NCBI GenBank assembly: GCA_012719645.1 | Contig: JAAXZX010000043.1 | Coordinates: forward strand, 62,001-126,000 | DNA: 64,000 nt | DNA from: Clostridiaceae bacterium | GTDB taxonomy: Bacteria > Bacillota > Clostridia > DSM-8532 | Direction of reading: 5' to 3' | Shown here: one piece after another, positions 1-64,000 of the stretch | How positions within the stretch are numbered: position 1 is the first letter of the stretch | Layout: the number at the start of each line of letters is the position of its first letter | Made by a program: the position numbers and the translations under genes | Notes under the pieces: model-generated | Database searches by the model: none | Told to the model about the DNA's origin: nothing | Seen by the model: the letters and a program-made list of their open reading frames with translations, nothing else

Positions 1-195
1 GTCGCAAGGATGGGCATGCAGCGTCCCCATACCGGCTGTCAGTTTCTCAAGCTCTTCCTTTTCCCTGTCGCCAAGATAGGTAAAAATAAGGTTGGCGCCT
101 TCCCTGTAAGCCGCCTGGGCAATCCCCCAGGCAATGCTCCATTTGTTCCTTACGCCCATGACCAGTATATTCTTTCCCGATAACATCTCTCCCAT
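1..195 (-). CDS. fabI: enoyl-[acyl-carrier-protein] reductase, N-terminal part (runs off the window)
   Basis: Only the first 65 codons are present; the gene continues beyond base 1. The product should catalyse the last, NAD(P)H-dependent reduction of each fatty-acid elongation cycle. The start reads MGEMLSGKNILVMGVRN followed by KWSIAWGIAQA, the modified Rossmann nucleotide-binding entry typical of FabI, and then a strand ending in LIFTYLGD. The ATG at 193-195 has AAAGGAGA six bases upstream; an internal ATG three codons later is less well placed. The upstream region (about 196-396) holds a very GC-rich self-complementary stretch near 235-255 and AT-rich -10-like sequences further out. Family assignment is firm, but nothing can be said about the catalytic Tyr/Lys because they lie outside the window. 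Confidence 0.9.
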   Translation of the reverse strand, partial: MGEMLSGKNILVMGVRNKWSIAWGIAQAAYREGANLIFTYLGDREKEELEKLTAGMGTLHAHPCD

Positions 196-396
196 TTCTT
201 ATCTCCTTTCTCTCCTGATCTCATTAATCCGGGTTCGGCCGGCCGGCCCGGGGGAGTCCCGAAGCCTAAGCCAATTATAAATTATACAGCCTTTTATTGC
301 CAGAGTATATTCCCTGACGGCCATCGCTTCCATATTGCAAAACAGTGTCGGCAAATAGCGAAGAATGTCGAAAACCCGCATCCAGAGCCATTTTTG

Positions 397-425
397 TTGA
401 CTTATGGATCGAAATGTGTTATGAT
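397..425 (+). promoter_or_regulatory. sigma-A-type promoter of the Spo0E-like gene
   Basis: TTGACT at 397-402 and TATGAT at 420-425 are separated by 17 bases. Transcription would begin near 432, giving a leader of about 47 bases before the ATG at 479. Confidence 0.6.
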
Positions 426-478
426 TTAGCAAACACGTAAATAAGTTAATAATGTCTGCTTTTCTGGGGGGGAAACAA

Positions 479-643
479 ATGAAAAGAATTGAAGCCGTGC
501 GCTGCCAGTTGAATAAGGCGCTGGAAAACGGATGTAAAAAGGATGACGTGCTGACCATCAGCCGGTATTTGGATGACCTGATTCTCGAAAAAATGAAAGC
601 GCAATACGAGAAGTACATAATCAAAGGGCGGAACCGTGAATAG
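479..643 (+). CDS. Spo0E-like aspartyl-phosphate phosphatase
   Basis: A 54-residue protein with the hallmark of the Spo0E family: an all-helical hairpin whose second helix begins with a Ser-x-x-x-Leu-Asp signature, seen here as ISRYLDDLI. In known members this surface dephosphorylates Spo0A~P and delays sporulation. The ATG at 479 is preferred over an upstream in-frame start because GGGGGG lies seven to twelve bases before it and the family usually starts with a helix like KRIEAVRCQLN. It stands alone with its own promoter and a terminator right after the stop. Substrate (Spo0A or another response regulator) cannot be read from sequence. Confidence 0.8.
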   Translation: MKRIEAVRCQLNKALENGCKKDDVLTISRYLDDLILEKMKAQYEKYIIKGRNRE

Positions 644-659
644 GCGGCCCGCCCTTTTT
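626..659 (+). terminator. intrinsic terminator after the Spo0E-like gene
   Basis: GGGCGG (626-631) pairs with CCGCCC (649-654), followed by five T. The left arm lies inside the last codons of the gene. Confidence 0.55.
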
Positions 660-693
660 GCATAAACACTTGTATCAGCGGCTGCAAAAGCTT

Positions 694-1863
694 TTACTTC
701 CTTACCCTTTCAACAAAACGGCCAATGCGTGCCAGGGCTTCGCGGATGTTCTCAATGGATGTGGCATATGTAGCCCTGACAAAGCCCTCGCCGCAGGCGC
801 CGAAGGCATTTCCCGGAACAGTGAGAACCTTTTCTTCAATCAACAGCTTTTCACAGAACTCATCGGAGCTGAGGCCTGTTGACCGGATACACGGGAAGCA
901 ATAGAAGGCGCCGAAGGGTTCAAAGCAGCTGAGGCCCAGTTTGTTGAAACCGTCGTGCATAACACGCCTTCTCTTGTCGTATTCGTCAACCATCCTCCTT
1001 ACCTCGGGCTCGCCGTTCCTGAGGGCTTCGATAGCCGCGAACTGCGCGGTGGTCGGGCTGCACATGACAGCATACTGGTGTATCTTCTTCATCTGCTCCA
1101 TCGCGTCAGGATGTCCGCAGGCAAAGCCTATCCTCCAGCCGGTCATGGCAAATGCTTTTGAAAAGCCATTGATGACGATGGTCTTGTCCTTCATTTCCGG
1201 GAACTGGGCTATGGAAACATGTTTGCCCTTATAGTTCAGTTCCGCGTAAAGCTCGTCGGATATAACGATGATATCCTTATCCTTGAGCACTTCGACGATC
1301 CTGGCATAATCCTCATATTCCATTATGGCGCCGGTGGGATTATTGGGATACGCGATGATAATGACCGTGGTCCTGTCGGTTATGCACTGCTCCAGCTGTT
1401 CGGGCTGGATGCGGAACTGGTGCTCGTCCTTCAGTTCCAGTGGAACAGGGGTAGCTCCGCAGAACATTGCGCATCCCTTGTAAGCCACAAAGGAAGGCTC
1501 GGGGATAATCACCTCATCACCAGGTCCGGCGAAGGTGCGAAGGGCAATATCGATAGCCTCGCTGCCGCCTACCGTCACCAGGATCTCCTCGGCCGGATCA
1601 TAATGCAGATTGTACTTCCTGGCCATGTATGCGGCGATTTCCCTTCTGAGCTCAATAAACCCTGCATTGGAAGAGTAAAAGGTTTTTCCTTTCTCGAGGG
1701 AGTAGATGCCTTCCTCGCGGATAATCCAGGGAGTTTCGAAATCGGGCTCTCCGATGCCAAGGGAAATGGCATCCTTCATCTCATTGATAAGATCGAAGTA
1801 TTTCCGGATTCCCGATGGCGGTGTAGCCAGTATATGGGGCTTGATCCTGTCCTTTATTCTCAT
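694..1863 (-). CDS. class I/II pyridoxal-phosphate aminotransferase
   Basis: A 389-residue fold-type I aminotransferase of the aspartate aminotransferase superfamily. Visible landmarks are the YPNNPTG loop (Asn174), SDELY (Asp203, pairs with the PLP ring nitrogen), the Schiff-base lysine in NGFSKAFAMTGWRIG (Lys236) and the phosphate-site Arg in WRIG. It is the second gene of a two-gene unit: its ATG overlaps the stop of the Lrp-type regulator by four bases (ATGA), so translation is probably coupled. Such pairs are common in Clostridia and usually concern an amino acid the regulator senses; which amino acid is not evident. Residue order best fits the PatA/AspC-like subgroup rather than branched-chain class IV enzymes. 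Confidence 0.9.
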   Translation of the reverse strand: MRIKDRIKPHILATPPSGIRKYFDLINEMKDAISLGIGEPDFETPWIIREEGIYSLEKGKTFYSSNAGFIELRREIAAYMARKYNLHYDPAEEILVTVGGSEAIDIALRTFAGPGDEVIIPEPSFVAYKGCAMFCGATPVPLELKDEHQFRIQPEQLEQCITDRTTVIIIAYPNNPTGAIMEYEDYARIVEVLKDKDIIVISDELYAELNYKGKHVSIAQFPEMKDKTIVINGFSKAFAMTGWRIGFACGHPDAMEQMKKIHQYAVMCSPTTAQFAAIEALRNGEPEVRRMVDEYDKRRRVMHDGFNKLGLSCFEPFGAFYCFPCIRSTGLSSDEFCEKLLIEEKVLTVPGNAFGACGEGFVRATYATSIENIREALARIGRFVERVRK

Positions 1864-2342
1864 AACACCACAGCCTCCCTTTCATCCTTTCCGTTCCGGT
1901 CGAAGATAACTCCGTTATCCTTATAGTTTTTCAGTACAAAATGGGTGGAGGTGCTCAATACCGACTCGATGGTGGCAAGCTTTTCGGCCACAAAAAGGGC
2001 AACCTCCTTCATATCCTTTCCCTCAACCACTACAAACAGGTCAAATCCGCCCGACATGAGACTGCAGGCCTTTACCTGCGGATACTGGTAGATCCTCTCG
2101 GCAACCTTGTCAAATCCCCGGCCTCTCTGGGGGGTGACACGAACTTCTATAAATGCCGTAACCACGCTCTGGTTCGCCTTTTCCCAGTCTATAAGCGTTT
2201 TATATCCAGTAATGATCCCTTTTGCCTCCATGTCCTTGATGACCGCCTTGACGGATTCCACATCAGTATCCAGCATGACCGCGAGTTCTTCATCGCTGAT
2301 CCGGCTGTTGGTCCTCAGAATTTCAAGAATTTCCTGCTGCAT
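1860..2342 (-). CDS. Lrp/AsnC-family transcriptional regulator
   Basis: A 160-residue protein with an N-terminal winged helix-turn-helix (about residues 1-55, with ILEILRTNSRISDEELA and a recognition helix around DVESVKAVIKDM) and a C-terminal RAM ligand-binding domain (from about 65; the GGFDLFVVVEG strand is typical). The ATG at 2342 follows AAAGGGG by eight bases; an in-frame TTG six codons upstream overlaps that ribosome site and is unlikely. It lies directly upstream of, and overlaps, the aminotransferase gene, so it probably autoregulates the pair in response to an amino acid. Effector unknown. Confidence 0.88.
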   Translation of the reverse strand: MQQEILEILRTNSRISDEELAVMLDTDVESVKAVIKDMEAKGIITGYKTLIDWEKANQSVVTAFIEVRVTPQRGRGFDKVAERIYQYPQVKACSLMSGGFDLFVVVEGKDMKEVALFVAEKLATIESVLSTSTHFVLKNYKDNGVIFDRNGKDEREAVVL

Positions 2343-2443
2343 GACTATTACCCCTTTCAAAATGCAAATGTTGGTCTCAAACTACAAGAAAACCCTGCTT
2401 GCAGAAAGCAGGGATGCAATCATTTCGGTATTCCGGCCTAAGG

Positions 2444-2944
2444 TTACTGGGATTCCTGGCTGTCTTCCCCGGAATACTCCTGCTCTTTATAATACTCCTG
2501 CTCTTTGCTTTCTATGAAAGCTTCCGCTTCGTTCAGGAAGCTCTGGTATTTTGTAAGCGCCTCGACTATCTGGCTTTTCATCATTTTTATATCATGCTTG
2601 ATATCTATAATCTTCTCCCGCTCGGCCTCAAGGGCCGCGTCAAGCCTGACCTTCTCCTGTTCTGCCCTGCTTCTCGCTTCTTCCATTATGGCTTCTGCTT
2701 TTTCCTGCGCGTTAATAAGGGCGCTGGCAATCCTTTCCTTCTCCCGTGCCAGGGATTCGGATTCGCCGACAACAGTTTCAAAGCGCGCCTTCATTTCCCT
2801 GATCTGCAGTTTCAGGTTATTGATCTCATCATCCTTCTCCTTCAGGCGCTGGTCAAATTCATGGATTATCTTTTCTATGTAGGCATTGACGTCGGATTTG
2901 CTGAACCCAAAAAGCGATGTTCCGAATTTCTTTTCTCCAGGCAT
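2444..2944 (-). CDS. DivIVA-domain coiled-coil protein
   Basis: A 166-residue protein. The first ~30 residues (KKFGTSLFGFSKSDVNAYI) match the membrane-binding N-terminal domain of DivIVA/GpsB proteins, including the F-G-F/Y-x-x-x-x-V-N-x-Y pattern. Residues ~30-145 are a nearly unbroken coiled coil rich in Glu, Lys and Ala, and the tail is acidic and Gln-rich. Such proteins mark curved membrane at poles or septa and organise division or wall synthesis. AAGGAG precedes the ATG by about nine bases. It is monocistronic, divergent from glgP across an AT-rich region that contains overlapping promoter-like sequences. Shorter and simpler than canonical DivIVA, so the exact role is open. Confidence 0.8.
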   Translation of the reverse strand: MPGEKKFGTSLFGFSKSDVNAYIEKIIHEFDQRLKEKDDEINNLKLQIREMKARFETVVGESESLAREKERIASALINAQEKAEAIMEEARSRAEQEKVRLDAALEAEREKIIDIKHDIKMMKSQIVEALTKYQSFLNEAEAFIESKEQEYYKEQEYSGEDSQESQ

Positions 2945-3039
2945 TTACGACACTCTCCTTTTGGACTGATATCGAAGCCCGTTTTCAGTTGATAACTGCC
3001 CGGGTCTGTTTCCGGGAAGAAGCCTGATTCATGAAAACC

Positions 3040-3068
3040 TTGAATCAGAGTTAAATATATAATATAGT
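3040..3068 (+). promoter_or_regulatory. candidate promoter for glgP
   Basis: TTGAAT (3040-3045), 17-base spacer, TATAGT (3063-3068). It would give a ~195-base leader for glgP. It overlaps a promoter-like sequence on the other strand. A 7-bp inverted repeat, CTGATTC/GAATCAG, sits just upstream and touches the -35 box. Confidence 0.4.
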
Positions 3069-3087
3069 AAAAGTCGCCAATTTACAA
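3059..3087 (-). promoter_or_regulatory. candidate promoter for the DivIVA-like gene
   Basis: On the minus strand, TTGTAA (3087-3082), 17-base spacer, TATTAT (3064-3059). It faces away from the glgP promoter and shares its -10 region, so the two may interfere. Confidence 0.4.
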
Positions 3088-3214
3088 CTGTATATTTGTA
3101 ATATGACGGTTTTCCGCCAACCGGTCTTCCGGGCTCTGGCCGCCCGTGGGCATTGGCGCCTTGAAGCTGTCTTTTTATCACGGTTTTATGTGACCGGGTA
3201 TTAATAAAAACATA

Positions 3215-3243
3215 AAAGGGGTATATATAAATCTATACCTTTA
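3215..3243 (+). promoter_or_regulatory. inverted repeat in the glgP leader, possible operator
   Basis: GGTATA (3220-3225) and TATACC (3234-3239) form an inverted repeat with an 8-base gap, flanked by AAAGG on the left and TTT on the right. It lies 26 bases before the ribosome site of glgP. No T-run follows, so an operator or mRNA hairpin is more likely than a terminator. The rest of 2945-3268 holds no gene. Confidence 0.35.
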
Positions 3244-3268
3244 TATCGGCACACATTGGAGGTTGTTT

Positions 3269-5827
3269 ATGCATAAATTTGGAAGGATCAGAGTTACTAC
3301 CGCGATCCCCGAAGCATTATCAGGGCTCAGGGATCTGTCCTGCAACCTGTGGTGGACCTGGAACAGCGAAGCTATTGATCTTTTCAGGGATATAGACCTT
3401 GTTCTCTGGGAAAAGCTTGACCGCAATCCCGTGCGGCTGCTACAGCAAGTCAGCCTTCGGAAGCTTGAGGAAAAACTGGCTGATCCCGATTTCATGCAAC
3501 GCTATGAAAAGGTAATGAATGATTTCAACCATTACCTGACCAACCAGGATACATGGTTCAGCCGAACCTTCCCCCAGTACGGCAATGAGCACATAATATA
3601 CTTCTCTGCGGAGTACGGGTTCCATGAGGTGCTGCCGGTCTACTCGGGCGGCCTTGGGATTCTTGCCGGCGACCACTGCAAATCGGCCAGCGATCTCGGG
3701 CTCCCTTTTACGGCAGTAGGCCTGTTCTACAAGCATGGGTATTTCGACCAGCGGATAAACGCCGAAGGATGGCAGGAAACCCAGTTCAGCGTCCTGAACT
3801 ACTCCCAGCTGCCAGTCACACCTGTAACCGATGAAAACGGAAAGCCGCTCGCCATCAGCATCGAGCTTTCAAACCGCACTGTCTTTGCCAGGATATGGAG
3901 GATAGATGTGGGCCGCGTCAAGCTGTATCTCCTGGATACAGATGTCCCGGAGAACAACGCCTACGACCGCTCCCTCACCGAGAGGCTGTACGGCGGGGAC
4001 AGGGAAACCAGGATTCAGCAGGAGATAATCCTGGGCATCGGCGGCATCCGGGCGCTGGACGCGCTTGGGATCAGGGGCACAGTATACCACATGAATGAAG
4101 GGCATTCGGCCTTTATGGGCCTTGAACTCGCCAGGAAGCTGGCGGCGGAAAAGAACATACCTTTTGAAGAAGCCAGGGAGATCGTTTACTCTTCCTCGGT
4201 CTTCACCACCCATACACCTGTTCCTGCAGGCAACGACGTGTTCCCCCTGGACATGGTGGACCGATATTTCCACCATTACTGGGAGCAGCTTGGACTCCAG
4301 AGGCATGAGTTCATCAGGCTTGGACTGAAGCCCGGAGATCCGGATAACTTCAACATGACGGTCCTGGCCCTGAACATGTCGGGCAGGAAAAACGGAGTCA
4401 GCGCGCTCCATGGCGCCGTGTCCCGCAACATTTTCAGTTGCATATGGCCAGGCTTCCATGAAGACGAGGTACCCATCACCCATATCACCAACGGAGTACA
4501 TACCATGACATGGTTGGCTCCGGGTTACAGGCATCTGTTCGATAAATATTTCCCGTCCGACTGGAAATACCGGACGGATGATCCGGAGGTCTGGGAATCG
4601 GTGGACAAAATCCCCGACGAGGAGCTCTGGAAAACGCATAAAGCCCTGAAAACCCAGATGATACGTTTCATCCGGGAACGGCTGAAGAAGCAGTACATTG
4701 CAAACGGTGTTTCCCTTAACGAGGTGAATGACCTGGACAACCAGCTGGACACCGAGGCGATGACCATAGGCTTCGCGAGAAGGTTTGCCACCTACAAGCG
4801 GGCCGGCCTGATATTCCGTGATCTCGCCAGGATAGAGAAGATATTGAACGCAAAGGGAACCCCCGTGCAGGTGATCTTTGCCGGCAAGGCTCATCCTGCA
4901 GACCGCCCGGCCCATGAAGTGATAAAAGGAATCCATGACATAGCGAAAAGGGAAGGTTTCAGGGGAAAGATCTTCCTTGTTGAGAACTACAACATGAGCA
5001 TGGCCCGCTGCCTGGTCCAGGGAGTTGACGTCTGGCTGAACAATCCCAGGAGGCCCCTGGAAGCCAGCGGCACCAGCGGCATGAAAGCAGGCCTCAACGG
5101 TGTCATCAATTTCAGCATCATGGACGGATGGTGGTGCGAGGGATATAACGGCAGGAACGGCTGGGTGATAGGCGATGACACGCCCTACAACAACGAGCAC
5201 CACCAGGATGATGCCGACAGCAAATCCCTTTATGAAACCCTGGAACGGGAAATTATTCCCCTATACTACAACTGCGATGAGCGTGGGATACCAACCGGCT
5301 GGATCAGGATGATGAAAGAATCCATCAAATCCGTGGCGCCTGTTTACGGAACCCAGCGCATGGTGAAGGAATACACCCGGGAAATGTATGTCCCGTGCAT
5401 GGAACGTGTAAGAAGGATAGATGAGTCCAACTGTTCCATTGTCCGGGAGCTGGCGGAATGGAAAGGCCGCGTGGAAGCTGCCTGGCCCCATATAGCCATC
5501 ATAGCCAGCCAGGATATCCATGGCCTGACGGATTACCAGGTGCTGTCCAACCAGGAGATCAGGCTGTCCGTAACGGTTCAACTGGGGGCGCTTACTCCCG
5601 GGGACGTAGCCGTGGAGGTATTCTACGGACCGTTGTCCAACAACCGCATCATCCAGGGGAAATCACAGGAAATGGGCATGGTTCGGCAGACCGATTCGGG
5701 CGCCTGGCATTATGAAACCACGCTTCGTCTCTCGGACGGCGGAGAGTACGGCTATGCCTTCAGGGTGATTCCCCGGAACCCAAACCAGATGAACAAGTAT
5801 GATCTGCCCCTGGTCAAGTGGGCATGA
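3269..5827 (+). CDS. glgP: alpha-glucan (glycogen) phosphorylase
   Basis: A GT35 phosphorylase of 852 residues that releases glucose-1-phosphate from glycogen or maltodextrin in the cytosol. It belongs to the bacterial/archaeal subgroup with an extra N-terminal domain (DUF3417 type, about residues 10-110, with RDLSCNLWWTWN). The PLP lysine lies in SGTSGMKAGLNG at about residue 606, and the active-site region includes EYGFHEVLPVYSGGLG and FAGKAHPADRP. The ATG at 3269 is six bases from GGAGG; a TTG two codons earlier overlaps that site. Together with glgA and the CBM25 protein further on it forms a dispersed glycogen locus. It is monocistronic and followed by a long palindrome with no T-run. 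Confidence 0.93.
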   Translation: MHKFGRIRVTTAIPEALSGLRDLSCNLWWTWNSEAIDLFRDIDLVLWEKLDRNPVRLLQQVSLRKLEEKLADPDFMQRYEKVMNDFNHYLTNQDTWFSRTFPQYGNEHIIYFSAEYGFHEVLPVYSGGLGILAGDHCKSASDLGLPFTAVGLFYKHGYFDQRINAEGWQETQFSVLNYSQLPVTPVTDENGKPLAISIELSNRTVFARIWRIDVGRVKLYLLDTDVPENNAYDRSLTERLYGGDRETRIQQEIILGIGGIRALDALGIRGTVYHMNEGHSAFMGLELARKLAAEKNIPFEEAREIVYSSSVFTTHTPVPAGNDVFPLDMVDRYFHHYWEQLGLQRHEFIRLGLKPGDPDNFNMTVLALNMSGRKNGVSALHGAVSRNIFSCIWPGFHEDEVPITHITNGVHTMTWLAPGYRHLFDKYFPSDWKYRTDDPEVWESVDKIPDEELWKTHKALKTQMIRFIRERLKKQYIANGVSLNEVNDLDNQLDTEAMTIGFARRFATYKRAGLIFRDLARIEKILNAKGTPVQVIFAGKAHPADRPAHEVIKGIHDIAKREGFRGKIFLVENYNMSMARCLVQGVDVWLNNPRRPLEASGTSGMKAGLNGVINFSIMDGWWCEGYNGRNGWVIGDDTPYNNEHHQDDADSKSLYETLEREIIPLYYNCDERGIPTGWIRMMKESIKSVAPVYGTQRMVKEYTREMYVPCMERVRRIDESNCSIVRELAEWKGRVEAAWPHIAIIASQDIHGLTDYQVLSNQEIRLSVTVQLGALTPGDVAVEVFYGPLSNNRIIQGKSQEMGMVRQTDSGAWHYETTLRLSDGGEYGYAFRVIPRNPNQMNKYDLPLVKWA

Positions 5828-5836
5828 AAATGCGGC

Positions 5837-5861
5837 AAGTTACGGGATAACCAAAATCAAA
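5837..5861 (+). repeat. left copy of an imperfect 25-bp direct repeat
   Basis: The stretch beginning AAGTTACGGGATAACC matches 5921-5945 (AAGTTATGGGATAACC...) at 21 of 25 positions. The two copies bracket the palindrome at 5861-5909. Confidence 0.7.
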
Positions 5862-5909
5862 CCAGGGGGACGGTTCCTCTGGTCAGACCAGAGGAACCGT
5901 CCCCCTGGT
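5861..5909. repeat. perfect 24-bp-arm palindrome (REP-like element, copy 1)
   Basis: Arms 5861-5884 and 5886-5909 are exact reverse complements around one central A. Each arm contains GGAACCGTCCCCCTGG or its complement. It lies between glgP and dacF and has no T-run on either side, so it is not a standard terminator. Related copies occur at 27956-28005, 28809-28832, 32093-32116 and, diverged, 34266-34287. Confidence 0.9.
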
Positions 5910-5920
5910 CAGAAGGCATG

Positions 5921-5945
5921 AAGTTATGGGATAACCCATTTCAAA
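5921..5945 (+). repeat. right copy of the imperfect 25-bp direct repeat
   Basis: Matches 5837-5861 at 21 of 25 positions. Its last bases (TTCAAA) double as the predicted -35 box of the next gene. Confidence 0.7.
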
Positions 5946-5968
5946 TCATGCCTTTCATATGCTATAAT
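5940..5968 (+). promoter_or_regulatory. promoter of the DacF-like gene
   Basis: TTCAAA (5940-5945), 17-base spacer, TATAAT (5963-5968). Transcription would start near 5975, 35 bases before the ATG. Confidence 0.6.
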
Positions 5969-6009
5969 TCATTTGTGAATGAGGTTTCCGGACTAAGGAA
6001 GTATGGGGA

Positions 6010-7302
6010 ATGTTATCGGGTAAAAGAGTACATTTCATCAATAGATTTCTTGTTTGGATCATGACGGCAACCCTTGTTGCCTTTGTTTTTGCCGCCCCGC
6101 TGTCATGTGTCACAGCCCTTGCGGCCGACCAGGAAAGCCAGCCTCCACTGGAAGCAATCTCCGCATTGCTTGTGGACGCGAGGCGCGGGCAGGTCATCTA
6201 TTCCAAAAATGCTGATGAGCATGTAAAGACCCCATTGGCCAACAGGCTTCTGACAGCCCTGATCGCACTGGAGAAATCATCTGCCGATGCCATGGTAACC
6301 GCAAGCAGGGAGGCCATCAGCGTGGAAGGCGCCTCCCTTGAGCTTACTATCGGTGAAAAGTACTCTGTGCGGAACCTGATCTATGCTCTTCTCCTTACCG
6401 GCGCCAACGACGCGGCCGTAGCCATCGCAGAGCATGTTGGGGGAAGTGAATACGGTTTTGTCCAGCTCATGAACGAATACGCAGTAAAAATCGGCATGAC
6501 AGGTACACGCTTTTCCAATGTCACAGGACTTTATGATGAAAGCCAGTATACCACCGCCAATGACATAGCCCTGCTCCTTCGGACGGCACTGACCAATACC
6601 GAATTCAACAGGGTTTTCTCCACGCAGGCCAAGCCCTGGTATGATAAAAGCAGGACGGTACTGCTCACCAACGCCAATAACATGTTCTGGAGCTATGAGG
6701 GAACCGACGGCGGTATCCTGGGTTATTTCGACTCATCGGTCCAGTCCATCGCCACCACCGTCACGAAGAGTTCCATGCGGTTGATCTGCATCCTGATGGA
6801 TGTCCCTGCCGAAAAGGTTTATGCCGAATCGGTCCAGTTGTTCAATTACGGTTTTGACAATTTCAGATACGGTACGCTGGTTGCAGCGGGAAGCGTCCAG
6901 AAGTCAGTCGTCATAGGCGATGAAACCGTGAACCTGGTTCCGACAGCCGATGTCCACTATATCTATCCCAGGGGACAAAACTATATAAAGAACGTGTCCA
7001 TAAACGTGGATGAAGCCAAGCTCAAGCCACCCGTCACGAAGAACTCCATAGTTGGCATCATGACCTTCACCCTGATGGACGATACGGTTATCACCGTGGA
7101 ACTGTATCCGGACAAGGAAATCCTTCCCAGAAAGACAGAAGCCCAGATCCTCAGGGAACGCCTTAAGGAAAACATGGAGCTTATCTATGTCATTATCGGG
7201 CTGCTGGTGTTGGAATTCATCATGCTGATTTCCAAGGTTGTGAACCTGGCGCGCAATAAACGCTTCAAGGGAAGAAAGGCAAAAAACAGGCGCCTGACTT
7301 AG
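6010..7302 (+). CDS. DacF/PBP5-like protein lacking all catalytic motifs (pseudoenzyme)
   Basis: A 430-residue S11-family protein. It has a signal peptide (about 1-39, ending ALAAD), a carboxypeptidase-fold domain (about 45-270), a beta-rich C-terminal domain and a final membrane helix (about 395-415) followed by a basic tail. Active members trim the D-Ala from peptidoglycan stems using SxxK, SxN and KTG. Here the position of SxxK reads LANR (76-79), SxN reads GAN (131-133), and KTG reads ILG (236-238, in GTDGGILGYF). The surrounding framework (LLTALIALE, DAAVAIAEHVGG, ANDIALLLRTAL) is intact and the frame is open, so this is not simple decay. AAGGAA lies ten to fifteen bases before the ATG. 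A structural or substrate-binding wall role is inferred; carboxypeptidase activity is not expected. Confidence 0.85.
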   Translation: MLSGKRVHFINRFLVWIMTATLVAFVFAAPLSCVTALAADQESQPPLEAISALLVDARRGQVIYSKNADEHVKTPLANRLLTALIALEKSSADAMVTASREAISVEGASLELTIGEKYSVRNLIYALLLTGANDAAVAIAEHVGGSEYGFVQLMNEYAVKIGMTGTRFSNVTGLYDESQYTTANDIALLLRTALTNTEFNRVFSTQAKPWYDKSRTVLLTNANNMFWSYEGTDGGILGYFDSSVQSIATTVTKSSMRLICILMDVPAEKVYAESVQLFNYGFDNFRYGTLVAAGSVQKSVVIGDETVNLVPTADVHYIYPRGQNYIKNVSINVDEAKLKPPVTKNSIVGIMTFTLMDDTVITVELYPDKEILPRKTEAQILRERLKENMELIYVIIGLLVLEFIMLISKVVNLARNKRFKGRKAKNRRLT

Positions 7303-7323
7303 ACCCTGACTGAAATAACAATA

Positions 7324-7367
7324 CCGCCCTGCCACGGCTCTTATGCTTTATGGCAGGGCGGTTTTTT
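7324..7367 (+). terminator. strong intrinsic terminator after the DacF-like gene
   Basis: CCGCCCTGCCA (7324-7334) pairs perfectly with 7351-7361, followed by six T. It abuts the stop codon of prfB, which converges from the right. Confidence 0.9.
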
Positions 7368-8486
7368 CAGCTTCTTGCGTTATTGCTCCTGATCAGGTAC
7401 TCCTGGATAAACTCGTCGATTTCCCCATCCATCACCTTCTGAATGTTTCCTTCCTCATAGTTTGTCCTGTGGTCCTTGACCAGGGTATACGGGCAGAAAA
7501 CATAGGACCTGATCTGGCTTCCCCAGGCGATGTCCATTTGCTCCCCCTTGATCTGTGCAAGTTTTTCCTGCTGTTCCCGCTCCTTCATTTCCAGCAGCTT
7601 GGCTTTCAGCATCTTCATGGCAGTGTCCCTGTTCTGGAACTGGGACCGTTCATTCTGGCAGGACACGACGATTCCCGTCGGTATATGGGTTAAGCGCACG
7701 GCAGACGAAGTCTTGTTCACATGCTGGCCGCCGGCGCCGCTGGCCCGGAACACATCCATCTTGATGTCCTCGGGATTTATATCCACTTCCACCGAATCAT
7801 CAAGAACCGGCATCACTTCCATGGAAGCAAATGACGTATGCCTCCTGCCCGACGCGTCGAACGGGGAGATCCGTACGAGCCTGTGGACACCCTTCTCGGA
7901 TTTCAAAAATCCATAGGCATATTCACCGGACACCTCAACGGTTACGCTTTTTATGCCGGCTTCCTCGCCGTCCAGGATATCCAGGATGCGGGTTTCAAAG
8001 CCATTCCGCTCGGCCCAGCGCATATACATCCGAAGCAGCATCTGGACCCAGTCCATAGCCTCGGTGCCCCCTGCCCCCGCATGGAGGGTGAATATGGCGT
8101 CGCTTGCGTCGTATTCCCCTGTCAGCAGGGTTTCAAGCCTGAGCTTTTCATACCGGCTTTTCAGGCGGCCGGATTCCGCCAGCACCTCATCAAGAACCGT
8201 TTCGTCCTGTTCATCCAAACCGAGCTGTGCAAGGGTCAGGGCATCCTCACAATCGCTTAGCAGCTTTTTATATACTTCCTGCTTTGACCTCAGGGCTTTT
8301 GTCCGCTTAAGTACCTTCTGGGATTCCTCGGCATCGTTCCAGAAATCCGGATCGGCTGCCTTCTGCTCAAGTTCCTCAAGCTCCTTCTCCAAGGCAGGGA
8401 AGTTAAAGTGAATCACCCAATTCCTTTATTCTGTCCAGCAGCTCGTCCAATTCAAGCTTTGCCTGTTCGAGCTCAACCAAACTCAC
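7367..8486 (-). CDS. prfB: peptide chain release factor 2, expressed by programmed +1 frameshift
   Basis: RF2 releases finished peptides at UGA and UAA. The main frame (from 8404 down) carries the SPF-type stop-recognition stretch (ISPFDASGRRH) and the catalytic GGQ in GAGGQHVNKTSSAVR. Upstream, a short frame starts at GTG 8486 (AAAGGA ten bases before), encodes SLVELEQAKLELDELL and ends GDSL with an in-frame stop at 8405-8403. Reading CTT, skipping T8405 and continuing at AAC (8404-8402) yields one protein of about 372 residues, the usual RF2 length. The stop at the slip site is TAA, not the usual TGA. Without the shift only a 27-residue peptide is made. Annotation pipelines may wrongly start the gene at the GTG at 8416. 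Confidence 0.92.
8402..8411 (-). promoter_or_regulatory. prfB +1 frameshift site (CTT TAA C)
   Basis: On the minus strand the slip site reads TCA CTT TAA C. GGGTGAT just upstream could pair with the 3' end of 16S rRNA and stimulate the shift. The identity of the stop codon, TAA, is unusual for this switch. Confidence 0.8.
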
Positions 8487-8592
8487 TTCTTCTCAGTCCT
8501 TTCGAAGTCAAAATACGCTGTCGCCCGTATTTGCAGTTCGGGACGGCAGCCTTATCATTATACAACATAGAATGCATCAATGGAATAGCCGA

Positions 8593-9225
8593 TTACTTAA
8601 TCAGCAGCACCCTTACCGGCGAGCCGTCCGAGCCCGCGATCCTCAGCGGCAGGCAGATATAATCATACACACCAGGCTCGATATTCCGTAGATCCAGGTT
8701 CTCAATGATGGCCATCTCATGGGAAAGGAGTTTTTTGTGCACGGAATAGCTGTTGTCCCTGCTGAGTTCGATTGAAAAATAGTCCGTTCCCACCGTGAGG
8801 ATCCCGCTTTGCACCAGGTATTCGGCGCATCCCATGGTTATCGCCGGGTATTCATCCCAGAATGGCGTTTTCTCGTCCCTCATGCTTGCCCTGGTCCTGA
8901 AGAAAACAGCCTTGACCCCGGCAAGATCATATGGCCTCAGCAGCCCTTCATCAATCACGTCGGTCTGGGCGGATACCACGAGGACCCGTCCAAAAAGGCG
9001 TGATATGTCAACCGAATCTATGTCCTTTCCTCCTTCAATAAAATGGAGCGGAGCGTCCATATGGGTTCCGGAATGAACGCCCAGGCTTAACCGCGACACA
9101 TTCGCGACTGAGCCATCGCTTATGGAGGAGGTCCGTTCCGCCACAACCCCAGGGTCCCCCGGCCAAACCGTCATGCCGCTGACGATCCTCCTGGTCACAT
9201 CAATAACCTGTCTGCCTTCAAACAT
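8593..9225 (-). CDS. cyclase-family metal-dependent hydrolase (kynurenine formamidase-like)
   Basis: A 210-residue protein of the KynB/cyclase family. Metal ligands are visible in GVHSGTHMDAPLHF (HxGTHxDxPxH pattern, about residues 47-60), and the N-terminal MTVWPGDP and the segment GTDYFSIE are also typical. Family members hydrolyse N-formylkynurenine, isatin or related amides in the cytosol. The ATG at 9225 is chosen because AAAGGGG lies eight bases upstream; a longer open frame further upstream crosses an inverted repeat and lacks a ribosome site. No kynurenine-pathway genes are nearby, so the substrate is open. Confidence 0.85.
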   Translation of the reverse strand: MFEGRQVIDVTRRIVSGMTVWPGDPGVVAERTSSISDGSVANVSRLSLGVHSGTHMDAPLHFIEGGKDIDSVDISRLFGRVLVVSAQTDVIDEGLLRPYDLAGVKAVFFRTRASMRDEKTPFWDEYPAITMGCAEYLVQSGILTVGTDYFSIELSRDNSYSVHKKLLSHEMAIIENLDLRNIEPGVYDYICLPLRIAGSDGSPVRVLLIK

Positions 9226-9315
9226 CTTTTCACCCCTTTGCAAACACAACAGAGCAACCTCGCCCATTGCCGAAATCAAAGATTTCGAACGGGTCCCCGA
9301 GAACATCGAATCATA

Positions 9316-9346
9316 AATGAATATAGCATTTTTGGCTATATTCATT
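9316..9346. promoter_or_regulatory. 12-bp perfect inverted repeat overlapping a promoter
   Basis: AATGAATATAGC (9316-9327) and its exact complement (9335-9346) flank a 7-base gap. It sits between divergent genes and just upstream of TATAAT (9353-9358). A plausible operator; the -35 element of the plus-strand promoter would fall inside the right arm. Confidence 0.5.
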
Positions 9347-9365
9347 TTATGATATAATACCTCAC

Positions 9366-9548
9366 ATGGAAAAGCCGGTAGAATGCCTGAAATGCCAGTA
9401 TTACCAGGTCACATGGGATCCCCGTCATCCGAGAGGATGCAGGTTTTACGGGTTCAAAAGCCTGCATATTCCATCACAGGTAGTACGGGAATCAAGCGGA
9501 GAACCCTGCAAGGCTTTCAAACCCCGGGCAACCGGAAGCAACTCATAG
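9366..9548 (+). CDS. small conserved four-cysteine protein
   Basis: A 60-residue protein, with cysteines at positions 8, 11, 25 and 48 (ECLKCQYYQVTWDPRHP, RGCRFYGF, GEPCKAF). Proteins of this shape are widespread in anaerobes, with the pattern CxxC-x-x-Y-x-T-W-D and later G-C-x-x-Y/F-G-F-K. They are sometimes labelled uracil-DNA glycosylase without evidence. A single zinc or iron site is likely from the Cys spacing. The ATG lies only seven bases after a TATAAT and there is no ribosome site, so the message may be leaderless. Function unknown. Confidence 0.7.
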   Translation: MEKPVECLKCQYYQVTWDPRHPRGCRFYGFKSLHIPSQVVRESSGEPCKAFKPRATGSNS

Positions 9549-9564
9549 CGGGCTGATCTTCCTG

Positions 9565-10161
9565 TCACAACCCCAGCAGGCCGCGCAGCTCCTTTTCCAT
9601 GTCGCTGGCCGACATGATGCCAAACCTTTCATACTCGGCCATATGAAACAGGATCATCCTGAAGGCGGCGGCCTTCTGCTCTTCTGAAAGGTCAAACAAA
9701 TTATCCAGGGCCTTCCTGGCATCCGCCGGCTCCCCGGCAATATAGAACCTTGCTCCGCAAACAGGCAGGACATCCCTGAACGAAGGGCTCTTCCATACCC
9801 TGTTGGGAACATAGGCTGCTATCTCATGGGCCTGCAGTTTCTCCTTTTTCCCCATGTTTATTCCAAGAATGACCACAGGGAGTTGGGACGGAACCTTGCG
9901 GCTTATATGTTCAAGATTCATTGACTGGATGTCGTTCAGGAATTTCTCGGCACATTTGCCGGGGTCCGTGCCCACTCCGTAAAACAGGTCGGTGCTAAAT
10001 TCAACGATCAGATCGGAATCCCCAGCCAGGGCCGATACAATATCATACCCGGCCTGGTTTATGTGCCCCTTGACCCTTTTATAGGTCAGGGCGTACTGGT
10101 GGAGCCTGCTGCTCCCATCCCTGTTTCTGCGAAGTTTTATTCTGTACTGAGCCAGATCCAT
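9565..10161 (-). CDS. hypothetical protein, 198 residues
   Basis: I do not recognise this family. The protein is soluble, without signal peptide or membrane segment, with a basic N-terminus (IKLRRNRDGSS) and a mixed alpha/beta middle (SDLIVEFSTDLFYGVGTDPG; LPVVILGINMGKKEK). A C-terminal helical region follows (SEEQKAAAFRMILFHMAEYERFG). A good AAAGGGG site lies nine bases before the ATG, and codon use resembles the neighbours, so it is almost certainly expressed. It ends 16 bases from the stop of the four-Cys gene, with which it converges. Confidence 0.7.
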   Translation of the reverse strand: MDLAQYRIKLRRNRDGSSRLHQYALTYKRVKGHINQAGYDIVSALAGDSDLIVEFSTDLFYGVGTDPGKCAEKFLNDIQSMNLEHISRKVPSQLPVVILGINMGKKEKLQAHEIAAYVPNRVWKSPSFRDVLPVCGARFYIAGEPADARKALDNLFDLSEEQKAAAFRMILFHMAEYERFGIMSASDMEKELRGLLGL

Positions 10162-10180
10162 GGATCTACCCCTTTCGTAC

Positions 10181-10202
10181 CCGGCAAAACAGCGTTTGCC
10201 GG
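10181..10202. promoter_or_regulatory. 8-bp inverted repeat upstream of the 198-residue hypothetical gene
   Basis: CCGGCAAA and TTTGCCGG are separated by six bases, 20 bases before the start of the gene on the minus strand. It could be an operator or a leader hairpin. Confidence 0.35.
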
Positions 10203-10307
10203 TTCATGGGATTTCTGCCGATTGGCGGCGGCAGGCTGTCCCTGATGGACATTATATCATGTCGTGTTCCATTTCCGAAACCCTGGGGCAGGCAAGCCCT
10301 TGCCTTC

Positions 10308-10342
10308 AAAAATCAAGACCGGAGGCGAAACCTTCCGGTCTT
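10308..10342 (-). terminator. intrinsic terminator after the 46-residue membrane peptide gene
   Basis: On the minus strand AAGACCGGA pairs with TCCGGTCTT (10334-10342 with 10315-10323), followed by GATTTTTG. Confidence 0.65.
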
Positions 10343-10362
10343 AAGCATTGATGTCTTAACCC

Positions 10363-10503
10363 TTAGCAGCAATCCTTCCCGAAATGGCATTTGTCATGCC
10401 CGCCGAAAATACCAGGGAAGAATATCAGGATAATCAGGATGACTATTATAATCCATTCCCAACCGCCTCCGAAGAAGCCGCCGCAATCTCTGCAATCGCC
10501 CAT
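10363..10503 (-). CDS. small Cys- and Gly-rich membrane peptide
   Basis: A 46-residue peptide: a Cys/Gly N-terminus (MGDCRDCGGFFGGG), a single hydrophobic helix (about residues 17-31, EWIIIVILIILIFFPG) and a short Cys-containing tail (HDKCHFGKDCC). It resembles small YjcZ-like or spore-associated membrane peptides in design, but no family can be named with confidence. ACGGGGT lies about six bases before the ATG at 10503 and a clear terminator follows the stop. Often missed by gene finders because of its size. Confidence 0.65.
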   Translation of the reverse strand: MGDCRDCGGFFGGGWEWIIIVILIILIFFPGIFGGHDKCHFGKDCC

Positions 10504-10568
10504 AGGAACACCCCGTTTGCTTTTTGTCTGATTCATACTATGCGCGGGGAATGCTCCATGACACAGGC

Positions 10569-12029
10569 TTAGTTTCCGTAACGGTCCAGTATCATGTTGT
10601 AAAGCTGCATATACTGCAGGGCTGAGCGGTCCCAACTGAAATCCTGGGACATACAGGATTTCACAAGCTTCATCCATTTTTCCCGGTCGCGGTAAACCTC
10701 CAGGGCACGCACCACCGCGTCTTTCATCTCGTGGGCGTTATAGTTGGCGAAAGTGAAGCCTGTGCCTTCCCCGGTATATTTATTGTACGGAATCACCGTG
10801 TCCTTAAGCCCGCCAGTTTCTCTCACGATGGGCACCGTACCATACCTCATGCCGAAAAGCTGGCTTAAACCGCAGGGTTCAAACAGGGAGGGCATGAGAA
10901 ACATGTCGCTGCCCGCATAGATCCTCTGTGCCAGTACCGGATCGTAGCATATATTGGCGGAAACCCTGCCGGGATACTGTGACTGGGCCCATCTGAAATA
11001 ATCCTCGTAACGCTTGTCGCCGGTGCCCAGGACGATGATCTGAAGATCAAGGTCCATAAGTTCGGGCATCATATACTCGATCAGGTCGAAGCCTTTCTGC
11101 TGGACCAGGCGGGAAATAATCCCTAAAAGGGGCGTATCGGGCTTTACTTCAAGACCGCAGTCCTCCTGGAGCCTTTTCTTGTTTTCCAGCTTGCCTTCGG
11201 GGCTGTGAACCGAATATGTCTTGTAAAGCCGTTTATCATTCTCAGGGTTGTTCAGTTCATAGTCTATGCCGTTCACAATGCCGTACAGATCGGCAGATCT
11301 TTTACTTATCAGCCCCTGGAGATTTTCACCGAAGAAATCGTGTTTTATCTCTTCCGCATAGGTCTTGCTTACGGTGGTCAGTACAGTGGAATAGGCCAGC
11401 CCGGCTTTCAGGTAGTTGATATCATCATGGAACTCCAGCCCGTCCTGGTTAAAGAACTTCCAGTCAAGACCGATTACATCATCCATGATCTGTTTTGGGA
11501 AAATCCCCTGGTATTTCAGGTTATGGATCGTAAACACGGTATGGATATTCTTGTAAAAACCATCCCACCGGTAATCCCTGTAGTGGGCGTCGAGCAGGAC
11601 GCTCACCAGGCCTGTCTGCCAGTCATTGAGATGGATGATATCGGGTCTGAAGCCGATAGTGGGCAGCACCTCCAGGACAGCCTTTGAGAAAAAGGCGAAA
11701 CGCTCCCCGTCATCGTACATCCCGTAGTACCAATCCCTGAAGAAGTAATATTCGTTATCCAGAAAATAATAAGTCACTCCCTCATACTCAAGGGAAAAAA
11801 CACCGCAGTATTGCTTGCGCCAGGTCAGGTCCACCATGGTATAGCCCAGGAATTTCATCTGTTCAGAGAATTCCGTCGGGATCTGCCTGTACTTGGGCAT
11901 CACAACCCGCACATCGGCGCCCAGTTTTTTCAGGGCCTTCGGCAGCGAACCTGCCACATCTGCCAGACCGCCCGTTTTGGCAAAGGGCGCAACCTCAGAA
12001 GACGCGAACCATATCCTGATATCCTTCAC
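10569..12029 (-). CDS. glgA: glycogen synthase (GT5)
   Basis: A 486-residue ADP-glucose:glycogen glucosyltransferase. The N-terminal donor-binding motif reads APFAKTGGLADV (K-T-G-G-L, about residues 14-25). The C-terminal GT-B half has LLGIISRLVQQKGFDL, and the ExxGxxx-type catalytic region reads PSLFEPCGLSQLFGMRYG. The start is a GTG with GGAGG eight bases upstream. glgP and a carbohydrate-binding CBM25 protein are close by; glgC, glgD and the branching enzyme are not in the window. Length matches the family (about 475-490). Confidence 0.94.
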   Translation of the reverse strand: MKDIRIWFASSEVAPFAKTGGLADVAGSLPKALKKLGADVRVVMPKYRQIPTEFSEQMKFLGYTMVDLTWRKQYCGVFSLEYEGVTYYFLDNEYYFFRDWYYGMYDDGERFAFFSKAVLEVLPTIGFRPDIIHLNDWQTGLVSVLLDAHYRDYRWDGFYKNIHTVFTIHNLKYQGIFPKQIMDDVIGLDWKFFNQDGLEFHDDINYLKAGLAYSTVLTTVSKTYAEEIKHDFFGENLQGLISKRSADLYGIVNGIDYELNNPENDKRLYKTYSVHSPEGKLENKKRLQEDCGLEVKPDTPLLGIISRLVQQKGFDLIEYMMPELMDLDLQIIVLGTGDKRYEDYFRWAQSQYPGRVSANICYDPVLAQRIYAGSDMFLMPSLFEPCGLSQLFGMRYGTVPIVRETGGLKDTVIPYNKYTGEGTGFTFANYNAHEMKDAVVRALEVYRDREKWMKLVKSCMSQDFSWDRSALQYMQLYNMILDRYGN

Positions 12030-12146
12030 GCTGTTACCTCCTTAAGCCGTACGGTTATATAGATTATCCCACATTTTGCTCGCGAAAAACAAACCCATTC
12101 AGGAAATACTATGGTAAGAAAAAAATTATATCACGCGAGGTGCAAT

Positions 12147-12296
12147 ATGACCGGCAGAAGGAAAAGGATACCGAATTCCGCGGGCACCGCAGCCCAGCAG
12201 GATATTGAAAAAACCGACCGGGCAGCAAAGGTTCCCTTAATTACGGAAGAAGGCGTTGAAGAAGCCCGCGACTGGGTAAACGAACATGAGTTATGA
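12147..12296 (+). CDS. DUF3787-like small protein
   Basis: A 49-residue protein. Its centre and C-terminus (TAAQQDIEKTD..., then VPLITEEGVEEARDWVNE) match the layout of DUF3787 proteins of Clostridia: a T-A-A/W segment, a P-[ST]-E-E-x-V-E turn and an A-[KR]-x-W-V ending. Start chosen at 12147, where GAGGTG lies seven bases upstream; an in-frame ATG 12 codons earlier lacks a ribosome site. Function unknown. Confidence 0.6.
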   Translation: MTGRRKRIPNSAGTAAQQDIEKTDRAAKVPLITEEGVEEARDWVNEHEL

Positions 12297-12320
12297 AAAC
12301 GCGGGCTTTAAAGCCCGCGT
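12297..12320 (-). terminator. terminator of the CBM25 gene (perfect palindrome)
   Basis: The 22-base palindrome ACGCGGGCTTT/AAAGCCCGCGT (12299-12320) is followed by TTTT on the minus strand. It lies directly after the DUF3787-like stop and may also act weakly on the plus strand. Confidence 0.65.
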
Positions 12321-12329
12321 CATCCCATG

Positions 12330-12926
12330 TCAGTTCACAAACGTGTAGTTCAGGCCGGAGTTGTTATCCCAGTTTTCCGCGGAGTCCCTGAACGCGAAGT
12401 TGACATTCTTGCCCCTTGTGATGGGTATCGTCGCGGTAAAGCTTCCTGTGGCGTCCCTGGACAGGACGACTTCGGATACATCCTCCCAGTTCTGGTTGCT
12501 GCCATAGCCGTACACGCCGATAATCCTGTCGGCCCCGGATTTGGACAGCAGGCCCGAATAGCAGATCCTGGCTTCACTTTCGGAAAGCTTGTCAAAGGAT
12601 ACACCCGCATGGGAATAGGTCTGGGTGCCATACTGGGCGACACCGGCCATGTCGGAACCAAACTCGGTGTCGGCATCTTTGCCGGAGGCATTTATGGCAA
12701 TCCCGCTGTAATCACTGGCGTGGGCTCCTTCTTCGTGATCGGCCGCAAGGTAGGAATCACGGCTTTCTGTGTCTGAATCCGCATCCCGGGCAATCTCTTC
12801 ATCCTTCCTTTCGGCGAACTCGGAAGCGATTTCAACGTCCCTCTTCCTTCTTGCCGGGCTGCTCTGCCTGTTTGCGGCTTTCTTTGATAAAAAGGAATCC
12901 CTTGTCAATTCGTCAAAAATACTCAT
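12330..12926 (-). CDS. cytosolic carbohydrate-binding protein (CBM25-like C-terminus)
   Basis: A 198-residue protein with two parts. Residues ~1-105 are polar, charged and low in hydrophobics, probably disordered. Residues ~118-198 resemble a CBM25 starch/glycogen-binding module, with the pattern YSGLLSKSGADRIIGVYGYG, ATIPITRGKNVNFAFRDS and a final WDNNSGLNYTF. There is no signal peptide, so a glycogen-binding role inside the cell is inferred. It is next to the glgA region. The ATG at 12926 has GGAGG about ten bases upstream; upstream ATG codons in frame lie in the leader. No catalytic domain is present. Possible roles: tethering enzymes to glycogen or marking storage granules. Confidence 0.75.
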   Translation of the reverse strand: MSIFDELTRDSFLSKKAANRQSSPARRKRDVEIASEFAERKDEEIARDADSDTESRDSYLAADHEEGAHASDYSGIAINASGKDADTEFGSDMAGVAQYGTQTYSHAGVSFDKLSESEARICYSGLLSKSGADRIIGVYGYGSNQNWEDVSEVVLSRDATGSFTATIPITRGKNVNFAFRDSAENWDNNSGLNYTFVN

Positions 12927-12995
12927 TGCCTCTTTACCTCCTTTCGAGTTTATTATTTGTTCCGACACATTTTTTTATTTTAGCAATTTTTCATA

Positions 12996-13976
12996 TTAAA
13001 ACTTGATAAAGGCCTCCAAAAGCCTTGCAGCGTTCTCCACGTCCTTTATGTCAACGATTTCCGAGGCGCTGTGGATGAATCTCGTGGGAATTGACACGCC
13101 TCCCGAAGGTATTCCGCCGGCGGTGATGTGTATGCTCCCGGCATCGGTGCCGCCCTTGTCCACGACCTCGAACTGGAAGGGAATACCGTTCTCCCTGGCG
13201 CAATCTACAAGTCTTTCCCTTATTCTCGGATGGGCTATGACACTGTTGTCCTTTACCTTTATCGCAGGTCCTTCCCCCAGCGATACAGCCCCGGGTTTGC
13301 TCTTCGGCGTGTCACCGGTCCTTGTAACGTCAATGGCAATGGCCAGGTCGGGCCTGATGGCGTAAGCGGCGGTGCGGGCGCCCCTTAAGCCCACTTCCTC
13401 CTGGGTGGTAAAGACATAATATATCTCATTATCTGTTGCAGGACATCTCCTGGCAAGCTCAGCCAGTATCGCGCAGCCCACCCTGTCATCCAGGGCCTTG
13501 GAAATAATAAGGCCGTTCTGCTCAACCGGCCGGCCCTCAAAGACGGCCATGTCGCCTATCTCAACCAGCTCCCTTGCCTGTTCCCGCGTTTTGGCCCCTA
13601 TGTCGATGTACATCTTGTCGATTTTGGCATCCTTCATGCTCTCAATGCTCTCTTCATACCAGACAACACCGGTCAGGCCATTCTCAAAGACAACCCGCTG
13701 GCCGAGGGAGATAAGGGGCAAAACGCCGCCCACGGTTCCGAACCGCAGGAACCCTTTATCATCGATCGTGGTGATAATCAGGCCGATCTCATCCATGTGG
13801 GCGGCCAGCATTATCTTTTTGCCGGAGCCCTTCTTTACAGCTATCAGGTTCCCCATGGCATCCGAGCTGATCTCGTCCACTTTATCCTTTATCATTTGGG
13901 TGACAACCTCCGCCACCCGGTTTTCACGGCCCGACGGGCCAAAAGCATTCACCAGCATGCTTATCGTGTCAAACAT
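12996..13976 (-). CDS. M42-family metallo-aminopeptidase (third of three)
   Basis: A 326-residue M42 peptidase (TET aminopeptidase/CelM type). Dinuclear metal ligands are in place: H-x-D in LAAHMDEIGL, the bridging Asp in ALDDRVG, the catalytic Glu pair in TTQEEVGLRGA, Asp in AIAIDVT and the final His in RFIHSASE. Family members trim N-terminal residues from peptides inside large cytosolic tetrahedral complexes. The start at 13976 overlaps the upstream M42 stop by eight bases and has AGGAGGGG nine bases before it. It is the last gene of a three-gene M42 unit, closest in sequence to the middle gene. Confidence 0.9.
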   Translation of the reverse strand: MFDTISMLVNAFGPSGRENRVAEVVTQMIKDKVDEISSDAMGNLIAVKKGSGKKIMLAAHMDEIGLIITTIDDKGFLRFGTVGGVLPLISLGQRVVFENGLTGVVWYEESIESMKDAKIDKMYIDIGAKTREQARELVEIGDMAVFEGRPVEQNGLIISKALDDRVGCAILAELARRCPATDNEIYYVFTTQEEVGLRGARTAAYAIRPDLAIAIDVTRTGDTPKSKPGAVSLGEGPAIKVKDNSVIAHPRIRERLVDCARENGIPFQFEVVDKGGTDAGSIHITAGGIPSGGVSIPTRFIHSASEIVDIKDVENAARLLEAFIKF

Positions 13977-15108
13977 CGCTTTCCCCTCCTGATTGATTCT
14001 GGTCGAACCCGTATGCGCCTGCATTCCCGTCCTCCGAAAACCAGCCTGCCAGGCCTGCAAGAGTCCCCTCAGCCAGTTTCAGGACATTAAAGAAATCCCT
14101 CTTGTCCATAATCGACACGGGGGTATGGATATACCTGCAGGGCACCGATATCGTGCATACCTTTACGCCCCTGCCGCTCACCTGAATTCTTCCGGCATCG
14201 GTGCCGCCCGATATGGTCCGTTTCACCTGCCACGGGATACCGAGCCTTTCAGCGGTATGGGTTATGAACCTGAACAGGCCCCTGTCCGAGATCACCGACC
14301 GGTCCATGACGGTCAGGGCCGGGCCATCGCCAAGCCGGGTGCTCATCATATGCTCATCGGTCCCGGTAAGGTCATAGCATGTGGTCCCTTCCAGGATGAT
14401 GGCCGCGTCAGGTTCAACCGCATAGGACGCTGCTTTGGCTCCCTTAAGGCCTATCTCTTCCTGGACAGTGAAGCAGCCGTAAACATCAAAGGGATACCTG
14501 TCCTTAAGAAGCTCGGCAAGTAATGCGCAACCCACCCGGTTATCCAGTGCCTTGGCCATCAGCTTTTGGTCCCCGAATTCCACAGGATCATAGTCAAACG
14601 CAGCCGTATCGCCTACCGATACGCTCGCCTCGGCCTGCTCCCTGTCCTTTGCGCCTATATCGATGGTCAGCCCGCTCTTTTTAACCGTGCTCTTCCTCTC
14701 GGAATCATCCTGCAGATGTATGGGCTTGTACCCTATTACACCGGGTACCCTGTCCTTGCCTATCCTGACCCTCTTCCCTACCAGGACGCGGGTTTCGATA
14801 CCGCCCACGGCCTTGAACTTCAAAAGGCCGTTATCGTTGATCCCGGTTATAAGCAACCCGACCTCATCCATATGGGCAGCCAGCATGACCTTTTTGCCCA
14901 GTCCGGTTCCCTTCCTGAAAGCGATCAGGTTTCCGATATTGTCTACATGCCAGGAATCCGCCCGGTCTTTTATAAGTTCGATGATGAAGTCCCTCACGGG
15001 CTTTTCATCGCCTGAAACCCCATCCAGCATGGTAAGCTTCTTCAGTGTATCGATAAGGCTTTCGGGATATTCCCCGGAGGCCGTACTTAAGACACCATGT
15101 TCAATCAT
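13969..15108 (-). CDS. M42-family metallo-aminopeptidase (second of three)
   Basis: A 379-residue M42 peptidase, longer than its neighbours because of extra residues at both ends. Metal and catalytic residues are visible in LAAHMDEVGLL, KALDNRVGCAL, TVQEEIGLKGA and CRYIHTPVS. The ATG at 15108 overlaps the stop of the upstream gene by eight bases and AGGAGGG lies about eight bases before it, so translation is probably coupled. Like the other two it should act on cytosolic peptides; substrate preference cannot be told from sequence. Confidence 0.9.
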   Translation of the reverse strand: MIEHGVLSTASGEYPESLIDTLKKLTMLDGVSGDEKPVRDFIIELIKDRADSWHVDNIGNLIAFRKGTGLGKKVMLAAHMDEVGLLITGINDNGLLKFKAVGGIETRVLVGKRVRIGKDRVPGVIGYKPIHLQDDSERKSTVKKSGLTIDIGAKDREQAEASVSVGDTAAFDYDPVEFGDQKLMAKALDNRVGCALLAELLKDRYPFDVYGCFTVQEEIGLKGAKAASYAVEPDAAIILEGTTCYDLTGTDEHMMSTRLGDGPALTVMDRSVISDRGLFRFITHTAERLGIPWQVKRTISGGTDAGRIQVSGRGVKVCTISVPCRYIHTPVSIMDKRDFFNVLKLAEGTLAGLAGWFSEDGNAGAYGFDQNQSGGESDV

Positions 15109-16153
15109 TTGAATCGCCCTCCTGATCCAATTCATCCCTGAAAGCGATATAGCGGGCTGCCAGACGGGCCGCTGCCCCGATATCGTCAAGGCTGACCATC
15201 TCCACCGCGGTATGCATATACTTTGCGGGAATGGACAGCAGCAACGTAGGGATGCCTTCCAATGCCGAAGAATAAACCGCCGCTTCGGTTCCCGTATCCT
15301 TCTCCTCGGCATCGATCTGGTATGGAATCTTCTCCTGCCTGGCAAGCTTTATGCACGCCCGTGTATGCTTCCGGCTCAATATTGGGCCTACTGCTATGGC
15401 AACCCCTTTACCCAGCGGGAAGCTCTCATCGCTGGGCGCATCCGGCATATCCCCGTGGCAGACGTCTATTGCTATTGCCAGGTCAGGTTTAAGGTTCCAG
15501 GATGTCATAAACGCTCCCACCAGGCCGGATTCCTCCTGGACGGTGGCTACCGCATAAACATTGTCCCGGTGCCGGATCCGTTCCAGTTCCTTCAGCATCT
15601 CCACCAGGGCGGCCACGCTGCTCCGGTTGTCCATGCTCCTTCCGGCCATCCTGTTGTTTTTCAGTTCAAGAACAGGGAAGCGGAAGGATACCACATCGCC
15701 CACGGATACAAGTTCCCGGGCCTGCTCCGCGCCGTATCCTATATCAATGAGCATATCCTCCAGCTTCACAGGCTTGTCGGAATCCTCGGGCGGGATCAGG
15801 TGGGGCGGCTTTGAGCCTATTACGCCATGGAGATCCCTCCTGCCATGTACAGTCACTTCCATGGCGGCCAGGGTTTTGGGATCAACTCCCCCCATATTGG
15901 TGAACCTGAGAAAACCGTTTTCATCAATGCCCGTGACAATCAGCCCAATCTGATCGTAATGGGCGCTAACAAGGACATTGCGCGGGTTCTCCCCCTGGCC
16001 CTTCCTGAGGCCTATCACGTTATAAAAGGCATCCACCCTGACTTCGTCGCAATAGTCCGACAGTATGCCCGATATTGCCTGAGCAGCCGCGTCTTCCCTT
16101 CCGATCACGGCATTTATGCTGCAAAGCTTTTTCAACAAGTCGCGGCATTCCAT
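15101..16153 (-). CDS. M42-family metallo-aminopeptidase (first of three)
   Basis: A 350-residue M42 peptidase with ligands in VSAHYDQIGLI, SMDNRSSVAAL, TVQEESGLVGAF, AIDVCHGD and KYMHTAVE. It is the most divergent of the three (Tyr instead of Met after the first His, SSV instead of VGC after the bridging Asp), which suggests a different substrate range. The ATG at 16153 follows GAGGTG; a GTG three codons upstream lies within that site. It heads the M42 unit. The terminator of ileS lies upstream, so the trio probably has its own promoter between 16154 and 16330, which I could not fix. Confidence 0.9.
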   Translation of the reverse strand: MECRDLLKKLCSINAVIGREDAAAQAISGILSDYCDEVRVDAFYNVIGLRKGQGENPRNVLVSAHYDQIGLIVTGIDENGFLRFTNMGGVDPKTLAAMEVTVHGRRDLHGVIGSKPPHLIPPEDSDKPVKLEDMLIDIGYGAEQARELVSVGDVVSFRFPVLELKNNRMAGRSMDNRSSVAALVEMLKELERIRHRDNVYAVATVQEESGLVGAFMTSWNLKPDLAIAIDVCHGDMPDAPSDESFPLGKGVAIAVGPILSRKHTRACIKLARQEKIPYQIDAEEKDTGTEAAVYSSALEGIPTLLLSIPAKYMHTAVEMVSLDDIGAAARLAARYIAFRDELDQEGDSND

Positions 16154-16329
16154 TGAATACACCTCGATTCAGTCCTTTTCATCCCATGGATGCAGGATCT
16201 TTTCATTCCGAAAACTCTCGCCATTCTCAAATATTATCCGCACAAGCGGCGGGCTTTATCAGTATTGAATATCATACCATAAAGCTGGCAATGGACGCCA
16301 TCCCCGCCGCAGGAACCATTTTATGCGCA

Positions 16330-16367
16330 AAAATTGATAAAGCGGCTGGATTGTTGGTTCCAGCCGC
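16330..16367 (-). terminator. intrinsic terminator of ileS
   Basis: On the minus strand GCGGCTGGA pairs perfectly with TCCAGCCGC (arms 16359-16367 and 16342-16350), followed by TTTATCAATTTTT. Confidence 0.75.
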
Positions 16368-16385
16368 CTGCATTAATTGAGCCTG

Positions 16386-19148
16386 TTAAATCGTATTTGC
16401 GCAGCGATTGCAAAGGGTGGGATGATCATGGCTGTGGCCCACGGTTTCGGAGTACACCCAGCAGCGTTCGCACTTCTGCCCGTCGGCAAGTTTTACGACT
16501 GCCTCCAGACCTTTCCCATCCATGAATTCCAGTTCTACCTGTGAGGTGATGAAGACTGTGGGCAGAAGTTCCTTTACGCTTTCAAGGAAGTCGTAAAGCG
16601 GCTTGCCAGCCTTCAGGACCACCTTCGCCTGCAGTGACTGTCCGATGAGTTTTTCGTTTCTTGCGTCCTCCAAGGCCTTAAGGACTGTTTCGCGGACCTC
16701 CAGGATCCTGTCCCATTTTTCGGCAAGGGCCTGGTCCTCGTATTCGGGCCTGACCTCCGGCCAGTCATTGAGCATGACGCTCTCGGGATTGTCATTTTCG
16801 CCATGCGGGATGTACTTCCAGATCTCCTCGCTGGTAAAGACCAGCACGGGAGCCAGGAGCCTGGTCAGGGTGTCCAGGATGATGTACATGGCTGTCTGTC
16901 CGGAACGGCGCTCCCTGCTGTCAGCCTTTGAGGCGTACATCCTGTCCTTGGTAACGTCAAGGTAGAAGCTGGACATGTCCACCGTGCAGAAATTGTGGAT
17001 GGCGTACAACATAACATGGAAATCATATTCGGAATAAGCCTTCTCGATCTTATCCACCAGCCTGTTGAGCTTCATAAGCGCCCAGCGGTCAAGCTCCTCC
17101 ATCTCGGCAAAGGGTACGCTGTGCTCGCTTGGGTTGAAATCATAGATATTCCCGAGCAGGAACCTGGCGGTGTTCCTGATCTTGCGATAACTCTCCGAAA
17201 GCTGCTTGAAGCCTTCATTGGAGATGCGGATATCGGTCTTGTAATCGCTGGAAGACACCCAAAGCCTGAGTATATCAGTGCCATACTGCTTGCATACATC
17301 CATCGGGTCAATGACATTGCCCAGGGATTTGCTCATCTTCTTGCCCTGCCCGTCCACCACGTATCCATGTGTCAGCACTTCCCTGTACGGGGCGCGGCCT
17401 TTTGTGGCAACAGCGGTGAGGAGCGATGACTGGAACCATCCCCTGTGCTGGTCGCTTCCCTCGAGATACATATCCACGGGCCAGCCCATATCAGGATTGG
17501 GCTCTGCCACGGCGGCATGGGATGAGCCTGAGTCAAACCATACATCCATGATATCCTGCTCTTTTCTGAAGCTGCGGCCTCCGCAGCTGCAGGTATAGCC
17601 CTCGGGCAGGATCTCGGAAGCATCATGGGCGAACCAGGCGTCGGAGCCCTCTTTGGCAAAAAGATCCTGTACGGCTTTTATGGTCACGTCGTCAATGATT
17701 TCCCTGCCGCAGTCATTGCAGTAGAATATGGGAATGGGAACACCCCAGAGGCGCTGGCGGGAAATACACCAGTCTCCCCTGTCTTCCACCATCTTGGAAA
17801 TACGCTCCTCACCCCATTTGGGAATCCAGCGGACATCCTTTATGGCTTTCAGTGCCGCGTCCTTGAACTTGTTAATGGAGATGAACCACTGCTCGGTTGC
17901 CCTGAAAATGATGGGGTCCTTGCAGCGCCAGCAATGCGGGTACTGGTGAATGATCGTCTCTTCGGCCAGGAGCAGGTTCTTCTCCCTTAAAAGCTGCAGG
18001 ATCGCCTTGTTCGATTTCTCATAGAAAAGCCCCTCGAAAGGCCCGGCGTCCTTTGTAAGGCAGCCTTTGTCGTCAACGGGCACCAGGGTTTTCAGTTCGG
18101 GATAATTCCTGCATACCTCAAAGTCTTCGGCGCCATGGCCGGGCGCGGTATGAACACATCCGGTACCGGCATCCAGGGTTACATGGTCGCCGACGATGAC
18201 CAGGGAATCCCTGTCAAGGAACGGGTGCCTGCACACCGTATACTCCAGCTCGGAACCCATGATCTCCCCGAGGATCCTGTATTCCTTGATCCCCGCGGCG
18301 GCAGCCACGCTTTCAATCAGGTCCTTTGCGATTATATAGCGTTCACCGCCGGTTTCGATGACCGCGTAAACGAAACCGGGGTTAAGGCATATGGCCATGT
18401 TGCCCGGCAGGGTCCATGTGGTGGTGGTCCAGATGACCACATACAGGTTATCGAGGGAGTCCACAATGCCCCTGAGCTTTCCCTTGTCGTCGGTCATGGG
18501 GAATTTGACATAGATGGAGTTTGTGGTATCCTCGGCATATTCTATCTCAGCTTCGGCAAGGGCGGTTTCGCATGACGGGCACCAGTATACCGGGCGCATG
18601 CCTTTATATATGCAGCCCTGCTTGGCCATTTCGCCAAACACGCCGATCTGCCTGGCTTCATACTCGGGCAGGTAGCTGATATACGGGTTATCCCAGTCGC
18701 CTATTACCCCGAGGCGCTTGAAGGCGTCCCTTTGAATGTTAATGTACTTCCAGGCGATCTCCTTGCATGCCTTCCTGAAGACCACCGGATCAGTATCGTG
18801 ACGGTTCAGGCCTCTTTCCTTGATGGCCTGCTGCTCGGTGGGAAGGCCGTGGGTATCCCATCCGGGAACATAGGGCGTATAGTAGCCCTTCATATCGTAA
18901 TACCGCATGATGATATCCTTCAGGATCTTATTCAATGCGGTTCCCACGTGGATTCCGCCATTGGCGTATGGCGGGCCGTCATGCAGCACGAATTTTTTGC
19001 CGGAATTGCGGTTCCTATCAAGCCTTTTATTATAAACATCCTTCTTCTGCCATTCCTCAAGGATCTGCGGCTCCTTCTCGGGAAGCCCGCCCCGCATCGG
19101 GAAATCGGTTTTTGGCAGGTTAAGCGTCTTTCCATAGTCAACTGCCAT
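16386..19148 (-). CDS. ileS: isoleucyl-tRNA synthetase
   Basis: A 920-residue class I aminoacyl-tRNA synthetase that charges tRNA-Ile. The HIGH signature appears in PYANGGIHVGTALNK and KMSKS in GKKMSKSLGN. The CP1 editing domain (GTGCVHTAPGHGAEDF) lies between them, and a C-terminal zinc ribbon (CERCW ... CNRC) closes the protein. Length matches bacterial type IleRS. The ATG at 19148 has GGAGG seven bases upstream. Expression is controlled by an isoleucine T-box leader directly upstream. The gene is monocistronic, with a terminator after the stop. Confidence 0.96.
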   Translation of the reverse strand: MAVDYGKTLNLPKTDFPMRGGLPEKEPQILEEWQKKDVYNKRLDRNRNSGKKFVLHDGPPYANGGIHVGTALNKILKDIIMRYYDMKGYYTPYVPGWDTHGLPTEQQAIKERGLNRHDTDPVVFRKACKEIAWKYINIQRDAFKRLGVIGDWDNPYISYLPEYEARQIGVFGEMAKQGCIYKGMRPVYWCPSCETALAEAEIEYAEDTTNSIYVKFPMTDDKGKLRGIVDSLDNLYVVIWTTTTWTLPGNMAICLNPGFVYAVIETGGERYIIAKDLIESVAAAAGIKEYRILGEIMGSELEYTVCRHPFLDRDSLVIVGDHVTLDAGTGCVHTAPGHGAEDFEVCRNYPELKTLVPVDDKGCLTKDAGPFEGLFYEKSNKAILQLLREKNLLLAEETIIHQYPHCWRCKDPIIFRATEQWFISINKFKDAALKAIKDVRWIPKWGEERISKMVEDRGDWCISRQRLWGVPIPIFYCNDCGREIIDDVTIKAVQDLFAKEGSDAWFAHDASEILPEGYTCSCGGRSFRKEQDIMDVWFDSGSSHAAVAEPNPDMGWPVDMYLEGSDQHRGWFQSSLLTAVATKGRAPYREVLTHGYVVDGQGKKMSKSLGNVIDPMDVCKQYGTDILRLWVSSSDYKTDIRISNEGFKQLSESYRKIRNTARFLLGNIYDFNPSEHSVPFAEMEELDRWALMKLNRLVDKIEKAYSEYDFHVMLYAIHNFCTVDMSSFYLDVTKDRMYASKADSRERRSGQTAMYIILDTLTRLLAPVLVFTSEEIWKYIPHGENDNPESVMLNDWPEVRPEYEDQALAEKWDRILEVRETVLKALEDARNEKLIGQSLQAKVVLKAGKPLYDFLESVKELLPTVFITSQVELEFMDGKGLEAVVKLADGQKCERCWVYSETVGHSHDHPTLCNRCANTI

Positions 19149-19216
19149 CTTTATACCTCCAAATCTCTTCATTCTCAGGTTTTGTCCGGGATACCGGTCC
19201 TGTCTTGATGTATCAA

Positions 19217-19484
19217 TAAAAAAGCCCTTCGTCCCATGGGACGAAAGGCTCTGCTTTCCGCGGTACCACCCAAATTGCCCCATAACCCGCCATGGATTAC
19301 AGGACCACTTGTCTGAGGATAACGGCCTCATTCCGGCTCGCCTTATTCGGCCCTCCGGGCCTTTCAGGCTGCGGCTCGCGGTTGATTTTCAGATTCCGTA
19401 TCCTGCGGGGCTCCCACCTTTCCCCCCACTCTCTGAAAGGCCTCAGGAATCCTACTCGTACCGGTCATCGCTTTTTGCAATCTT
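19217..19484 (-). promoter_or_regulatory. T-box riboswitch leader of ileS (specifier AUC)
   Basis: On the minus strand the leader ends with the T-box sequence GGGTGGTACCGCGG (about 19272-19259), which pairs with the acceptor end of uncharged tRNA. It is followed by a terminator stem (19250-19224, AGCCTTTCGTCCC with its near-complement) and a T-run. Stem I near the 5' end shows AGTA opposite GAA, the usual specifier-loop S-turn. The triplet placed as specifier is ATC (19386-19384) followed by A, an isoleucine codon that fits the gene downstream. Uncharged tRNA-Ile should favour the antiterminator. Confidence 0.9.
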
Positions 19485-19490
19485 TTATTG

Positions 19491-19519
19491 ATTATATGCC
19501 ATGAGGGCTTAAGTGTCAA
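19491..19519 (-). promoter_or_regulatory. consensus sigma-A promoter of ileS
   Basis: TTGACA (19519-19514), exactly 17 bases, TATAAT (19496-19491): a perfect match to consensus. Transcription would begin near 19484. Confidence 0.9.
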
Positions 19520-19740
19520 CACCGGCCGGGGGTTGCGCCCCAGGCCCTTTAAGGGTTCCGGCTGAGATGAAATTTATCGTCGGCCGATGGGGACCGTCCC
19601 GGAGGATTGCTCCTGTTTCCATTATCGGCCTGCATTTTAGGTTTTATGCGCCATTTGCCAATTTTAGCGCCATTGGGTTAGTTCAAATAATTGCGGGCGG
19701 AGCGAATTCCTGTCCTGTCATTACGAGTTCAGCAAAGCCG
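19520..19740. other. intergenic stretch without a recognisable gene
   Basis: No reading frame with a ribosome site or family resemblance was seen. A GC-rich patch at 19523-19565 can form local hairpins. ATGGGGACCGTCCCGG at 19587-19602 resembles, with several mismatches, one arm of the palindromic repeat family found elsewhere in the window. No convincing promoter for the structured segment that follows was found. Confidence 0.5.
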
Positions 19741-20055
19741 GGCGCGGTAATCCCTGCATAACGCAAAACGTTGAAGGTTGAAGCTCTGTAATTGTATGCA
19801 CAAGACGTGCTGTTTCAGTCTCGAGTGACTCCGCAGGAGCAGATGAAGTTGTATGCGAAATGCGCCGATCGAGCGGGAAAAAACAACCGGATGTTGTTTT
19901 TAGCCGGCAGTCGCACGGATGCGACGTTGCCGGCGGCCCTGCGAGATCAAGCATGAGCATGTACAACTTCCTGCGACGAGGACTGAAGGAGAGACTGAAC
20001 AGCACGGCTATAACACGTAATTCTTTGAGAAACGCAGCAGAGATTGCCGCGTACC
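19741..20055 (+). ncRNA. candidate large structured non-coding RNA
   Basis: The segment folds into nested helices. P1: 19743-19752 with 20042-20051 (10 bp with one U-G), extended by 19754-19757 with 20037-20040. P2: 19806-19822 with 19991-20006 (16 bp, one bulged U). P4: 19845-19853 with 19962-19970 (9 bp). Hairpins: 19829-19839 (CTCC/GGAG), P5 19880-19900 (8 bp, loop CGGAU) and P6 19903-19934 (7 + 6 bp, loop CGGA). The U-G pair in P1 and a possible U-G next to P4 become A-C mismatches on the other strand, so the plus strand is favoured. It does not carry the hallmarks of tmRNA, RNase P RNA, SRP RNA or 6S RNA. A raiA-type or other large Clostridial RNA is possible but unchecked. Open frames across it are short and break the helices into no recognisable protein. 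Confidence 0.7.
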
Positions 20056-20078
20056 TCTTGTACTGACAACTTAGTCAA

Positions 20079-20100
20079 AATGCGGCCTTTAAGCCGCATT
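20079..20100 (-). terminator. terminator-like stem after telA
   Basis: AATGCGGC (20079-20086) pairs perfectly with GCCGCATT (20093-20100) around a 6-base loop; TTTTG follows on the minus strand. It could also close transcription coming from the structured RNA on the plus strand, though without a T-run there. Confidence 0.5.
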
Positions 20101-20136
20101 GGTTATATCCCGAACCTTATATGTCTCTTCTGATAC

Positions 20137-21249
20137 TTACGCGCGGTCGCGCAGGTCGATAAGCTTCCTCTTGAGATCCTCCTCCATCTGCCTCAGTTCA
20201 ATCTCGGCCTGCTGCCTCTTCGCGCGGCCTTCCTGCTGGATCCTTATGGTTTCCTCAAGGGTGGTCATCAGGTCTTCATTAACCTTCTTAAGGGTTTCAA
20301 TCTCCACTATGCCGCGCTCGTTCTCCTTGGCTATTTCAATGGAACTGGTCTTGAGCATCTCGGAGTTCCTGGCCAGAAGATCGTTGGTAGTCTTTGTGAC
20401 GTCCTTCTGGAGTTGCAGCGCGCTCTGCTGGCGCAGCATGGTGATGGCAATGGCGACCTGGTTCTTCCAGAGGGGTATGGTATTCATTATGGAGCTCTGG
20501 ATCTTCTCAACAAGGGTCTGGTCATTGTTCTGGATCAGCCTGATCTGGGGTGCGGTCTGGATGGCAATCATCCTGGTCAGCTTCAGATCGTGGATCTTCT
20601 TCTCAAACCGGGAAATGAGCTCCGACATATCCTTGACCTTCTGGGCATCCACAGGGTCGCCGGTCCTTTCGGCCTTTTCCCTGAGTTCGGGAAGGACCTT
20701 ATCATTGAGTTCCTTAAGCTTCAGTGAACCGGCCATGATATAGATGTCCAGTTCCTTAAGGTACTCCAGGTTTTTGGCGTACATGGTATCCAGGGTGGTG
20801 ATATCCCTGATGAGCTGGAGCTTGGCTCGGTCCAGCTGATCTATGATTTTCTCTATCTGGACGCTCAGCTTTTCGTACCGGGCCATGAACTTTCCGGTTT
20901 CTCTCTTGATGTTTCCGAACAGCCTGTCAAAGAAACCCTGCTTGTTGGGATCCAGGCTGTCAATGTCCACTTCCTGCACCTTTGTCAGCAGGTCGGTCAG
21001 GACAGTGCCTACCTCTCCGCTGTCCTTGGCCCTGATCTGGCCGAGGATGGCATCAGAGAACTTGGACACCTCGCTTTGTGCCAGGGTGCCATATTGTATC
21101 ACCGACTGGGAATCGCTTATATCGATTTTTTTGGAGAGTTCAATAACCTTTTGCTGCTCTTCAGGGGTCATTTCATTCCATCTGTTTACATCATAGTTAT
21201 CTATTGCGGCAGCCGACTGGACCGGGGAGGTTTGAATCTGTGCATCCAT
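20137..21249 (-). CDS. telA: toxic-anion resistance protein, TelA family
   Basis: A 370-residue soluble, largely helical protein of the TelA/KlaA family. Typical segments are SQSVIQYGTLAQSEVSKFSD near the N-terminus and GFFDRLFGNIKRETGKFMARYEK, followed by long coiled helices and IQTAPQIRLIQNNDQTLVEKI. The family was named from tellurite resistance but in Firmicutes is linked more broadly to envelope stress or anionic antimicrobials. It is paired with the XpaC-like gene upstream on the same strand (71 bases apart), the usual partner. Ribosome site AGGAAAGG lies somewhat far (about 13 bases) from the ATG. Confidence 0.88.
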   Translation of the reverse strand: MDAQIQTSPVQSAAAIDNYDVNRWNEMTPEEQQKVIELSKKIDISDSQSVIQYGTLAQSEVSKFSDAILGQIRAKDSGEVGTVLTDLLTKVQEVDIDSLDPNKQGFFDRLFGNIKRETGKFMARYEKLSVQIEKIIDQLDRAKLQLIRDITTLDTMYAKNLEYLKELDIYIMAGSLKLKELNDKVLPELREKAERTGDPVDAQKVKDMSELISRFEKKIHDLKLTRMIAIQTAPQIRLIQNNDQTLVEKIQSSIMNTIPLWKNQVAIAITMLRQQSALQLQKDVTKTTNDLLARNSEMLKTSSIEIAKENERGIVEIETLKKVNEDLMTTLEETIRIQQEGRAKRQQAEIELRQMEEDLKRKLIDLRDRA

Positions 21250-21320
21250 AGCCTATCCAACCTTTCCTGATGATAAGTAACATACTCATTTTACCAAATT
21301 ACCATACTGATTAACAATCC

Positions 21321-21920
21321 CTACTTCTGCCCGCTTGTGGAAACCGGAGGCGGGTTTTTATCCTTTCCCGATTCCCCGCTGGTTGTCATGTTCCTTGAAA
21401 TGGTTTCAAAGACTTTTATCTCGGTGTCCAGATCCATCACATCATTTGCGAGCATCTTCTCCTTTTGCTGGAGGAAAGAGGCGCGAATGCTCTTGAAGGA
21501 TTTCTCGGTCTTGTCCAGTATGCCGACGGCATCGGCAGGCATAGGCCTGGTTGTGGCCAGTTCAACGTATTTCATGACGATCTTGTGGGTGGGTTCAAGG
21601 TAATATGTTATAAACTGCTTGACAACCCGCAGGTCGTTGGGGTCCTTCCTGAGCATGTCAAATATGGATTCTGCAATCTTGCAAAGATCCTCAATCTCTT
21701 TTTTAACCTCAACCTGCATGAGCCGGTAAGAAGCCTGCCGCATGGCCAGTGTCAGCCTTCTGCCGGCTTTTATGGTGCTGTCGATCTCCTGCCGGGTCGC
21801 GCTGTCTACATTGACAAAATCGTCCTTCCTCCTTATTGAGGCAATAATGATCACGGCAAGCAACGCGATCAGCAGGACCACAATGCCCCCTACCCCAAAC
21901 AATAGAGTTATTAAGCTCAA
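21321..21920 (-). CDS. XpaC-like membrane protein (partner of TelA)
   Basis: A 199-residue protein with one N-terminal membrane helix (about residues 3-27, LLFGVGGIVVLLIALLAVII) followed by a cytoplasmic helical domain. It fits the XpaC family (named 5-bromo-4-chloroindolyl phosphate hydrolysis protein), which is found next to telA. The start is TTG with GGTGAG upstream. The C-terminal ~20 residues are low-complexity (SGESGKDKNPPP). No catalytic residues can be assigned; a membrane anchor for TelA is a reasonable inference from the pairing. Confidence 0.75.
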   Translation of the reverse strand: MSLITLLFGVGGIVVLLIALLAVIIIASIRRKDDFVNVDSATRQEIDSTIKAGRRLTLAMRQASYRLMQVEVKKEIEDLCKIAESIFDMLRKDPNDLRVVKQFITYYLEPTHKIVMKYVELATTRPMPADAVGILDKTEKSFKSIRASFLQQKEKMLANDVMDLDTEIKVFETISRNMTTSGESGKDKNPPPVSTSGQK

Positions 21921-22012
21921 ATTATCTCACCACCAATATATGATCGGACGTAACATGTCCGCTGCTTTTACAAATATGATCAACGGTCCCTGCAGGACCC
22001 TGTAAGTTCATT

Positions 22013-23689
22013 CTACACATACGGAATTTTAATGTAAAGGGCTTGGCCTATGGTCACCATGGCTCTCCCGGTCACCGGGTCGACCGTTTTTGTATCCACC
22101 ACTGCCCTACTTCTCATATATTCAGTCCTAACCCCGTTTATCACAGGGCAGTATCCCTCAAGGCCGATAAATCTCCTTCTGAACTGGTTCCTCCCGACAG
22201 ATTCTATCCATTCCCTGTCGGCGAAATCCGCCGGTTCCAGGATGACCGTTCCTGCTTTTCGTTCTCCGGGCGTCAGAAGGTGTTCGGGTATGGCCGTGGT
22301 CCTGAGGGAACAGCAATAGTCCAGGCACAGCAGGCCCTCCAGGATCTCCGGGTCAGCCCCTGCATCCAGGGAGAAATCCCGGAACAGTTCATAAAGCCTT
22401 ATAGCCGAGAGCGGCATGAACAGCAGCTTTCTCTCCTTCAGCCACCGGCTCAGGCTGAGATACATGTCAAAGGCCGAAGGGAAAAGGGTCTCTGCATATT
22501 CCAGCGTGAAAGTAAGCCTTCCCGTATTGTAGAACCTGTCCAGCGCCTCCTCGACACCCTTGAGCATCGTGATTTCCCGCGCCGTCATGTACCGGTTGGA
22601 CAAAACTTCATAGGGCGGGCAGCTCCTGTACCGGTAATTGTGCTGCTCGGCCTCAATCCTGATCCTGGTGCCGGGGAGCAGCTTCAGGAAACCAAGTTGG
22701 AGGTGGTGTGCCTTCACCCCATAAACAGCGTTGAAGGATTTCCTGAAGGAGTCCAAGTCCTCATGGGGCAAACCAGCGATCAAATCGGTATGGACATGGA
22801 TATTTCCCCAGGCAGTTATTATCTTAAGGTTATCAAGGGCCAGGTCTGCATCCATGGTCCTGGACACAGCCCTCAGCGTTTCCGGGTTGGTGGACTGGAT
22901 TCCTGCCTCGACCTGCACCAGACCCTTGGGCATTGATGACAGGATCTCCATCTGTTCATCACTCAGCCGGTCAGGGTTGATCTCGAAATGGAAGGTTACA
23001 TCTTCAGGCGAAAACCTTCTGATATACTCCCATATCTCCATGGAATGCCGCCTGTTCACGCTGAAAGAACGGTCAACAAACTTGATGACCCTTGCTCCCG
23101 CGCCGACAAGTGCGTCGATGCCCGCAAACACTTCCTCCAGCGGAAAGCAGCGCACTCCCCTGTCTATGGAGGACAGGCAATAGGAGCAATTGTAGGGGCA
23201 ACCCCTGGACGACTCAATATAGGCTATCCTGTCCCTGATACGCTCCAGGTATCCGGGGATGAACGGTGAAACGTAATTTGAAACAGTTTCGTCCGCCATC
23301 CGGCCATCAAGCTCCAGCAGCAGCCGGGGAAGCCGGTCTTCCCCTTCCCCCCGGATGACATAATCGGCGCCGCAGGACCTGAAATCATCTCCCGAACCGT
23401 CATAACATACCTCGGGACCGCCCACCACTATTATGGTATCCGGCCGGACCTTTTTAAGGTCTGATATGAGGTTCTGCACCAGCACACGGTTCCAGATATA
23501 GCAGGAAAAGCACGCCACATCAGGCTCTTCATCCATTATCTCCGACCATATCTTCTGGAGGGAATCGTTGATGGAGTACTGGAGAACAGTAACATCCACC
23601 CCTCTTTTCAGACAGGCGGCTTTCAGGCACCAGGCCGCCAGGCCTTCATGATCGTATTTGGCGTTTATGGCGACAATTACTGTTTTCAT
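22013..23689 (-). CDS. B12-binding-domain radical SAM protein with DUF4080-like C-terminus
   Basis: A 558-residue protein. Residues ~1-130 form a cobalamin-binding-type Rossmann domain (VGGPEVCYDGSG is the loop usually near the cofactor, but the DxHxxG motif is not evident). Residues ~155-390 are a radical SAM barrel with the cluster motif in SRGCPYNCSYC. The C-terminal ~170 residues resemble DUF4080. Family members modify unknown substrates with S-adenosylmethionine radicals. It is monocistronic, with no enzyme neighbours that hint at a substrate; an 8-bp-scale hairpin (GGTCC/GGACC) follows the stop. Confidence 0.82.
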   Translation of the reverse strand: MKTVIVAINAKYDHEGLAAWCLKAACLKRGVDVTVLQYSINDSLQKIWSEIMDEEPDVACFSCYIWNRVLVQNLISDLKKVRPDTIIVVGGPEVCYDGSGDDFRSCGADYVIRGEGEDRLPRLLLELDGRMADETVSNYVSPFIPGYLERIRDRIAYIESSRGCPYNCSYCLSSIDRGVRCFPLEEVFAGIDALVGAGARVIKFVDRSFSVNRRHSMEIWEYIRRFSPEDVTFHFEINPDRLSDEQMEILSSMPKGLVQVEAGIQSTNPETLRAVSRTMDADLALDNLKIITAWGNIHVHTDLIAGLPHEDLDSFRKSFNAVYGVKAHHLQLGFLKLLPGTRIRIEAEQHNYRYRSCPPYEVLSNRYMTAREITMLKGVEEALDRFYNTGRLTFTLEYAETLFPSAFDMYLSLSRWLKERKLLFMPLSAIRLYELFRDFSLDAGADPEILEGLLCLDYCCSLRTTAIPEHLLTPGERKAGTVILEPADFADREWIESVGRNQFRRRFIGLEGYCPVINGVRTEYMRSRAVVDTKTVDPVTGRAMVTIGQALYIKIPYV

Positions 23690-23853
23690 CCTTATCCCGC
23701 TTCAAGGTTATCTCTCATGTCCATGGCCCCGGCTTAGCCCGATGTTCCCGGGAAGCATATCCTGCCAGGCTTTTCACCCTCTCCGGATACCGCTTCTTAT
23801 TTAATTCTATACTCCAATCATAAAGGGGAGATATAAGGAAGATTAGAATTTGA

Positions 23854-25410
23854 TTAGAGGGCAGGCCTGTATTCGAAAAGGTCGAAATCAGCGATATTAT
23901 GGCTCTCCCTGCCATTGCCGGAGGCATAAAGGCCTATGGTGGTTCCAACGAATCCTCCGGCCACATCGGTGCTCAGGATCCTGCCGTCAACATTTTGGGC
24001 CAGTTGGAGTACCTGTTCCCCATCCCCGAAGAAGAAGCTGTAATCCTGGCCTTGCGCCGATATTTGCATAACAAAGCGCTCGGAACTCCATGGAACAGAG
24101 TTCATTATCGTCTCAATACCGTCGCTGCACCGGACAAGACGGACCACGGTCTGGCCGCCCTCATGGGTATACTCCATCCTGTAATGATAGCGGTCGCTCT
24201 GGAGCAGAACCATTCCGGCCGCTTCACTTGGCCCCGGCACAAACTCCAGGACTGTCCTCGCGGTAAAGCTCATATGCTGCTGACGCCTGCATACCAGGCT
24301 TGGATTCGCAAGCTCAGTCAGTTTGGGAGGTCTGACCCTGAGCCGTAAATAACCGGGGCGTTCTGTCAGGCTGCAGAACTCTTCCCTCGGGGTGCGCAGG
24401 TACATCCAGCAGGGATCAAGGCTGCTTTTGTCGAAATGGTCGATGGGCGCTGGAGGCTCAACCTCCCACCGGGGAAGGTCGGGACATGGATAGGAGAATT
24501 CGACCTTGCCGGTTCCGGGGCTTACCACCGGCCATCCGTCCTCCCAGGTCACGGGAACAAGGAAGGTTTCACGGCCCAGGTTCCGGTAGTATCCTCCATA
24601 GGGCCTTGACGCAAGGAGTACCATCCACCATTCCCCGTTCTGGGTCTCCACCAGGTCGCCGTGGCCAGCGTTTACGATGGGATAATTGCGTCCCAGGTGG
24701 CGGTGAGTCAGGATCGGATTGCACCGACAACCTTCATAAGGCCCTGTTATATTGCGGCTTCTGGCAATGGCAACCGAATGGTGGAAATCTGTTCCGCCTT
24801 CGGCTATCATGAGGTAGTAATACCCGTCCTTCTTGTATATATGCGGAGCTTCGGGCCATACGGCCTTCTTCAGAGCCCCGCGCCAGAGTCCGAAGCGCTC
24901 GCCTTTCAGGGTCATGGTATCGAGATCCAGTTCCCTCATCCATATCTCATTGTCACCGTTATAGGCAGGTCCCTCGGGAACCTCCCAGGTGGCTACCAGG
25001 TAGCATCGGCCATCATCGTCAAAGAACAGGGAAGGGTCAATCCCCGGAGCATCAGTCAGCCAGTACGGATCGGACCAGGGACCTTCAGGCCTTTCCGCAG
25101 TAACAATGAAGTTCCCGCCTTTTGTCACATTGGTAGTGATCATATAGAACCGTCTATCATGGTAGCGTATGGTGGGAGCGAAGATCCCCTGGGAATGTCC
25201 CGCGCCGTCCAGGTCCAGTTGGGATGGCCTGTCCAGGACGTGGCCTATCTGCTTCCAGTGAACCAGGTCACGGCTGTGGAAAATCGGGACTCCGGGAAAA
25301 TAGGCAAAACTTGAGGTTACCAGGTAATAGTCCTCGCCTGCGCGGCATATGGACGGATCGGGATAAAATCCTGGAAGAATGGGATTTTCAAAGTAACCTT
25401 GATTCTTCAT
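23854..25410 (-). CDS. GH43 glycoside hydrolase (beta-xylosidase/arabinofuranosidase type)
   Basis: A 518-residue two-domain enzyme. Residues ~1-310 are a five-bladed GH43 propeller: general base Asp in NPILPGFYPDPSICR, the pKa-modulating Asp in GIDPSLFFDDDG and the acid Glu in VWPEAPHIYKKDG. The C-terminal ~190 residues form the beta-sandwich found in XynB-type xylosidases. No signal peptide, so it should act on imported short xylo-oligosaccharides in the cytosol. The ATG at 25410 follows GAGGTGG; longer in-frame starts overlap that site. It lies 32 bases from the PRPP synthetase gene on the same strand. Exact specificity (xylose, arabinose or both) cannot be fixed. Confidence 0.88.
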   Translation of the reverse strand: MKNQGYFENPILPGFYPDPSICRAGEDYYLVTSSFAYFPGVPIFHSRDLVHWKQIGHVLDRPSQLDLDGAGHSQGIFAPTIRYHDRRFYMITTNVTKGGNFIVTAERPEGPWSDPYWLTDAPGIDPSLFFDDDGRCYLVATWEVPEGPAYNGDNEIWMRELDLDTMTLKGERFGLWRGALKKAVWPEAPHIYKKDGYYYLMIAEGGTDFHHSVAIARSRNITGPYEGCRCNPILTHRHLGRNYPIVNAGHGDLVETQNGEWWMVLLASRPYGGYYRNLGRETFLVPVTWEDGWPVVSPGTGKVEFSYPCPDLPRWEVEPPAPIDHFDKSSLDPCWMYLRTPREEFCSLTERPGYLRLRVRPPKLTELANPSLVCRRQQHMSFTARTVLEFVPGPSEAAGMVLLQSDRYHYRMEYTHEGGQTVVRLVRCSDGIETIMNSVPWSSERFVMQISAQGQDYSFFFGDGEQVLQLAQNVDGRILSTDVAGGFVGTTIGLYASGNGRESHNIADFDLFEYRPAL

Positions 25411-25442
25411 ACCTACCACCTCGCTTGAAGGCTGTGCAGCCC

Positions 25443-26624
25443 TCATTTATTCATAGCTTTGTGTCGTTCCATAAGGGCATGGATCTTTTCTGTGGGATCC
25501 AGCAGTGAGCTGAGGGAGTCGTCGTGGTTGAGGGTATTGATCAGCAGCGCAAGGAACTTGGACATGTCGACTTCCACATACCAGGGCGCCTTTCTCAGTC
25601 CATTCTGCCTGTAGGTCAGGTTTGTGGAGAATACCCTGTTAAGCATGCCCCGTTCATACAGGTCATGGAACTTGTCCAGCCCTTCGGTGAACAGGGCGAA
25701 GGTAACGCCTACGTATATTTTATCGGCCTTTCGCTGCTTGAGTTCATGTACGATGTCAATTATGGAGTCCCCGGAGGACAGTATGTCATCTATGATCAGG
25801 ACGCTCTTTCCTTCAACCGAATCTCCCAGGAACTCATGGCTTATGATGGGGTTCTTCCCATTTACCATCCTGGTCAGGTCGCGGCGTTTATAGAACATGC
25901 CCAGGTCCAGCCCCAGCACGTTGGCATAGTAGATGTTTCTGGTAAGGCCTCCCTCGTCGGGGCTCACCACCATCATGCACGATCTGTCTATCTTAAGATC
26001 GGGCTCACTGTTTACAAGGGCTTTTATTATCTGGTATGTGGGAAGTATATTCTCAAAACCCTTTATGGGAATGGCATTCTGAACCCTTGGATCATGGGCA
26101 TCGAAGGTGATGATATTCTCCACTCCCAGGGCCTCAAGCTCCTGCAGTGCTATGGCGCAGTCCAAGGACTCCCTGGAAACTCGTTTATGCTGCCTTCCTG
26201 CGTACAGCAGCGGCATAATCAGGTTGATCCTCCTGGCTTTCCCGCCAATAGCGGAAATAATCCTTTTAATGTCCTGGAAATGGTCATCCGGGCTCATGCG
26301 GCATTCCTGCCCGAACATCTTGTATGTGCAGCTGTAGTTGCCCACATCTGAGATTATATAGAGATCATAGCCGCGCACCGATTCGTGGATGACGCCCTTA
26401 CCGTCCCCGGTGCTGAACCTGGGACAGGAAGCCGAGATTACATAGGATTCCTTCAGATAATGCTGGGTTAAACTGTTCTCGTCTGAAAACAGGCTTTGCC
26501 TCATCGTTACAAGATGGTTGTTCACAAGCGTTGCCAGTTCATGGGTCCCCTGCATGGGTATTATCCCAAGAGGACCTACAGGTAGTTCATGCTCGCCGCC
26601 TACAGAATAAGTTTTCTGAAACAT
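25443..26624 (-). CDS. ribose-phosphate pyrophosphokinase, divergent long form
   Basis: A 393-residue PRPP-synthetase-family protein, about 75 residues longer than the classic enzyme. The C-terminal phosphoribosyl fold is clear: VVSPDEGGLTRN and the PRPP loop VLIIDDILSSGDSIID. The loop departs from the usual D-D-M-I-D-T-x-G-T, and the stretch equivalent to the catalytic D-L-H-x-x-Q-x-Q-G-F-F reads FDAHDPRVQNAIP. Such variants exist in Clostridia alongside a standard Prs. GGAGGG lies nine bases before the ATG. Activity as a PRPP synthetase is likely but not certain. Confidence 0.8.
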   Translation of the reverse strand: MFQKTYSVGGEHELPVGPLGIIPMQGTHELATLVNNHLVTMRQSLFSDENSLTQHYLKESYVISASCPRFSTGDGKGVIHESVRGYDLYIISDVGNYSCTYKMFGQECRMSPDDHFQDIKRIISAIGGKARRINLIMPLLYAGRQHKRVSRESLDCAIALQELEALGVENIITFDAHDPRVQNAIPIKGFENILPTYQIIKALVNSEPDLKIDRSCMMVVSPDEGGLTRNIYYANVLGLDLGMFYKRRDLTRMVNGKNPIISHEFLGDSVEGKSVLIIDDILSSGDSIIDIVHELKQRKADKIYVGVTFALFTEGLDKFHDLYERGMLNRVFSTNLTYRQNGLRKAPWYVEVDMSKFLALLINTLNHDDSLSSLLDPTEKIHALMERHKAMNK

Positions 26625-26806
26625 AACCGGGTGCCCTCCATAGGGTTATTTTTGCCTTTTTATCGCTTAGGCAATCTCATCGTCCTTCACATTATAGACC
26701 ACATATTCGCTTATGTAAAACACATTTCGTCAAATTACGCAATGTGCCGTTGCAAATTCATCACAACCCCGGTTTTCCACAATCAGTATTCTCTTCCAGC
26801 AGGTTC

Positions 26807-26815
26807 TGTTATAAT
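26807..26815 (+). promoter_or_regulatory. extended -10 promoter element of galM
   Basis: TGTTATAAT (26807-26815) matches the TGnTATAAT extended -10; the -35 region is weak. It precedes the start codon by 47 bases. Confidence 0.5.
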
Positions 26816-26861
26816 ATTGGCTGGAAGATTTATCAATAATCCGCCAAGGAGGCAAACCACC

Positions 26862-27917
26862 ATGAGAATTACCAAAAAACCCTTTGGAAAGACCGATGGC
26901 CAGGATGTTTACCTGTATACCCTGGTCAACAGCAATGGTATGAAAGCCGAAATCACCAACTATGGGGGCATCATAGTATCGATCTTTACGCCCGACAGGG
27001 ATGGAAACCTTAAAGATATAACGCTGGGTTTTGATACCCTTGAGGAATACACCGGAATCCATCCATTCTTCGGCGCTATAATCGGACGCCATGCCAACCG
27101 GCTGGAGGACGCATCGTTCACTCTCAATGGCGTTTTTTACAGGCTCAACCCCAACGAAGGCAGAAATCAGCTCCATGGCGGACTCACAGGTTTTGACAAA
27201 AGAGTATGGTCTGGCGAAATAGTAGGCGAATCAGGCCAGGAAAGCCTCAGGCTGACATACCTGAGCCCGGATATGGAAGAGAACTATCCGGGAAATCTTG
27301 ATGTGACAGTGACCTATACGCTTAATGACCGGAATGAACTGGTTATCGACTACCATGCGGTGTCGGACAAGGACACGGTAGTGAACCTGACCAATCATGC
27401 CTATTTCAACTTGTCCGGGCACGATTACGGAACCATTTACAACCACCAGCTCATGATCAATGCCCGAAGGTTCACTCCCATATCCTCCGAATGGCTTCCC
27501 ACGGGCGAGATCCGTGATGTGGCCGGCACCCCCTTCGATTTCACCAGTATGAAATCCATAGGGAAAGGCCTTCTCGAATGCATGGACGATGAGCAGATGA
27601 AGTTCGGATGCGGCTATGACCACAACTTTGTACTGGATGTAAGCGGGAAGGAGCCGGAGAAGGCAGCCGAACTTTATGATCCTCAAAGCGGCCGCTTAAT
27701 GGAGGTTTATACCACGAAGCCCGGAGTGCAGTTCTATTCGGGTAACCATGTCAATGTGAAAGGCAAGGGCGGCACATATTACGGGAAACATAGCGGGCTG
27801 TGCCTGGAAACCCAGTACTTCCCCAATTCCATGAAGCACACCCACTTCCCTTCGCCCATCCTCAGGGCAGGCGATGTCTATCATCATATTACCATCTACA
27901 AGTTCGGAGCGAGGTAA
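26862..27917 (+). CDS. galM: aldose 1-epimerase (mutarotase)
   Basis: A 351-residue galactose-mutarotase-type enzyme that interconverts alpha and beta anomers of hexoses. Catalytic and binding residues are visible in NQLHGG (His), LTNHAYFNLSG (catalytic acid His), GYDHNF and CLETQYFPNS (catalytic base Glu). AAGGAGG lies eight bases before the ATG at 26862, which fixes the start although the frame is open further upstream. Cytosolic. It is monocistronic and divergent from the PRPP synthetase, and ends at a REP-like palindrome. Confidence 0.93.
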   Translation: MRITKKPFGKTDGQDVYLYTLVNSNGMKAEITNYGGIIVSIFTPDRDGNLKDITLGFDTLEEYTGIHPFFGAIIGRHANRLEDASFTLNGVFYRLNPNEGRNQLHGGLTGFDKRVWSGEIVGESGQESLRLTYLSPDMEENYPGNLDVTVTYTLNDRNELVIDYHAVSDKDTVVNLTNHAYFNLSGHDYGTIYNHQLMINARRFTPISSEWLPTGEIRDVAGTPFDFTSMKSIGKGLLECMDDEQMKFGCGYDHNFVLDVSGKEPEKAAELYDPQSGRLMEVYTTKPGVQFYSGNHVNVKGKGGTYYGKHSGLCLETQYFPNSMKHTHFPSPILRAGDVYHHITIYKFGAR

Positions 27918-27955
27918 AACTAAAGCCAAAGGAAAGACAGGGGGATAGTTTTCAA

Positions 27956-28005
27956 ACCATGGGGACGGTTCCGCTGGTTCGAACCAGCGGAACCGTCCCC
28001 ATGGT
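27956..28005. repeat. perfect 50-bp palindrome (REP-like element, copy 2)
   Basis: Bases 27956-27980 and 27981-28005 are exact reverse complements. The arm contains CCAGCGGAACCGTCCCC. It sits between the convergent galM and ABC ATPase genes with no T-run. Compared with copy 1 it has ATGG in place of CAGG at the outer end and GC for AG at one inner position, changed in both arms so that pairing is kept. Confidence 0.92.
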
Positions 28006-28017
28006 CTTCCCCTGGTC

Positions 28018-28686
28018 TTATGGTTTTTGCAGGGTCAGCACACCATCCTTCATCCTGTACACAACATCCGCAGCCTCCGCGACATCGAGGTCATGGGTGA
28101 CGATAACAACACAATAGTCCTCCTGATGGGCGAGGGCCTTCAATATCTCCATGATGTTGTTGGTGTTGGCTACGTCCAGGTTGCCCGTGGGCTCATCACC
28201 AAGAAAGATCTTCGCGCCCGTTGCAAGGCTCCGTGCTATGGCCACGCGCTGCTGCTCACCGCCCGACAGGCGTGACGGGAAGCGCTTCATCTGCTCTTCG
28301 GTTATTCCTACGCTCTTCAGCAGGCGCTCGGCGTGCGGCCTTGCATCGGCAGGCTTAACACCGCAAAGTTCCATGGGATAACACACGTTCTCCAGTACCG
28401 TAAGCAGCGGGAACAGGTGAAACATCTGGAAGATCATGGCTATGCACTCGCGGCGGTAGCGGTCCAGGTCCATCTCGGCAATGTTTTGCCCATCGAAGGC
28501 TATGGTACCTTCGGTCGGCAGGTCAAGCCCTGCCATCATGGATAGCAGCGTGGACTTGCCGGAACCGCTGGGACCGATTATGGCATACAGCCTGCCCGGC
28601 TCAAAAGTGCAGTTCACGTTGGAAACCGCAGGTTTTTTCGCGCCGCGGTACGTGTATGAAACATTGGTAAGCGTCAATGTGGACAT
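28018..28686 (-). CDS. ABC transporter ATP-binding protein (MacB/LolD type)
   Basis: A 222-residue ATPase with Walker [10 protein letters not shown] (about 37-45), signature [15 protein letters not shown], Walker [13 protein letters not shown] and the H-loop VTHD. This subfamily works with FtsX-like permeases in lipoprotein, peptide or antibiotic handling and in envelope stress, usually as a mechanotransmission system rather than a classical importer. It lies downstream of the large FtsX-like gene, with 168 bases between them that hold a half palindrome. No two-component system adjoins it, unlike BceAB-type pairs. Confidence 0.9.
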
Positions 28687-28808
28687 TCATGCCCTTCCTT
28701 TCTTTCAGTGAAGTTTCGCTGCCCGATGTTGTCTGTCACTGCCAAAAAGCATATTTGATTACAATTTCTCTGTTCACGTAATTGAGATTGCTGCGCCCGG
28801 TTTAGTCA

Positions 28809-28832
28809 GACCAGCGGAACCGTCCCCCTGGT
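28809..28832 (+). repeat. half palindrome (REP-like element, copy 3)
   Basis: GACCAGCGGAACCGTCCCCC plus TGGT, one arm of the palindrome, followed by shorter echoes (CCCCTGGTTTGC). It lies 22 bases after the stop of the FtsX-like gene. Confidence 0.8.
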
Positions 28833-28854
28833 TTGCCCCTGGTTTGCTCCCGGT

Positions 28855-31800
28855 TTACTCCCTAACCTGCAGCAGCTCCAGAACCTTGCGCCGGGTCACC
28901 ATTGCCGCCGTAATGGATGAAGCCAATGCGCAACACAGCAGATACAGCCCGCCGCATATGACCAGCGTATCAATTCCCCTCACGAACAGTCCGGCATCGT
29001 ATATCACAAGTCCAATGGCAGCTATAACAAGACCTGAAAAGCACAGGCCTGTCTGCTCAATGGCCAGCATGCAGCGTGAGCGGCGCTTGGTGGTGCCGAG
29101 GATTCTTAAGATTGCCGCTTCCTTTGCCAGTTGCATGATGATCATCACAGGGGCGATGAGACCGATCAAAATCACCGCCGCTGTTGCAATGGGGAACAGC
29201 ATGTCCAGCATATCCCGCATACGCCTCACGTTGTCCAGTTCAGTGGTGTCCATCTTGAATGTCAGGGTATCGGTATATTTCCTGTCATCCCTGGCCAGCT
29301 CCTCCAGGTAGTTTATAAGGCCTTGAGGGTTTTCTTTATCAACCAGCACAAATTCGGCAGACTCCACCGGGAACGGGTATTCGATGTACTGGCTCGCTGC
29401 TTCAGCAGCTTTGCTTAATGGTGCTATTATATAGATTTTACTGATACGCTCATCCTCGGTCGTTATTATGCCTGCCACCTGGAACCCGGTGCTTGATTCC
29501 TTGATCTTTGTGATAAGCTCCTCATCTTCCGGGTACATCTCCGACAATAACAAAAAGCGGTTCCAGCTTAACAGGGTGATGGTGTCCCCGGCCTTGACCC
29601 CATACATTTCCGCCAGTTGATTGCCTATCAGGCACTGGGGTACATTCTCCTGGAAGAATGAATCATCAAAGCCTTCAGCGTATTCAACGGTGTACTCAAA
29701 GGGCGATGTGCTTTGCATATAACGTTTAAAATCGTTGGTAAAGGCAAAATAATAACCGGCTCCCACGGGCAGGTCATTTAAAATGACCCAATAGCCGCCG
29801 TCATAATAGAAATCCTTCATGAGTTCGGACTTTGAAGCCTCCATGATGGCACTTGAGGAATAGTTGCTTAGAGTGCCTTTAATCTCTGTCTGATCAAACA
29901 GTTCATGGTAGGACAGCCTTGTAACAGCCAGAAGCCCTATGGCTCCCGTCAGCAGCAGGGCAAGGAACACGGCGATGACGGTTTTCCATCCCGCCCGCCC
30001 CATATGGCGCAGGATGTAGCGGGTGACGTGCTTCACCGGCCTGTAGCCTCCCGGCTTTGGCAGATCCGAACCTATCGGGAATGAAAGGGTGAACTCTGGG
30101 GGCGGCGCGGTTTGGTCCAGCACGGCCAGTAAAGCTTTCTTTCTTGCTTTCCTGCCCTTGACACGGACCGCATCTCCCTGAAGCAATGCCAGCGGAGGGG
30201 TCTTTGCCAGCTTCCTCATAAACAGTGCCGAGAGACCAATCAAAAACAACGCCTCACCCAGCAGGCAAAGAACCATGGCCCCTGCCGGAAGGGACGCATC
30301 GGGGGTATAATTCTCCATTGTGGCCGCCAGATCCGTAAGTGTGGACAAGAGGGTTCCGGAGGCATAAACCATTCCCGCTATGCCGCCTGCGGGTATGGCC
30401 GCGGCAAAAAGCACTGCAAGGGGCAGCGCCAAAGCATTGCGCGCCTTATTGCGCGGCGTGCCCAGTGCCCGCATGATGGCATAGTTTTTCTTCTGACGCC
30501 CTATGTACAGATACGCTGTAAGGAGCAGGGCTGCAGCGGCCCCGCCAATATACAGGGCAGTGGTCATCAGGGAAGTGGTCCGGCTGGTGTCGATGCTGTC
30601 CTTCACCTTCATCCAACCCCTGTCCGAAAAACGCAGCGTGAGTCCCAATTCTTTTGCGAGAGGTTCTGCCGCGCTCAGGAAGGCATCCATCTCCAGGGCA
30701 TCATCTATCACAACGCTGAACTCCGCAGGCCTTATCTCATGGTCAGCCGGCGGTTCCACAGGCAGCAGGGATATGGGCACAAACAGGGTATTTGGGGTAT
30801 AGCACCACCAATTCGCCCCATCCCGTTCATGCTGAGCATCCACATCAAGATAGGAACCCACGATCTCCAGTTCCACGGTCTTAACAGGCTTTCCGTATCG
30901 TTCCGGGATAACAGCTGTGGCACCCAGAACACCGTTCTGCAGGGATAGCTTGTCGCAAAGCTCCACCGTGAGCTTATCCCCGATCTTAAGCCCGTTTAGC
31001 TCCATGAGGGATGCGTTGACCACACAGGCATTTGTGTCATCTTTTGTCAGGGCACGGCCTTCCTTGATCACCATTTTCCCCTCGTTGAAGCGCGGTATGG
31101 CAAATATATCCGAGGTATACACTACATCAAAGGTCTTCAGATCCTGGTTGGTGATCTCTATAATCTCCCGGACCCTTGCAAATTCTTCAGTTTCAAGGTA
31201 ATTCTCCGGCTTGCCGTTCAGGAGCCAGAAGGAATTGCAGTAGTCCAGGGTATCCAGATCTCCTAAATAAATAACCCCGTTGTCCTGCTTAAAATATCTC
31301 GGATCCCATCGTGCTATCACGAGGCAGCGGTCACCTGCCGACAGGCCGTCAACGAAGCTCTGGCCAAAGGGATTGTTCTCCATATGATAAAAAGTACGCA
31401 TATCACCCCTGGACAGAACCACATCAGCTCCATCCACAGCGAAAGTAATGACCGAAAGGTCGCTTCCCTGTTCTATTGGAAGACCTCCCGCCAACTGTTT
31501 GCAGTCAACCAGGCTGATTATGTTGGTTTCCGAGGAACCCAGGGTTTCATGGCTGATACCGGCTATTGTACCCTCAACCACAACCCTGGACGTATAGTTA
31601 TACTTCACGATATATTGCTCAAAAATCTCAATGCGCCGAAGGCCATCAATAATTCCGGCGGTCATATAGCGTGTTTGGGCTGAACTTACCCCGGGCAGCG
31701 CCGAAAAGGCATTCATCTGTTCCCCGGTCAGCCCGGCAGGGGGCCATATCTCATTTTGATAATAATGGTACCGGGCACTGTTGGGCAAAAAACTTCCGAG

Positions 31801-32004
31801 GATCAACGCCGTGTTGGGCACACCGTTGTCGAGAGCTGCAACACCCCGGTAATAGCTGATTGCACGGGACATCTCCCGTTGGGTTACTGTATAATCCGCT
31901 ACTCGGTAAAATACCGCGAAGGAAGCCGCGGCAATGAGGAGGAAAGTAACCAGCGTTTTGAACGGCGCCCGAAAGAGTGTCTTCAGCGATAATCCCGGTC
32001 GCAT
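28855..32004 (-). CDS. FtsX-like ABC transporter permease, 1049 residues
   Basis: A large permease with two FtsX-type halves: a membrane helix near residues 12-32 (TLVTFLLIAAASFAVFY) and a large extracytoplasmic domain. A cluster of helices follows (about 510-620, e.g. TALYIGGAAAALLLTAYLY), then another helix (ITAVFLALLLTGAIGLLAV), a second external domain, and three C-terminal helices. It belongs with the downstream ATPase. The ATG at 32004 follows GGAG by nine bases; upstream ATG codons are too close to that site. The topology resembles MacB/YknZ-type or SalY-type exporters. Cargo unknown. Confidence 0.85.
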   Translation of the reverse strand: MRPGLSLKTLFRAPFKTLVTFLLIAAASFAVFYRVADYTVTQREMSRAISYYRGVAALDNGVPNTALILGSFLPNSARYHYYQNEIWPPAGLTGEQMNAFSALPGVSSAQTRYMTAGIIDGLRRIEIFEQYIVKYNYTSRVVVEGTIAGISHETLGSSETNIISLVDCKQLAGGLPIEQGSDLSVITFAVDGADVVLSRGDMRTFYHMENNPFGQSFVDGLSAGDRCLVIARWDPRYFKQDNGVIYLGDLDTLDYCNSFWLLNGKPENYLETEEFARVREIIEITNQDLKTFDVVYTSDIFAIPRFNEGKMVIKEGRALTKDDTNACVVNASLMELNGLKIGDKLTVELCDKLSLQNGVLGATAVIPERYGKPVKTVELEIVGSYLDVDAQHERDGANWWCYTPNTLFVPISLLPVEPPADHEIRPAEFSVVIDDALEMDAFLSAAEPLAKELGLTLRFSDRGWMKVKDSIDTSRTTSLMTTALYIGGAAAALLLTAYLYIGRQKKNYAIMRALGTPRNKARNALALPLAVLFAAAIPAGGIAGMVYASGTLLSTLTDLAATMENYTPDASLPAGAMVLCLLGEALFLIGLSALFMRKLAKTPPLALLQGDAVRVKGRKARKKALLAVLDQTAPPPEFTLSFPIGSDLPKPGGYRPVKHVTRYILRHMGRAGWKTVIAVFLALLLTGAIGLLAVTRLSYHELFDQTEIKGTLSNYSSSAIMEASKSELMKDFYYDGGYWVILNDLPVGAGYYFAFTNDFKRYMQSTSPFEYTVEYAEGFDDSFFQENVPQCLIGNQLAEMYGVKAGDTITLLSWNRFLLLSEMYPEDEELITKIKESSTGFQVAGIITTEDERISKIYIIAPLSKAAEAASQYIEYPFPVESAEFVLVDKENPQGLINYLEELARDDRKYTDTLTFKMDTTELDNVRRMRDMLDMLFPIATAAVILIGLIAPVMIIMQLAKEAAILRILGTTKRRSRCMLAIEQTGLCFSGLVIAAIGLVIYDAGLFVRGIDTLVICGGLYLLCCALASSITAAMVTRRKVLELLQVRE

Positions 32005-32092
32005 GGTAATCATCTCCAGTGGTGGCTGTGTGATTGCATTTTTTGTTTCCAAAATAAGGCTATATCCTTGGAGAACACGTGTCAAGAAAGCA

Positions 32093-32116
32093 AACCAGCG
32101 GAACCGTCCCCCTGGT
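32093..32116 (+). repeat. half palindrome (REP-like element, copy 4)
   Basis: AACCAGCGGAACCGTCCCCC plus TGGT, followed by two degenerate echoes of CCCCCTGGTTTT. Same orientation as copy 3, on the far side of the FtsX-like gene. Confidence 0.8.
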
Positions 32117-32141
32117 TTTCCCCCTGGTTTTCCCCTGTTTT

Positions 32142-33593
32142 TTATGCATTGTATGAGGAGGATGGGGTGCTTCCGCCCCGGCCGGTCCAGTTATGGTGGA
32201 AAAACTCGCCCCTTGGCCTGTCGAGGCGCTCGAATGTATGGGCGCCGAAGTAGTCCCTTTGGGCCTGCAAAAGATTGGCCGGAAGCCTGGCAGTCCTGTA
32301 GCCGTCAAAATAGGCAAGGGCGCTGGACATGGCAGGCGCCGGAATCCCGTTCAGCACGGCCTTCGCCACCACTTCCCGCCAGCTTTCCCAGGCATTTTCC
32401 AATGCCTCCTTAAAGAATCCGTCAAGCATCAGGTTTTCAAGTTCCGGGTTCTTATCGAAGGCATCTTTGATTCTCCCCAGGAATACAGACCGTATGATGC
32501 AGCCGCCCCGCCACAGGAGCGCGATACCGCCATAGTTCAGGTTCCAGCCGTAATATTGGGCCGCTGCCCGCATCAGGGCAAACCCCTGGGCATAGGATAC
32601 TATCTTGGATGCGTAAAGTGCTTTCCTGATGGCCTCGCAAAAAGCATTACGGTCACCCGGAACGGCAACGGCCGGGGCGGTAAACACTCCGGATGCCTTA
32701 ACCCTTTCATCCTTCAGGGCTGAAAGGTTCCGGGCAAAAACCGCCTCCCCTATCAATGTAAGCGGAACGCCATGGTCCAGGGCAGCCGTCACTGTCCATT
32801 TCCCCGTGCCCTTCTGGCCCGCTGCATCCAGGATTTTGTCCACCATCGGTCTGCCATCCTCATCCCTGGCCTTCATTATATCCCGCGTAATCTCGATCAG
32901 ATAGCTGTTGAGTTCCCCCTGGTTCCACCGGTCGAATACCTCCCCGATGGCATCGGCATCATAACCTAAAAGATCTTTCATGAGATGGTATGACTCGCAG
33001 ATAAGCTGCATATCACCATACTCGATGCCGTTATGGACCATCTTTACAAAATGACCCGCTCCGTCATCGCCTACCCAGTCACAGCACGGAGTGCCATCTT
33101 CCACCCTGGCCGCGATGGCCTGGAAAACAGGCCTGATAAGAGGCCATGCCTCGCGGGAGCCGCCGGGCATGATGCTGGGTCCCTTCAAAGCTCCTTCTTC
33201 ACCGCCCGAAACGCCGGCGCCGATAAAGAAAATTCCCTTGTCTTCAAGGTATTTCGTCCGCCTTATGGTATCCAAGTAATGGGAATTGCCCCCGTCTATC
33301 AGTACATCACCCTTTGAAAGAAAGGGAACGATCTGCTCTATGAGATCATCAACCGGGCTTCCGGCTTTGACCATCATCATGATTATCCTCGGGGTCCTGA
33401 GGCTATCAACAAACTCATTAATGCTGTATGTTCCAAGTATGCTCTTTCCCTTTCCCCTGCCCTCAACGAAACGCTTCACCTTGTCGGTGCTCCGGTTGTA
33501 TACCGATACTGAGAACCCCCTGCTTTCCATGTTCAGTACAAGGTTCTCTCCCATGACGGCCAGCCCGATGAGGCCGATATCACTCTTCTTCAT
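32142..33593 (-). CDS. gnd: 6-phosphogluconate dehydrogenase, decarboxylating
   Basis: A 483-residue oxidative pentose phosphate enzyme (6-phosphogluconate + NAD(P)+ to ribulose-5-phosphate + CO2). The N-terminal Rossmann motif is GLIGLAVMGENLVLNM, the catalytic lysine lies in HFVKMVHNGIEYGD, and the C-terminal domain has GTGKWTVTAALDHGVPL. The length equals the long dimeric form. Its ATG lies 14 bases inside the end of the upstream kinase gene, with GAGGAGGG before it, so the two are translationally coupled. With the kinase it forms a gluconate catabolic unit that feeds the pentose phosphate pathway. Confidence 0.95.
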   Translation of the reverse strand: MKKSDIGLIGLAVMGENLVLNMESRGFSVSVYNRSTDKVKRFVEGRGKGKSILGTYSINEFVDSLRTPRIIMMMVKAGSPVDDLIEQIVPFLSKGDVLIDGGNSHYLDTIRRTKYLEDKGIFFIGAGVSGGEEGALKGPSIMPGGSREAWPLIRPVFQAIAARVEDGTPCCDWVGDDGAGHFVKMVHNGIEYGDMQLICESYHLMKDLLGYDADAIGEVFDRWNQGELNSYLIEITRDIMKARDEDGRPMVDKILDAAGQKGTGKWTVTAALDHGVPLTLIGEAVFARNLSALKDERVKASGVFTAPAVAVPGDRNAFCEAIRKALYASKIVSYAQGFALMRAAAQYYGWNLNYGGIALLWRGGCIIRSVFLGRIKDAFDKNPELENLMLDGFFKEALENAWESWREVVAKAVLNGIPAPAMSSALAYFDGYRTARLPANLLQAQRDYFGAHTFERLDRPRGEFFHHNWTGRGGSTPSSSYNA

Positions 33594-35130
33594 GCTTTCC
33601 CTCCTCGTTTTCAGGCGTAAGCCTTTTTATCGTTTCATAAAGGATCATTGCCTTCTCATAGGTTTCCCTGTAAATCCCGCGGTTCTCCGGGTTTGGCTCG
33701 ATAATCGCCTGGGCTTTCATGGCGGGAAGCGGCTTATCGAGCCCGTCCACAGCCCCGGTTGCGGCCATGGCAAGAAACGCCGCGCCAAGCGCCGATGCCT
33801 CGGTCACCCTGGGAACCGCAATCCTTCTCCCAAACAGGTCAGCCTGCATGGAAAGCCAGATCCTTGACCTGGCATAGCCGCCGCTGGCCCTTATTTCATG
33901 ATCAGGGGCCATCTCCCTTTCCAGTATTTCATATATGGAATACAGCCTGAACAGGATGCCCTCCATGGCAGCCCGGACAAGATGTTTCCTCGAATGGGCA
34001 TATGTCAGTCCACACATGATACCGGTCGCCTGGGCGTTCCAGTCGGGACTGCGCTCCCCGGCAAGATGGGGCAGGAAGATCAGGCCCTCGCATCCCGGAG
34101 GCACCTCTTCGGCATAACTGTCGAAAAGCCTGTAAACGTCACCTTCAAAGGCTTCGGCTTCTTTTTCAAACTGGTCGGGGAAATTGTCCCTGAACCATTT
34201 CAGCACAATACCGCCGTTGCTGATTGCTCCGCCAGCCACCCACCAGTCATCGGTAAAGGAACAACACCAAAGGAACCGTCCTCCTGGCGCCACTGGTGTC
34301 AAAGGTCTGTCAACCGTTGTCCTGAGGGCTCCGCTGGTGCCTACGGTGGAAGACATGGCCGATGAATCCATTACACCGCATCCCAGGTTGGCCATTATTC
34401 CGTCACCTGAGCCGATGGCAGCAATTATGCTTTCCGGGAGACCCATGGCATCGGCATATTCCCTTTTCATGCCCGTGAGAACATGCAGGCATGGAGCCAC
34501 GGGACACAGAACGCTCCTGTCGATTCCGAGGATATCTTTAAGGATGTCATCGTCCCAGTCCTGCTTATGGATGTTGTAAAAGCCCTGGACCGATGCCAGG
34601 GTATAGTCCGTAACCTGCTGGCCAAACCACTTGAAAAGTATATAGTCCTTGATGGTCATCCACCTGCTGGCCTGCCTTGCCAGTCCGGGATGGCGCCTTT
34701 TAAACCACAGGATCTTGCTGATGGGATATAAAGGATGCTGCACCCGGCAGCCTGTTTTCCGGTACAGTTCCTGCACCGGGTAGTTTTTACCGATAATCCC
34801 GGCTTCTTCGATGGACCGGTTGTCGGCCCAGGTGATGAGACGTGTAATGGGACGGCCTTCTGCGTTTATGGCCATCAGACTGTGCATCTGGCAACTGAAG
34901 CCCATGCCCCTGATCCGGCGCCTTGAAACTCCCGAAAGGGCGACGCATTGCGAAACCGCGGAAACAACAGCATTTAATACCGCATCCGGATCAAGCTCCA
35001 TCCAACCCGGCTGAGGGCAGATCAGGGTATACTCATGCCGGCTTATGGCTGCTTCATAACCCGAAGCATCGAACAGAACCGCACGGGTACCCGACGTGCC
35101 AATATCAATGCCCAAATAATAATCCTGCAT
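33580..35130 (-). CDS. FGGY-family carbohydrate kinase, probably gluconate kinase
   Basis: A 516-residue sugar kinase. Phosphate-1 and phosphate-2 motifs are LGIDIGTSGTRAVLFD (N-terminus) and SSTVGTSGALRT. FGGY signature regions are present as MTIKDYILFKWFG and GGYARSRIWLSMQADLFGR. It is next to gnd and overlaps it, which makes D-gluconate the most likely substrate, though xylulokinase-type kinases look alike. GAGGTT lies nine bases before the ATG. Part of the coding sequence (34266-34287) closely matches the REP-like palindrome arm without disturbing the frame. Confidence 0.85.
   Translation of the reverse strand: MQDYYLGIDIGTSGTRAVLFDASGYEAAISRHEYTLICPQPGWMELDPDAVLNAVVSAVSQCVALSGVSRRRIRGMGFSCQMHSLMAINAEGRPITRLITWADNRSIEEAGIIGKNYPVQELYRKTGCRVQHPLYPISKILWFKRRHPGLARQASRWMTIKDYILFKWFGQQVTDYTLASVQGFYNIHKQDWDDDILKDILGIDRSVLCPVAPCLHVLTGMKREYADAMGLPESIIAAIGSGDGIMANLGCGVMDSSAMSSTVGTSGALRTTVDRPLTPVAPGGRFLWCCSFTDDWWVAGGAISNGGIVLKWFRDNFPDQFEKEAEAFEGDVYRLFDSYAEEVPPGCEGLIFLPHLAGERSPDWNAQATGIMCGLTYAHSRKHLVRAAMEGILFRLYSIYEILEREMAPDHEIRASGGYARSRIWLSMQADLFGRRIAVPRVTEASALGAAFLAMAATGAVDGLDKPLPAMKAQAIIEPNPENRGIYRETYEKAMILYETIKRLTPENEEGKHEEE
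34266..34287 (+). repeat. REP-like arm embedded in the kinase coding sequence (copy 5)
   Basis: ACCAAAGGAACCGTCCTCCT plus GG matches the right arm of copy 1 at 20 of 22 positions. ACACCA (34264-34269) and TGGTGT (34294-34299) form a short terminal inverted repeat around it. On the coding strand it specifies APGGRFLW. Confidence 0.55.
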
Positions 35131-35221
35131 GGCCGAACCTCATCGTGCAAGGGCTTCTTTGCTTATCATCATTTTATTGCATCAGGTACAGCAGATCAAC
35201 ACCCGCCGAAACTGCTGCGGT

Positions 35222-36970
35222 TCACTTTACCAAGCCCTGCTCGTCCAGGCTTGCCTCATGGTACAGTTGGGAATACAGACCGCCTGCATTCAGCAGTTCC
35301 TCATGGGTGCCCATCTCCTCAATACCTTTTGAGGTGAGCACCACGATCAGGTCGGCGTTTTTGATGGTTGAGAGCCTGTGGGCGATAATCAGTGTGGTCC
35401 TGCCCCTGGTCAGAATGCTCAGCGACTCCTGGATAAGCCTTTCGCTTTCGTTGTCCAGGGCGGATGTAGCCTCATCCAATATCAGGATGGGCGGGTTTTT
35501 CAAAAAGGCCCGGGCAATAGAGATCCGCTGTTTCTGGCCACCGGAGAGCTTTACTCCCCTTTCGCCCACAAAGGTGTCGTAACCGTTTTCAAGTTCCATG
35601 ATAAAGTCATGGGCATTGGCCAGTTTGGCCGCGGCGACCACTTCCTCCTCGCTGGCGTCCGGCCTGCCATAGAGTATGTTCTCTCGGATGGTACCGCCAA
35701 ACAGGTACACGTCCTGCTGCACAACGCCTATGTTTCTCCTGAGGGATTCCAGCCTGATCTTCCGGATATCCTTGCCATCTACCAGTATCCTGCCTTCATT
35801 TACCTCATAGAACCTTGGGATGAGGTTACAGAATGTGGTCTTGCCGCTGCCAGACGGCCCGACCAGAGCAACGGTCCGGCCCGGTTCTATCCTGAGATTG
35901 ATGTTTTTCAGAACCTCGGTCCTGTCATTATAGCTGAATGATACATCATCAAAAACGATTTCTCCTTTGACAGTCTCAAGTTCCATCGCATCGGGACTGT
36001 CGACTATCTCGGGCTTCGTGTTCATCATGCTCAGGAACCGGTCAAATCCCGACATCCCCCTCTGGAAGGACTCGGTGAAATTCACAAGTCTCTCGATGGG
36101 ATTCAGGAAGACATTTATATACAGGATGAAGGTAACCATCTCGGTGGCGCCGATGGCCCCCTTGGTCACAAATATGCCTCCCGCCACCAGTACAGTTATA
36201 TACAGGATTCCCTGCAGGAAGGAGTTGCCGCTGAAGAAACGCCCCATGATGGTATAGCTGTCTTCCCTTGTTTTCACGAACTCATGGTTGTCCACATCAA
36301 ATTTGCTCAGCTCCATGGCCTCATTGGAAAAGGACTTAACCACGCGGATTCCAGCCAGGCTGTCCTGTATCCGGGCATTGACCTGTGCGATCTTCTCCCT
36401 GTTCTTTGCGAAAACCGCCCGCATCTTCAGGTTGTAGAATGCGGTAAATGCCGCTATGAAGGCTGTCAGTCCGAGCAGGATCAGGGTAACCTTAATGTCA
36501 ATGGTCATCATGATCACGACCGAACCGGCTATCTTGAGCAGCGAAATGAACACGTCCTCAGGTCCGTGATGGGCCAGTTCGGATATCTCGAACAGGTCAT
36601 TGGTTATCCTGGACATGAGCTTGCCGGTATTGCTGTCATCGTAAAAGGAAAAGGACATCTTCTGCAGGTGGCTGAACAGATCCCTTCTCATGTCGGCTTC
36701 CATCCTGGCTCCCATGATATGTCCCCAGGAAGTGATGTAAAACTGGCAGAAATACCTTATGACATAAAGGATGAGAAGTCCGGCCGCGGACAGGAGGATG
36801 AGCTCCAGCATATTGTCAGGTCTTTTGCCATACACCTCGTCCAGGAGATACCTTATCAGAACAGGAAAAAAGACATCAATCCCCGAAAGGATCGTGGCGC
36901 ACAGCATATCCAGGAAGAAGATCCCTTTATATGGCTTGTAGTAACTGATGAATGCCTTGATTTTATCCAT
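35222..36970 (-). CDS. ABC exporter, fused permease and ATPase (MsbA/BmrA type)
   Basis: A 582-residue half-transporter: six membrane helices in residues ~15-310, then an ATPase with Walker A GPSGSGKTT, signature LSGGQKQRISIARAF, Walker B ILILDEATSALD and the switch His in IIAHRLSTI. It should act as a homodimer exporting lipids, drugs or peptides. GAGGTAGATAG precedes the ATG. No second half-transporter lies next to it. No substrate hint from neighbours. Confidence 0.92.
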   Translation of the reverse strand: MDKIKAFISYYKPYKGIFFLDMLCATILSGIDVFFPVLIRYLLDEVYGKRPDNMLELILLSAAGLLILYVIRYFCQFYITSWGHIMGARMEADMRRDLFSHLQKMSFSFYDDSNTGKLMSRITNDLFEISELAHHGPEDVFISLLKIAGSVVIMMTIDIKVTLILLGLTAFIAAFTAFYNLKMRAVFAKNREKIAQVNARIQDSLAGIRVVKSFSNEAMELSKFDVDNHEFVKTREDSYTIMGRFFSGNSFLQGILYITVLVAGGIFVTKGAIGATEMVTFILYINVFLNPIERLVNFTESFQRGMSGFDRFLSMMNTKPEIVDSPDAMELETVKGEIVFDDVSFSYNDRTEVLKNINLRIEPGRTVALVGPSGSGKTTFCNLIPRFYEVNEGRILVDGKDIRKIRLESLRRNIGVVQQDVYLFGGTIRENILYGRPDASEEEVVAAAKLANAHDFIMELENGYDTFVGERGVKLSGGQKQRISIARAFLKNPPILILDEATSALDNESERLIQESLSILTRGRTTLIIAHRLSTIKNADLIVVLTSKGIEEMGTHEELLNAGGLYSQLYHEASLDEQGLVK

Positions 36971-37087
36971 GTCTATCTACCTCGATGTATAGTCCTTTCA
37001 TTTTAGATTATTGGCATGGATAATTCAACCCGCATGGTAAACGTACCATGGGATAAAGGCCAGCGCATGGCAGGTGAGGCTGCGGCC

Positions 37088-40084
37088 CTATTCAAGGATG
37101 AACAGGTCTGCCTTTTCCCTGTCCGAAAGCGTTCTTCCCTCAAGCTGCTTTTCCGCCTTCTCGATAAGCATGCGGGTATCATAGAACGGGATCAGCAGCA
37201 GTTCATTGACCTGGCTGCTGATCAGCGTTTTGAAATCGGGGGAAACCCCTATCAGACGGTCCAGGTAACCCAGCTTTTTCTTGTTTTCCCATCGCCAGAT
37301 AATGGCTTCGGCGTTCTCGCCCTGGGTTATAAGAATATCGCGGTTTTCATCAAATATTACTCTTGAGGTCGCCTGTGACATGCCCTTCAGTTCCGCCGCC
37401 AGTTTCCCTGATGATGTTTCATAACAGCGGAGGCTGTAATCGTCCATGCAGACAAACAGGTACCTGCCATTGTCATCAAACAGCACATCCTGCGCTTCAA
37501 TATCAAAATCATTGATTACCAGCCGCTCTTCAAAGCTGTCCGAATCTAAAAGGCGTATGCTGTTGTCCGGATAGATGGCGGATATAATATTGCCCTTGCC
37601 GCTTACCGCAATTGCCCTGATATCTTCCTCCGGGAAAGTGAAGAGTTCCTTGCCGGTTTCGGTGCTGTAAACCGTCGTGCCACTGTGCGGTGATGCCAGG
37701 ATAACCCTTTTGTTCCGGTCATAGAATTGGGCTATCCTGAATACGAAGTTATCTGTTTCGGCAACCAGGCTCAAGTCATTCGTGCGGACAATCCGGGAGC
37801 CATCCATGGTTTTAACCATGCAAAGCAAACCATCGGGGCTTATATGGTTTATTTCAACGCTGTAGTCATATGTATCCCGGGCAAGGAGTTCCAACGTCCC
37901 GGCATCGTATACCGACAACACTCCTCCCAGGCCGGCGGCAAGTATCTTTCTGCCTTCATCCGTGAAACGGGCATATGTAATAGTCATCCCGGTTTCGATT
38001 ATACCTTTCTGCTCCCCGGTCTCCCAGTCCCAGACCACGATTTCCCCGGTATTGAAAGTATAGGCCAGGATCATGCTTCCATCAGGGCTGAAGTCGCATT
38101 TGTTAATGGTATCATCAGGGCCGGACAGCCTCAGGATGTCCTCATTCTGCAGGTTCCTAAGCAATACAGCCTTGTCCGAGTAACTGTAAGAAGCTGCTAC
38201 CACGCCCGAACTTATCATGATATTGTTGATGCCCTGGGATAGCTCAACCCTGCCGAGGAAATACTCCCAGCCGAAATCATCCATGACCCAGAAACGAATG
38301 GTGCCGTCATAGGACGATGATATCACGAACCCGTCCCATATGATGTAATCGCTGACATTGTCGCCGGAGATAAATGTGTACAGCAGTTTATCAACGGAAA
38401 CATCCAGGACATTGATCTTCTCGCTCTCCGTGAAAACAAGCAGGTTTTTGTCATAGGGCGAGAAAGCCAGGCCGCTTATGCTGGAGTAGTCAAACTGGCG
38501 CTCAATACGCCTGTAACCGTCAAAGTCAAAGATATCCAGGGCGCCTTTCCCCTTTGACAGAAGATCTGTCGCTTCCAGGACGAAATCGCTGGACGCCACT
38601 GCCACGATACCGTCGGAAACGGCAACATCGGTAATCTCATCATACTCCACCCGGAATTCCCGCAGCAGGCTATTCTTCTTAATATCGAAAAGGAGGGCCC
38701 GGCCGGAATTGGTGCCCAGGCACAGGTAGCGTGCAGTGTCGTCCATGCTCATGCTGGTGACATATACAAAACCGTCACCCTTTAGGTAGTCCTCTATGTC
38801 ATGCCTGAAAAGCACGGCGCCTGTCCCCATATCCAGCAAAGCCACAGTTTCGCTGTTGATAACAGCAACACTGCGACCGTCCGAACTCAGTTCGAAGCGG
38901 GTGATATATTCATCATACTCCCAGTTCGCCTTCATGGTTTCAAGATCCAGGCAGGTCAGCCTTCCGTCAGCCATGTAAACTATGGTCCTGTCGTCGGCAT
39001 ATGCCAGGCTGCCCTTCCTGGGATATCTCTCGCCGGTGTAATGCTTGTTGAGCAAATCCCCATGCCGGGTGTCCCAGACATACAGGTAGCCGTCCCTTGC
39101 CCATGTCACTGCGGTTTCCCCATCGAAACCCAGGCAGATGAAGTTCACGATATTATCATGCTTGAGCGCTACATCCGGGAGGAACCTGTTATCTGTTTTA
39201 TAGACATGCAAAGCCTGGCTCAGGGCATACTCGGCTTCCTCAACATATGGACGCTCGGGATTGTCCAGGTCTGCAGGCAGGGCTTCCCTTGCAACCATGA
39301 TGGCAGTCCTGCGGTCTCCCTCCTCCAGGAGCTGGGTTGATATATTAGCCATGTACAGCGACTGCCCTTCAAGCGTCTTCTGAACCTGCTGCTCAAGAAG
39401 AACTGATTTCTGGCGTATCTGCCAGGCCTGCCACGCACTGAAGGATCCAAAGCCCAGGAAAAAGACCGAAAGGGATATGGACAATGATAAAATCCGCTTA
39501 ATTGCCCGCTCCCTGTGACGCTGCCTCAGGTCGTCGAACCGGCAGTTGAGGATGGGGGCCAAGAGGCGCAGGATTTCCACCTTGAGCTTTTTCTTCATCT
39601 TGCCCAGGCTGTCCGCCCGTATATCGGCCGCCAGCGGTTCTACCTCTTCCACAACTTCCCTGACCTCGCCGTCTTCACCCACCACCTGTCGCCTTTTTAA
39701 GCGCAATGGTTCGGGAAAAGATTCATCAGGTTCCCCCTCCACCAGGAGTGCCAGGATTCTGTCCTGTCCGTGAAGTTTTGAAAAGGTTTCTATCTCCTGC
39801 ATCACCCATTTGGACTGGGATGTCCTGGGCGAGCATATGACTATGAGGTGCTCGGAGTTTGCCAGGGCTTCGTTTATACTGTCAGCCAGGTTTGAGGAGG
39901 TGGGAAGCTCCTCCCGGTCCCGGAAAACCCTGCCCACTTTCTTCTTTATACCCCTCCTGGTCAGGCTTTTCGGAACCTTGAAGCTTTCCAGCATCCTGTG
40001 CAGCTTTTCCGCTATGGATTTATCGGGCTCGGTATGACGGTAGCTGATAAACGCGTCATATTTATAACTCTCATTTTCCCGCAT
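37088..40084 (-). CDS. TIR domain - transmembrane - beta-propeller protein
   Basis: A 998-residue protein. Residues ~5-130 are a TIR domain: YDAFISYRH at the start, VFRDREELPTSS as box 2, and LIVICSPRTSQSKWVMQEI, whose Glu97 sits where TIR NADases keep their catalytic Glu. One membrane helix lies near 200-222 (ILSLSISLSVFFLGFGSF). Next comes a short helical stretch with the GDRRTAIMVAREALP pattern seen before WD40-like repeats. The last ~700 residues form repeated WD40-like blades (TWARDGYLYVWD, DFSPDGSMILAYTF, VWDWETGEQKG). The ATG at 40084 follows GGGGTG. Topology implies a cytosolic TIR and an outside propeller, or the reverse. It may be a sensor or defence effector; no partner genes adjoin. 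Confidence 0.82.
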   Translation of the reverse strand: MRENESYKYDAFISYRHTEPDKSIAEKLHRMLESFKVPKSLTRRGIKKKVGRVFRDREELPTSSNLADSINEALANSEHLIVICSPRTSQSKWVMQEIETFSKLHGQDRILALLVEGEPDESFPEPLRLKRRQVVGEDGEVREVVEEVEPLAADIRADSLGKMKKKLKVEILRLLAPILNCRFDDLRQRHRERAIKRILSLSISLSVFFLGFGSFSAWQAWQIRQKSVLLEQQVQKTLEGQSLYMANISTQLLEEGDRRTAIMVAREALPADLDNPERPYVEEAEYALSQALHVYKTDNRFLPDVALKHDNIVNFICLGFDGETAVTWARDGYLYVWDTRHGDLLNKHYTGERYPRKGSLAYADDRTIVYMADGRLTCLDLETMKANWEYDEYITRFELSSDGRSVAVINSETVALLDMGTGAVLFRHDIEDYLKGDGFVYVTSMSMDDTARYLCLGTNSGRALLFDIKKNSLLREFRVEYDEITDVAVSDGIVAVASSDFVLEATDLLSKGKGALDIFDFDGYRRIERQFDYSSISGLAFSPYDKNLLVFTESEKINVLDVSVDKLLYTFISGDNVSDYIIWDGFVISSSYDGTIRFWVMDDFGWEYFLGRVELSQGINNIMISSGVVAASYSYSDKAVLLRNLQNEDILRLSGPDDTINKCDFSPDGSMILAYTFNTGEIVVWDWETGEQKGIIETGMTITYARFTDEGRKILAAGLGGVLSVYDAGTLELLARDTYDYSVEINHISPDGLLCMVKTMDGSRIVRTNDLSLVAETDNFVFRIAQFYDRNKRVILASPHSGTTVYSTETGKELFTFPEEDIRAIAVSGKGNIISAIYPDNSIRLLDSDSFEERLVINDFDIEAQDVLFDDNGRYLFVCMDDYSLRCYETSSGKLAAELKGMSQATSRVIFDENRDILITQGENAEAIIWRWENKKKLGYLDRLIGVSPDFKTLISSQVNELLLIPFYDTRMLIEKAEKQLEGRTLSDREKADLFILE

Positions 40085-40210
40085 ATGCGCACCCCATCGG
40101 AAATGTGATATAGCCGGCATCTGGCCTTTATTATTTTAAAACTACATGACAAAACCTGAAAAGTCAATATAAGGTAAGCGCCTCCGGATTTCAGCGGGAA
40201 GCTGCGGCAA

Positions 40211-40240
40211 GCAAAACAGGGAAACCATGGCTTCCCTGTT
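40211..40240 (-). terminator. terminator of the ABC permease/ATPase pair
   Basis: On the minus strand AACAGGGAA (40240-40232) pairs perfectly with TTCCCTGTT (40223-40215), followed by TTGCTT. Confidence 0.6.
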
Positions 40241-40301
40241 GTACAATAATCAGATTATTGATTCAGTCCGGCCGGTCGGTGAACATAAGCGGCAGGAGAC
40301 A

Positions 40302-41978
40302 TCAGCCCTCCAGCCTGCTGTAGACACGCACCGCCGTTTTCCCCAAAGCGATAACTCCCGCCGCCGATAAGGCAGCCAGTATAACAACAATGGCGCCATA
40401 CAGCAATACCGGGCTTGCCTGGAGCCTGAGCAAACCATAGGAAACAGCGCCCAGTGCCACAATAACGGTCGCTCCAGCAAGCATTCCCAAAACCACGTTC
40501 ATGTTCTGCTTGATGGCTTCGGTGGGATTGTTCCAGTTAAGTTTCGGCCTTGCAATATCTATGAGTATTCCTGCGAGGCAGACCGGGAAAAGCGCCGCCG
40601 CGCTGAGCACGGTGCCTGAAAGCCATACTCCGAAGCTCAGCCGCAGGGAAAGCGCCATGGCCAGCGAGGTGGCAACAGCACACAGCAGCGATATGGAATA
40701 TCCTGCCATCAGCTTTCCTGCTGCCTGGACCTGGGGTTTGACCGGGATGCTTTTCAGAATCCACAATGAGTTGCCCTCCCGGGAGTATGTGCTGGAAATG
40801 GCCGCATTAAAACACCCGAAAAGGGTCAGGACACCCGAAATTATCAACACCCTCGCAGACGATGAACCAAACCTGTCGATGAGCGAGAATAACGCCTGCA
40901 GATCAGGGTCCTGGGCAAAAGTGCCCCCGAAGAGCGGCATGGCCATGAGCACAGGGCCGACAATAATGCCGATCAGGGAGTTTAGGGCATAAACAGGTGT
41001 TCTCAGAATGATCTTCCATTCATTCTTGAAAATCACCATGACGGGCGAAGAGCCTTTATAGGTCAATTCTTTCCTGACAGTCTTCTTTTCAGCCTCAAGC
41101 TGGGCAGTCGCTCCCCTTTGGTAGATCAGTGAGGACAGCATCCAGACAGGTACGAAACATGCAGCCGACAACAGGATAAGATAGCCAAGATTCTTAATCG
41201 CTTCGGCGCCGGTATGGGAAAGGGCTTTGGTAATCCAGACAGAGGGCGGGAATATCCTTCCCGACCATTCAACCAGCCCGTCCCTGCTTTGCAGGATTTT
41301 GAGGTAAAGCTCCATCTCCGAACTGTTCTCAGGAATCCGGGAAAACAGGAAGTTCTGCCCTGCAAAAAGGGCAAGAAACAGGACGAGGGAGCCAATAATG
41401 ATGATCAGGTCCCTTCTCCTGGAACGGCTTACAACATTCATCAGGACCATGGACAGCAAAGATGATATAACCAGCGGCACTATGGGCAGAAGCAGGATGC
41501 ATATCAGTGCCGCGATATAGTAAAGTATGCCCTTCTGTGCCCCCGTCCCGTATATGATGACGGGAGGCAGCATGAAAAACAGGGCTATGGGATATTCCCC
41601 CATTAGGACCAGTATGAATTTTGACAGGAACACACTGCTCTGCCTGATGGGCAGAGAAGCCAGAAACTCCGTATCCCTGGCAAGAAACAGGGCGCCCAGG
41701 ATATAGAATATGCCGAAAAAGAGGATTACCAGTCCGCCGGCTGCCGCTCCCATGGTAAGGATCAGCTGGGGTGAGTTCATTAGCCTTGCTGCCTCATGGA
41801 GTTTGCTCATCATGTAGGTATAGAGGAAAACAAACTGTCCCAGGGCAAATATAATGATCAGCGCCATCCCTATGGTCTTCCACAGCTCTTTCCTGTTGTG
41901 TCTGAAGTTATACCTTGCCATGGACAGCCCGAACCTGGAATTTATCTGCAGCTTCAGGAGACTCAGAAACTTACTCAT
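40302..41978 (-). CDS. ABC transporter permease, about 12 membrane helices
   Basis: A 558-residue membrane protein made of hydrophobic helices throughout (for example KTIGMALIIIFALGQFVFLY, LIIIIGSLVLFLALFAG and ILLLPIVPLVISSLL). It resembles the large YtrC/EcsB-like permeases that pair with a single ATPase. Its ATG at 41978 overlaps the stop of the ATPase gene by eight bases; GGAAGTG precedes it. Substrate unknown. Confidence 0.8.
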   Translation of the reverse strand: MSKFLSLLKLQINSRFGLSMARYNFRHNRKELWKTIGMALIIIFALGQFVFLYTYMMSKLHEAARLMNSPQLILTMGAAAGGLVILFFGIFYILGALFLARDTEFLASLPIRQSSVFLSKFILVLMGEYPIALFFMLPPVIIYGTGAQKGILYYIAALICILLLPIVPLVISSLLSMVLMNVVSRSRRRDLIIIIGSLVLFLALFAGQNFLFSRIPENSSEMELYLKILQSRDGLVEWSGRIFPPSVWITKALSHTGAEAIKNLGYLILLSAACFVPVWMLSSLIYQRGATAQLEAEKKTVRKELTYKGSSPVMVIFKNEWKIILRTPVYALNSLIGIIVGPVLMAMPLFGGTFAQDPDLQALFSLIDRFGSSSARVLIISGVLTLFGCFNAAISSTYSREGNSLWILKSIPVKPQVQAAGKLMAGYSISLLCAVATSLAMALSLRLSFGVWLSGTVLSAAALFPVCLAGILIDIARPKLNWNNPTEAIKQNMNVVLGMLAGATVIVALGAVSYGLLRLQASPVLLYGAIVVILAALSAAGVIALGKTAVRVYSRLEG

Positions 41979-42708
41979 GGGTTTCACTTCCTTCACCGGT
42001 AAGTTCCAGGAATATGCTCTCCAGCGATTCGTCCCCCGAACTGCGAAGTTCGTCAAGGGTGCCTACGGCAATTATCTTACCCTTGTTTATAATCCCGATG
42101 CGGTGGCAGAGCCTTTCCGCAACCTCCAGGATATGAGTGGAGAAGAAAACGGTATATCCCTTTTCGCAATGGCGGTTCATTTCCTCTTTCAGCAGATGGG
42201 CCGCTTTGGGATCCAAACCGGTCATTGGCTCGTCCAGGATCCATAGAGGCGGGTTATGGAGGAGAGCCCCGGCAACGATAATCTTCTGCTTCATGCCGTG
42301 GGAGTAGCTTTTTATGGGCTGGCCGGCAGCCTGCTTCATGTCAAACATATCCAGGTATTTTTCTATGCTCCGCTTCCGTTCCTCGCGGGATACCCCGTAG
42401 ACATCGGCTATGAAATTCAGGTATTCAATCCCGGTGAGCCGGTCATAGATATCATGGGTGTCAGGAACATAACCCATGCTCAATTTTGCGTTTATGGGAT
42501 CCTTCTCAATATCACAGCCGTTTATTGTTATGGTTCCCGAATCAATTGGAAGCACTCCGGCGATCATCTTGATGGTAGTTGTTTTTCCCGCGCCATTGGG
42601 ACCCAGGAATCCAAATATCTCTCCCGGCCTTACCTCGAGAGAAATATCGTCAACTGCCTTGACCTTTCCCCTGGCGTAACTCTTGGAAACATTTTTTATG
42701 GAAAGCAA
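41971..42708 (-). CDS. ABC transporter ATP-binding protein (EcsA/CcmA type)
   Basis: A 245-residue ATPase with Walker A GPNGAGKTT, signature SHGMKQKI (weak form of LSGGQ), Walker B LWILDEPMTGLDP and H-loop STH. The start is TTG with AAAGGGG about eleven bases upstream. It forms a two-gene unit with the downstream permease. This subfamily serves export of small molecules, antibiotics or membrane-protein processing; the cargo is not evident. Confidence 0.88.
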   Translation of the reverse strand: MLSIKNVSKSYARGKVKAVDDISLEVRPGEIFGFLGPNGAGKTTTIKMIAGVLPIDSGTITINGCDIEKDPINAKLSMGYVPDTHDIYDRLTGIEYLNFIADVYGVSREERKRSIEKYLDMFDMKQAAGQPIKSYSHGMKQKIIVAGALLHNPPLWILDEPMTGLDPKAAHLLKEEMNRHCEKGYTVFFSTHILEVAERLCHRIGIINKGKIIAVGTLDELRSSGDESLESIFLELTGEGSETHE

Positions 42709-42824
42709 AACAATCGCCCCTTTCTATCCGCTGCTTCCAGTCTATCCAATACTTGATGGGACGTCAACCATGGCCAACGCTATTGCCGGGACTTATCTGC
42801 TTTTCCGGAAGGCAGTGAACAGGT

Positions 42825-45536
42825 TCAGTTCTGCGCCGGTTCCTGCCCCTGGCTCAAACCGGGTTTCCGTGCGCCCACAACTCCAACCAGTATCGGCACC
42901 AGCAGGCTTATGCCCCCGGCAATAAGCCATTCGTTCAGCGCAAGGGCGGTGGTTCCGAAGATCGGTGAAAGGAATGGAAGATAGATTATCCCCAACAACA
43001 TGAGTACCGAGGATAATACTGCCAGGACCAGGTATTTGTTCGAAAGCACCGGAAGCTCAAACAGGCTCTTATGCTCCGATTTGCATTCAAATACGTGGAT
43101 GAGCTGGGACATTACCAGGGTCACCAGGGCTGCCGTCCTTGCGGCGGCAAGGTTTTTGCTCATGGTATTTACAATCATGAAGCTTGCAATGGTAGATAAA
43201 GCAATGAATACGCCTCTTGTCAGGATCATCCTTGCAAGCCCGTGTGAGAATATGCTTTCATCGGGGCTGCGGGGAGGTCGTTCCATGATGTCGGGCTCGC
43301 CCGGCTCCATTCCCAGGGCAATGGCGGGCAGGCCGTCGGTTGCCAGGTTCACTGCAAGCACCTGGGCCGGGAGGAGCGGTATGGGCAGGCCAATGAGCAT
43401 TGAGAGGAACATGGTGAGCACCTCTCCCACATTGCAGGAAAGAAGGTACCTGATAAACTTCCTTATATTTGAATAGATATTGCGGCCTTCTTCCACCGCG
43501 GCGACAATGCTGGAAAAATTGTCGTCCATCAGTATCATGGATGCAGCCTGCCTGGTCACATCGGTTCCGGATTTGCCCATAGCAATCCCTATGTCGGCAT
43601 CCTTTACTGCTGGCGCATCATTCACGCCATCCCCTGTCATTGCGACAATATTCCCGTTGTTTCTGATAGCTCTCACTATCCTCAGTTTATGCTTTGGGTA
43701 AACTCTTGCAAAAACAGTTGCTTTTCTGCAGGCCTCCTCCAGTTCCTGGTCCGACATCCTGTCTATCTCGCCGCCATTGACTACCAGGCCACCTTCCCTG
43801 TATATATCGAGGGCCTTGGCGATCGCTTCGGCTGTCTTTACATGGTCGCCGGTTATCATGACTGTCTTTATCCCGGCCCGCCTGCATTTGGCCACCGATT
43901 CAAAGGCTTCCTTCCTCGGAGGGTCGGTCATACCGGCCAGGCCGATAAAGACCAGTTGGGATTCCAGGTCGTCACGCCATAACTGGGACGGCTCAACGGT
44001 TCGATAGGCAAATGCCATGACCCGAAGTGCCCTGGAGGTCATGGCGCTGCATTCGTCCCTGAGCTTTTCCAGGTCTTCAGGGGTTATATCCCTCTCCCTG
44101 TCGGCGATCATTATTTTGGAGCATTTTTCCATGATGATTTCCGGGGCGCCTTTGGCAAACAGAAACAGTTCGCCGCTCCGGGACCTGCAGACGACCGACA
44201 TGAGTTTGCGGTCCGAATCGAAGGGTATTTCCCTTACCCTCCTGTAGGCACTGAAAACCGATTTCTTGTCAAACCCTGCGTCTATAGCGGCCCTTACCAG
44301 CGCAACCTCGGTGGGGTCGCCTTCTATATCAAGGCCAGCGTCACTGCTGTCCATGATCCGGGTATTGCCGCATAGCATCCCGATCTTGAGCAGCAGCTTC
44401 AGGCCTGTGGTCTTCTCCGCATGCACCTCCCTGCCCCGGCACCAGGCGCTGAACCTGCCGTTGCTGTCCTTGTGCAGCACATACGGGTTCTTGCCCGCAT
44501 AGGCTTCAACCACAGTCATCCTGTTCTCGGTGAGGGTTCCGGTTTTGTCCGAACAGATAACCGTGGCACAGCCAAGGGTCTCAACGGCGGGCAGACGCCT
44601 GATAAGGGCATTTTTCTGAACCATTCTCCTTACTCCGATGGCCAGGGCGATTGTCACAACAGCCGGCAATCCTTCCGGAACCGCCGCCACCGCAAGGCTG
44701 ATGCCGCCAAGAAGCATCTGGATTACAGGCTCTCCCCTGAGAATTCCCAAAAGCGCAACAATGGCGCAGATGACCAGGCATCCGGTAACCATGTACTCAC
44801 CGAGCTTTTCAAGCTTCTTCTGGAGTGGTGTTTCCTGGACGCCTGCTGTTTCCATCAATTCTGCAATTCTGCCCATCTCGGTTTCCATGCCGGTGGCCGT
44901 GACCAGGGCTTTTCCGGTTCCGCTGGTGATCATGCTGCCCATGTAAACCATATTCCGGGAAGCAATGCCTGCCAGGCTGGCGTTTACCTGGTCTGTCCGC
45001 GATTTGGCAACCGGGATGGACTCACCGGTAAGCATGGACTCATCCGAATACAGGTTGTTGGCTTCCAGCAGGACAGCATCAGCGGGGACACGGTTCCCGG
45101 CCTCCAGGACGACCAGATCCCCGGGGACTACCTCTTCGGCAGGAATATCCCGTATAACCCCGTCCCTGACCACCCTGGCATGGGGCGCAGCCAGGCTCAT
45201 GAGGGCCTCCATGGCTTTTTCGGTCCTCATTTCCTGGATGAAACCCATGAGTCCGTTCAATATGATGATGGTCAGGATTGCTATGGCTTCACTGTTTTCA
45301 CCCATGGTAAACGATATGATAGAGGATGCTATTAGAATAATAATCATAAGGTCTGTGAACTGGGAAAACAGGATTTTGAGCCACCCATGGCGTTTTGCGG
45401 ATTTCAGCGCATTTCTTCCATGGATCTCCAGCCTTTTCCGGGCTTCCTCTCCAGTCAGGCCGCATACGGCATTTTTGCTATTGTCCGTTAGGGGGAGCTG
45501 CCTTTGCGCTTCCACACCATCACTCCTCGGGTACAT
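42825..45536 (-). CDS. Ca2+-type P-type ATPase (P2 family)
   Basis: A 903-residue cation pump with an N-terminal cation-ATPase domain (LTGEEARKRLEIHGRNAL) and about ten membrane helices. The actuator motif is MLTGES, the phosphorylated Asp is in ICSDKTGTLTENRM and the hinge is TGDGVNDAPAVKDADIG. The helix-4 sequence AVPEGLPAVVTIALAIG is typical of SERCA/PMCA-like Ca2+ or Mn2+ pumps. The ATG at 45536 has GGAGG ten bases upstream; an in-frame start 17 codons earlier lacks one. It is monocistronic and divergent from ytaF. Confidence 0.92.
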   Translation of the reverse strand: MYPRSDGVEAQRQLPLTDNSKNAVCGLTGEEARKRLEIHGRNALKSAKRHGWLKILFSQFTDLMIIILIASSIISFTMGENSEAIAILTIIILNGLMGFIQEMRTEKAMEALMSLAAPHARVVRDGVIRDIPAEEVVPGDLVVLEAGNRVPADAVLLEANNLYSDESMLTGESIPVAKSRTDQVNASLAGIASRNMVYMGSMITSGTGKALVTATGMETEMGRIAELMETAGVQETPLQKKLEKLGEYMVTGCLVICAIVALLGILRGEPVIQMLLGGISLAVAAVPEGLPAVVTIALAIGVRRMVQKNALIRRLPAVETLGCATVICSDKTGTLTENRMTVVEAYAGKNPYVLHKDSNGRFSAWCRGREVHAEKTTGLKLLLKIGMLCGNTRIMDSSDAGLDIEGDPTEVALVRAAIDAGFDKKSVFSAYRRVREIPFDSDRKLMSVVCRSRSGELFLFAKGAPEIIMEKCSKIMIADRERDITPEDLEKLRDECSAMTSRALRVMAFAYRTVEPSQLWRDDLESQLVFIGLAGMTDPPRKEAFESVAKCRRAGIKTVMITGDHVKTAEAIAKALDIYREGGLVVNGGEIDRMSDQELEEACRKATVFARVYPKHKLRIVRAIRNNGNIVAMTGDGVNDAPAVKDADIGIAMGKSGTDVTRQAASMILMDDNFSSIVAAVEEGRNIYSNIRKFIRYLLSCNVGEVLTMFLSMLIGLPIPLLPAQVLAVNLATDGLPAIALGMEPGEPDIMERPPRSPDESIFSHGLARMILTRGVFIALSTIASFMIVNTMSKNLAAARTAALVTLVMSQLIHVFECKSEHKSLFELPVLSNKYLVLAVLSSVLMLLGIIYLPFLSPIFGTTALALNEWLIAGGISLLVPILVGVVGARKPGLSQGQEPAQN

Positions 45537-45665
45537 TGCAATGGGTCCTCCAGGCGGGACAATGTATCCTATGCTGTTTCCAGCCATAATAGTACAGGCT
45601 ATGGCTTAACTGCAAACAGCCGGGCTGCATATCATGGAAAGAGAGCTTCACGGGAGCGCCGTTTT

Positions 45666-46313
45666 ATGTGGATACTGATAATGACCCTTATTTCGAGTTT
45701 TGACTGTGTCCTGGCGGGCATGTCCTATTCCGCCAGGGGAATCCGGATCCCGCTGGTCTCGAAGCTCCTTGTTTTTATAACTGCCCTGGCCGTCGGCTGC
45801 CTTACCGAACTGGTTTCGGTATCACTGACCAGGCTCATTCCTGCAGGTCTTGCGGAGGTCCTGGGACAGGTCGTCCTTGCCATGATGGGATTGTTCATGC
45901 TGTTTTCGGCCATATTGGACAGAAAACCGAAGCATAAAAAAAAGAGCCTTCCGGAACATCAATCGCCAAGAACGCTCTTCAAGCTCGTTTTAAAATCGGC
46001 CGGCATCACCATCCAGGTTCTTAAACATCCATCCGAAGCCGACATAGACCAGTCAGGCCGGATAGACCCATTGGAATCCATCCTGCTGTCCATCGCACTT
46101 ACGTTGGACTCGGTGGGTTTAATCCTGTGCAGCGCCCTGATCGGCCAGAATACGATCCTTTTCCCGGTTGCACTGAGCATCGGGCAGCTTGCCGGGCTCA
46201 TCGCAGGAGGCAAGCTGGGATACTGGCTTGCCGGAAAAGCCCCTTCCCCATTGGCCAGATACCTGCCATCTCTTATCCTGATCCTTATGGCGGGAATCGG
46301 GCTTATTCGATAA
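45666..46313 (+). CDS. ytaF: YtaF-type sporulation membrane protein
   Basis: A 215-residue protein with six membrane helices in two groups of three, separated by a hydrophilic middle (about residues 82-135, with [14 protein letters not shown]). It resembles YtaF/MntP-like proteins: helix 1 begins [19 protein letters not shown] and the second half repeats it as [15 protein letters not shown], with Asp residues in the membrane that could handle a divalent cation. In Bacilli it is annotated as a sporulation protein. GGGAGC lies about nine bases before the ATG. Its end overlaps the end of the exonuclease gene by 11 bases on the opposite strand. Confidence 0.82.
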
Positions 46314-47058
46314 TCAGTTCAACGGGACAATGGTCCGAGCCGTAGACATCGGATAATATGGCAGCGTCCACAAGCCTTGGCTTGAACCTTTCCGAAACGC
46401 AGAAATAGTCGATGCGCCATCCCACATTCTTTTCCCTTGCGTTGAACATATATGACCACCAGGTATAGGCGTCGGTCTTATCGGGATAAAAATATCGGAA
46501 GGTATCTATGAACCCTGACTCCAGGAGCAGGGTCATCTTGCTTCGCTCCTCAGGTGTGAAGCCCGCGTTGTTCACATTGGATTTGGGATTCTTTATATCG
46601 ATCTCCCTATGGGCAACATTCAGGTCCCCGCAGAAAATAACAGGCTTATGGGTATCCAGCGACAAAAGATAGTTCCTCATGTCATCCTCCCATATCATCC
46701 TGTAAGGAAGCCTTACCAGGCCTCTCTGGGAATTGGGAGTATAGATGTTCACCAGGTAGTAATCTTTATACTCGAGGGTGATCACCCTTCCTTCCCGGTC
46801 ATGAGCCTCTATTCCCATGCCGTATGATACCTTGAGAGGCTGGATCCTCGTGAAGACAGCGGTTCCCGAATAGCCCTTCTTCTCGGCATAGTTGAAGTAA
46901 AGGGTATATCCCTCCAGTTCCAGGTCAAGCTGTCCCTCGCTCAGCTTGGTTTCCTGCAGGCATAGTATATCGGGCGACCTGCTGTCGAGGAAGTCAAAAA
47001 AACCCTTGCCTATCGCTGCCCGCAAACCATTTACATTCCATGAAACCAGCCTTGTCAT
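46303..47058 (-). CDS. xth: exodeoxyribonuclease III / AP endonuclease
   Basis: A 251-residue base-excision-repair enzyme of the ExoIII family. Catalytic residues are visible in [10 protein letters not shown] (Asn), LCLQETKLS (metal-binding Glu), NIYTPNS (Tyr), FCGDLNVAH (Asp, Asn) and GSDHCPVEL (Asp-His). AGAAGG lies ten bases before the ATG at 47058; an ATG two codons earlier is nearly on top of that site. It lies 24 bases downstream of the MutS-like gene on the same strand, so the two are probably cotranscribed. Confidence 0.93.
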
Positions 47059-47082
47059 ATCCATCCATCCTTCTGGAAATAT

Positions 47083-48771
47083 TCAGCCCTCTTCGATCCT
47101 GTCCCATTGCCTTGCGGCTTCAAAACGGGCAACCGCGTCCATGCATTCGGACACAATCCCTTGATCAAAACCCATGATTCTCAGAAGCTTTATGGCATTC
47201 CTGGTGGCAGCCCGTCCCTCCCTGAGCCGGTAATCAAAGCTGACCTCGCTGTCGGTAACGGTCTCCTCGAAATGCTTATTCTCGAATATCCCATCAAGTA
47301 TATCGGCAAGCTCCTGGTCGTGGGTAGCCGCCATAAGGCAGACATTTTCACGGGCAAGTGAATACAGGACCCTTGACGATGCCGCGATCCTCTCTATGGT
47401 ATTGGTTCCCCTAAGGACCTCATCCACGACGCACAGGCACCTAATATCCGGGTTAACGGCAGAAAAGATCCTCTTTAAGGATTTTATCTCGGCAATGAAA
47501 TAACTCTCGCCATCAATAACGCTGTCCCTAAGCGCCATGGAGGTTATGGGAAAAAGCGGAACCGATGTCCAGCTTTCGGCCAGGCATGTGCCGGTGGTAT
47601 GAGCCAAAAGGGTATTGATGGCAACTGTCTTAAGGTATGTGGATTTACCCGACGCATTGGAGCCCGTGACCAGGACAGGTTTTTTCAGCAGGACAGGGTT
47701 TCCTACACAGTTTTTGACCATGGGATGCCTGACGTTCAACGCATCAATGCTGTGCATGCTTTGGTCATGCTCCCATGCGATCTTCGGGACGCACCATTCC
47801 TCCAGCGTCTTTCTGTACGAAGCGATGCATATGGTGGCATCCAAAAGGCCAATGAGCCCGAACAACCGGGCAAATTCGTCAACCTTTTGCCTGAGCAGAA
47901 GAACCGACGCCTGGTAGCTCCATATGTCTATCAGGAAAATCATCTTGGGAATAGTCGTGGGATCGTCGATGACTTCCTTGTTTATAAAAAAACTTGGGGA
48001 ACCCCTCCTGGCAACCTCCCTGAGGCTCCCTAAAAGCTCGTCAAGCCGGGAAGTCACGTCGGGGATGCCCTGGATATCAAGCCCGGCTATCCTGTCTGCA
48101 AGGGATATTATCGCTACGGCAGAATTAACGATGGATATCTTTGAATCAATTTCCTTTATGGCCTTTTCGTGATACAGGACATTTAACCCTATGGAAAGGA
48201 TCAGCAACAGCATACCCAAACCCACATTCACAAATATCACAGGCAAGGTTAAAAAGGGAATGAAGGTAAGCAGTTTGAACCAGTTCCCCCTCCTGAGCTG
48301 CAGACGGTCGGTATCGCCCACCAGTGTTGAGGCGCCCTTATCCCTGTACTTGCCGAACCTCTCCAGGTGCATCTGTACCCTTTCCCTGACCTCCGGGTTC
48401 TCTTCCCAGTATTGGATGAGCCGGAGCCTGTCCTCCATGCTTTCCCTGTCATACAGAGGTGTCCTTAAGAGGGAATAGAGGACTTCGTCCCCCATTGAGG
48501 AATGGGTGCTGTTAATCAGGGTGTAGAACCTGTCCATATCAAGGTCGTTCCAGGTGGTGTCGTCGATGACGTACCGGGCGTTCTTTTTCCCATACTCCCT
48601 GAAAAAGGTTGCAACGCGCCTGAAATCAAAGTCGTCAGGGTTGTTGTCGGGAAGTTTGCCCCACTGTTCCCTCAGGCGTTTCAGTGTCCTTTCATCTCTT
48701 TTGCTCCTTTTGATCAGGAAGCTTATAAGCATGAATATTCCGAATATGGCCGCTGCGAATATGAAATCCAA
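47083..48771 (-). CDS. membrane-anchored MutS-like ATPase
   Basis: A 562-residue protein. The first ~20 residues are a membrane helix (FIFAAAIFGIFMLISFLIK), with two more helices near residues 170-210 (FIPFLTLPVIFVNVGLGML). The C-terminal ~200 residues are a MutS-type ATPase: Walker A VTGSNASGKSTYLKT, Walker B VVDEVLRGTNT and MAATHDQELA. The mismatch-recognition and connector domains of true MutS are missing. The start is TTG at 48771 with GGAGGGG nine bases upstream; longer frames run into the promoter region. It is upstream of the exonuclease III gene. A role in DNA or membrane processes cannot be assigned. Confidence 0.82.
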   Translation of the reverse strand: MDFIFAAAIFGIFMLISFLIKRSKRDERTLKRLREQWGKLPDNNPDDFDFRRVATFFREYGKKNARYVIDDTTWNDLDMDRFYTLINSTHSSMGDEVLYSLLRTPLYDRESMEDRLRLIQYWEENPEVRERVQMHLERFGKYRDKGASTLVGDTDRLQLRRGNWFKLLTFIPFLTLPVIFVNVGLGMLLLILSIGLNVLYHEKAIKEIDSKISIVNSAVAIISLADRIAGLDIQGIPDVTSRLDELLGSLREVARRGSPSFFINKEVIDDPTTIPKMIFLIDIWSYQASVLLLRQKVDEFARLFGLIGLLDATICIASYRKTLEEWCVPKIAWEHDQSMHSIDALNVRHPMVKNCVGNPVLLKKPVLVTGSNASGKSTYLKTVAINTLLAHTTGTCLAESWTSVPLFPITSMALRDSVIDGESYFIAEIKSLKRIFSAVNPDIRCLCVVDEVLRGTNTIERIAASSRVLYSLARENVCLMAATHDQELADILDGIFENKHFEETVTDSEVSFDYRLREGRAATRNAIKLLRIMGFDQGIVSECMDAVARFEAARQWDRIEEG

Positions 48772-49037
48772 ACCTGTACCCCTCCATCCATTGGTTCTTT
48801 TTATTATATAATTCATTTGATCATAAGGAAAGGTCTGCCCGATCCATGATTTATCAGGCCTCGGGAAGCAGGCAGCAGGTCCGTAAGGCAAATAATGAAA
48901 GAAAATGTGCAAAATTTTTCCGGTTATATATGGACTAATCTTGAGTCTTTGGATATACTTCTCTGAGAGTATGCTGTTGCCTCTTTAAGGGCCCCGGCAT
49001 TCAAGAAGCTAAACCTAAAGTAGGGGGGAACATTTGT

Positions 49038-50429
49038 ATGCAGCGAAAAATCTATCATGTGGAAGAAAGGGTGCCTTTTCTCATGGGATTGCCCCTGAGC
49101 CTGCAGCACCTGTTCGCCATGTTCGGCGCGTCGGTGCTGGTACCCTTCCTTTTCAACAACGCGGCCCGGACCGATTATGTCATCAATGTGCTTAAGACCA
49201 CGATGGACAAGCTGACACCGGAACAGCTGGCACAGGTCAATTCCATCACTGTTATTGATCCGGCCCTGGTTCTCTTGATGAATGGTTTTGGCACGCTTCT
49301 CTACCTTTTCCTCTGCAAGGGAAAATCACCTGCTTTTCTTGGTTCAAGCTTTGCCTACCTGGCGCCGACCTTCGCCATAATCACAAGTTCCACACAATAT
49401 CAGGCAAATTTCTCGAAAGCACTGGGCGGTTTTGTCGTTTCCGGTGTTATTTTTTGCCTGGTAGCCATCCTGATCAAGCTGGTAGGCACCAAATGGATCG
49501 ATATAGTGCTGCCGCCCGCGGCCATGGGACCCATCGTGGCGCTTATCGGTCTTGAACTCGCAGGCACGGCGGCAGGCAATGCCGGATTGCTTCCCGACGG
49601 CAGCGGCCGGTTCTACTGGCCAAATGTGGTCATCGCCCTGTTTACACTGGCGGTTGTCATACTGGGAACACTGCTGTTCAGGGGATTCCTGTCGGCAATA
49701 CCCGTACTGATAGCTGTGGTTGCCGGCTATGCCCTCGCTGCAATCCTTAATGTCAGCAACCCCGGAGTTATTAATTTCGATTCGGTAGCCGCGGAACCAT
49801 GGGCGAGACTTCCGGTATTCACAACGCCCACCTTTGATCTCAATGCAATACTTATCATCTTGCCGGCTACATTGGTTGTGGTTTCCGAGCATATCGGTCA
49901 TATCATAGTAACCAGCAAGATCGTGGACAGGGATCTTATAAAAGAGCCCGGGCTCACACGCTCCATGCTGGGCGACGGTCTTTCCACCGCCATCTCCGGC
50001 CTTGCAGGGTCCTGCCCGACCACCACTTATGGCGAGAACATGGGCGTCATGGCCATCACCAAGGTCTACAGCGTATGGGTTATTGGCGGTGCGGCTGTGA
50101 TATCAATCATTATGGCCTTCATAGGGAAACTGACCGGCATAATCAACAGCATACCCGGCGCTGTCATGGGCGGTATCAGCATCCTGCTCTTTGGAGTTAT
50201 CGCGGCATCAGGTATCAGGATGATAGTTGAGGCCAAGGTGGACTACAGCAAGTCCAAAAACCTCATACTAACAGCGGTCATCTTTATAGTCGGTCTCAGC
50301 GGCATGTCCATCAGGCTGGGAGAGGTGGACCTTACGGGAATGGCCCTCGCGGCTGTCATCGGTGTTGTGCTGAGCCTGCTGTTCTATGTGTTTGAAAAGC
50401 TTAAGCTCACCAATGACGCGGAAGAATAG
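49038..50429 (+). CDS. NCS2-family nucleobase permease (uracil permease)
   Basis: A 463-residue membrane protein with about 14 helices, importing uracil or xanthine with protons. Typical features are GLPLSLQHLFAMFGASVLVPFL at the N-terminus (family motif QHLxAMFG), ALIGLELAG, VVVSEHIGH (substrate-binding Glu and His) and SCPTTTYGENMG (helix 10 motif). GGGGGG lies about ten bases before the ATG. The 266 bases upstream are shared with the divergent MutS-like gene. I saw no clear PyrR site or purine riboswitch there. UraA rather than xanthine permease is favoured by SEHIGH. Confidence 0.9.
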   Translation: MQRKIYHVEERVPFLMGLPLSLQHLFAMFGASVLVPFLFNNAARTDYVINVLKTTMDKLTPEQLAQVNSITVIDPALVLLMNGFGTLLYLFLCKGKSPAFLGSSFAYLAPTFAIITSSTQYQANFSKALGGFVVSGVIFCLVAILIKLVGTKWIDIVLPPAAMGPIVALIGLELAGTAAGNAGLLPDGSGRFYWPNVVIALFTLAVVILGTLLFRGFLSAIPVLIAVVAGYALAAILNVSNPGVINFDSVAAEPWARLPVFTTPTFDLNAILIILPATLVVVSEHIGHIIVTSKIVDRDLIKEPGLTRSMLGDGLSTAISGLAGSCPTTTYGENMGVMAITKVYSVWVIGGAAVISIIMAFIGKLTGIINSIPGAVMGGISILLFGVIAASGIRMIVEAKVDYSKSKNLILTAVIFIVGLSGMSIRLGEVDLTGMALAAVIGVVLSLLFYVFEKLKLTNDAEE

Positions 50430-50459
50430 CGGAAACATATAACATATATTTCAGTATTC

Positions 50460-50488
50460 AAGCCGCCGGCGCACGCCGGCGGCTTTTT
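50460..50488 (+). terminator. intrinsic terminator of the uracil permease gene
   Basis: AAGCCGCCGGC (50460-50470) pairs with its exact complement (50475-50485), loop of four, followed by a T-run. Confidence 0.9.
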
Positions 50489-50505
50489 GTCATAACGGGG
50501 ATCTG

Positions 50506-50874
50506 CTATTCCTTGTCCTTCTTCATCTGCTCCTTCATTGTCTTCGCAGCACGGCTGATCAATAGCATGGGATAGATGGAAAGGCCTATGACCATCAGGG
50601 TTATGAGAAAAAGCGTCATAATTGTTTTACCGGTTTTGGATGCGTGGGAACCCTGGTTTGACGATGTGTTATTCCTGACGCCGTCCGCAGGCTCTTCCAC
50701 CTTATTATCGTTCTGAGATGACATCGCAGCTACAGCCAGATTTCCCGGACCATGCCCGGAGATCACAGTTTCGCCCATAACCGCTCCGGCATGGAATTCC
50801 ATGGCCTGGCTCGCGCTAATACACAGGAAAGTGAATAAACCCACTGATAATATGAATAACGCTGTCCTTTTCAT
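50506..50874 (-). CDS. small membrane protein with signal peptide, unknown
   Basis: A 122-residue protein: a signal peptide (about 1-22, ALFILSVGLFTFLCISASQA), a polar middle with Asn/Ser-rich low complexity, and a C-terminal membrane helix (about 80-105, TIMTLFLITLMVIGLSIYPM) with a charged tail (TMKEQMKKDKE). GGAGG lies seven bases before the ATG at 50874. I recognise no family. It converges with the uracil permease, sharing the terminator region. Confidence 0.6.
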   Translation of the reverse strand: MKRTALFILSVGLFTFLCISASQAMEFHAGAVMGETVISGHGPGNLAVAAMSSQNDNKVEEPADGVRNNTSSNQGSHASKTGKTIMTLFLITLMVIGLSIYPMLLISRAAKTMKEQMKKDKE

Positions 50875-50954
50875 TAATTGTTCCTCCCGGCGGCACAGGT
50901 TCGTCTTCCAACAGCCCGCATTTGCAACTTCCGGCATCGGTTTTTATGATTGAT

Positions 50955-51287
50955 CTTTCGGACTGTTTTCTTGCAACCGCCTAGTATTATAACAAATCTT
51001 TGGGACCGCTACTTCTACTATCCCCCTGAGTTTTTAAAGGATTATATCCTGGATAAGACCCTTGAAACACAAAAGCTGTTTCTTGAGCGAATCACCATGC
51101 TCTTTGAGGAAGGCATCCGGAAGGGCGAGGTGAAAAGGCAGCCTTCGCGGAACCTTGCCCTGGCGTTTTATTACCTGATGATCGGGCTTTCCATGTCGGT
51201 AAAGCTCTATGACAAAACCGAACTGGAACGTGTCCCCTGACCCAGGAACAGATGAAAGAGATCGATAGCCTGCTTGCCTCTGTCTGA
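50955..51287 (+). pseudogene. remnant of a TetR-family regulator (C-terminal part, frameshifted)
   Basis: From about 50998 the plus strand encodes a stretch (LWDRYFYYPPEFLKDYI, then KLFLERITMLFEEGIRKGEV and FYYLMIGLSMSVKLYDKTE) that looks like the ligand-binding part of a TetR-family protein. There is no DNA-binding domain before it and no ribosome site. At about 51230 the frame meets a stop. Switching frame continues the protein sensibly as PLTQEQMKEIDSLLASV to a stop at 51287. Truncation plus a frameshift indicates a dead gene. Confidence 0.6.
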
Positions 51288-51330
51288 GGTTCCGGCGGGA
51301 AACTTTTTGCCGCGAAATGCCCCTGACAGC

Positions 51331-51360
51331 TTGACAGGACAAGGGCATTCACGGTATATT
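51331..51360 (+). promoter_or_regulatory. promoter of the tryptophan-transport operon
   Basis: TTGACA (51331-51336), 18-base spacer, TATATT (51355-51360). Transcription would start near 51367, at the very beginning of the NAG repeats. Confidence 0.75.
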
Positions 51361-51365
51361 ATTTA

Positions 51366-51407
51366 AAGCAGAGATGAGATGAGAATAGAGAGACGAGATG
51401 AGAAGAG
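51366..51407 (+). promoter_or_regulatory. candidate TRAP (MtrB) binding site: nine NAG triplets
   Basis: Triplets AAG (51366), GAG (51371), GAG (51376), GAG (51381), TAG (51386), GAG (51390), GAG (51395), GAG (51400) and GAG (51405) follow each other with two-base spacers, except one spacer of one base. TRAP binds 9-11 (G/U)AG triplets spaced by two or three bases. A terminator and a TrpP-like transporter gene follow. The mtrB gene is not in the window, so the assignment rests on pattern and context. Confidence 0.65.
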
Positions 51408-51434
51408 GCTAATGGCTGAATGATGGTACATATC

Positions 51435-51462
51435 ATGGTCAGGTGTCTCCTGGCCGTTTTTA
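51435..51462 (+). terminator. leader terminator (attenuator) before the TrpP-like gene
   Basis: ATGGTCAGG (51435-51443) pairs with CCTGGCCGT (51449-51457) with two U-G pairs and a five-base loop, then a T-run. It lies between the promoter and the first gene, as expected of an attenuator. GAGAC in the NAG region (51390-51394) could pair with GTCTC (51445-51449) in a competing structure. Confidence 0.65.
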
Positions 51463-51521
51463 TTTGGCGCCATTCCTTTCATCACACCTCTGCGAAAATC
51501 AAATTCAAGGAGGTTTTTTTC

Positions 51522-52112
51522 ATGTCACAGGAAACCATGCGCAAAAGGACTATCCAAAACAAATCAAGGAAAGGCATGTCGGTAACCGATATCCTCCTGG
51601 TGGGCGTGCTGCTTGCAGCGGGCGCGGTTCTTAAGTTTTTCGTGGGAGCCTTTTTCACAGCAGGGATGAAACCCAATTTCATAATTGCCATGTATTGCCT
51701 GGCTATCCTGCTGATCAGGCCCCGCCTGTATGAGGCCCTTATTATAGGCATCCTGGCAGGCGTAATATCCCAGTTCTTCCCCGGAACACCATACCTGAAC
51801 CTGATAAGCGAGCCCGTAGGAGCAGTTGTTATGTATTTTCTGATGCAGGTTCCCATCAGAATGGAGATAGGCAAAATTACCTTCAAGCCTGTTTTCGCCA
51901 CCTTTATCGCGACGCTGTGCAGCGGTTTTTCCTTCCTTGGCACCCTTTATCTTTTGTTCTACGCCGGGGCCAATGTTTCGGCCATGCCTGTAGCCGTATT
52001 TTTAGGCATTATTCTGGGCACAGCGACAATCAACTCGGTCATAGTCGAGGTATTGTATGTTCCGGTAAAGCTTGCCCTTGGAAGGAAGGTCACCAATGAT
52101 CCGGTTCAATGA
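51522..52112 (+). CDS. TrpP-like tryptophan transporter, ECF substrate-binding (S) component
   Basis: A 196-residue protein with five or six membrane helices. It matches the TrpP layout of Bacilli: LLAAGAVLKFFVGAFF, then GMKPNFIIAMY (the conserved M-K-P motif), IIGILAGVISQFFPG, and a C-terminal NSVIVEVLYVPVKLAL. AAGGAGG lies eight bases before the ATG at 51522; an earlier in-frame ATG overlaps the attenuator. It is followed without gaps by two ECF ATPases and a T component, which makes a complete dedicated ECF transporter. Tryptophan as substrate is inferred from the TrpP resemblance, the NAG-repeat leader and the indolepyruvate oxidoreductase downstream. Confidence 0.82.
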   Translation: MSQETMRKRTIQNKSRKGMSVTDILLVGVLLAAGAVLKFFVGAFFTAGMKPNFIIAMYCLAILLIRPRLYEALIIGILAGVISQFFPGTPYLNLISEPVGAVVMYFLMQVPIRMEIGKITFKPVFATFIATLCSGFSFLGTLYLLFYAGANVSAMPVAVFLGIILGTATINSVIVEVLYVPVKLALGRKVTNDPVQ

Positions 52113-52977
52113 TGTTTCCTTTTCCTACGAGAACAGCGATGAGATGGCGGTCAGGAACATCAATGCCCATATAGGCAGGGGCGAGTTCGTGGGCATTATC
52201 GGGCCATCCGGTGCGGGCAAGTCCACCCTTCTTTCCATGATTAACGGCGTGATCCCGCATTTCTACAAGGGCGACTTCTATGGCGAGGTCCTTGTATGTG
52301 GCAGGGACACGGTGGAAAGCACCTGCGGCAAGCTCTCACATCATGTGGGGAGCGTCTTCCAGGACCCGGAATCCCAGATTGTTTCGACTGTTGTGGAGGA
52401 TGAAATCGCTTTTGGCCTGGAGAACTTCAATATCCCTGCAGGTGAGATTGAGGCCAGGTTGGCCGAAGCCCTCAGGATGGCCGGTATTGAACACCTGAGG
52501 CATGAAAGCACCGCCGCTCTTTCCGGCGGGCAAAAGCAGCGGGTTACCATTGCAGCAGCCATTGCCCTGAGGCCGGAAATACTGGTCCTGGACGAGCCGA
52601 CCTCACAGCTTGATCCCCGGGGAAGCCGGCAGGTTTTCACGACCCTCAGGCAGTTGAACCGGGAATATGGCATTACCATCATCATAGTGGAGCAGAAGGT
52701 CATGCTTCTGTCCGAGTTCTGCAGCCGGCTCATGGTTATGGAGAAGGGACGGATCATCATGGACGGGCCCACGCGCAGCGTACTGGAGCATAATGACAGG
52801 CTGTTGGAACTGGGCATCAATTGTCCCAGGATCGTCACCCTGACAAAGCTCCTTAAGAATGCCTCGCTCTGGTCCGGCGGATACCCTGTGGATGTTGACG
52901 AGGCAGAAACGGTTGTAAGAGGGATAATGGAGGGAACCCATGATCAGTATCAGGAACCTGAGCTATCGATACAATAA
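52096..52977 (+). CDS. ECF transporter ATPase A1
   Basis: A 293-residue ATPase: Walker A GPSGAGKST, Q-loop and ECF-type VFQDPESQI, signature ALSGGQKQRVTIA, Walker B ILVLDEPTSQLDP and switch VEQK. The helix after the Q-loop couples to the T component. It begins 17 bases inside the S-component gene, with GGAAGG upstream. The final H-loop is VEQK, where Gln replaces His, as occurs in one of the two ATPases of several ECF and cobalt-type systems. Confidence 0.9.
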   Translation: MIRFNDVSFSYENSDEMAVRNINAHIGRGEFVGIIGPSGAGKSTLLSMINGVIPHFYKGDFYGEVLVCGRDTVESTCGKLSHHVGSVFQDPESQIVSTVVEDEIAFGLENFNIPAGEIEARLAEALRMAGIEHLRHESTAALSGGQKQRVTIAAAIALRPEILVLDEPTSQLDPRGSRQVFTTLRQLNREYGITIIIVEQKVMLLSEFCSRLMVMEKGRIIMDGPTRSVLEHNDRLLELGINCPRIVTLTKLLKNASLWSGGYPVDVDEAETVVRGIMEGTHDQYQEPELSIQ

Positions 52978-53767
52978 AAAGGCCCCGCTGGTTCTGGACA
53001 ATATTAGCCTGGAGATAGGGCGCGGCGAGTTTGTGGCGCTGGTGGGACAGAACGGCGCCGGCAAGACCACTTTGCTTAAACAGCTGAACGGTCTTTTAAA
53101 GCCGTCTTCCGGAAGCGTCACGATAAACGGCCTGGACACAGCGACAGTAAAAACCAGCGAACTTGCCTGCCACATCGGTTTTCTGTTCCAGAACCCGGAC
53201 CATCAGATCTTCTGCGGCACAGTCTACGACGAAATCCGCTTTGGCCTGGTCAATACAAGGCGCCAGCAGGAACTGATTGACGGGAGGATCAGGAGGATCG
53301 CGGGGCTGCTTGGCCTTGAGGGCATGCTGGACAGGAATCCCTTCACTTTGAGTAAGGGAGAACGGCAAAGGGTAGCCCTTGCATCGGTTCTGGCCCTGGA
53401 AACGGAAATACTGGTCCTCGACGAGCCAACCACTGGCCAGGACTACAAGGAATGCGTCGAGATCATGGAAATTGTAAAAAGCCTGAACCAGCAGGGCAAG
53501 ACAATAATCATGGTATCCCACGACATGGAGGTTGTTGTGGACTACTGCGAAAGGACCATCGTTCTCCATAACGGGCGTGTGCTGGAGGACGATGATACAG
53601 GCATCGTCCTTCGCAAAACCGAAAGCCTGGGGATGGCAGGCCTGGAACCGCCCCAGATCATACAGCTTGCCCAGCGTTTCGGACCTCTTTTCCAGGATGT
53701 CATCTCGCCCGAGGATATGGCCCGAGCCATTATATCCTGCGCGGTGCCGGGAGGTGTGAGGGCATGA
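52940..53767 (+). CDS. ECF transporter ATPase A2
   Basis: A 275-residue ATPase: Walker A GQNGAGKTT, FLFQNPDHQI, signature TLSKGERQRVALAS (Lys for the second Gly), Walker B ILVLDEPTTGQD and a normal H-loop VSHD. It pairs with A1 to form an asymmetric motor. Its ATG lies 38 bases inside the A1 gene, with GGAGGG upstream. The long overlap indicates tight translational coupling. Confidence 0.9.
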   Translation: MISIRNLSYRYNKKAPLVLDNISLEIGRGEFVALVGQNGAGKTTLLKQLNGLLKPSSGSVTINGLDTATVKTSELACHIGFLFQNPDHQIFCGTVYDEIRFGLVNTRRQQELIDGRIRRIAGLLGLEGMLDRNPFTLSKGERQRVALASVLALETEILVLDEPTTGQDYKECVEIMEIVKSLNQQGKTIIMVSHDMEVVVDYCERTIVLHNGRVLEDDDTGIVLRKTESLGMAGLEPPQIIQLAQRFGPLFQDVISPEDMARAIISCAVPGGVRA

Positions 53768-54525
53768 AGCAGATGCTGGAGTATGTCCATGGGAATTCAT
53801 TAATCCACAGGCTTAACCCGCTGACCAAGCTCATTTTTGCGGTTGTTACCTGCGTCGCATGCTTTATAGGCAGCAACCACCTGTTCCTGTTGGGCATACT
53901 GCTCTTCACGATTATAATTGCAGGTGCAAGCGGGATTCTTGGCAGGGCTGCCGGTGTATACAAGGCCCTGTTCATCCTGGGCCTGTTTCTTATGCTGTTT
54001 CAGCTTTTGTTCACACCCCAGGGCAGGATCCTGTTTTACATACTGCCAGGGGTTCCCGTAACAGACATTGGCCTTGGCTTTTCATCCCTGTTGATGCTCA
54101 GGATGATGGCGGCGCTTGCACCCTTATCGCTGATGCTGATGCTCACCCCCATGAATGAGCTTCTGACAGCCATGACGCACAACCTGAAAGTCCCCTACCG
54201 CTATGCCTTTGCGGTGGTTACGGCACTGCGCTTTATACCGGCCTTCTCCCGGGAGATGGACCAGATAATGCAGGCGCAGAGGTCCCGGGGCCATGAAACC
54301 GACACCAGGAATCCAATAAAAAAGATCCGGGTCATCATCCCCATGTGCATCCCCCTGTTGATCTCATCTGTCAGAAAGGTTGAGACAATGGCCATTTCCC
54401 TGGAAACAAGGGGGTTTTGCACCGGGCCGCGCTCATGCAGGAAAAAGCTTGGATTTACATTATTCGACATATTGGCTATAATCTTAGTCATGGCCGCTTT
54501 GCCGGTGAGCATCATCATAGGATGA
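53764..54525 (+). CDS. ECF transporter transmembrane (T) component
   Basis: A 253-residue membrane protein with five to six helices. The two cytosolic coupling motifs with the Ala/Ser/Thr-Arg-Gly pattern are visible as AQRSRG and LETRGF. The N-terminal HRLNPLTKLIF motif is typical of CbiQ/EcfT proteins. Its ATG overlaps the A2 stop by four bases. It completes an S-A-A-T module. Confidence 0.9.
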   Translation: MKQMLEYVHGNSLIHRLNPLTKLIFAVVTCVACFIGSNHLFLLGILLFTIIIAGASGILGRAAGVYKALFILGLFLMLFQLLFTPQGRILFYILPGVPVTDIGLGFSSLLMLRMMAALAPLSLMLMLTPMNELLTAMTHNLKVPYRYAFAVVTALRFIPAFSREMDQIMQAQRSRGHETDTRNPIKKIRVIIPMCIPLLISSVRKVETMAISLETRGFCTGPRSCRKKLGFTLFDILAIILVMAALPVSIIIG

Positions 54526-54618
54526 TCCAGGCATGGCGGCGGCAGTTTGATAAGGCAAAAACAACAGCGGCGTTTACTGCTCGAGGTTGCATGATAACGG
54601 AAAGCCGGGTGGTTTGCA

Positions 54619-56415
54619 TTGATAAAACTTCTGATGGGCAACGAAGCCATTGCCCTTGGCGCGATAAAAGCGGGCGTCCGTGTGGTTTGCGGATACCCGG
54701 GCACACCCTCGTCCGAGGTTCTTGAAACAGTTGCCAAAAATAACGACGGCTCCATATATGTGGAATGGTCGGTAAACGAGAAGACCGCCATGGAAGTGGC
54801 CGCCGGCGCGGCCTACTCAGGCGCGAGGGCCATGGTGACCATGAAGCAGGTAGGCCTTAATGTCGCTTCCGACCCCCTCATGAGCCTTGCATATATCGGC
54901 GTGAAAGGCGGGCTGGTCATAGTGGCGGCTGACGACCCGGGACCGCTGTCATCTCAAACCGAGCAGGATACCCGTCACTTCGCGAAGTTCGCCAACCTGC
55001 CCGTCCTGGACCCCTCTACCCCCGAAGAGGCATATGAGATGATCCAGGCAGCCTTTGACCTGTCGGAACAGGTTGGTCTTCCCGTTATCCTGCGCCCGAC
55101 CACAAGGATATGCCATGCCTGTTCTTCCATTGATGTTTCCGGCAGCCGCGAAGAACATATCCCTTCAGGCTTTGAAAAAGACCCCCGATGGGTCATCTTC
55201 CCGCAGCTTTCTTATAAAAGGCATATCGAGATAGAAAAACTCCAGACAGCCTTATCCCTTATTTTCAGCAAAAGCCCGTTTAACAGGGTTTCGGGCAAGG
55301 GTGCCCTTGGCATAGCCGGTTCTGGTATCGCATGGTCCTATGCCCTGGATGTGATCCGCGACCTGGATCTGGATATAAAAACCTTCAAGGTAGGCACACC
55401 CTACCCTTTCCCGGCTAAGCTGGCTGAGAGCTTCCTGGACGGTCTCAGTGCGGTGCTGGTATTGGAGGAACTCGACCCGGTGGTAGAGGAAGCCCTTCTC
55501 GAGATAGCAGCAAACAAAGGGCTCAAAATCGGCATCCTGGGGAAAAAGACCGGAAACACGCCCTATGCAGGGGAGTTTTCCTACGAGATTGTTCATAAAG
55601 CCATTTCGGAATTTTCAGGCCTGCAGAGTCATGATACTGACGAACCTGCAATTCCTCCACTTCCGTCACGGCCCCCTGTGCTTTGTGCCGGATGCCCCCA
55701 CCGCGCATCCTTCTACGCGGTGAAAAAAGCCATGAAGGGGCAGAAGGCCGTTTTTACAGGCGATATCGGCTGTTACACCCTTGGCAACGCCAAACCCCTG
55801 AACATGGTGGACACCTGCCTGTGCATGGGTGCTTCCATTAGCGTGGCCCAGGGGATCAAGCGGGTTGAGCCCGATACCAGGCTGTTTGCATTTATCGGGG
55901 ATTCCACATTCTTCCATACAGGAATACCGGGCGTCATAAACGCCGTATATAACCAGACCGATATTGTCATAGTGGTCCTCGACAACGGAACAACAGCCAT
56001 GACAGGGCATCAGCCCCATCCCGGCACCGCAAGGACCATGATGGGGAATATATCGGAAAAGATAGATATCGAAGCCCTTTTGAAATCTGTCGGAGTGAAG
56101 TGGGTCCGGAAAATCAATCCCTTCGATCATAAAGCCGCCGTCTCAGCGGTTAAGGAAGCGTCTGAAGTTAAAGGTGTTTCGGCCATAATATTTGAATCTC
56201 CCTGTATCGCCCTGGCAAAGAAGCCCGGGGCTTTCGAGGCTGATCCCGGCAAATGCAGGGCATGCGGCATGTGCGTCAGGGAGATCGGATGCCCGGCCAT
56301 GGTCCTTGGGAAAGACAAAAAGGTGCGGATTGAACCGTCCGCCTGCTACGCCTGTGGGCTATGCGTCAGCATATGCCCATTTGGAGCCATTGGAGGGATG
56401 AAACATGAAGACTGA
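54619..56415 (+). CDS. iorA: indolepyruvate:ferredoxin oxidoreductase, alpha subunit
   Basis: A 598-residue subunit of the enzyme that interconverts aryl pyruvates (indolepyruvate, phenylpyruvate, hydroxyphenylpyruvate), CoA and ferredoxin with arylacetyl-CoA, CO2 and reduced ferredoxin. The N-terminus (LLMGNEAIALGAIKAG, VCGYPGTPSSEV) is the pyrimidine-binding domain. The TPP region has GDIGCYTLG and GDSTFFHTGIPG. The C-terminus carries two [4Fe-4S] motifs (CRACGMCVREIGCP and CYACGLCVSICP). The start is TTG with GGTGG upstream; the next residues match the family start. It is in one run with the ECF transporter upstream (93 bases) and iorB downstream (overlap of 11 bases). Confidence 0.93.
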   Translation: MIKLLMGNEAIALGAIKAGVRVVCGYPGTPSSEVLETVAKNNDGSIYVEWSVNEKTAMEVAAGAAYSGARAMVTMKQVGLNVASDPLMSLAYIGVKGGLVIVAADDPGPLSSQTEQDTRHFAKFANLPVLDPSTPEEAYEMIQAAFDLSEQVGLPVILRPTTRICHACSSIDVSGSREEHIPSGFEKDPRWVIFPQLSYKRHIEIEKLQTALSLIFSKSPFNRVSGKGALGIAGSGIAWSYALDVIRDLDLDIKTFKVGTPYPFPAKLAESFLDGLSAVLVLEELDPVVEEALLEIAANKGLKIGILGKKTGNTPYAGEFSYEIVHKAISEFSGLQSHDTDEPAIPPLPSRPPVLCAGCPHRASFYAVKKAMKGQKAVFTGDIGCYTLGNAKPLNMVDTCLCMGASISVAQGIKRVEPDTRLFAFIGDSTFFHTGIPGVINAVYNQTDIVIVVLDNGTTAMTGHQPHPGTARTMMGNISEKIDIEALLKSVGVKWVRKINPFDHKAAVSAVKEASEVKGVSAIIFESPCIALAKKPGAFEADPGKCRACGMCVREIGCPAMVLGKDKKVRIEPSACYACGLCVSICPFGAIGGMKHED

Positions 56416-57025
56416 CATTCTTATAGCAGGAGTCGGCGGACAGGGCCAGATCCTGGCATCCAGGCTCATAGGGGTGGCAGCCATCCTGGAGGGGTATTCC
56501 GTAAGGACTGGCGAAACCATCGGAATGGCACAGAGGGGTGGCTCCGTCGTAAGCCATGTCAGGATAGGCGGGGACAGCAGGGCAGCCACTGTTCCATTCG
56601 GCAGGGCCGACCTGATGATAGGTTTTGAACTCTGCGAGACCGTAAGAAACATAAAGCGCCTTTCGGAAAACGGCCGGCTTATAGTTAATACCCAGAGGAT
56701 CAACCCTGTCACGGTATCGCTGGGCATGGAGAAATATGACGCCGCTGCCATGGAAGAATCCCTTAGAAAGGTCACCGGAAGGCTTATCATGATTGACGGT
56801 TATTCCCTGGCCGGTGAGGCAGGGTCGGTAAAGGCTGTCAACACAGTCCTGCTTGGCGCTGCTGTGGGTTCAGGGTACCTGCCCATATCAAGGGAATCCT
56901 TTATGGAAGCCATAAGAAGTATAATCCCACAGAGGTTTCATAACCTTAATTCTGCCGCGTTTGACAGCGGTTACAGCCTGGCTGGCCGCATTATCGCGGA
57001 AAACGCGGAATTGAGTATGAGATAG
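56405..57025 (+). CDS. iorB: indolepyruvate:ferredoxin oxidoreductase, beta subunit
   Basis: A 206-residue gamma-domain subunit. The N-terminal glycine loop ILIAGVGGQGQILASRL and the stretch IGMAQRGGSVVSHVR are typical; it completes the oxidoreductase with IorA. GGAGGG precedes the ATG, which lies inside the end of iorA. Length is normal for the separate IorB form (about 190-200). Confidence 0.92.
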   Translation: MKTDILIAGVGGQGQILASRLIGVAAILEGYSVRTGETIGMAQRGGSVVSHVRIGGDSRAATVPFGRADLMIGFELCETVRNIKRLSENGRLIVNTQRINPVTVSLGMEKYDAAAMEESLRKVTGRLIMIDGYSLAGEAGSVKAVNTVLLGAAVGSGYLPISRESFMEAIRSIIPQRFHNLNSAAFDSGYSLAGRIIAENAELSMR

Positions 57026-57055
57026 AATCCAGAACAGTCAAGAGGAGAGATAAGC

Positions 57056-58291
57056 ATGAGAGCAGACCAGTTTTCAGGCATTAAGGCACTCTTGGAAAGG
57101 GTATTTGCCAACAGTCCTTTCTATCGAAGGAAATTCCAGGAGGCGGGACTTACTGCAGACAGCATCAAATCCCCCGAAGATTTCCTGAAAATACCCTATT
57201 CAGACAAGGAAGAACTACGGCTGGCCTATCCCCTGGGTCTTTTATCGGTCCACCAGGATGAGATCGTACGCATCCATTCTTCCTCCGGGACAACCGGAAT
57301 GCCTGTTATTATCCCCTACACCCGCCGGGATGTGGAAGACTGGGCAGAGATGTTTGCCCGCTGCTACGAGATAGCTGGAATAACCAGGAGCGATGTGATC
57401 CAGATCACGCCGGGTTATGGGTTATGGACAGCGGGCATAGGTTTCCAGGCAGGAGCCGAAAAACTGGGAGCCATGGCCGTACCCATGGGTCCGGGCAATA
57501 CCGAGAAGCAGCTCCAGATGATGATGGATCTGAAGAGCACCGTGCTTTGCGCTACGTCCTCCTATGCCCTGCTTATCGCCGAGGAAGTGGAAAAGCGCGG
57601 AATTAAGGACAGGATTCATCTGAAGAAAGGAATTATCGGTTCGGAGCGCTGGGGGGACCTGATGGGAAAACGCATCAGGGACGGACTGGACATAGAACTC
57701 TTCGACATATATGGCCTTACCGAGATCTATGGTCCCGGAATCGCCATAGACTGCGAACATCATAAAGGCATGCACTATTTTGACGATTTTCTCTACTTTG
57801 AGATAATCGACAGTGAAACCGGAGAGGTCCTGCCCGACGGCGAATTCGGTGAACTGGTCGTTACCACCCTCAGGAAGGAAGGCGCGCCGCTGGTCCGCTA
57901 TCGCACCCACGACCTGACACGGATTATACCTGAAAAGTGCCCCTGCGGCAGAAGCTATCCCATGATTGACCGGATTATCGGCAGAACCGACGATATGGTC
58001 AAGGTTAAGGGCGTGAACATATACCCGGGCCAGGTAGACAGCATATTAAAGGACATACCGGGCGTAAGCAGCGAATACCAGATTGTAATCGACCACCAGG
58101 ACGGCAAGGATACGCTCACGCTGCGGGTGGAAAAGGAACCCGGTTGCTGCAGGCCTGACCTGGAAAGCGTTATTATGGATTGCTTCAAGAAAAAGGTCGG
58201 TATCAGGATCAATGTTGAGCCGGTTGAATTCGGCCTGCTTCCGAGAAGCGAAAAGAAGAGCAAAAGGGTATTAGATTACAGGGTTAAATAA
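57056..58291 (+). CDS. arylacetate-CoA ligase (phenylacetate-CoA ligase family)
   Basis: A 411-residue AMP-forming ligase of the PaaK type. The ATP-binding loop is HSSSGTTGMP (about residues 74-83), the adenylation motif IYGLTEIYGPG, followed by LVRYRTHDLT and, in the C-terminal domain, GRTDDMVKVKGVNIYP. It joins arylacetate, CoA and ATP to arylacetyl-CoA, AMP and PPi. Directly after iorAB it can supply arylacetyl-CoA for reductive carboxylation, or in reverse conserve energy from arylacetyl-CoA. GAGGAG lies about eight bases before the ATG; a terminator follows the gene. Confidence 0.9.
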   Translation: MRADQFSGIKALLERVFANSPFYRRKFQEAGLTADSIKSPEDFLKIPYSDKEELRLAYPLGLLSVHQDEIVRIHSSSGTTGMPVIIPYTRRDVEDWAEMFARCYEIAGITRSDVIQITPGYGLWTAGIGFQAGAEKLGAMAVPMGPGNTEKQLQMMMDLKSTVLCATSSYALLIAEEVEKRGIKDRIHLKKGIIGSERWGDLMGKRIRDGLDIELFDIYGLTEIYGPGIAIDCEHHKGMHYFDDFLYFEIIDSETGEVLPDGEFGELVVTTLRKEGAPLVRYRTHDLTRIIPEKCPCGRSYPMIDRIIGRTDDMVKVKGVNIYPGQVDSILKDIPGVSSEYQIVIDHQDGKDTLTLRVEKEPGCCRPDLESVIMDCFKKKVGIRINVEPVEFGLLPRSEKKSKRVLDYRVK

Positions 58292-58345
58292 TGGGCTTAA
58301 GCCTTTCCCATAAAACCGGCCGTGCCCATTATTGCTTCCATAAAA

Positions 58346-58393
58346 AAGCCAGGGAAGGCCTTAACTATCGGCCTTTTCTCCCCGGCTTTTTTT
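58346..58393. terminator. bidirectional terminator between the ligase operon and the small Cys-rich gene
   Basis: AAGCC and AGGCC segments at 58346-58360 pair with 58370-58388 (GGCC, then CCC and GGCTT, with a small bulge). T-runs follow on both strands (58387-58393 plus, 58347-58342 minus). The minus-strand Cys-rich gene ends inside it. Confidence 0.75.
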
Positions 58394-58516
58394 CCTTTTG
58401 CAGTAAGGCAGGTATCTGCTGTTCAGTCTGTGATGCTCCAGACAGGCTTTGCAATCACCATGCCGGGGGCATTTCTTCCTTTTACAGGTACAGTATTCCT
58501 TACCGTTCTCCAGCAT
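58361..58516 (-). CDS. small Cys/His-rich protein, 51 residues
   Basis: A short minus-strand gene with the pattern CTCKRKKCPRHGDC, KACLEHH and YLPYCKRKK: Cys-x-Cys-x5-Cys-x5-Cys-x2-Cys, then His-His and a last Cys in a basic tail. I recall similar small proteins in Clostridia (C-P-R-H-G-x-C-x-x-C) but know no function. A zinc-binding fold is likely. GGTGG lies seven bases before the ATG at 58516. Too short for most gene finders. Confidence 0.6.
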   Translation of the reverse strand: MLENGKEYCTCKRKKCPRHGDCKACLEHHRLNSRYLPYCKRKKSRGEKADS

Positions 58517-58741
58517 GTTCAAACCACCGTCCGCCCTGACTTTTTATTTTGCTTTACAAAACGAAAGCCGGGTTATCCGGCTAATGATAACCTTTCTATT
58601 TGTACCAATCATCAAAATGTTCCTGCAAAAATGCTGTAAAGCCGTCTGCTTCATTCTGCCACACTTATGGGCCAATGGCAAGACCATACGAAACTCTTAC
58701 GGCAGGCACCCCAACATTTGCCGCAGGATCCCAAGCATTCA

Positions 58742-58774
58742 AAATGGGGAACCGCTTTACGCGATCCCCCATTT
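58742..58774 (-). terminator. terminator of the sugar-transporter operon
   Basis: On the minus strand AAATGGGGG...TCGC pairs with GCG...TCCCCATTT around GTAAA, followed by TGAATG; the T-run is short. The rest of 58517-58805 holds no gene I can support. Confidence 0.5.
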
Positions 58775-58805
58775 CCTTTTCAGGCTTTTAGACCTGTTCT
58801 TCGGT

Positions 58806-60485
58806 TTATTCGTAGAACTGTGCGTATTTCTCTGTACGCTCGTCGATGATTGCCTGTCCGCCGGAGTTCAGGTAGTCCTGCATACCGGCATCGAACACTG
58901 CATCAAACTGATCGGGCGGGCAGGATACAGCCTGAACCAGGAAGGTATCACGCTTCTGGGACAGAGCCGGGCCCATACCCTCTTCAGCCTTGATCTCGCC
59001 GACGTTGAACTGAGGAATGATACGACCATCCTTCGTGGAAAGCGGCCATGCCTTCTCAATGTACCTGGGATCAACACCAGGATAGTTGAGAGACAGCGAC
59101 TTCGCGGTCAGTGTAGGATCTCCAAGATCCAGACCATTGATGGTGATGGTGTAGTCGATATTGCTGGGCGAGTTCATGATCTTATCGCCTGTAGCGCTCA
59201 ACATCTTCACTGCGCCGTCAGCGGTAATTTCATGGTTTACACCCTCTTCGCCGATCTGGAGGAACTTGCGGTTCTCAAGGTTGCTGATCCAGTCGAGGTA
59301 CAGCAGGGAGGCGAGAGGCTCATCATTGGTGCTGGGGAAGAATACCTTACGGTCGATAGGATTGGAGAGGAACTTCCTGTACACGCCTGCGTCATTCTCA
59401 AAGGCTGCAACTGCGATAAATCCGGCCTCAGGACCAACAAGCCTCTGCAGGTTGGCATGGATGCCTTCATCGCCATTACGATAAGGATAGTCCCAGTTAT
59501 GGATAAAGGATCCTACATAACCGGCCTTCATCAGGTTATCCTCTGTGCTGTCACCCGAGCCGTAGAGGTTGAAGTCCTTCCAGATAAGGCCTTCGTTGTA
59601 CCACTTGTTAAGTACCCTTACACCCTCTTTGATTCCGGGATACAGGATATGCCTGTCATCGAATCCACGGATGTAGCCTTCCTTATCAGTCATGTCGTTG
59701 GGAACGAAGGCAGCCAGCAGATGATCTGCACGCCAGCCAACATCAAAGCTGATGGAGAACGGGATCATCTGGTTTGCTTCGGATCCCAGAAGCACCTGAG
59801 CATTGTTCTTGAAGGCATAGAGCATGCTTTCAAATTCCTGGAGGTTTGTGGGTTCCTTAAGGTTCAGCTTATTCAGCCAGTCCTCACGCACGAAGGTGTT
59901 GATTCGGGCCTGGTTGAACAGAAGAGCCTCGATAGCCCATACTGTGCCTGTCTGAGGATCCTTGTTCCAGAACAGGTTCCTCTCTCCGAGCAGTCCGTAC
60001 AGGTTGGGCAGCAAGTCCTTGTACTCTTCCAGGTAGGGTGCCATGTCAAGAACACCGCCCATGTTGGCGTATGTCTGAATGGTAGGATAGCTGTAGGTTA
60101 CGCAGACATCGGGAGCATCGCCGGCGGCGAGCAGGTTGTTGATCTCCTCAACCTCTGTCCAGCGGCCTACCGGAATGTAGGTTACCTCTACGTTATGATC
60201 GCGAAGTACACCCTCTTTGATGAAGTTGGTAAAGAAGTTGTCTTCCGGTGGAGACCCGCCATCATTGTTACGATCATAGATCTCAACCGTGATGGACCTG
60301 GTTTTTGTGAACTTCCTGTCAACAATCTCAGGTTCCGGTGTCGGCGCTGATGGTTCGTTGCTTCCAGAAGACGGCGATGTCTGCTGCGCCGGAGTAGGCG
60401 TTGTTGAAGCCGGCTCGCTGCCGCAGCCTGCCAGAAGCGCGACCATCATGAAACAAACGAGCAGGATGGAAATCGTTCTCTTCAT
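58806..60485 (-). CDS. extracellular solute-binding lipoprotein (LplA type)
   Basis: A 559-residue lipoprotein with a signal peptide and lipobox LLAGC (Cys at 21), a Pro/Thr/Ser-rich linker (about 25-52) and a family 1-type binding domain (PDVCVTYSYPTIQTYANMGG, GTVWAIEALLFNQARIN). Long binding proteins like this work with LplB/LplC-type permeases in uptake of oligosaccharides in Firmicutes. AGGAGG lies about six bases before the ATG. It is the last gene of the transporter run (permease, permease, binding protein). No ATPase is present; a shared MsmK-type ATPase elsewhere is expected. Confidence 0.9.
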   Translation of the reverse strand: MKRTISILLVCFMMVALLAGCGSEPASTTPTPAQQTSPSSGSNEPSAPTPEPEIVDRKFTKTRSITVEIYDRNNDGGSPPEDNFFTNFIKEGVLRDHNVEVTYIPVGRWTEVEEINNLLAAGDAPDVCVTYSYPTIQTYANMGGVLDMAPYLEEYKDLLPNLYGLLGERNLFWNKDPQTGTVWAIEALLFNQARINTFVREDWLNKLNLKEPTNLQEFESMLYAFKNNAQVLLGSEANQMIPFSISFDVGWRADHLLAAFVPNDMTDKEGYIRGFDDRHILYPGIKEGVRVLNKWYNEGLIWKDFNLYGSGDSTEDNLMKAGYVGSFIHNWDYPYRNGDEGIHANLQRLVGPEAGFIAVAAFENDAGVYRKFLSNPIDRKVFFPSTNDEPLASLLYLDWISNLENRKFLQIGEEGVNHEITADGAVKMLSATGDKIMNSPSNIDYTITINGLDLGDPTLTAKSLSLNYPGVDPRYIEKAWPLSTKDGRIIPQFNVGEIKAEEGMGPALSQKRDTFLVQAVSCPPDQFDAVFDAGMQDYLNSGGQAIIDERTEKYAQFYE

Positions 60486-60537
60486 ATTAATCCTCCTATT
60501 TGCTATATTTTAGACACATAGTGTCCGGGGCACTGAT

Positions 60538-61407
60538 TTATTCCTTTATGGCGCCAAGGGTTGCGCCTGTGATGAAGTATCTCTGAAGCCACGGGTATAC
60601 GAACAGGATGGGCACGGTAGCAAACATGACTGTCGCTGATTTGAGGGTCTCGGAAAGTCCCGGAGGTGAAAACCCTTCCTGTGTCGTAACTTCTATATTG
60701 CTCATGCTGTTGATAATTAGGTACAGCAGATGCTGAATAACATAATACTCCCTTTTTTTCATGAACATCAGGGAATCCGAAAACCCATTCCAGCGCCCCA
60801 CCGCATAGAATAGGGCCAGCGTGGCGATAACAGGGGTGGACATCGGCAGGTAGATGCTGACAAGTACCCGCACAGGACCGGCGCCGTCCAGTTCCGCCGA
60901 TTCCCTGAGGCTTTCAGGTATGCCATAAAAGAAACTGCGCATGATGATCATGTTGAACACGCTCAGGCAATACGGAACGACCAGGACAACCGGTCTGTTC
61001 AGAAAGTCCAGCTCCTTGAGCAGGAGATACATGGGGATGGTGCCTGCGCTGAAATACATGGTGAAGATAATAATTGTGTTGATAATGCGGCGCCCCTTAA
61101 GTTTATCGTATGTAAGCGGATATGCGCATATAGTGGTCATAAACAGGGACAAACAGGTTCCGATTACGGTCAGGATGGCGGTCCAAACCAGGGACCAGGT
61201 ATACTTGGTGTCATTGAGTACCAGTTTATAGGCATCAAGATTTAATCCAACAGGCCAGAGCCAGACCTTGTTCTTGATCAATGCTTCCGAGGCGCTTAAT
61301 GAGCGGGACAGCACATTAAGCATGGGCAGCAAACAGACCAATATGAGCAGGAAGCAGAAGAAGGCAACAACCAAATCGCCGACTTTTGATTTTTTAGACT
61401 TAATCAT
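60538..61407 (-). CDS. carbohydrate ABC transporter permease (LplC/YtcP type)
   Basis: A 289-residue permease with six helices. The cytosolic coupling loop reads ESAELDGAGPVRVLVSIYLP (EAA motif, E-x-x-x-L/M-D-G-A). It starts with a helix around LVVAFFCFLLILVCLLPML. GGAGG lies seven bases before the ATG. It is 37 bases from the upstream permease and 52 bases from the binding protein. Confidence 0.9.
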   Translation of the reverse strand: MIKSKKSKVGDLVVAFFCFLLILVCLLPMLNVLSRSLSASEALIKNKVWLWPVGLNLDAYKLVLNDTKYTWSLVWTAILTVIGTCLSLFMTTICAYPLTYDKLKGRRIINTIIIFTMYFSAGTIPMYLLLKELDFLNRPVVLVVPYCLSVFNMIIMRSFFYGIPESLRESAELDGAGPVRVLVSIYLPMSTPVIATLALFYAVGRWNGFSDSLMFMKKREYYVIQHLLYLIINSMSNIEVTTQEGFSPPGLSETLKSATVMFATVPILFVYPWLQRYFITGATLGAIKE

Positions 61408-61443
61408 GCTGTAAACCTCCTAAAACCGTGGTGCAACTCATCC

Positions 61444-62394
61444 TTACCAGACACCGCGCTCGCCGAATCTCTTTGCTAAGGCGTTTGCCATGAAAAGGAA
61501 TATGACGCAAACCACGGACTGGAACAGTCCAACCGCTGTTGCCAGCGAAAATTGCAGCGCCTGTATACCATATTTGTAAACAAATATCGAAATAACGTTG
61601 GCCACATCGTTCACCATATGGTTCATCAGGGCAAATGGCCGGTCGAACTCGCTTCCCAGTATCCTGCCAAGGCTCAGGATAAGCAGCGTAACAATTGTTG
61701 TACGTATGCCCGGCAGCGTAATATGCCACATCTTTCTGAAGCGGCCGGCGCCGTCCATTTCGGCGGCTTCATACAACTCAGGGTTGATGGCCGTGATGGC
61801 GGCAAGGTAGATGATGGTGTTCCACCCTACACTCTGCCAGATCCCAAGGAATACATAGGTTACCACCCACCATTTGGGCTCGTTCAGGAAAGGAATAGTA
61901 TCCAACCCTATCTTGGTAAGGAAGTTATTGACGAGACCGCTGGTGGGAGCGAACAACTGCCTGGCAAGTCCGGCTATGATAACCCATGAAAGGAAGTGAG
62001 GCATATAGGCAACGGTCTGCGTTACGCGCTTGTACCTTGGGAACGGCAATTCGTTGAGCAGCAGCGCGAGTATGATGGGAGCCGGGAAACCGAAGATCAG
62101 GTCCAGGAAATTAAGCATGATGGTATTGCGCAATGCGTTGATGAAGTCCTTGTTTGAAAATGCCTTGATGAAATACTCCAAACCGTTGTTGGCTGCCCAG
62201 GGCATTTCCCAGACGCTCTTAACAATACTGTATTTCTTGAATGCAATCTGTATATATTGCATGGGTATGTACTTGAAAATAATAAAATATGTAAGAGGAA
62301 GAAGCAACAGAAGATAAAGAGTCCAGTATCGCTTTATGTAGGCAATGAACTTTTTGCCCCTTCCGGGTGAGCCAGCCAATGCTACGGTTTTCAC
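61444..62394 (-). CDS. carbohydrate ABC transporter permease (LplB type)
   Basis: A 316-residue permease with six helices, EAA motif in YEAAEMDGAGRFRKMWHITLP. The start is GTG at 62394 with AAAGGGG nine bases upstream. It heads the transporter run. Together with the downstream permease it forms the heterodimeric channel for the lipoprotein's ligand, probably a plant polysaccharide fragment. Confidence 0.9.
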   Translation of the reverse strand: MKTVALAGSPGRGKKFIAYIKRYWTLYLLLLLPLTYFIIFKYIPMQYIQIAFKKYSIVKSVWEMPWAANNGLEYFIKAFSNKDFINALRNTIMLNFLDLIFGFPAPIILALLLNELPFPRYKRVTQTVAYMPHFLSWVIIAGLARQLFAPTSGLVNNFLTKIGLDTIPFLNEPKWWVVTYVFLGIWQSVGWNTIIYLAAITAINPELYEAAEMDGAGRFRKMWHITLPGIRTTIVTLLILSLGRILGSEFDRPFALMNHMVNDVANVISIFVYKYGIQALQFSLATAVGLFQSVVCVIFLFMANALAKRFGERGVW

Positions 62395-62508
62395 TGTCGT
62401 ATCCCCTTTACTCTACATATTTTGATATGCCGGGGCAGAAGATGTCATGTACTCCCAGCCTGACCTGTAACCAAACATATGCACGATCTTCCGGCCTTCC
62501 TTGAATAA

Positions 62509-62537
62509 AGATTACCACGAACCTTCATGCGTGTCAA
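62509..62537 (-). promoter_or_regulatory. candidate promoter of the sugar-transporter operon
   Basis: TTGACA (62537-62532), 17-base spacer, TAATCT (62514-62509): perfect -35, weak -10. The leader would be about 110 bases. I saw no operator repeat. The rest of the 62395-62750 gap is AT-rich and holds no gene. Confidence 0.4.
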
Positions 62538-62664
62538 TACTAGGATACTAAAATATCACACATATTCAACAGATAAAAAACATTGAAAAGAAGCCTAATT
62601 GCGCATATTGCACAAAACCCGGCTTGACTGTTATCCTATAAATATCAGTACAGGCTAATTATAC

Positions 62665-62693
62665 TTGTATTATAACTTATTAAATCCTATAAT
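62665..62693 (+). promoter_or_regulatory. promoter of the O-acetylesterase gene
   Basis: TTGTAT (62665-62670), 17-base spacer, TATAAT (62688-62693). Transcription would start near 62700, about 50 bases before the ATG. Confidence 0.6.
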
Positions 62694-62750
62694 GAGTTAG
62701 ATCTGTTAAAGAAAATTTCTATATGTATAATCCGGGAAGGGGCGGATATT

Positions 62751-64000
62751 ATGAGCATAATGCTTCCAAAGCTTATATCGGATGGAATGGTTCTGCAGCG
62801 CGGCACCGCGGCCAGAATCTGGGGAAAGGCCGATGAGCGCGTTACTCTCACCTTTCTGGGAAAGCAGTATGTTACGGCTCCCGACCCGTCAGGATACTGG
62901 GAGATCCTTCTTGATAACCTCCCGCCCGGTGGCCCGTACACCATGAGTATCAACGAAATAACCATAAATGATGTATTTGTGGGTGATGTGTGGCTCTGCT
63001 CAGGCCAGTCGAACATGCAGATCCCCATGTCAAGGGTAAAGCATATGTACCCGGAGGAAATCGCATCCCCCAATCCGAATATCCGCCAGTTCACTGTGCC
63101 CCAGCGTTTCAATTTCCATGGGCCCCAGGACAGCCTTGAAGGAGGGCATTGGTCCGCGGCTTCCACCGACACTATCAGCGACTTCTCAGCAGTGGGTTAC
63201 TTTTTCGCAAAACGACTTCATGAGCGATATCATGTCCCCATCGGGCTGATTTTGTCGGCAATTGGCGGGACCCCCATCCATGCATGGATGAGCCGGGGGG
63301 CTTTGGAGGCTTTTCCCGAACTGATCCGGGAAGCTGACCTATGCGCCGACGACGGCTATGTGGCAAGGGTACAGGCTGAGGATATGAGGCAGATAGAGAG
63401 TTTCTTCAGCGGGATAGACGCCTCCGATCCGGGACTCCGGGAAAGCTGGCATTCTCCCGACTACAGCGATGAAGGCTGGGAAGAACGGGACCTTCTTGAT
63501 CCCTGGCCAGGTTCGGGCTCGGTGTGGCTGAGGAAGACCCTTCACATCCCCCCTGAGCTTGCCGGAAAAAAGGCGACACTGTTTTTAGGCACATTGATTG
63601 ACTGGGACATGGTCTATGTAAATGGACAGGTGGTAGGAAACACCACATACCGGTATCCGCCGCGGGAGTATATTGTGCCCTCGCTGCCTTCGGGGCGCTG
63701 TGTGATAGCAATCCGTGTAATCAGCAAGGATGGGGGCTGTTTCACTCCCGGAAAGCAATACCTGCTCTCCACCGATGACGGGGTATTCAACCTGAACGGC
63801 AAATGGCTTTTCCGGCGGGGCGCTTCAGCCTTGCCTCCCGCACCGGAAGTCTTTTTTACATACAAGCCTACGGGATTGTACAACGGAATGATAACGCCGC
63901 TTAGGCGATTTACCATAAAGGGCGCGCTCTGGTACCAGGGTGAAGCCGATGCTGATAATCCTGAAAGATATGCCGAGAAGCTCCGGGCACTTATAAGCAC
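62751..64000 (+). CDS. sialate/acetyl-ester O-acetylesterase, SGNH type (5' part; runs off the window)
   Basis: The first 416 codons of an SGNH-type esterase. The nucleophile block reads VWLCSGQSNMQIPM (Ser about 86), followed by a Gly block in IGGTPIHAWMS and the later block ALWYQGEADADNPE. An inserted beta-sandwich (about residues 220-330) is common in sialate 9-O-acetylesterase-like proteins. No signal peptide, so it acts in the cytosol. AAGGGG lies about eleven bases before the ATG. Beside a sugar transporter, with a GH43 enzyme in the window, deacetylation of imported plant oligosaccharides is at least as likely as sialic acid metabolism. Confidence 0.85.
   Translation, partial: MSIMLPKLISDGMVLQRGTAARIWGKADERVTLTFLGKQYVTAPDPSGYWEILLDNLPPGGPYTMSINEITINDVFVGDVWLCSGQSNMQIPMSRVKHMYPEEIASPNPNIRQFTVPQRFNFHGPQDSLEGGHWSAASTDTISDFSAVGYFFAKRLHERYHVPIGLILSAIGGTPIHAWMSRGALEAFPELIREADLCADDGYVARVQAEDMRQIESFFSGIDASDPGLRESWHSPDYSDEGWEERDLLDPWPGSGSVWLRKTLHIPPELAGKKATLFLGTLIDWDMVYVNGQVVGNTTYRYPPREYIVPSLPSGRCVIAIRVISKDGGCFTPGKQYLLSTDDGVFNLNGKWLFRRGASALPPAPEVFFTYKPTGLYNGMITPLRRFTIKGALWYQGEADADNPERYAEKLRALIS

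Follow-up and report, generated by a model that had tools for sequence, protein, structure and literature searches.

A probably mobile nested palindromic repeat with a TwoAYGGAY-like tip in a clostridial telA-ileS spacer

INTRODUCTION

The window analyzed here, a stretch of 64,000 nucleotides, is part of contig C137 in a 2.6-Mb draft genome from the Clostridiaceae. In its spacer between telA and ileS, about 315 bases (19741-20055) fold into a large nested structure, which a first-pass annotation described as a large RNA. The locus raises the question of whether such a fold represents one structured RNA or something assembled from other parts. TwoAYGGAY, the Rfam family that proved to be nearest to it, is listed there as a structured RNA of unknown function.

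RESULTS

Fold and layers of the element

The minimum free energy (MFE) of the folded stretch was -133.9 kcal/mol, versus -94.6 +/- 5.0 kcal/mol in 100 dinucleotide shuffles (z = -7.8; 0/100 as good), which bore out the earlier claim of a fold beyond chance. The helices described in the first-pass annotation were present in the MFE fold, namely, a 14-bp closing helix (19743-19757 with 20037-20051), a 16-bp helix (19806-19822 with 19991-20006; CGTGCTGTTTCAGTCTC / GAGACTGAACAGCACG), a 9-bp inner helix (19845-19853 with 19962-19970; AAGTTGTAT / GTACAACTT), and the terminal hairpins, among them 19879-19901 and 19903-19934. The minus strand folded nearly as well as the plus strand (MFE, -123.3; z = -7.0). 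A coding reading of the stretch was rejected since the frame is not conserved among homologues; in the apical part these show single-base insertions and deletions yet retain base pairs, in keeping with the original view that no plausible gene is present. The element as a whole (19716-20068) was found to consist of three nested layers: on the outside a pair of dispersed palindromes in inverted orientation (TGTCATTGCGAG...), in the middle a stem (ACGTGCTGTTCAG...), and at the tip an apex. Its features are as follows.

19716..19753, plus strand: outer layer, left; dispersed palindrome TGTCATTRCGAG...GCGCGGTAATC (from the sequence; identical ends in other copies)
20040..20068, plus strand: outer layer, right; degenerate inverted copy of the left palindrome, GAGATTGCCGCG...TGACA (from the sequence, the fold, and other copies)
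19804..20009, plus strand: middle layer; stem AGACGTGCTGTTTCAGTCTC / GAGACTGAACAGCACGGCT, arms 19806-19822 and 19991-20006 (from the fold and copies)
19829..19984, plus strand: apex; TwoAYGGAY-like module (Rfam model RF01731, 36.9 bits; gathering score, 43)
19879..19901, plus strand: GGA hairpin 1; AAAAACAAC CGGAT GTTGTTTTT, GGA at 19889-19891 (from pair changes in homologues)
19903..19934, plus strand: GGA hairpin 2; GCCGGCA GTCGCA CGGA TGCGAC GT TGCCGGC, GGA at 19917-19919 (from pair changes and loop count)

The GGA motifs of the two hairpins are 28 nt apart, and the loop of hairpin 2, CACGGATG, fits CANGGANG. Our own model, R1, puts the apex module at 19839-19971 by construction.

The element is antisense to both telA and ileS and lies 264 bases upstream of the ileS T-box leader (19234-19477, minus strand; RF00230, 112.8 bits), and the ileS promoter (19519-19491, minus strand) is a perfect TTGACA-17-TATAAT match. 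No plus-strand promoter or terminator match was found near the window copy. Elsewhere in the window, another dispersed palindromic motif (ACCAGNGGAACCGTCCCCCTGGT) occurs in four copies (5884, 27980, 28807, and 32091), and three consecutive genes at 12996-16162 (minus strand) resemble M42-type aminopeptidases, as judged from their open reading frames.

Copies in the same genome

A search with positions 19690-20110 recovered 7 core copies in the same genome at 84 to 94% identity, plus derivatives; full and partial copies of the nested palindromic element together number more than a dozen there (copy numbers rest on searches, and those given below for multiple genomes are lower bounds, about 7 candidates having been scored per genome). 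A near full-length second copy is located on C128 (84%), five further copies match only the core, from window position 19803 on (89 to 94%; one truncated), and most core copies do not share the part that forms the closing helix. That helix is the right outer copy paired with the left outer copy, and the left outer palindrome, of 38 bases, also matches alone elsewhere in this genome, e.g., at C52:7094-7132 and C128:11476-11512. The middle stem is common to full, apex-less, and swapped-apex copies: it stands without an apex at C86 and C137:18915, and in five copies (L017, L018, L019, L020, and L021) the stem was kept and the apex swapped for an unrelated AG-rich palindrome (AGAGGTTGGAAGTTAGA...). 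The swapped apices suggest modular exchange. A palindrome similar to AGAGGTTGGAAGTTAGA was also seen outside the stem, in L015.

Because partial, apex-less, and swapped-apex copies exist and the outer palindrome occurs alone, what looked like one structure consists of several dispersed palindromes stacked on one another, and the long-range fold has an ordinary explanation in a dispersed palindromic repeat. The single closed hierarchy originally proposed had to be given up, since its closing helix consists of two inverted copies of a repeat with an existence of its own. Palindromes inserted or exchanged at the tips of other palindromes can build a fold that seems to exceed chance, with no need for selection on a single large RNA. 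The copies are intergenic and of unbiased orientation (36/70 sense to the upstream gene), with 6 between divergent genes and 16 between convergent genes, as counted with a crude ORF caller.

Presence and absence in relatives

In four congeners with a telA orthologue, the flanking sequence is shared on either side, the ileS leader as well as telA. The element was absent from the orthologous locus in three of them (G001, G002, and G004), and apparently only its right half was present in the fourth (G003). As far as sequence comparison goes, the orthologous loci show presence/absence variation, at a resolution short of the exact junction. Besides the genome analyzed here, 7 of 99 related genomes contained the element, all of the same family and usually with several copies. 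A 20-base pattern from the conserved 3' part had 39 matching stretches in 84,980 species genomes, 38 of them from five clostridial MAGs of the window's family. The match in Anaerolineales (L122) lies within a frame resembling an HD-domain protein and was taken as chance. Viral contigs searched with the conserved 20-mer gave no match.

The outer shell differs between genera. Terminal inverted repeats are TGTCATTGCGAG.../...CTCGCAATGACA in genus g1 and GGGCTGTCTCAAAA.../...TTTTGAGACAGCCC in genus g2, where elements with GGGCTGTCTCAAAA ends are of a uniform 254 to 259 bp and short apex-less forms measure 134 to 144 bp; thus, the same core sits in different shells. Inspection of g1 and g2 elements, including the window's outer shell, revealed no target-site duplication, and no transposase for the window's own outer shell was found. 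In two species, the element lies just past the 3' end of apparently the same thioredoxin-like gene (L097 in G030 and L117 in G023), reflecting either an old common insertion or a favored site.

Covariation and strand

RNAalifold applied to 24 homologues gave 46 pairs, 17 of which were changed on both sides. With hairpin 2 in its proper register, there were 47 pairs, with 97% of cells standard and 21/47 changed on both sides; 1,000 shuffles reached at most 88% standard cells and slid partners 33 to 41%, controls that leave shared descent in. Most of the covariation falls in GGA hairpins 1 and 2 and the helix below them, with both-sided changes in 5/9 pairs of hairpin 1 and in 5/6 distal pairs of hairpin 2 across the 24 homologues. 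Of the covariation that the first-pass annotation had asked for, that of the apical helices was found; the outer and middle helices (P1 and P2) are nearly invariant, so that none was measurable there and the lower stems hold no covariation information. As for the large RNA itself, the nested, noncoding character and the apical compensatory changes were confirmed and uniqueness was lost, the element being multi-copy and absent from this site in relatives.

The strand could not be read from wobble pairs. It had been claimed that these are tolerated only on the plus strand; G-U pairs in the MFE folds of 39 elements numbered 86 on the plus strand versus 81 on the minus strand, and among the 24 homologues G-U occurred in 12 pair columns versus A-C in 9. 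The plus strand gave the more stable fold in 31/39 elements. Since the wobble-pair strand test is symmetric, it is no proof of RNA; the data show a conserved foldback without showing action at the RNA level.

Relation to TwoAYGGAY

At Rfam gathering scores, no family matched the folded stretch. This agreed with the earlier statement that it is not tmRNA, RNase P, SRP, or 6S, and it spoke against the suggested raiA-type RNA as well; the element is not of that type, the nearest family being TwoAYGGAY (RF01731). The RF01731 model aligned to the window copy on the plus strand over positions 1 to 168 of 168 with 36.9 bits, below the gathering score of 43; the seven core copies scored 28.1 to 37.7 bits, all below 43. 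These seven were exactly the RF01731 matches in the genome, with no others (E = 2e-4 to 0.03 for the whole genome). Reciprocally, model R1 of the window's family recovered 6/30 RF01731 loci (E <= 3e-4) at the right place and on the right strand. GGA is retained in both loops in most homologues. In the window, the loop of hairpin 2 (ACGGAT) fits AYGGAY and that of hairpin 1 (CCGGAT) does not; most loops in this family read CCNGGANG or CCGGA, without the A that ANGGA requires, and a fit to CANGGANG is confined to hairpin 2 of genus g1. Since the apex module falls short of the curated score and departs from one loop consensus, we regard it, on its sequence, as a divergent relative of TwoAYGGAY and not as a certified member.

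TwoAYGGAY elsewhere in the class

RF01731 matches were found in 37/391 genomes of the class, many with several copies. The complete genome G068 contains about 17 near-complete TwoAYGGAY copies and a dozen partial ones, with ends CTGYRATTCGTAATAT. Direct flanking repeats scoring >=7 (7 to 11 bp, perfect) were present at 14/21 end pairs versus 1% of mismatched flanks, which is read as the signature of transposition. Module-less copies in G068 also have target duplications (L223, and L228 and L231 by reading), and L220 and L223 have identical breakpoints, indicating that the module is dispensable for mobility or sometimes lost through it. With duplications also at module-less copies, the module looks like cargo. 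Among 61 matches in G068, the genome searched for an autonomous partner in place of the window's own, no IS-length end pairs were found; orphan MITEs are common. Four TwoAYGGAY MITEs in G068 (L210, L211, L212, and L216) are about 397 or 598 bp long through an extra hairpin in the stem, in either orientation, i.e., nesting occurs in a distant clostridium too. A literature search for TwoAYGGAY with mobile elements, or for this palindrome, yielded nothing relevant among papers available without subscription.

Co-occurrence with CsrA

Among wide RF01731 members, 28/32 detected GGA hairpins had CANGGANG loops, with none on the reverse strand; CANGGANG is the CsrA/RsmE hexaloop consensus. CsrA was detected in 32/37 RF01731-positive genomes versus 93/354 others (Fisher P = 7e-13), a comparison uncorrected for lineage, genome size, and motility, and CsrA presence tracks motility and lineage. 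All 12 RF01731-positive families have CsrA, out of 87 families, a total estimated from labels. CsrA was not detected in 5/37 positive genomes (G021, G203, G243, G280, and G297), nor was it in G025 and G030, two genomes of the window's family that contain the element; four of these seven genomes are <90% complete, and G021, G297, and G025 are 94 to 98% complete. TwoAYGGAY was proposed earlier, on motif grounds, as a clostridial CsrA-binding sRNA (PMC4333381). The co-occurrence reported here is new and gives that proposal independent, though confounded, support. In the Campylobacter jejuni flaA leader, CsrA is titrated by a pair of GGA hexaloops with a spacing of 21 nt, the optimum being 18 (PMC4894983).

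DISCUSSION

The sequences show that the element is repeated and nested, is present or absent at this site in different relatives, has undergone compensatory changes at its tip, and is related to TwoAYGGAY, and they show the target duplications of G068; we infer that the window's shell is mobile, that the module is cargo, and that it docks CsrA. We consider it very probable that the window element is a mobile, nested repeat and that its tip is TwoAYGGAY-like. The best explanation overall, which we consider probable though less firmly so, is a MITE-like nested repeat whose TwoAYGGAY cargo docks CsrA. Positions 19716-20068 would then be one copy of a multi-copy nested palindromic MITE-like repeat in the telA-ileS spacer, putatively spread in trans by a transposase, and the tip (19829-19984, plus strand) would be a divergent TwoAYGGAY module with two GGA-loop hairpins, 28 nt apart, on a long stem. 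The module would be cargo, and its plus-strand transcript may offer a two-site dock for a CsrA dimer, so that docked CsrA would be titrated, as by the two-hexaloop flaA leader in Campylobacter (PMC4894983). Docking by this apex module, proposed from the loop consensus and the co-occurrence, is put forward tentatively, at somewhat less than an even chance. Several results speak against the favored reading: the RF01731 scores in this genome under the threshold, the window's own shell with neither a target duplication nor a transposase found, the many loops of its family without the A, the carriers with no CsrA detected, the tracking of CsrA with motility and lineage, the unbiased orientation of copies, and the lack of a plus-strand promoter match near the window copy.

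We considered the possibility that the element is a selfish hairpin of DNA, with the whole stack, including the tip, kept foldable at the DNA level and having no RNA role; it could be maintained through recognition as a cruciform or as a single-strand hairpin, or through template switching that corrects the palindrome. Wobble pairs are few, with near-equal G-U and A-C exceptions, both strands fold well, copies show no orientation bias, and G068 has target duplications, all of which such a hairpin would explain, and we regard it as a serious contender that falls somewhat short of an even chance. It does not explain why even highly divergent elements retain the GGA loops on just one of the two strands, and a role in transposition would leave retention of the module unexplained because module-less copies (L223, L228, and L231) also duplicated their targets. 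The strong CsrA association and the more stable plus-strand fold in 31/39 elements likewise speak against it.

Readings tied to this one locus fared far worse. The very strong fold and the compensatory changes would suit an independent gene for a trans-acting RNA, belonging to a large new class and specific to this locus, which is nevertheless highly improbable given the multiple copies with apex-less derivatives, the empty orthologous sites in congeners, and a plus strand without a promoter or terminator match. Equally hard to credit is a role in cis, with the element serving ileS or telA as a leader, a terminator, or a processing site: its place between the two genes, 264 bases upstream of the T-box leader, invites that reading, but the element is antisense to both genes, ileS has its own perfect promoter and T-box downstream of it, other copies adjoin unrelated genes in either orientation, and congeners lack it.

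For the favored explanation, a mobile repeat with a CsrA-docking tip, the point of interest is the tip and its bearing on TwoAYGGAY. The results indicate that TwoAYGGAY is usually a dispersed multi-copy element and that at least one genome carries it on a transposing MITE; this affects both experiments and annotation of such motifs. More generally, and here we are doubtful, in Clostridia that have CsrA, TwoAYGGAY might travel as cargo on several MITE-like elements unrelated to one another, forming scattered mobile docks whose transposition would tune CsrA titration, with this genome holding a divergent lineage in a nested repeat.

Several known systems resemble the element in part. With bacterial MITEs it shares short length, multiple copies, inverted ends, lack of ORFs, intergenic location, and polymorphism between relatives, as well as target duplications, seen in the G068 relative; it differs in containing a covarying two-hairpin module, and its shell lacked a detected target duplication and an autonomous partner (the partner search being that of G068). 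Like TwoAYGGAY (RF01731, clan CL00106), it has two adjacent GGA-loop hairpins joined by AG and a long closing stem on the same strand, whereas the window's family scores 28 to 38 bits (<43), most of its loops are CCNGGANG and not AYGGAY, and the module is embedded in two further repeat layers. CsrB/RsmZ-type CsrA sponges and the flaA leader have GGA-loop hairpins like CANGGANG, as here, where the sites are 28 nt apart; in this case, however, the putative docks are dispersed mobile copies and not one sRNA gene. Finally, REP/BIME and other interspersed palindromic repeats are also nested palindromes in spacers that are rarer between divergent than between convergent genes, but the window's element, at about 350 bp, is built of three nested layers and has a defined apical module.
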